Assembly (NCBI GenBank): GCA_021772755.1
Contig: JAJFLJ010000270.1
Location: 1-32,842 of the forward strand
DNA: 32,842 bases
Direction: 5' to 3'
Source of the DNA: Candidatus Sumerlaeota bacterium
GTDB lineage: Bacteria > Sumerlaeota > Sumerlaeia > SLMS01 > JAHLLQ01
Every line of letters starts with the position of its first letter. Within the stretch, counting starts at the first letter, position 1. The translations under genes and the position numbers were made by a program. Positions 1-32,842 of this stretch are shown here, one piece after another. Under the pieces are notes generated by a model. It saw only the letters and a program-made list of their open reading frames with translations, was not told where the DNA came from and ran no database searches.

Positions 1-509
1 CATACTCCGGGTACGAGAAGAGCGTCAAAAAGGACGTTGAACACCGTGCCACGCTCGAGGGCCTCCGCGGCGAACTCGGCGAGGTCGTCGTGCCCGAGGA
101 AAAGGTCGTCGAGGTCAAGGACGGCAAGAAGCGCGAATCCAGCAAGAACATCATGCCCGGCTATGTCCTCGTGCAGATGAACTACCACGAGGAACTCTTC
201 AAGATCATCGAGGAGATCAAGGGCGTGGCCGGATTTCTGGGGGCGGGGGACTCCCGCACCCCCCTCAGCGACGAGGAAGTCGCCAACATCCGCGGCATGG
301 TCGAGGACAAGAAGGACCGCCCCCGCGCGGAAATCAAGCACCGCGAGGGCGACAAGGTGAAGGTGATCGAAGGGCCGTTCTCCGGGTTCCTGGGAACGGT
401 GGACAATATCGATTTCGACCGTGCCAAGCTGCGCGTGATGGTTTCCATCTTCGGCCGCAGCACGCCCCTCGAACTCGATGTCCTGCAGGTGGAGTCGGGA
501 ACCAAGTAG
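1..509 (+). CDS. nusG: Transcription termination/antitermination protein NusG, 5'-truncated by the window edge
   Basis: Frame open from the window start (YSGYEKSVKKDVEHRATLEG...); GYVLVQM, VAGFLG and C-terminal KOW motif EGDKVKVIEGPFSGFLGTVDNID; directly upstream of rplK as is typical. Confidence 0.95.
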   Translation, partial: YSGYEKSVKKDVEHRATLEGLRGELGEVVVPEEKVVEVKDGKKRESSKNIMPGYVLVQMNYHEELFKIIEEIKGVAGFLGAGDSRTPLSDEEVANIRGMVEDKKDRPRAEIKHREGDKVKVIEGPFSGFLGTVDNIDFDRAKLRVMVSIFGRSTPLELDVLQVESGTK

Positions 510-548
510 TCGAACGTCGCAGGAATTCTCCCCGCAAGGATCGCAGTC

Positions 549-980
549 ATGGCGAAGAAGAAGAAGGAAGTCGCGAAGATCAAGCTGTTCTGCAAGGCGG
601 GACAGGCCACCCCGGCGCCGCCCGTCGGCCCCGCACTGGGCCAGCACGGCCTCAACATCATGGACTTCTGCAAGCAGTACAACGCTCGCACGAAGGATCA
701 GCAGGGCCTGACCATCCCCGCCATCATCACCGTCTATGCGGACCGCAGCTTCACGTTCGCCCTGAAGACGCCCCCGGCATCGGACCTTCTCATCCGCGCC
801 GCCAAGATTCCCAAGGGCTCGGGCGTTCCCAACAAGGAGAAGGTCGGCAAGGTCACGCAGGCCCAGCTCCTCGAAATCGCCAAGATGAAGGAAACCGATC
901 TGAACGCGGCGACGCCCGAGGCGGCCGCCAGCATGATCGCCGGAACCGCCCGCAGCATGGGCATCGTCGTCGAAGGCTGA
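549..980 (+). CDS. rplK: 50S ribosomal protein L11
   Basis: [36 protein letters not shown]...; [23 protein letters not shown]. Confidence 0.98.
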
Positions 981-1062
981 ACCCCGGACCCGATCGTCGG
1001 TATCAATTCAACCTGTGCGGGAGAGCGGCCCGGCCGCTCGCATGAACCGCGGGAGTGACAAC

Positions 1063-1764
1063 ATGGCAAGACACGGCAAGAACTACCGCGCGAAGATCGA
1101 AAAGGTCGACCGCACGAAGCGCTACACCTCCGAAGAGGCAGTCAAGCTCCTCAAGGAACTCACCTACGTCAAGTTCGACGAGACCGTCGGCCTCGACGTC
1201 CGGCTGGGAGTCGATCCCCGCAACGCCGAGCAGCAGGTCCGCGGCACGTGCGCCCTTCCCCACGGAACCGGCAAGAACGTCCGCGTCGCCGTCTTCGCGA
1301 CCGGCGACAAGGTCCGCGACGCCGAAGAGGCGGGCGCCGACATCGTCGGCGGCGAGGACCTCGTCAAGAAGGTCCTCGACGGCTTTCTGGACTTCGACGC
1401 CGCCATCGCCACGCCCGACATGATGCGCCACGTCGGCCGCCTCGGCAAGGTCCTCGGGCCCCGCGGCATGATGCCGAACCCGAAGGTGGGCACGGTCACG
1501 ATGAACGTTCGCGACGCCGTCGAGGCGCTGAAGGCCGGGCAGGTCGAGTATCGTCTCGACCGCTTCGCGATCATTCACGTCCCGGTCGGCAAGATGTCCT
1601 TCGAAGAGGGCAAGCTGCTGGAGAACGTCGATTCGATGCTGGACGCGATCGCGAAGGCCAAGCCGTCGGCCGCCAAGGGCACCTACTTCCGGTCGGTGGT
1701 CCTGAGCGGCACGATGACGCCCGGCCTGAAGCTGCTTCCGCCGGACGTTCGCGTGACGAAGTAG
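1063..1764 (+). CDS. rplA: 50S ribosomal protein L1
   Basis: L1 motifs [35 protein letters not shown] at 1063 preceded by GGGAG; the ORF track extends upstream to 1015 but [11 protein letters not shown] is the likely N-terminus. Confidence 0.96.
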
Positions 1765-1814
1765 GAAGAACGATGGATTTCCGCCGTCGCTCCCGTGAGC
1801 GGCGGCGACAGAAA

Positions 1815-1900
1815 GCCACGGTAGGCCAGAGACAGCAGGTGGGAGCCGGCAGGCTCCCCGAAGACGGGAAAAGCCTTCCCGCAAACCTGCCGAGGCCCGG
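1815..1900 (+). ncRNA. Ribosomal protein L10 leader (rplJL autoregulatory leader)
   Basis: GACAGCAGGTG...CCTGCCGAGG signature; GCAGGT(1835-1840)/ACCTGC(1885-1890) encloses hairpins GGGAGCC/GGCTCCC (1841-1857) and GGGAA/TTCCC (1866-1880); lies in the 216-nt gap before rplJ. Confidence 0.85.
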
Positions 1901-1980
1901 CACCTCCGGAACGCGACCACGTCGCGTCCGACGCCCGGGCGAAGCTGAGCCCCGGGTGCTGGAAAGGAGGTAAAGATACA

Positions 1981-2562
1981 GTGGCAAAACCAGGAAAATC
2001 GGCAACCAAGAGACGCGGCAAGGCCCCGAAAGTGGCCGCCGTGGCCGAAATGGAACAGATGTTCCGCAGCGGCGACGGACTCGTCTTCTTCGACAACAAC
2101 GGTCTGACCGTGAAGCAGGTCAGCGAACTGCGCAGCAGTCTCCGCGAGAACAAGGTCGCGGTGAAGGTCGCCAAGAACACGCTCATCAAGCTCGCGCTGA
2201 AGAACGCCGGATACGACGTCGCGGGCCTCGAGCCCTTTCTCGTCGGACCGACCGTCGTGGCCGTTGGACTCGAGGACCCCATCTCCCCCGCCAAGGGCGT
2301 GATGAAGTTCCTCAAGGACAACGAAGAGGCCCGGCTGAGCGTGAAAGGCGGAATCGTCGGCGAAGAACTGCTCGACGCCGCCGGCGTCGACAAGCTGGCG
2401 CAGATGCCTGGACGCGAGGAGATGATCGCGCGCATGCTGGGCAGCATGAACGCCCCGGCGCAGAACATGGCCTACGTTCTCAATGCGTGCGTGTCCCAGT
2501 TCGTCTGGGGTCTGTCCGCCTACCAGCGCAAGCTGGAGGGGGAAGGCCAGGCCGCCGCGTGA
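1981..2562 (+). CDS. rplJ: 50S ribosomal protein L10
   Basis: GTG start behind AAAGGAGGTAAAGATACA; SELRSSLRENKVAVKVAKNTLIKLAL is typical of L10; between rplA and rplL. Confidence 0.96.
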   Translation: MAKPGKSATKRRGKAPKVAAVAEMEQMFRSGDGLVFFDNNGLTVKQVSELRSSLRENKVAVKVAKNTLIKLALKNAGYDVAGLEPFLVGPTVVAVGLEDPISPAKGVMKFLKDNEEARLSVKGGIVGEELLDAAGVDKLAQMPGREEMIARMLGSMNAPAQNMAYVLNACVSQFVWGLSAYQRKLEGEGQAAA

Positions 2563-2616
2563 ACATGAACCGTTGAACCTTCGACCCTTACCAAATCCAG
2601 ATGGAGAAATCGCATC

Positions 2617-2997
2617 ATGGCGACTCTGACAAACGAAGAAATCATCGAGGCCATCAAGCAGAAGCCTCTCATGGAAGTTGCGGACCTCGTGAAGCTGTTC
2701 GAGGACACGTTCGGCGTTTCCGCCGCTCCGGCCGCCGTGGCCGTGGCCGCCGGGGGTGGTGAAGCTGCCGCCGCCGTCGAGGAGAAGACCGAGTTCACGG
2801 TCGTTCTCAAGGACGCCGGCAAGGAGAAGATCAAGGTCATCAAGGAAGTCCGCGCCATCACGGGCCTGGGCCTCAAGGAAGCGAAGGACCTGGTCGAGGG
2901 CGCCCCTGGCGACGTCGCCAAGGACGTTTCCAAGGAAGACGCCGACAAGTTCAAGAAGCAGCTCGAGGACGTCGGCGCGGTCATCGAACTCAAGTAG
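2617..2997 (+). CDS. rplL: 50S ribosomal protein L7/L12
   Basis: [42 protein letters not shown]; Ala-rich hinge. Confidence 0.98.
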
Positions 2998-3007
2998 TTC
3001 CAGCGGA

Positions 3008-3048
3008 AAGCCAGCGCGACCGGGTTCTTCGGAGCCCGGTCGCGGCTT
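3008..3048 (+). terminator. Hairpin after rplL; candidate attenuator/partial terminator before rpoBC
   Basis: GCGACCGGG(3016-3024)/CCCGGTCGC(3035-3043) perfect 9-bp stem, extended by AAGCC(3008-3012)/GGCTT(3044-3048) with a 3-nt bulge; followed only by a weak TCTTT. Confidence 0.6.
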
Positions 3049-3065
3049 CTTTGGATCAGGTCTTG

Positions 3066-3097
3066 CTTGACAGGCCTCGAAATCGCCTTGACAGGCC
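3066..3097 (+). repeat. Two exact 11-bp direct repeats CTTGACAGGCC, 21 bp apart
   Basis: CTTGACAGGCC at 3066-3076 and 3087-3097; each contains a consensus -35 hexamer TTGACA. Confidence 0.85.
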
Positions 3098-3331
3098 CTG
3101 AACCCAACCACACTGTTTCGCCCCCTTGCCGGTCATATATAAGGCAGGTGGAAGCGCAAAAAGGGCTGGCGTTGTCCCTTGCAACTGGTGCCCAGGCACT
3201 GACGCAGCATTAGGTGGTGACCCCGCGATCCGACGCTCAGAGGAGCCCGGACAGGCGGGAATTTTGCGTTTGAACCAGCCGGTCCAGGACCAGCCTCAAG
3301 CGACGCCCTTCCTCCCCAGGAGCATTTCATC

Positions 3332-7642
<4,311 letters not shown>

Positions 7643-7708
7643 ACAGGCCGCTCGAATCGTAATGCGAAACGCACGACTTCCGACGCACTTCGCGAAAGGT
7701 GATCAGGC

Positions 7709-12100
<4,392 letters not shown>

Positions 12101-12128
12101 GACGGCTCCAAAGCCTGTTGATCCAACG

Positions 12129-12159
12129 AACCGCCGGAGTCCAGACTCCGGCGGTTTTT
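12129..12159 (+). terminator. Intrinsic terminator of the rpoBC operon
   Basis: CCGCCGGAGT(12131-12140) CCAG ACTCCGGCGG(12145-12154) then TTTTT; 28 nt after the rpoC stop. Confidence 0.93.
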
Positions 12160-12162
12160 CTT

Positions 12163-12444
12163 ATGCACATCCTTCTTCTCGAACTCGAACTCCACATCCA
12201 CGGCGCCCGGTCGCTGAAGGAAAAGCGCTCCGTGCTCCGGAGCCTCGTCGACCGCCTGCGGACAGGATACAACGTCTCGGTCGCCGAGACGGGCTTTCAG
12301 GACAAGTGGCAGCGCGCGGCCATCGCGGTGGTGACGGTCTGCTCCCTGAGGGACCGCGCGCAGCAGACCGCCGAACGCGTCATCGCGGAGATCGAGTCCC
12401 GCGGAACCGCCGATCTGATCGGCATCGAACAGCAGTGGCTCTGA
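12163..12444 (+). CDS. DUF503 family protein (YlxP-like)
   Basis: MHILLLELELHIHGARSLKEKRSVLRSLVDRLRTGYNVSVAETGFQDKWQRAAIAVVTV, a characteristic DUF503 pattern; 93 aa. Confidence 0.88.
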   Translation: MHILLLELELHIHGARSLKEKRSVLRSLVDRLRTGYNVSVAETGFQDKWQRAAIAVVTVCSLRDRAQQTAERVIAEIESRGTADLIGIEQQWL

Positions 12445-12445
12445 C

Positions 12446-13546
12446 ATGAAGATCGTCCGCGTCATCAACAGCCTGCACAACGGCGGCGTTCAGCTCCGCC
12501 TCGAACGCGTCGCGCGCGACCTGGCCGCGCGCGGGCACGACGTTTCCATCGTCTGCACGGCGGAGGAAGGCCCCAACGCGCCGCGCGTCCGTGACTCCGG
12601 GGTTCGCGTCGAGGTCGTGCCGGTCGCGAAATGGAAGAGCCCCCGGGCGTGGTGGCGGCTCGCGGCGCACCTGCGGCGCGAAAGACCCGACGTCGTCCAT
12701 TCGCACATGTTCCGCCAGAACGCTCCCGCGACGATCGCCGCCCGCCTGGCCGGGGTGCGAAAGGTCTACGCCCAGGTCCACCTGGTGAACACGTACAAGA
12801 ACCGCGGATGGGTTCGTACCGACCGCGTCCTCTCGCGTCTTCGCACGGCCATGCTCGCCGTTTCGGAGGGCGTGGCGAAAGACATTCGCGATGCGCTGCA
12901 TCCCTTTCCCCCGCCGCGACTGCGCGTCCTGTACAACGGCGTCGATCTCTCGCCCTTTGCCGGCCTGGACCGCGCGAAGTGCCGCACCGACCTTCGCGCG
13001 GGGCTGCGTCTCCCGGACGACGCGTTCCTCGTCGTCAATCTCGCACGGCTGCATCCCGAGAAGAACCAGGGACAGTTGCTGGACGTGTTCGCGCGAGTCG
13101 TCGCGGACAGTCCGCGTGCGCACCTGCTCCTTGCCGGCGAGGGCGAAGCCCGCGCCGACCTGGAGTCGCACACCCGGCGGCTGGGCATCTCCGACAATGT
13201 CGTGTTCGCGGGCCAGCGCGGCGACGTTCCGGCGCTGCTGGCCGGCTGCGACGCGTTCGTGCTGCCGAGCATCCAGGAGGGATTCTCCAACGCCATCCTG
13301 GAGGCGATGGCGGCGGGTCTGCCGGTCATCGCCTCCGATACCGGCGGGGCCCGAGAGGTCGTGCGCGATGGCGAGAACGGCTGGGTCGTCGCCGTCCGGC
13401 ACCCGGCACCGCTGGAGGAGAAGCTCCGCGCTCTCGTTCACGATCCCGGACAGGCGCGCGCCATGGGCCAGGCCGGCCTTCGCATCGTGCGGGACTTCTC
13501 GCACGATGCGATGATCGAAAACACGCTGCGCCTGTATTCGGATTAG
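12446..13546 (+). CDS. Glycosyltransferase family 4 (GT-B fold)
   Basis: NGGVQLRLERVARDLAARGHDVSIVC; DVVHSHMFRQN; VLYNGVDLSPF; FVLPSIQEGFSNAILEAMAAGLPVIASDTGGAREVV. ATG starts one nt after the DUF503 stop. Confidence 0.92.
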   Translation: MKIVRVINSLHNGGVQLRLERVARDLAARGHDVSIVCTAEEGPNAPRVRDSGVRVEVVPVAKWKSPRAWWRLAAHLRRERPDVVHSHMFRQNAPATIAARLAGVRKVYAQVHLVNTYKNRGWVRTDRVLSRLRTAMLAVSEGVAKDIRDALHPFPPPRLRVLYNGVDLSPFAGLDRAKCRTDLRAGLRLPDDAFLVVNLARLHPEKNQGQLLDVFARVVADSPRAHLLLAGEGEARADLESHTRRLGISDNVVFAGQRGDVPALLAGCDAFVLPSIQEGFSNAILEAMAAGLPVIASDTGGAREVVRDGENGWVVAVRHPAPLEEKLRALVHDPGQARAMGQAGLRIVRDFSHDAMIENTLRLYSD

Positions 13547-13553
13547 GACCTTC

Positions 13554-15236
13554 TCAGTCCGCGTCCCACCACTTCGCCGGGCCCGGATCGCGCAGCGTGT
13601 TCGTCGCGCAATGCACGTTGCCGCACCACTCGTGGTACAGACGGTCGTCCAGGAACACTTTTTTCTGGGGAAGTGTGGAGAGCAGTTCCAGGACATGCGC
13701 TTCGAGCAGGTCCGCGCCTTCCACCACCGGCCCGTTGGGCGTCGGCAGAAACAGCGTGTCGTTCACGACCAGGCTGTTCACCATGTTCGGAACCATCGAA
13801 CGGCCGTCCCGCTTGTAGTACGCCGGAACGTGCACGAGCGCATCCTCTCCGACTCCGAGTTCCGCGACGATGACCGCGTTGTTCGCGTCGATGCGGTCGC
13901 GCTGCAGCTCCTCGTTGTAGGCCCGCAACTCCCCGTCGGCGAGAAGCGAGGCCGTCGTCATGCCCTTCTCGTAGATGGAGAGGAGGGGAACGTCGCCCTG
14001 GCCCGCTTCGACCCACCCTTCCGCGAGTTCGATCATCGCGGTCACGCTCGGAACCAGCACTCTGTACGGATCGTCCGCGATTCCCGTCGGCACGAAGCAC
14101 ACCATTTCGTCGACGTGCTTGATGAGCAGCCAGCCGACGTCCATCGCCAGCGGCGGTGCCTGCACCCCCTGGGCGCGGATCATCGCGACGATTCGCGGGT
14201 CCAGCTGCGCCTCTCCATCGTCGCCGGCGGTGCCGTAGTACATCCGACCGAGAGGCCAGGCGGACGTCGGCGGCGCGATTTCGAGATTCCCGAACCAGTC
14301 GATCCACGACGTGCCGCCATCGCCCTCGCCGAAGGCGGGACGGTAGTCGCCGACGCGGTACCAGCCGAAGTCCGCCCCGAGAAGACTCGCCTTCGAAAAG
14401 TCGTCGATCGACTTGCCGCGGTTGGCCTGCAGAACGACCGGCATTCTCGCGCCCGGCATTTCCGTGTATCCGATTTCCATCGTGTCCTGCAGCCAGACCT
14501 CGTGGCTGCCGTAGGGCGCGCCGCCCGGAATCGCGAACAGCTCCGCGCCGGCGCGGGGAACGTACTCGCGCAGCGAAGCCATGAATGCGTCGTTCCTGCC
14601 GGGGAACTCCCGGGCGTACACCACCCTGCCGGCCTTGTCGTTCGCCAGCATGATCCACGGCGCGACTTTCATCTGCACGCGGTCCGACGCCTCGACGATA
14701 TCCGCGCGCTCCAGCGCCAGCGTCAGCGTCACCATGCCGTCCCATTCGGCGTCGGCGAACTGCTTCGCCTCGATGGCGAAGCCGGAGTTCGGAGCGATCG
14801 CGGCAGTGCCGTTCTCGAACGTCACGGGAGGTCCGAAGGGAACCCTGGCGCCGCTTTCCTCGCGGGTCGCGAAGATGCGAACGCGGTCGGCGGATGCGGC
14901 ATCGACCGAGAGAAGAATCCGCGATTCGTCGGCAAGCCCCTCCGGCGCGCGCGTCGAAACGAACGCGAAGTCGCCGCAGTCCGCATTCCCGTCGACGAGA
15001 TCGTTCGCGTTGTCGGGTTCGCCGTCGCCATCGTCGTCGTCGCAGTTGTTGAGGAGGATGGCTCCGCGCGCGTTCGACCAGGCGGCGCGACCGTCGAGAT
15101 CGCTCTCGAACGCCACGACGCCGTCGCGATTCGTGTCGGCGACGATCGCGAGGGCCGTGCGTTCCGCAGCCGCCCGCGGCGCAACAAGTCCCAGCGCGAC
15201 AAGCGCTCCCGCCGTGATCTTCGTACCATTCCTCAT
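13554..15236 (-). CDS. Protein-arginine deiminase, vertebrate PAD-type (PAD_M + PAD_C), with predicted signal peptide
   Basis: WLQDTMEIGY, WFGNLEIAPP, HVDEMVCFVP, FPNMVN-like VPNMVNSLVVNDTLFLPTPNGPV, YHEWCGNVHCATNTLRDPGPAKWW match human PAD C-terminal motifs; ADTNRDGVV...GAILLNNCDDDDGD and KVAPWIM match the PAD middle domain; N-terminus MRNGTKITAGALVALGLVAPRAAA resembles a Sec signal. Confidence 0.93.
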   Translation of the reverse strand: MRNGTKITAGALVALGLVAPRAAAERTALAIVADTNRDGVVAFESDLDGRAAWSNARGAILLNNCDDDDGDGEPDNANDLVDGNADCGDFAFVSTRAPEGLADESRILLSVDAASADRVRIFATREESGARVPFGPPVTFENGTAAIAPNSGFAIEAKQFADAEWDGMVTLTLALERADIVEASDRVQMKVAPWIMLANDKAGRVVYAREFPGRNDAFMASLREYVPRAGAELFAIPGGAPYGSHEVWLQDTMEIGYTEMPGARMPVVLQANRGKSIDDFSKASLLGADFGWYRVGDYRPAFGEGDGGTSWIDWFGNLEIAPPTSAWPLGRMYYGTAGDDGEAQLDPRIVAMIRAQGVQAPPLAMDVGWLLIKHVDEMVCFVPTGIADDPYRVLVPSVTAMIELAEGWVEAGQGDVPLLSIYEKGMTTASLLADGELRAYNEELQRDRIDANNAVIVAELGVGEDALVHVPAYYKRDGRSMVPNMVNSLVVNDTLFLPTPNGPVVEGADLLEAHVLELLSTLPQKKVFLDDRLYHEWCGNVHCATNTLRDPGPAKWWDAD

Positions 15237-15260
15237 CGTCGCATTCTCCGGAGAGTGGGG

Positions 15261-16217
15261 CTATCGGCTGCCGCGGGGATCGAACGCGTCCCGCAGTCCG
15301 TCGCCGAACAGATTGAACGCCAGCATCGTCACGCTGATGGCGATGGACGGAAAGATCAGCAGGTGCGGCGAGGAGTTCATGCTCTGGACCGCATCCGAGG
15401 CCAGAGAGCCCCAGGAGGCGAGGGGCGGCGAGATGCCCAGCCCGATGAAGGCCAGAAACGCCTCGACGAAGATCGCCTCCGGAATCGCCAGCGTCGCCGC
15501 CACCAGCAATGGCGCCATGCAGTTGGGCAGCACGTGGCGGATCAGAATGCGGGCCTGGGACGTCCCGAGCGACTCGCACGCCGCCACGTAGTCCTTCTTC
15601 GACTGGTTGATGACCTCGCTGCGGGCCAGCCGCGCCATCGTCAGCCAGTTCGAAAGCCCCAGCGCGAGATACACGCTGATCAGGTCCGGCGTGAGGAGAA
15701 TCGGCAGTTCCACGTCCGGCGGAACCCTCGCATCGATCAGCGGTTTGACGAAGACCTGGAGCAGGATCACGATCAGCAGCAGAGGAATGCTGTAGAGCGC
15801 GTCCACGATCCGCATGAGAACGGTGTCCACCTTGCCGCCGACCCAGCCGGCGATGGTTCCGATTCCCACGCCGATCATCAGATTGATGGCCATGGAAACG
15901 AAACCGACGGCCAGACTGATGCGGGCGCCCAGCATGAGGCGGGAAAGGAGGTCCCGGCCCAGGAAGTCGGTCCCCGCCGGATGAGCCAGAGAGGGAAGCT
16001 CCGGCATCCCCATCAGCGCCTCGTCGGAAGCGGTCGGGTCGATGCCCTGGATCATCGGGCCGAATATCGCCGTTCCCAGGATGAGGAGGATCACCAACAG
16101 CGAAACGACGGAAACGCCGCTGCGGCTGAAGCGGGCCAGCGCCGGGTAGCGCTTTCGCCATGTTTCCGGGGGCAGCGGGGCAGTGACAGTTTCTGCCGAC
16201 AGGGCGGTTGAGCTCAC
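15261..16217 (-). CDS. ABC transporter permease, DppC/OppC family (peptide/nickel type), GTG start
   Basis: HPAGTDFLGRDLLSRLMLGARISLAVG N-terminal motif; EAIFVEAFLAFIGLGISPPLASWGSL EAA-type loop; FNLFGDGLRDAFDPR C-terminus. Confidence 0.93.
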   Translation of the reverse strand: MSSTALSAETVTAPLPPETWRKRYPALARFSRSGVSVVSLLVILLILGTAIFGPMIQGIDPTASDEALMGMPELPSLAHPAGTDFLGRDLLSRLMLGARISLAVGFVSMAINLMIGVGIGTIAGWVGGKVDTVLMRIVDALYSIPLLLIVILLQVFVKPLIDARVPPDVELPILLTPDLISVYLALGLSNWLTMARLARSEVINQSKKDYVAACESLGTSQARILIRHVLPNCMAPLLVAATLAIPEAIFVEAFLAFIGLGISPPLASWGSLASDAVQSMNSSPHLLIFPSIAISVTMLAFNLFGDGLRDAFDPRGSR

Positions 16218-16411
16218 GAATCGAATCCGTTCGGAACCTGAATGGGCTCAGTAGCGCGGCTTGGGGCCAGGGGAGTCAAGCGGCGCCTGGCTCTTGGAGA
16301 CGCCGAAAAGAGCAACAAGTTGCATGTCGATCAGGCCGCCGACGGCTCCGGAGCGAAAAAGGGTTGCCACTGAGCCTCGAAAGACTTCTCAGGAAGGGTC
16401 TCTGCCAGCGG

Positions 16412-16435
16412 AATCGGGAATTCTCCCGATTTTTT
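16412..16435 (+). terminator. Intrinsic terminator-like hairpin with no upstream + strand CDS
   Basis: AATCGGGA(16412-16419) ATTC TCCCGATT(16424-16431) followed by TTTT; nearest + CDS upstream ends at 13546. Confidence 0.75.
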
Positions 16436-16719
16436 CACAGCTCTGAAATTGGCCGATTTTCCTTGCGGCGGCCCCGGCGAATCCCCGAAGTGCTGTAGCA
16501 GATTGACCGAAACCACGTAACGAACGAGCGTCGTCCGGCAGGCTTGAGCAGACCACCCCAACTCTTGAGTGGAGGTGCCCTGTCAGAGCATTCGAAGGCC
16601 TCCACCCAAGACAGTCGCATGACTGGCTCCGGGGCTAGTGGTAGCGGGAAACGCCGCCTGGTCAATTCGGCCTCCCCGTCAAAACGCCGGAAGACGAGAC
16701 TTCACGAGAAGGCTGAGCC

Positions 16720-17859
16720 ATGTTCGGTTCAAAAGCGGTTGTCGGCCTCGACATCGGGACAGACAAAGTCAAGGCCGTCCAGCTACGCAAGAAGGGCGGC
16801 TCCTACGAACTCGAAAAATTCGGAGTCGCCGACATCCACCCCGGCGGCGAGCGCCAGGCAACGGGTTCGGAGCTCCAGCGGCTCAAGGTCTCGGCAGTCC
16901 GCCGGGCCATCGAGCAGGGGCGGATCACGGCGAAGTACGCGGTCTCCGCGGTCAGTGGCGAGTCCATCATCGTCCGCTATATCCAGCTGCCCCAGATGCC
17001 CGAGGCGGAGTTGAAGAACGCTCTGCGCTGGGAGGCGGAAGAGTACATTCCGTTCAGTATCGACGAGGTGAATCTGGACTCCGTCGTTCTGGGAAGGACC
17101 AACGACAACAAGGTCGATGTCCTCCTGGTCTGCGCGAAGAAGGATCTCGTCAACGACCACCTGGAGATCATCCGCGCGGTCGGGCTGACCCCTCTCCTGG
17201 TGGACGTGGATTCCTTCGCGTTCCTCAATTGCTACGAGGCGACCTACCACCCGGGTCCCGGCGACTGCGTCGCGCTCGTCAACATCGGGGCGGGAATCAC
17301 GAACATCAACATCTACGTCGGCGGCACGTCGCGCTTCGCGCGCGACATCAGCATCGCCGGCGACGCGATGTCCACGGCCATCGCCCAGAAGACCCAGCAG
17401 CCGTTCGCCAAGGCGGAGCTGGCCAAGCACGCCATGGCGGCGCCGGTGGCGGAGAGCGGCGACGGAACCGAGGAGGAGGAATCCTCCCTCATCAGTTCCA
17501 TCCGCGGCACCGTCGAGCGCATGACCGGTTCTGACTTCGCCGAGGATTCCGGCGACGCCGGTGCCCAGAAGGCCGTCCGCAACGTGCTCTCCAATCTCGT
17601 CGGCGAGGTTCGCCGCTCGATTCAGTTCTTCGAGAACCAGAGCGGCGGCGCCACGGTCCAGCGGGTCTATCTCGGTGGCGGCACCTCCCGCATGAACAAG
17701 CTGCCCGAGTGGCTTTCCTCCGAGCTGGAGCTTCCCGTCGAACTGCTCGACCCCCTCCGCGGTTTCTCGGTGGGCGCCGGCGTCGACCAGGGGTTGCTGG
17801 GTTCGGCCCGCGAGCACCTCGGTGTCGGCATCGGACTTTCCCTGAGAAAGGCGGGATGA
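16720..17859 (+). CDS. pilM: Type IV pilus assembly protein PilM (actin-like ATPase)
   Basis: VGLDIGTDKVKAVQLRKKGGSYELEKFGVADI; LPQMPEAELKNALRWEAEEYIPF; NIGAGITNINIYVGGTSRFARDISIAGD; followed by pilN. Confidence 0.95.
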   Translation: MFGSKAVVGLDIGTDKVKAVQLRKKGGSYELEKFGVADIHPGGERQATGSELQRLKVSAVRRAIEQGRITAKYAVSAVSGESIIVRYIQLPQMPEAELKNALRWEAEEYIPFSIDEVNLDSVVLGRTNDNKVDVLLVCAKKDLVNDHLEIIRAVGLTPLLVDVDSFAFLNCYEATYHPGPGDCVALVNIGAGITNINIYVGGTSRFARDISIAGDAMSTAIAQKTQQPFAKAELAKHAMAAPVAESGDGTEEEESSLISSIRGTVERMTGSDFAEDSGDAGAQKAVRNVLSNLVGEVRRSIQFFENQSGGATVQRVYLGGGTSRMNKLPEWLSSELELPVELLDPLRGFSVGAGVDQGLLGSAREHLGVGIGLSLRKAG

Positions 17860-17866
17860 CCCTCAC

Positions 17867-18631
17867 ATGATCGAGATCAATCTCCTCCCACAGGAAACTT
17901 CTGCACGCGCGACGACCGTTCGCACGTCCTCCGAAAGCCAGGGGACGCTGGTCGTCACGGCGGCTCTCGTCGCCGCGTACGCCGCGGTCTTCGTGGTCGC
18001 GTTCCTGATCCACAGCCATCAGAGAGCGGTCCTGCAGGAAGAAGAAGACCTGAAGGCCGAAAGCAAGAAGCTGGCGGCGGAAATCCGCGAGATCGAGGAC
18101 GAATACCGGGAACTCGTCGAGGCCCTGGCGGTGGCGAAGAACCAGATCGCCCTGCTCGAAGCCCTCGACCCCGAAGAGCGCCTTTTCTGGGCCGAAAAGC
18201 TCAATATCCTTCCCCTGCTGATCGACGACGGCGTCTACCTGACGGCCCTGGAGGTCAGCGAGAACGTGCGCGAGGTCGAGACCAAGGCGTCCCGCGAGGC
18301 GCGCGCCGAGTGGTCCAAGAACAAGAAGTCCGGCCCCGAGCCGCCCCGCCTGACCCAGCCCGTCATCACGCAGACGCTGCTGGTCAAGGGCGTCTCCTAC
18401 GTTCCGGACGGCACGAGCGACGAACAGCTCGCCCAGATCGTGACCTTCATCAACACGCTCCGCAACGAGAAGGCGGAAGTCCCCTTCTCCGGCGAGCAGG
18501 TCAGCTTCATGGACCACTTCAAGCCCGTGATTCCCTTTCGCGACGTTCGCGGGAGCAACGTGCAGGACCGCAACGTGACCGAATTCACGCTGACCCTGGT
18601 GAGCAATCCCGTGGGCGGCACCGAAGAATGA
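17867..18631 (+). CDS. pilN: Type IV pilus assembly protein PilN
   Basis: N-terminal MIEINLLPQ (PilM-binding signature), one TM helix, coiled coil; position. Confidence 0.9.
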   Translation: MIEINLLPQETSARATTVRTSSESQGTLVVTAALVAAYAAVFVVAFLIHSHQRAVLQEEEDLKAESKKLAAEIREIEDEYRELVEALAVAKNQIALLEALDPEERLFWAEKLNILPLLIDDGVYLTALEVSENVREVETKASREARAEWSKNKKSGPEPPRLTQPVITQTLLVKGVSYVPDGTSDEQLAQIVTFINTLRNEKAEVPFSGEQVSFMDHFKPVIPFRDVRGSNVQDRNVTEFTLTLVSNPVGGTEE

Positions 18632-18662
18632 CGACGCGACATGTCCCGGAGGTCGTGACAAT

Positions 18663-19217
18663 ATGAACGAGAAGCAAAAACAGGCGCTGACGGTGGGGTT
18701 GATCTTCTCCGTCCTTCTTGCCTTCATCGTCGGATACTGGTATTTCATGAACGTGCGCGACACGGTCGAGAAGTCCCGCGCGGAGCAGACGAAGATCGCC
18801 GCCGAGATCAAGAGCCAGAAGGCCCGTCTCAACGAGATCGAGGTGTTCATGGCCAACAAGGACGAGCTCGAGGAGATGCTGCTCCGCGTCGAGAAGGCGA
18901 AGCACCGCCTCCCCGACGACCCCGAAGCCATCGAGTTCCTGGCGATCCTGACCGACAGCCTCAACAAGACCGGCGTGAGCGTCATCGAGGTCTCCCCCCG
19001 CAACCATATTCCCCGCGCCCTATACGTCGAAATCCCCTACTTCATCAAGGGATCGGCGCGGTACCACGAGTTCGGCCAGCTGCTCAACCTGATCGAGTGC
19101 AACCCCGAGCGGTTCATGCGCGTCAGCACGTTCAAGATGTTCAAGAACGACAAGCGCCCCAGCATCCACCCGATCGAGGTCCAGATCGCCACCTTCATGT
19201 TCAAGGAAAGCATCTGA
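18663..19217 (+). CDS. pilO: Type IV pilus assembly protein PilO
   Basis: N-terminal TM helix, coiled coil, YVEIPYFIKGSARYHEFGQLLNLIE (PilO-like); position. Confidence 0.9.
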   Translation: MNEKQKQALTVGLIFSVLLAFIVGYWYFMNVRDTVEKSRAEQTKIAAEIKSQKARLNEIEVFMANKDELEEMLLRVEKAKHRLPDDPEAIEFLAILTDSLNKTGVSVIEVSPRNHIPRALYVEIPYFIKGSARYHEFGQLLNLIECNPERFMRVSTFKMFKNDKRPSIHPIEVQIATFMFKESI

Positions 19218-19272
19218 GGCGCCGGACGATCCGGCCAGTGAACGACCGACACTCTCAAAGGAAACCGCCCTC

Positions 19273-20022
19273 ATGAAGAAAATCGCCCTCCTCTCCGCAC
19301 TGGCTGCCGCGATGCTCGCGGCGCCGGACGCGTCGGCACAGGATGCGGAGGCGGAAATCGAGGCATCCGTTCCGGAGCTCGAGGCGCTCATCTCGCTTCC
19401 CCAGCAGGCCAGGCTCGCCCGCGAGGCCGACGAGGACCTCGCCAGCCCCCGCAACCTGTTCGAAAGCGAGGCCGTACGCCGCGCACTCCTCGGGGACGAT
19501 CCCAAGTTCATCTACATCCCCGAAGGCACCGACCCCATGATCATCCCGTGGGTTCGCGCCACCATCGTGGCGGCGGAACTCTACGCCGATGCCGAGAAGA
19601 TCTTCCTGGAGGCCGCGTCGCGCGGCGACCAGGAAGCCGCCAAGCGCGCTCTGCCGAAGCTCGAGGGAATCCGCGACAACTACGCGGAAGCCGCCGACGC
19701 CGGCAAGGCCCAGGCGCTGCTGGCCCGTGTCGAGGAGTTCCTCGACCGAGATCCCAGCGACAAGAACCAGACCGTGGTCGAGGTCCCTGTAGCACCCATC
19801 GGAACCGGCGAACTGCCCCAGTGGATCACCACCAACACGACGGGGATTCTGCTGGATCTGGACACACCGACCGAGTCTCTCATCGTCGTCGGCGACTATC
19901 TCCTCTCCCAGGGAGACATCGTTGCCCGCTATCCCGACGTGAGCGTGAAGGAAATCCGCGACCAGCAGGTCGTCTTCGAGTACCAGGGACGGGACTACAT
20001 CGTCCAGGTCAAAACCCAATAA
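19273..20022 (+). CDS. PilP-like type IV pilus protein (divergent)
   Basis: Signal-like N-terminus MKKIALLSALAAAMLAAPDASA; C-terminal SLIVVGDYLLSQGDIVARYPDVSVKEIRDQQVVFEYQGRDYIVQV resembles the PilP homology region; between pilO and pilQ. Confidence 0.65.
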   Translation: MKKIALLSALAAAMLAAPDASAQDAEAEIEASVPELEALISLPQQARLAREADEDLASPRNLFESEAVRRALLGDDPKFIYIPEGTDPMIIPWVRATIVAAELYADAEKIFLEAASRGDQEAAKRALPKLEGIRDNYAEAADAGKAQALLARVEEFLDRDPSDKNQTVVEVPVAPIGTGELPQWITTNTTGILLDLDTPTESLIVVGDYLLSQGDIVARYPDVSVKEIRDQQVVFEYQGRDYIVQVKTQ

Positions 20023-20088
20023 CCGACACCAGGGGCGCAACCACCCATGAGCAGACATACCATGGAAAAGACTTCCAAAGGAGCCGAC

Positions 20089-22041
20089 ATGCCTCTCCGA
20101 TCTCTGATCACTTCCGGGGCCCTCGCGGCCGCCGGACTCCTGCTGACGACCGCAGGAATGGCGGATACGACAATCGAAACATGGGGAATGGAGCGCACCG
20201 CCGGCCAGGAACGCGTACGGCTCCAGTGGAGCGAACCCTGCGCGGCTGAAATCGCGGAGTTCCCCTCCGCCCGCCAGGTCGTCGTCCGGCTGCCGGGCGC
20301 CACTCTGCGCGACGCCGAGCTCGCGAGCCGTACCCTGCGGGGCAGCGACCTCGTCGAGTCCGCCCGCCTGCAGCCCGTGACCCTCGCGGACGGCCAGGAA
20401 GGCGTGCAGATGACGCTGAACCTGCGGTCGTGGTCGGAGGCGTCCCTGATGACGTCGCCGAAGACGCTCACGGTCAGCATCGACGCCCCCGCCGCTGCGG
20501 CACCCGTCGGCGACAAGGTCATCACGCTGGGCAACGGCGACATCGACGAGATGCTCGACCGCTTCGGTTCCGCCGACGCCCCCGCCACCGGCGCCGGCCA
20601 GTCGGCCTCCGACGACGCGTTCTCCTCCTTCTACATCCCGCCCGACCTTTCCGTCGAGCAGAAGGCCGCCCAGATGGCCGGCGGCGACATCGGCTTCCAG
20701 AACACGGTCGATCTCTTCAACCGCACGGTGAACCTGGACTACAAGGACGCCGAGCTGGAGAACGTGCTCCGCTCGATCGCCGCGAAGCTCAAGCTCAACA
20801 TCGTCATGATGCCCGGCGACGTCGGCGGTCGCGTGACCGTCAGCCTCTCCAACGTCCGCATGGGCGACGCGTTCGACGCGATGCTCCGCGCCAACGACCT
20901 GGCGTACAAGATCGAGAAGGGCGGCATCGTCCGCATCGTCGACCGCAAGCTGGTCCAGCCCTCCGAGATCGAGACGGTCACCCACTCGATTCCGCTGAAC
21001 TGGATCGATGCCGGAAGACTGGTGGGCATTCTCAGCCCGTTCCTCAGCGGGGAGGGCGTGATCAACTCGCACCAGCAGACCAACACGCTGATCGTCTCCG
21101 ACGTGCCCGAGAAGGTGGAGATCGTCCAGGGTCTGATCACCCGTCTCGATCTTCCCGAGAAGCAGGTGCGCATGGAGGTCCGCCTCGTCGATATGACGGA
21201 GCGCGCCTTCCGCGGCCTGGGACTCGAAACGTCCATCACGAGCGAGGCGACCCTCTCCACGCTTCCCGTCGAAGGTGGCGTGGTCGGGGACGAGCTCCAG
21301 CTGATTCCCAAGTACATCTCCGGCATCGGCGGTTCGAAGGATTCCGGCGACGGTCTGGACTTCACGGCCAACAACACGTTCAGCATGTTCGGCGACGAGT
21401 ACAGCCTGAGCACGCGCCTGACGGCCCTGGAGCAGCACAGCGAGGCCATCATTCTCGCCAACCCGACGATCGTGACCCTCAACAACGTACCGGCCCAGAT
21501 CGAAGTGAAGCGCCAGATTCCCTACCTGGACGCCACCAACACCACGCAGGGCTCCGTTTCGACGGTCCGCTTCCAGGACGTCGGCATCAAGATCGATATC
21601 ACGCCGAAGATCACCAATCACGGCTACGTCATCAAGGACATCTCCACCGAGCAGAAGATCCAGGTGGGTTCGACCTTCGGCACGCCGATCATCGACGAGC
21701 GTCTCGCCACGACGACGATCATCGCCAAGGACGAGCAGACGGTCGTCATCGGCGGTCTTCGCCAGTTCGACACGCAGAACTCCGAGGACGGCGTCCCGTG
21801 GTTCATGCGCGTCCCGGTCTTCGGCCAGCTCTTCAAGACCTCCGAGGACAGCCAGTCCAAGCTGGAGCTCGCGCTCTTCGTGACGCCGCACATCGTCAAG
21901 GACCCCGAGCCCAACTCCTACGACATGGCGCTCTACGAGAAGATCGACTACAACTGGGACCTGCCCGACTACTACTTCGACCAGGTTCGCACGCGCAAGG
22001 CGCCGAACGAAACGATCGATCCCCGGGCCAAGACCCCCTGA
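20089..22041 (+). CDS. pilQ: Type IV pilus secretin PilQ
   Basis: AMIN-like N-terminus; LDYKDAELENVLRSIAAKLKLNIVM; secretin core VPAQIEVKRQIPYLD..., VVIGGLRQFDTQNSEDGVPWFMRVPVFGQLFK, LELALFVTPHIV. Start chosen at 20089 behind AAAGGAG (20077-20083). Confidence 0.94.
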   Translation: MPLRSLITSGALAAAGLLLTTAGMADTTIETWGMERTAGQERVRLQWSEPCAAEIAEFPSARQVVVRLPGATLRDAELASRTLRGSDLVESARLQPVTLADGQEGVQMTLNLRSWSEASLMTSPKTLTVSIDAPAAAAPVGDKVITLGNGDIDEMLDRFGSADAPATGAGQSASDDAFSSFYIPPDLSVEQKAAQMAGGDIGFQNTVDLFNRTVNLDYKDAELENVLRSIAAKLKLNIVMMPGDVGGRVTVSLSNVRMGDAFDAMLRANDLAYKIEKGGIVRIVDRKLVQPSEIETVTHSIPLNWIDAGRLVGILSPFLSGEGVINSHQQTNTLIVSDVPEKVEIVQGLITRLDLPEKQVRMEVRLVDMTERAFRGLGLETSITSEATLSTLPVEGGVVGDELQLIPKYISGIGGSKDSGDGLDFTANNTFSMFGDEYSLSTRLTALEQHSEAIILANPTIVTLNNVPAQIEVKRQIPYLDATNTTQGSVSTVRFQDVGIKIDITPKITNHGYVIKDISTEQKIQVGSTFGTPIIDERLATTTIIAKDEQTVVIGGLRQFDTQNSEDGVPWFMRVPVFGQLFKTSEDSQSKLELALFVTPHIVKDPEPNSYDMALYEKIDYNWDLPDYYFDQVRTRKAPNETIDPRAKTP

Positions 22042-22069
22042 GTCCCCCCGACAGCCCGATCGCTCTTCC

Positions 22070-22096
22070 GGCCGCCCCTTTCGGGGCGGCCGTTTT
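22070..22096 (+). terminator. Intrinsic terminator of the pil operon
   Basis: GGCCGCCCC(22070-22078) TTTC GGGGCGGCC(22083-22091) GTTTT. Confidence 0.9.
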
Positions 22097-22256
22097 CTTT
22101 GTGCCGATAAAGCATTTACCCCTTCGGTTTGCGGCGCATCGGTGCCTCCCGCCCTCCGCACCCCGCGCCTTTTCCGTTGCGGGTGGGGGCCACGGATTTG
22201 CCCTTTCTTGACACTCGAATCGCGGCCAAAACCCGCCCGTCAGGACGACTTCGCCC

Positions 22257-24869
22257 ATGCCTCACAAACCCGTTCCGGCCGAGTTCCTCGGAACCGTTCG
22301 CGTACTGCCGAACATTCCGGAAAAGCTCGCCGGTCTCGAAGACCTCGCCTACAATCTCTTCTGGGCCTGGAACCCCCGCGCCCGCCAGCTCTTCTCGAAA
22401 ATCCACCAGGACACCTGGATCGCCGTGGACGGCAGTCCCGTCCGCTTCATCAGCCGGGTCGGCCAGGCGGACCTGGACCGTGCCGCCGACAACCCCGAGG
22501 TCGTCGCCCTCTACGACTCGGTCATGACGCAGCTGAACGACTACATGGCCAACCGCGACAGCTGGTTCACCCGCGAGCACAAGGGCCGCGAGATGAGCGT
22601 CGCCTACTTCTCCGCGGAGTTCGGCCTTCACGAATCCCTGCCCATCTATTCGGGCGGCCTGGGCATCCTCGCCGGCGACCATCTCAAGTCCGCCAGCGAC
22701 ATCGGCATTCCCCTGACCGGTGTCGGCCTGCTGTACCGCGAGGGATACTTCATCCAGCGGCTCGACTCGCAGGGGCACCAGATCGCGGAGTACCGGGCGC
22801 TGGACTGGAGCGACCTGCCCATCCGTCCGGCGCTCGACAAGCGCGGCAACGAGGTCACCGTCAGCGTCGATCTCGGCAGCCACAAGCTTCTGGCGAAGGT
22901 TTGGCGCGTCCAGGTCGGCCGCATCCCCCTCTTCCTTCTCGACTCGGACGTGGCGGGCAACACGCCGGAGGACCGCAAGCTGACCGCCCGCCTCTACGGC
23001 GGTCGCGAGGAAACCCGCATCCAGCAGGAGATACTTCTCGGCGTCGGCGGCGTCCGCGCCCTTCGGGCGCTGGACATCTCCCCCACCGCGTTCCACATGA
23101 ACGAGGGCCATTCCGTGTTCCTCGGCCTCGAACGCATCCGCGAGTACATGCACGAGCACGGCCTCACGTTCGACGTCGCCCAGGAAATCGTCCGCTCCAC
23201 GACGCTCTTCACGACCCACACGCCCGTCCCCGCCGGCAACGACGCCTTCGTTCCCGCCCTGATGGAGAAGTACTTCCGCGGATTCTGGGAATCCATCGGC
23301 CTTTCCCGCGCGCGCTTCATGTCCATGGGACTCGACACCAGCCAGGAGGACGGACGCTTCTCGCTGACGATCCTCGCCCTCAACCTGGCGTCCATGGCCA
23401 ACGGCGTCTCCGAACTGCACGGCCACGTCTCCCGGGGCATGTGGCAGCACGTCTGGGCCGATGTCCCGGGCGAGGAAAACCCCATCCGCCACATCACCAA
23501 CGGCGTGCATTCGCGGACGTGGATCAGCCTGGACATGCTGGAACTGTACGACCGCTATTTCGACGCGAACTGGCGCGAGCACATCGAGGACCCGAAGGTC
23601 TGGGCACGGGTCGACGAAATCCCCGACGAGGACCTGTGGGCCGCGCGGCAGAAGCTCCGCCGCGACCTGGTCGAATTCGCCGGCCGCCGCAGTGCCGCCC
23701 AGCACCTCCGCTTCGAGGAATCGCCCCACGAGATCGAGGAGTGGGCCCATATCCTCGACCCCAACGCGCTCACCATCGGGTTCGCCCGCCGGTTCGCGAC
23801 GTACAAGCGCGCGACGCTCATCTTCCGCGACCGCGAACGCCTCAGGCGCATCCTGCACAACCCCGACCGCCCCGTGCAGATCGTCTTCGCCGGCAAGGCC
23901 CACCCCGCCGACCAGCCCGGCCAGGAACTCATCCGCCAGGTCATGGAGATTTCGCGCCAGCCGGAGTTCAAGGGCCGCATCGTCTTCCTGGAGAACTACG
24001 ACATCAACATCGGCCGCCGCCTCACCAGCGGCGTGGACGTGTGGCTCAACAACCCCCGCAAGCCCCTGGAGGCCTCAGGCACGTCCGGCATGAAGGTTCC
24101 CCTCAACGGAGGGATCAACTGCTCCATCCTCGACGGATGGTGGCTCGAAGCCTGGAAGATGAACAACCTGTCGGGATGGGCGCTCGGCGACGGCGTGTCG
24201 TACTCCGACGAGAACCGCCAGGACGAGGCCGACGCCGACACGATCTACGACATCGTCGAGAACCAGATCGCGCCCATGTTCTACGACCGCGACGAGAACG
24301 GCATCCCCCACCAGTGGATCCGCCGCATGCGCGAATCCATGAAGACCGTCTGCTGGCAGTTCTCCACCAACCGCATGGTCGAGGAGTACTCCGACCGCTT
24401 CTACCTTCCCGGGTCGAACCGCCACGGTCTGTTGACGTCGGGCAAGCACAAGCGCGCGAAGGAGAACGCGGCGTGGAAGGACGGCATTCGCGCCGCATGG
24501 CCGGCCATTCGCGTCAACGCCCGCGTCGATGGGGGAAAGAGCGGTGCCGGAACCCTGCGCGTCCGCGAAAAGATCGATGTTCTCGCCGAGGTCTATCTCG
24601 GCACCATCGACCCTGCGGACGTCGAAGTCTCGATCTACGTCGCCCCAACCCGCCAGCCGAAGAATCCCTGGATCGGCGTCAAAGGCGGCAGCATCCCGAT
24701 GCGGCCGGGCGACCGGAACGACGACGGCAGCATCCTCTACCGGGGCAGCCTCCTCGAAGGCGATTCCGGCGAATACGCCTACACGGTTCGCGTCGTCCCC
24801 AAGCACCCCGACCTGGTCCATCCCCACGAAATGGGTCTCGTCGCGTGGGCACGACCCATGGAAGCGTAG
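22257..24869 (+). CDS. glgP: Alpha-glucan (glycogen/maltodextrin) phosphorylase, GT35, with DUF3417-type N-terminus
   Basis: LAYNLFWAWNPRARQLFSKIHQDTW; YFSAEFGLHESLPIYSGGLGILAGDHLKSASD; FTTHTPVPAGNDAF; LEASGTSGMKVPLNGGINCSILDGWW. Confidence 0.95.
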   Translation: MPHKPVPAEFLGTVRVLPNIPEKLAGLEDLAYNLFWAWNPRARQLFSKIHQDTWIAVDGSPVRFISRVGQADLDRAADNPEVVALYDSVMTQLNDYMANRDSWFTREHKGREMSVAYFSAEFGLHESLPIYSGGLGILAGDHLKSASDIGIPLTGVGLLYREGYFIQRLDSQGHQIAEYRALDWSDLPIRPALDKRGNEVTVSVDLGSHKLLAKVWRVQVGRIPLFLLDSDVAGNTPEDRKLTARLYGGREETRIQQEILLGVGGVRALRALDISPTAFHMNEGHSVFLGLERIREYMHEHGLTFDVAQEIVRSTTLFTTHTPVPAGNDAFVPALMEKYFRGFWESIGLSRARFMSMGLDTSQEDGRFSLTILALNLASMANGVSELHGHVSRGMWQHVWADVPGEENPIRHITNGVHSRTWISLDMLELYDRYFDANWREHIEDPKVWARVDEIPDEDLWAARQKLRRDLVEFAGRRSAAQHLRFEESPHEIEEWAHILDPNALTIGFARRFATYKRATLIFRDRERLRRILHNPDRPVQIVFAGKAHPADQPGQELIRQVMEISRQPEFKGRIVFLENYDINIGRRLTSGVDVWLNNPRKPLEASGTSGMKVPLNGGINCSILDGWWLEAWKMNNLSGWALGDGVSYSDENRQDEADADTIYDIVENQIAPMFYDRDENGIPHQWIRRMRESMKTVCWQFSTNRMVEEYSDRFYLPGSNRHGLLTSGKHKRAKENAAWKDGIRAAWPAIRVNARVDGGKSGAGTLRVREKIDVLAEVYLGTIDPADVEVSIYVAPTRQPKNPWIGVKGGSIPMRPGDRNDDGSILYRGSLLEGDSGEYAYTVRVVPKHPDLVHPHEMGLVAWARPMEA

Positions 24870-24880
24870 GGCCCGGGCAC

Positions 24881-24926
24881 GAAGTCGTTCCCCCGGCGAA
24901 CGGTGACCACCGGGGGAACGAACTTC
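24881..24926. terminator. Long hairpin between convergent glgP and hsp20; probable bidirectional terminator
   Basis: CGTTCCCCCGG(24886-24896)/CCGGGGGAACG(24910-24920) perfect, extended by GAAGT(24881-24885)/ACTTC(24922-24926) with one bulged A. Confidence 0.75.
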
Positions 24927-24956
24927 TTCCCGCTTCGGGCGGCCTGGAGGATTCCG

Positions 24957-25490
24957 CTACGAAACGGCGATCTTCACACGGCGCGATCTGGCGATCGCGG
25001 TTTTCAGCATCTTCACGATGAGCAGGCCGTCCTTCGTCTTCGCCGAAACCCTGGCCGTCTCGACTTCCGCCGGCAGCTCGACGCTTCGCGTGAACCTGCT
25101 GCTCCACGACGCGCGGCGGTAACCGGCTCCGCTCCCGTCCTCCTTCTCGCGCCTGGCGCGTCCGCGAACCACCAGGCGGGTCGGCGTCACATCGACGTCG
25201 AGATCCTTCTCGCTGAATCCGGGAACGTCGATTCGGGCCACGATTTCCCTGTCGAGGTTCTCGAGTTCGACGTTCGGGAAGCGAAGCGGCGGAAGACTCG
25301 AAGGCCAAAACGAATCGAAGCGATTCATCAGCGAGCCGGCGATCGTCGGCTCCGGCAGGAGTTCCGACCTCGGCTCCGCATCGACATGGGTTTCCCTTGT
25401 CCGCAGACGCTCCGCCGTCTTCTCGAAGGCGTTGGCGATATCCTCTCTCATGCGGGAGAGCAGACCGGGCTTGTTGCCTTGGGCGTTCAT
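24957..25490 (-). CDS. Hsp20/alpha-crystallin family small heat shock protein (third gene of - strand cluster)
   Basis: ARIDVPGFSEKDLDVDVTPTRLVVRGRARREKE...FTRSVELPAEVETARVSAKTKDGLLIVKM; about 70-aa distinct N-terminal extension. Confidence 0.92.
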   Translation of the reverse strand: MNAQGNKPGLLSRMREDIANAFEKTAERLRTRETHVDAEPRSELLPEPTIAGSLMNRFDSFWPSSLPPLRFPNVELENLDREIVARIDVPGFSEKDLDVDVTPTRLVVRGRARREKEDGSGAGYRRASWSSRFTRSVELPAEVETARVSAKTKDGLLIVKMLKTAIARSRRVKIAVS

Positions 25491-25521
25491 GACCTGTTCC
25501 TCCTTTCGTCGATCGGCGAAC

Positions 25522-25554
25522 CGGCCGGAGGGGGCTGGCGCAGCCCTCCGGCCG
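25522..25554 (-). other. Stable intercistronic hairpin between two hsp20 genes
   Basis: CGGCCGGAGGG(25522-25532)/CCCTCCGGCCG(25544-25554) 11-bp stem; no U tract. Confidence 0.6.
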
Positions 25555-25573
25555 CGGCGATGCGCGTCGCCGG

Positions 25574-25975
25574 CTACGCGAGACTGACTTCGATGCGGCG
25601 CGGCTTCACCTCTTCGTCGAAGGGAAGATTCAGGGTCAGCACGCCGTTGCTCACTGCCGCCCTGATCCTCGCGCGGTCGATCTTCTCGCCCAGGCGGAAC
25701 TGGCGGTAGTAGCTGGTCAGCTCGAACTCGCGAGAGACCGCGTCCCGGTGCTCGCGCTCCGGCACGTTGCCGCGAATCGTCAGAACGTCGTTGTCGACGT
25801 CGATGTCGATTCCGTCCTTCGCGACACCGGGCAGGTCGGCGACGACCGTAAGGCCTTCACCCGTTTCGTAGATGTCGACCGGCGGCGTCACGTAGCGTTC
25901 GGGTTCGTATGTCGTTTCGTGAACGACTTCGGGGTTCTTGCCCTGCTCCTTGCGGGCGATGGTGGATTCCGTCAT
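25574..25975 (-). CDS. Hsp20/alpha-crystallin family protein (second gene)
   Basis: VDIYETGEGLTVVADLPGVAKDGIDIDVDNDVLTIRGNVPE...FRLGEKIDRARIRAAVSNGVLTLNLPF. Confidence 0.95.
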   Translation of the reverse strand: MTESTIARKEQGKNPEVVHETTYEPERYVTPPVDIYETGEGLTVVADLPGVAKDGIDIDVDNDVLTIRGNVPEREHRDAVSREFELTSYYRQFRLGEKIDRARIRAAVSNGVLTLNLPFDEEVKPRRIEVSLA

Positions 25976-26015
25976 GGCTGAACCTCCTTGGTCAGGTGGA
26001 ATTCGCTTCGGCGCT

Positions 26016-26447
26016 TCAGGCGACCGCGACTTCGATGCGGCGGGGCCTGGCGGCTTCGGACTTCGCGAGGCGAATCGCGAGAACCCCGTTGGCGTATTCC
26101 GCTTTCACGCCATCGGGATCGATCTCCGCCGGCAACGCGATCTTCCGGACGAACTTGCCCGCCGCGCGTTCCTGGCGGTGCCAGGCCTCCGGTTTCACAT
26201 CCTCGCTCTGGCGGCGCTCCCCGCTGATGGTCAGTTCGTTGCGAACCACCTGCAGATCGAGAGCCTTGGGATCGATACCCGGCAGGAGCACCTCGACCTC
26301 CACGTCGTCGCTGTTCTCGTAGACGTTGATCTGAGCGGGAGCCAGGGACGACCGGCTCAGGAGCGAGCCGCCCGTGTACCCGTTGAAGATCCGGTCCACT
26401 TCTCGTCGGACTGATTCCAGCTCTCGGAAGGGGTTGTAGTAACGCAT
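26016..26447 (-). CDS. Hsp20/alpha-crystallin family protein (first gene)
   Basis: MRYYNPFRELESVRREVDRIFNGY; NVYENSDDVEVEVLLPGIDPKALDLQVVRNELTISGERR; FVRKIALPAEIDPDGVKAEYANGVLAIRL. ATG at 26447 behind AAGGAGG. Confidence 0.95.
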   Translation of the reverse strand: MRYYNPFRELESVRREVDRIFNGYTGGSLLSRSSLAPAQINVYENSDDVEVEVLLPGIDPKALDLQVVRNELTISGERRQSEDVKPEAWHRQERAAGKFVRKIALPAEIDPDGVKAEYANGVLAIRLAKSEAARPRRIEVAVA

Positions 26448-26485
26448 GGCGAACCTCCTTGTTCGAAGAAATCTGTCGATAGGGA

Positions 26486-26513
26486 GTATTACAAGCAGTT
26501 TGCCAGGTTGCAA
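26486..26513 (-). promoter_or_regulatory. Candidate promoter of the hsp20 cluster
   Basis: On the - strand TTGCAA (26513-26508), 16-nt spacer, TAATAC (26491-26486), about 40 nt before the first hsp20 ATG. Confidence 0.5.
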
Positions 26514-26818
26514 AGATCGACATAAGTCCAGCAAGATCAGTCATGATCGTTCTCCACTCCCGACAGGACAGGAGCGTTGTGATACATGCGATCAAGGAGC
26601 CCTTCTCGTTTCGCCAGGTCGATGTGTCCAAAACACACATGTCGTGCCCTTCCGGGCTCACTCGTCACGATGCAAAAAGACACATACGCACCGCGCCTCC
26701 GACTGAAACCACTCGTCTTGCCGCTGCCACGACACCGGCACGAGACTGGATACGCACAAGGCTGCCTGGGTCGGCTCACGCTGTTCCCGCTGGCCACATC
26801 CAAGGGAGTTGCCGAACG

Positions 26819-27355
26819 ATGACAGGACCAAACCGACAGGAGACCGATGAGATGCTCTGGAACCGGCGCGACCCCCAGGAAACGGACGAAGGCGCTGCGC
26901 CGAAAGACGTCCCCGGTACTCCGGCGGAAGTCGAGGAGACCGCCCTCTGGATGGAGAAGGCGCACCGCATCGCTGCGGAGCTGGACAACGTCCGCAAGCG
27001 CGCGCGCCGCGATCTCGAACGTGCCCGCCGCGACGAGCGGGTCGGCGTCGTTGGAGGCTTTCTCGACGTGCTCGACAACTTCGACCGCGCCCTCGCCATG
27101 CCAGGTGCCGAGTCGAACCAGTGGATCGAGGGCTTCGAAGCAACCCGGGCGCAGATGCTCGACGTCTTCGCGCGCTTCGGCGTTCGGCCGTTCGAGTCCC
27201 TCGGCCAGGCCTTCGATCCCAACTTCCACGAGGCCGTCGCGATGGCTTCGGTCGCGAACGCCGAAGAGGGAACCGTCGTCGAGGTGATCCAGACGGGCTA
27301 CGTTCTCGACGAAACGGAGGTCATTCGCCCCGCGAAGGTGGTCGTGGCGAAGTAG
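26819..27355 (+). CDS. grpE: Nucleotide exchange factor GrpE
   Basis: AAELDNVRKRARRDLERARRDERVGVVGGFLDVLDNFDRAL; FDPNFHEAVA; VVEVIQTGYVLDETEVIRPAKVVVAK. ATG at 26819 behind AAGGGAG. Confidence 0.93.
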   Translation: MTGPNRQETDEMLWNRRDPQETDEGAAPKDVPGTPAEVEETALWMEKAHRIAAELDNVRKRARRDLERARRDERVGVVGGFLDVLDNFDRALAMPGAESNQWIEGFEATRAQMLDVFARFGVRPFESLGQAFDPNFHEAVAMASVANAEEGTVVEVIQTGYVLDETEVIRPAKVVVAK

Positions 27356-27402
27356 CCTCCGAAGATCGCGCACCGACGCATCACGGATGAGGGAGGAACA
27401 CG

Positions 27403-30036
<2,634 letters not shown>

Positions 30037-30039
30037 ACG

Positions 30040-30080
30040 CCGAAAAGGACCGAAACCCTTGGGATTCCGGTCCTTTTCGG
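30040..30080 (+). terminator. Terminator-like hairpin after clpB
   Basis: CCGAAAAGGACCG(30040-30052)/CGGTCCTTTTCGG(30068-30080), perfect 13-bp stem; no distal U tract. Confidence 0.7.
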
Positions 30081-30178
30081 TGCAAGTGGTCGGTCGAGAC
30101 TCTGCGGCAAGGCGCTTTGTCTTGACTCCGGGAGAGACTTGAGCCAGATTCAGGCCAGAAAGTGTGCCCGTATTTTGC

Positions 30179-30197
30179 TATAAGGGCTTGTCAAGCC
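30179..30197 (+). promoter_or_regulatory. Candidate -10-like TATAAG followed by perfect inverted repeat GGCTTG-T-CAAGCC upstream of rpoN
   Basis: TATAAG 30179-30184; GGCTTG 30185-30190, T, CAAGCC 30192-30197. No convincing -35. Confidence 0.35.
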
Positions 30198-30256
30198 GAA
30201 AACACTCGTCGTTCGCCACAGAACCGGATCACCGGTCGGACCAAAAGGCAGGATTC

Positions 30257-32164
30257 ATGGCGATCTCGCTCCACCAGCAAATGCGTCAGACGCAGAAGCT
30301 GATCATGACGCCGCAGATGCAGCAGTCCATCCAGCTGCTTCAGCTCAACAGCATGGAGCTGGAGCAGATGATCTCCCAGGAGATGATGGAGAACCCCTTC
30401 CTGGAGCTCTCGGACGACGAGGAGAACCTGCAATCCAGCAACGAGGAGCGCGACCAGGCCGACGCCGGAGCCGATGATTCCCCGGACGACTCGGGCCTCT
30501 CCGAGCAGGCCAAAGCGGAGTCCCCGACCGCCAACGACAGTGTGTTGCCGGACGAGCGGGAGGACACCCGCCAGAAGGGCGAGGAGACCGGCGACGCGAC
30601 CCCCGACGAAACCGGCAAGGACGCCGCCGAGGACTTCGAGAAATTCGAGAAGAACGACGTCGACTGGGACAGCGAGTACGGCGATTCCGACACCTCCGCC
30701 TACCGCGCCACCCGCGAGGATTCCGAAGAAAGCGACTTCACCACCTACACCGCCCTCAACGAGAGCCTCTACGACAGTCTGATGCGCCAGGTGCGCCTCT
30801 CGGTCCTGGCGGGCGACGAGATCGAAATCGCCGAGTTCATCGTCGGGAATCTGAACGAGGACGGCTTCCTGGACTGTTCGCCGGAAAACCAGGCGATGAT
30901 CATGCTCTACCCCCCCGAGCTGTTCACGACGAAGCCCACCACCCAGACCTCCGAACGGCTGCGGGGAATGCTCAAGAAGCTGCGGGGCAGCGAAGCCGCC
31001 GTGTACGCGGTGGAGCTCAAGCACCGGCAGCTCGTCGCGATGGTCGTCGGCGCGCTGCTGAAGATCACGCCCGACGAGGCGATGACGATGTCCAGACGCG
31101 AGCAGGCGCTGGCGCTGGTCGCCCGAAAGCTGAAGAAGCCTGCGGAGGAGGTCGCGGAGGCGAGACCCGAGGACCTGGTCCTCGAGACCGTCGCGTGGCG
31201 CATGAAGAGCGATGCGCAGACGGTGTTCGACGTGCTCGAGGTGGTCCACGACTTCGAGCCAACGGGCGTCGCGGCCCGCAACCTGGGCGAGTGCCTCCGC
31301 CTTCAGGCCGAAGAGCGCGGCATCCGCGACCGCGTGCTCTACGAGATTCTGGAGAACCATCTGCCGAACCTCCAGCAGAAGCGGTTCCGCGAGATCGCCC
31401 AGGCGCTCGACGTTCCCGAGAGCCGCGTCCAGGACGCGTTCCACACGATCGCGCGTCTCGACCCGCGGCCGGGGCGCTCGACGACGAAGGACTCCCCCCG
31501 CTACATCAAGCCCGACGTCTTCGTGAAGAAGATGGACGGCCGGTACATGTACTTCCTGAGCGAGGGCGACGCCGGACGGCTGCGCATCGCGTCGAACTAC
31601 CGCCGCATGGCGAGCCGCAACGCGCGCGAGGCCGCGCAGAACGGCAACGGAAGCAACGCGTACGAGACGGGACAGGCGCAGTACGCCAACGAGAAGTACA
31701 AGAACGCGGTCTGGCTCATCAAGAACATCGAAAAGCGCAAGTCCACGGTCCTTCGCGTGACGGAAGCCATCATGGAATACCAGATGGAGTTCCTGGAGAA
31801 GGGCGTCGAGCACCTGCGCCCCCTGACGCTGCGCAACATCGCCGAGGTCGTCGGCATGCACGAATCGACGATCGCCCGCGTCACGACGAAGAAGTACGTC
31901 GAGACGCCGCGGGGCATCTTCGAACTGAAGTACTTCTTCAGCTCAGGCCTCGAGACCGACAGCGGCAACGACGCGTCGTCGCGCTCCATCAAGGAGATCA
32001 TCACGCAGATGATCGAGCTGGAGAACCCGCGCCGCCCCCTCAGCGACCAGAAAATCGCCGACATGCTGAAGGACCGCGGCATCCAGATCGCCCGCCGCAC
32101 CGTCGCCAAGTACCGCGAACAGCTGAAGATCCTTCCCGCGAAACTGCGCAAGGAAGTGAGCTGA
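30257..32164 (+). CDS. rpoN: RNA polymerase sigma-54 factor RpoN (enlarged)
   Basis: LHQQMRQTQKLIMTPQMQQSIQLLQLNSMELEQM; VGMHESTIARVTTKKYVETPRGIFELKYFFSS; RpoN box ARRTVAKYRE. ATG at 30257. Confidence 0.97.
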   Translation: MAISLHQQMRQTQKLIMTPQMQQSIQLLQLNSMELEQMISQEMMENPFLELSDDEENLQSSNEERDQADAGADDSPDDSGLSEQAKAESPTANDSVLPDEREDTRQKGEETGDATPDETGKDAAEDFEKFEKNDVDWDSEYGDSDTSAYRATREDSEESDFTTYTALNESLYDSLMRQVRLSVLAGDEIEIAEFIVGNLNEDGFLDCSPENQAMIMLYPPELFTTKPTTQTSERLRGMLKKLRGSEAAVYAVELKHRQLVAMVVGALLKITPDEAMTMSRREQALALVARKLKKPAEEVAEARPEDLVLETVAWRMKSDAQTVFDVLEVVHDFEPTGVAARNLGECLRLQAEERGIRDRVLYEILENHLPNLQQKRFREIAQALDVPESRVQDAFHTIARLDPRPGRSTTKDSPRYIKPDVFVKKMDGRYMYFLSEGDAGRLRIASNYRRMASRNAREAAQNGNGSNAYETGQAQYANEKYKNAVWLIKNIEKRKSTVLRVTEAIMEYQMEFLEKGVEHLRPLTLRNIAEVVGMHESTIARVTTKKYVETPRGIFELKYFFSSGLETDSGNDASSRSIKEIITQMIELENPRRPLSDQKIADMLKDRGIQIARRTVAKYREQLKILPAKLRKEVS

Positions 32165-32220
32165 GCGGGCGCGCCTCGCCGCGAAGCGTTTCGACTTCAC
32201 CAGCCAAAGGACAGCGCTTC

Positions 32221-32842
32221 ATGCAGCCACGCCGCTTTCTCGTCACCGGAGGCAGCAAGGGGATCGGTGAATCTCTCGTCCGTCTCGCCCGCAAGATCGG
32301 CCACGAGGTCGTCTTCACCGGGCGCGACGCGAAGCGCCTCGCCGCCGTCGCCGGCGAAACGGGCGCACACGCGCTCGAAGCCGACGTCGCCAGCCCGGAG
32401 GACAACGCGCGCACCGTCGAGTTCGCCACCGAAACGCTGGGCGGCATCGACGTGCTGGTCAACAACGCGGCGGTGGCGTACGGCGCGCACATCGGCGAGA
32501 TCGACATGAAACGACTGCGGGCGCAGTACGACGTGAACCTCTTCGGTCTCGTCGACCTGACGAACCGCGTCGTTCCCGCCATGAAGCGGCAGGGCTCCGG
32601 CGACATCGTGAACGTCTCGTCCACCTCGGGAATGAAGGGGCACGCCAACGGGACGGCCTACAGCGGCAGCAAATGGGCGCTGCGGGGAATCTCGCAGTGC
32701 TGGCAGGCGGAGCTTCGCCCGCACGACATCCGCGTGATGTGCGTCTGTCCCTCCGAGGTGCAGACGGGGTTCAACGGCGGCGCGAAGGGCGACGACGCGA
32801 AGAAGCTCGTCGCCGACGACATCGCCGGCAGCATCATCGGAT
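32221..32842 (+). CDS. Short-chain dehydrogenase/reductase (SDR), 3'-truncated by the window edge
   Basis: TGGSKGIG cofactor motif, NNAA, NVSSTSGMKGHANGTAYSGSKWAL (catalytic S/Y/K); ATG at 32221 behind AAAGGA; open to the window end. Confidence 0.93.
   Translation, partial: MQPRRFLVTGGSKGIGESLVRLARKIGHEVVFTGRDAKRLAAVAGETGAHALEADVASPEDNARTVEFATETLGGIDVLVNNAAVAYGAHIGEIDMKRLRAQYDVNLFGLVDLTNRVVPAMKRQGSGDIVNVSSTSGMKGHANGTAYSGSKWALRGISQCWQAELRPHDIRVMCVCPSEVQTGFNGGAKGDDAKKLVADDIAGSIIG

Follow-up and report, generated by a model that had tools for sequence, protein, structure and literature searches.

The window analyzed here, a 32,842-nucleotide stretch of Candidatus Sumerlaeota DNA, carries on its minus strand (13554..15236) a gene whose 560-aa product is, judging from its sequence, most likely a calcium-dependent, extracytoplasmic, two-domain peptidyl-arginine deiminase (PAD) with a Sec signal peptide for export. 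The open reading frame runs from ATG to TGA, taking the longest start in frame, and Pfam recognizes two domains and no further one in its translation: the catalytic domain (PF03068, PAD or PAD_C; 1.4e-72, residues 182-557, 245 bits against a cut-off of 25) and the middle domain (PF08527, PAD_M; 4.5e-16, residues 30-174, 59.3 bits against a cut-off of 24.8). A genome search places the catalytic domain at 13563..14690 (-) with an E-value of 4.6e-73, and the middle domain, which contains an EF-hand-like DTNRDGVV in the Ca6 region, occupies 14715..15146 (-), or approximately residues 31-174. A phmmer search of the PDB gives full-length alignments, covering residues 28-557, to human PAD1 (2.3e-66) and PAD4 (1.6e-65), with 32.4% identity to PAD4 overall; no NCBIfam model matches the protein. 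A preliminary description of this DNA had placed the protein among the PADs rather than with the agmatine-deiminase-like PPAD, quoting motifs (ADTNRDGVV, GAILLNNCD, APWIM, WLQDTMEIGY, HVDEMVCFVP and GNVHCATN) that are all present in the ORF. That placement stands, as both PAD models match and PF04371 does not. Porphyromonas PPAD (PF04371) shares the wider guanidino-modifying fold and is also exported, but it belongs to a different family.

We take the ORF to be a real gene because its ortholog in the same genus, at 67% identity, keeps both the frame and the neighbors, with a dN of 0.26 against a dS of about 2.2, the latter near saturation; in this comparison the gene is under purifying selection. 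Among named relatives, the closest is a Candidatus Sumerlaeia MAG from the window's genus, 68% identical in the best segment. Other long ORFs, at 7703-11671 (-), 13543-16161 (-) and 13611-16211 (+), were rejected as genes: they are shadow ORFs of high-GC coding DNA that run opposite to or out of frame with rpoC, the PAD gene and oppC.

An AlphaFold2 model built on 3 sequences only reached a pLDDT of 36, too poor for superposition on PAD4. Functional residues were compared by aligning bacterial PADs to human PAD1, PAD2 and PAD4, whose sequences come from PDB alignments; the PAD4 calcium ligands are those given in PMC3559651 and PMC5445078. All 18 of the PAD4 positions tested (D350, H471, D473, C645, W347, R372, the Ca1 ligands, D388 and six Ca3 ligands, three of which are common to Ca4) are identical in the window protein, giving a hypergeometric P of 8e-10 against a 32% background; with the E-value of 2.3e-66 to a solved PAD, this rules out chance as the source of the match. 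W248, Q250, D251 and E254 (14475..14495, -) correspond to PAD4 W347, Q349, D350 and E353 of the active site and Ca1, H374-x-D376 (14109..14117, -) to H471 and D473, and C543 (13608..13610, -) to the nucleophile C645, so that the catalytic set D251, H374, D376 and C543 is intact, as had been claimed. D289 (14370..14372, -) aligns with the calcium-switch residue, D388 in PAD4 and D389 in PAD2, and site mapping identifies N64, D66, D68, D75, D86 and D89 of PAD_M as Ca3/Ca4 ligands. Both Sumerlaeota relatives likewise keep the four catalytic residues together with W347, R372 and a complete set of Ca1 ligands. F407, L410, S370 and the substrate-contact residues of PAD4 follow the assignments in PAD4 structure papers.

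The N-terminus points to export. The roughly 29 residues ahead of PAD_M resemble a Sec signal peptide ending in AAA-E, and a hydrophobic-stretch scan marks a putative signal peptide at about residues 1-24 (MRNGTKITAGALVALGLVAPRAAA|ER; 15165..15236, -), with a stretch of 2.35 at residues 7-18 by this crude detector. These few residues also bear on the cupredoxin-like PAD_N domain, for which Pfam finds no match. Since Pfam overlooks PAD_N in a three-domain cyanobacterial PAD (L051) as well, the short space ahead of PAD_M is the stronger argument for its absence here. On both the missing PAD_N and the likely export signal, our analysis agrees with the preliminary description. The scan measures hydrophobicity crudely, as a 12-residue stretch anywhere in the first 75 residues; among controls from the window, 0/7 cytosolic proteins and 5/5 pilus and permease proteins pass. 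Outside the clade that unites animal and three-domain PADs, an export-like or lipid-anchored N-terminus, with several lipoboxes, is seen in 32/34 bacterial PADs with readable starts, a set in which the sequences are related and some starts are guessed, while 0/4 three-domain cyanobacterial PADs pass. This suggests that across the wider family bacterial PADs mostly work outside cells.

The gene lies 24 bp downstream of oppC (15261..16217, -), which encodes an OppC-like peptide ABC permease (PF00528, 3.6e-29; synteny) and with which it is probably co-transcribed in the window. The pair recurs in a second species, the spacing being 24-26 bp over both. At locus L002 the order is pilM, OppC, PAD, YscW-like lipoprotein, protein kinase, GT4 and rpoC; in the window, by contrast, neither a lipoprotein nor a kinase gene separates PAD from GT4. 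Such a neighborhood could indicate a small-molecule or short-peptide deiminase that acts on arginine peptides in the periplasm, which are imported via Opp for nitrogen scavenging, and the five SBP_bac_5 matches in the window's genome and the many peptidases described in Sumerlaeota (PMC8092238) would fit such a role. We consider this reading unlikely, if still worth entertaining. Three PAD-less members of the family (G017-G019) have an OppC ortholog (66-69% identity) with no PAD after it, the vertically conserved oppC adjoining pilM in G017 and G018, and the PAD of genome G023 lies in a different place and beside no opp gene, so the pairing may be incidental and is weak evidence on PAD function. 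On account of the PAD-less relatives we rejected OppC-PAD as a functional operon, and the pattern implies that either the genus acquired PAD at this location or the gene disappeared elsewhere. Free agmatine, moreover, is already handled by a separate enzyme, the genome's only PF04371 match, which is on a contig (C245) other than that of the window; a role for the window PAD as an agmatine-deiminase replacement was rejected on this ground. In G023, the PAD gene diverges from one for an AguB-like carbon-nitrogen hydrolase (L069:2649-3668, -), a relative of N-carbamoylputrescine amidase that scores below the cut-off (313 bits vs 410).

The calcium sites are not all retained, a point that the preliminary description did not raise. 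The Ca2 site is gone, with T252, Q270, A271 and G274 in place of PAD4 E351, D369, S370 and N373; PAD4 R374 is replaced by K, R639 is likewise unconserved, and the Ca5 ligands D168 and E170 have become N and L. The loss of the Ca2 ligands and R374 is what would be expected of a pseudo-enzyme that preserves the PAD fold to bind at the envelope in a calcium-dependent manner and carries out no deimination, and such proteins appear to exist among cyanobacterial relatives. In all of the two-domain cyanobacterial sequences L056-L064 (family f276), the Cys is replaced by Ser or Asp while the fold is kept, and in most of them the His has also become Asn or Gln, or the Asp has become Glu, Asn or Gly, making these apparent PAD pseudo-enzymes by sequence. 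Retention of the fold in this branch is thus no proof of activity by itself. We nonetheless regard a binding-only function as improbable for the window protein, because it and both Sumerlaeota relatives keep the four catalytic residues, W347, R372 and every Ca1 ligand. Loss of Ca2 need not equal inactivity either, as a triple mutant of the PAD4 Ca2 site keeps about 10% of kcat while its cooperativity is gone (PMC5445078). The window protein is therefore probably an active PAD.

As an active, exported deiminase, the protein would be directed by its Sec signal peptide to the periplasm or farther out, into calcium-rich surroundings. There, calcium bound at Ca1 and at the Ca3/Ca4 cluster of PAD_M would bring order to the active-site cleft. 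With the guanidinium group held by D251 and D376, attack by C543 and hydrolysis assisted by H374 would yield citrulline in peptides or proteins and ammonia. Given the loss of the Ca2 ligands and PAD_N, calcium activation is predicted to be less cooperative than in human PADs. Its most likely substrates, in our view, are proteins and peptides of the envelope or the cell exterior that are rich in arginine.

The preliminary description had called the protein a PAD of the vertebrate type, which is correct for the family, given the Pfam matches and the alignment to PAD1 and PAD4, but wrong at the level of the clade. In an unrooted tree of 45 sequences under a mixture model, the window protein clusters with its genus mate, a further Sumerlaeota PAD (L005) and two planctomycete PADs (L003 and L015) at 96/92, with two-domain cyanobacterial PADs as the sister of this Sumerlaeota/planctomycete group (100/96). 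A separate clade (100/100) unites the human PADs with the three-domain cyanobacterial ones and has as its nearest outgroups three planctomycete proteins of great length (L013, L017 and L018; 99/96). Forcing the Sumerlaeota PADs together with the animal and three-domain PADs costs 122 log units and is rejected (AU p 3.5e-23), while monophyly of the Sumerlaeota PADs is not rejected (p 0.058). The window protein also lacks the Ca2 site that nearly all members of the animal/three-domain clade retain. The full Ca2 set is nearly exclusive to that clade, the exceptions being planctomycetes L018 and L032; L041 keeps the Ca2 set with a Ser at the calcium-switch position. The planctomycete sequence L003, from Botrimarina colliarenosi (L003:5977-7098), is a PAD of 373 aa that has neither PAD_M nor a signal peptide, keeps the catalytic residues and is placed inside the Sumerlaeota clade.

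Two features described as hallmarks of the animal/three-domain clade are nevertheless found outside it. Cummings et al. described the calcium-switch Asp as retained solely by that clade and the PAD_M-PAD_C linker as differing between it and the fungal and actinobacterial PADs (PMC8826395). The switch Asp, which lies within LLGADFGW in the window protein, is present there and in both its relatives, as are APWIM linkers. Among planctomycete and two-domain cyanobacterial PADs, several carry one of these features or the two together, in identical or similar form, which makes the switch Asp and linker more widespread than described. The window protein thus resembles the two-domain bacterial and fungal PADs in having PAD_M and PAD_C without PAD_N and in keeping the catalytic, Ca1 and Ca3 sites with Ca2 lost, but differs from the actinobacterial and fungal PADs, which lack the switch Asp and the APWIM linker (PMC8826395). 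With the two-domain cyanobacterial PADs L040 and L055 it shares export by our scan and a similar DW(F/Y)GNLE active-site block, and it differs from the many members of that group (L056-L064) without catalytic residues in being intact. With human PAD1-4 and the three-domain cyanobacterial PADs, for one of which PAD activity is established (PMC8826395), it shares the middle and catalytic domains and the catalytic, Ca1, Ca3 and Ca4 residues checked, while lacking their PAD_N and Ca2 and having a putative signal peptide.

PAD genes are patchily distributed, occurring in 3/40 Sumerlaeota genomes, 25/392 Planctomycetota genomes and 20/319 genomes of a group that we call Cyanobacteria on the strength of its three-domain PADs alone. 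No PAD was found in phages, and no relative in viral contigs by single-protein scan or by profile, giving no sign of a phage origin. An established bacterial precedent comes from Streptomyces, where a PAD encoded away from the peptide cluster deiminates citrulassin in vivo (PMC9266682), and a comparable role in tailoring RiPPs, with the PAD gene remote from its peptide cluster, could be imagined here. This seems a shade less probable still than a binding-only protein, as no precursor or lasso cluster is found among the window's annotated genes, and the Streptomyces PADs form a distant branch, the plasmid-borne ones having about 27% identity to the window protein. Although the assembly is a draft in 312 contigs, it is extremely improbable that the gene is a contaminant foreign to the organism: rpoB, rpoC, pilMNOPQ and rpoN lie on the same contig, and a second, independent MAG of the genus has PAD in this position.

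The roles of PADs in bacteria have been reviewed as completely unknown, and PAD activation in vitro needs calcium at at least 10x the cellular level (PMC9174705). An intact, apparently secreted two-domain PAD provides a concrete enzyme with which to ask whether bacterial PADs act outside the cell at extracellular calcium. Although the kind of enzyme is known, the phylum is new in this regard within the open-access literature, where we found no report of a PAD from either Sumerlaeota or Planctomycetota; among bacteria, the table by Cummings et al. names cyanobacteria, actinobacteria and proteobacteria only (PMC8826395), and a paper on Sumerlaeota physiology does not mention a deiminase (PMC8092238). 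The wider export pattern (32/34) may matter more than the single Sumerlaeota PAD. We tentatively suggest, as a conjecture that we would sooner doubt than accept, that the exported two-domain PAD is the ancestral form, with bacterial PADs ancestrally extracytoplasmic and export lost once, near the gain of PAD_N, on the way to the three-domain cyanobacterial and animal PADs. If so, the window protein would stand for this ancestral form, and the requirement of human PADs for calcium far in excess of the cytosolic level would be a relic of an extracellular enzyme.

Two further genes illustrate the range of forms that PADs take. One of the three-domain cyanobacterial PAD genes (L042, genome G623) contains an in-frame TGA and may be decaying or misassembled. 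In genome G355, searched as Planctomycetota, a PAD domain forms the C-terminus of a 2449-aa protein with FG-GAP repeats and a TIG domain (L071:211-7560, +); this PAD has the full Ca2 set and belongs, with L013 and L017, to the closest outgroups of the clade of animal and three-domain PADs.
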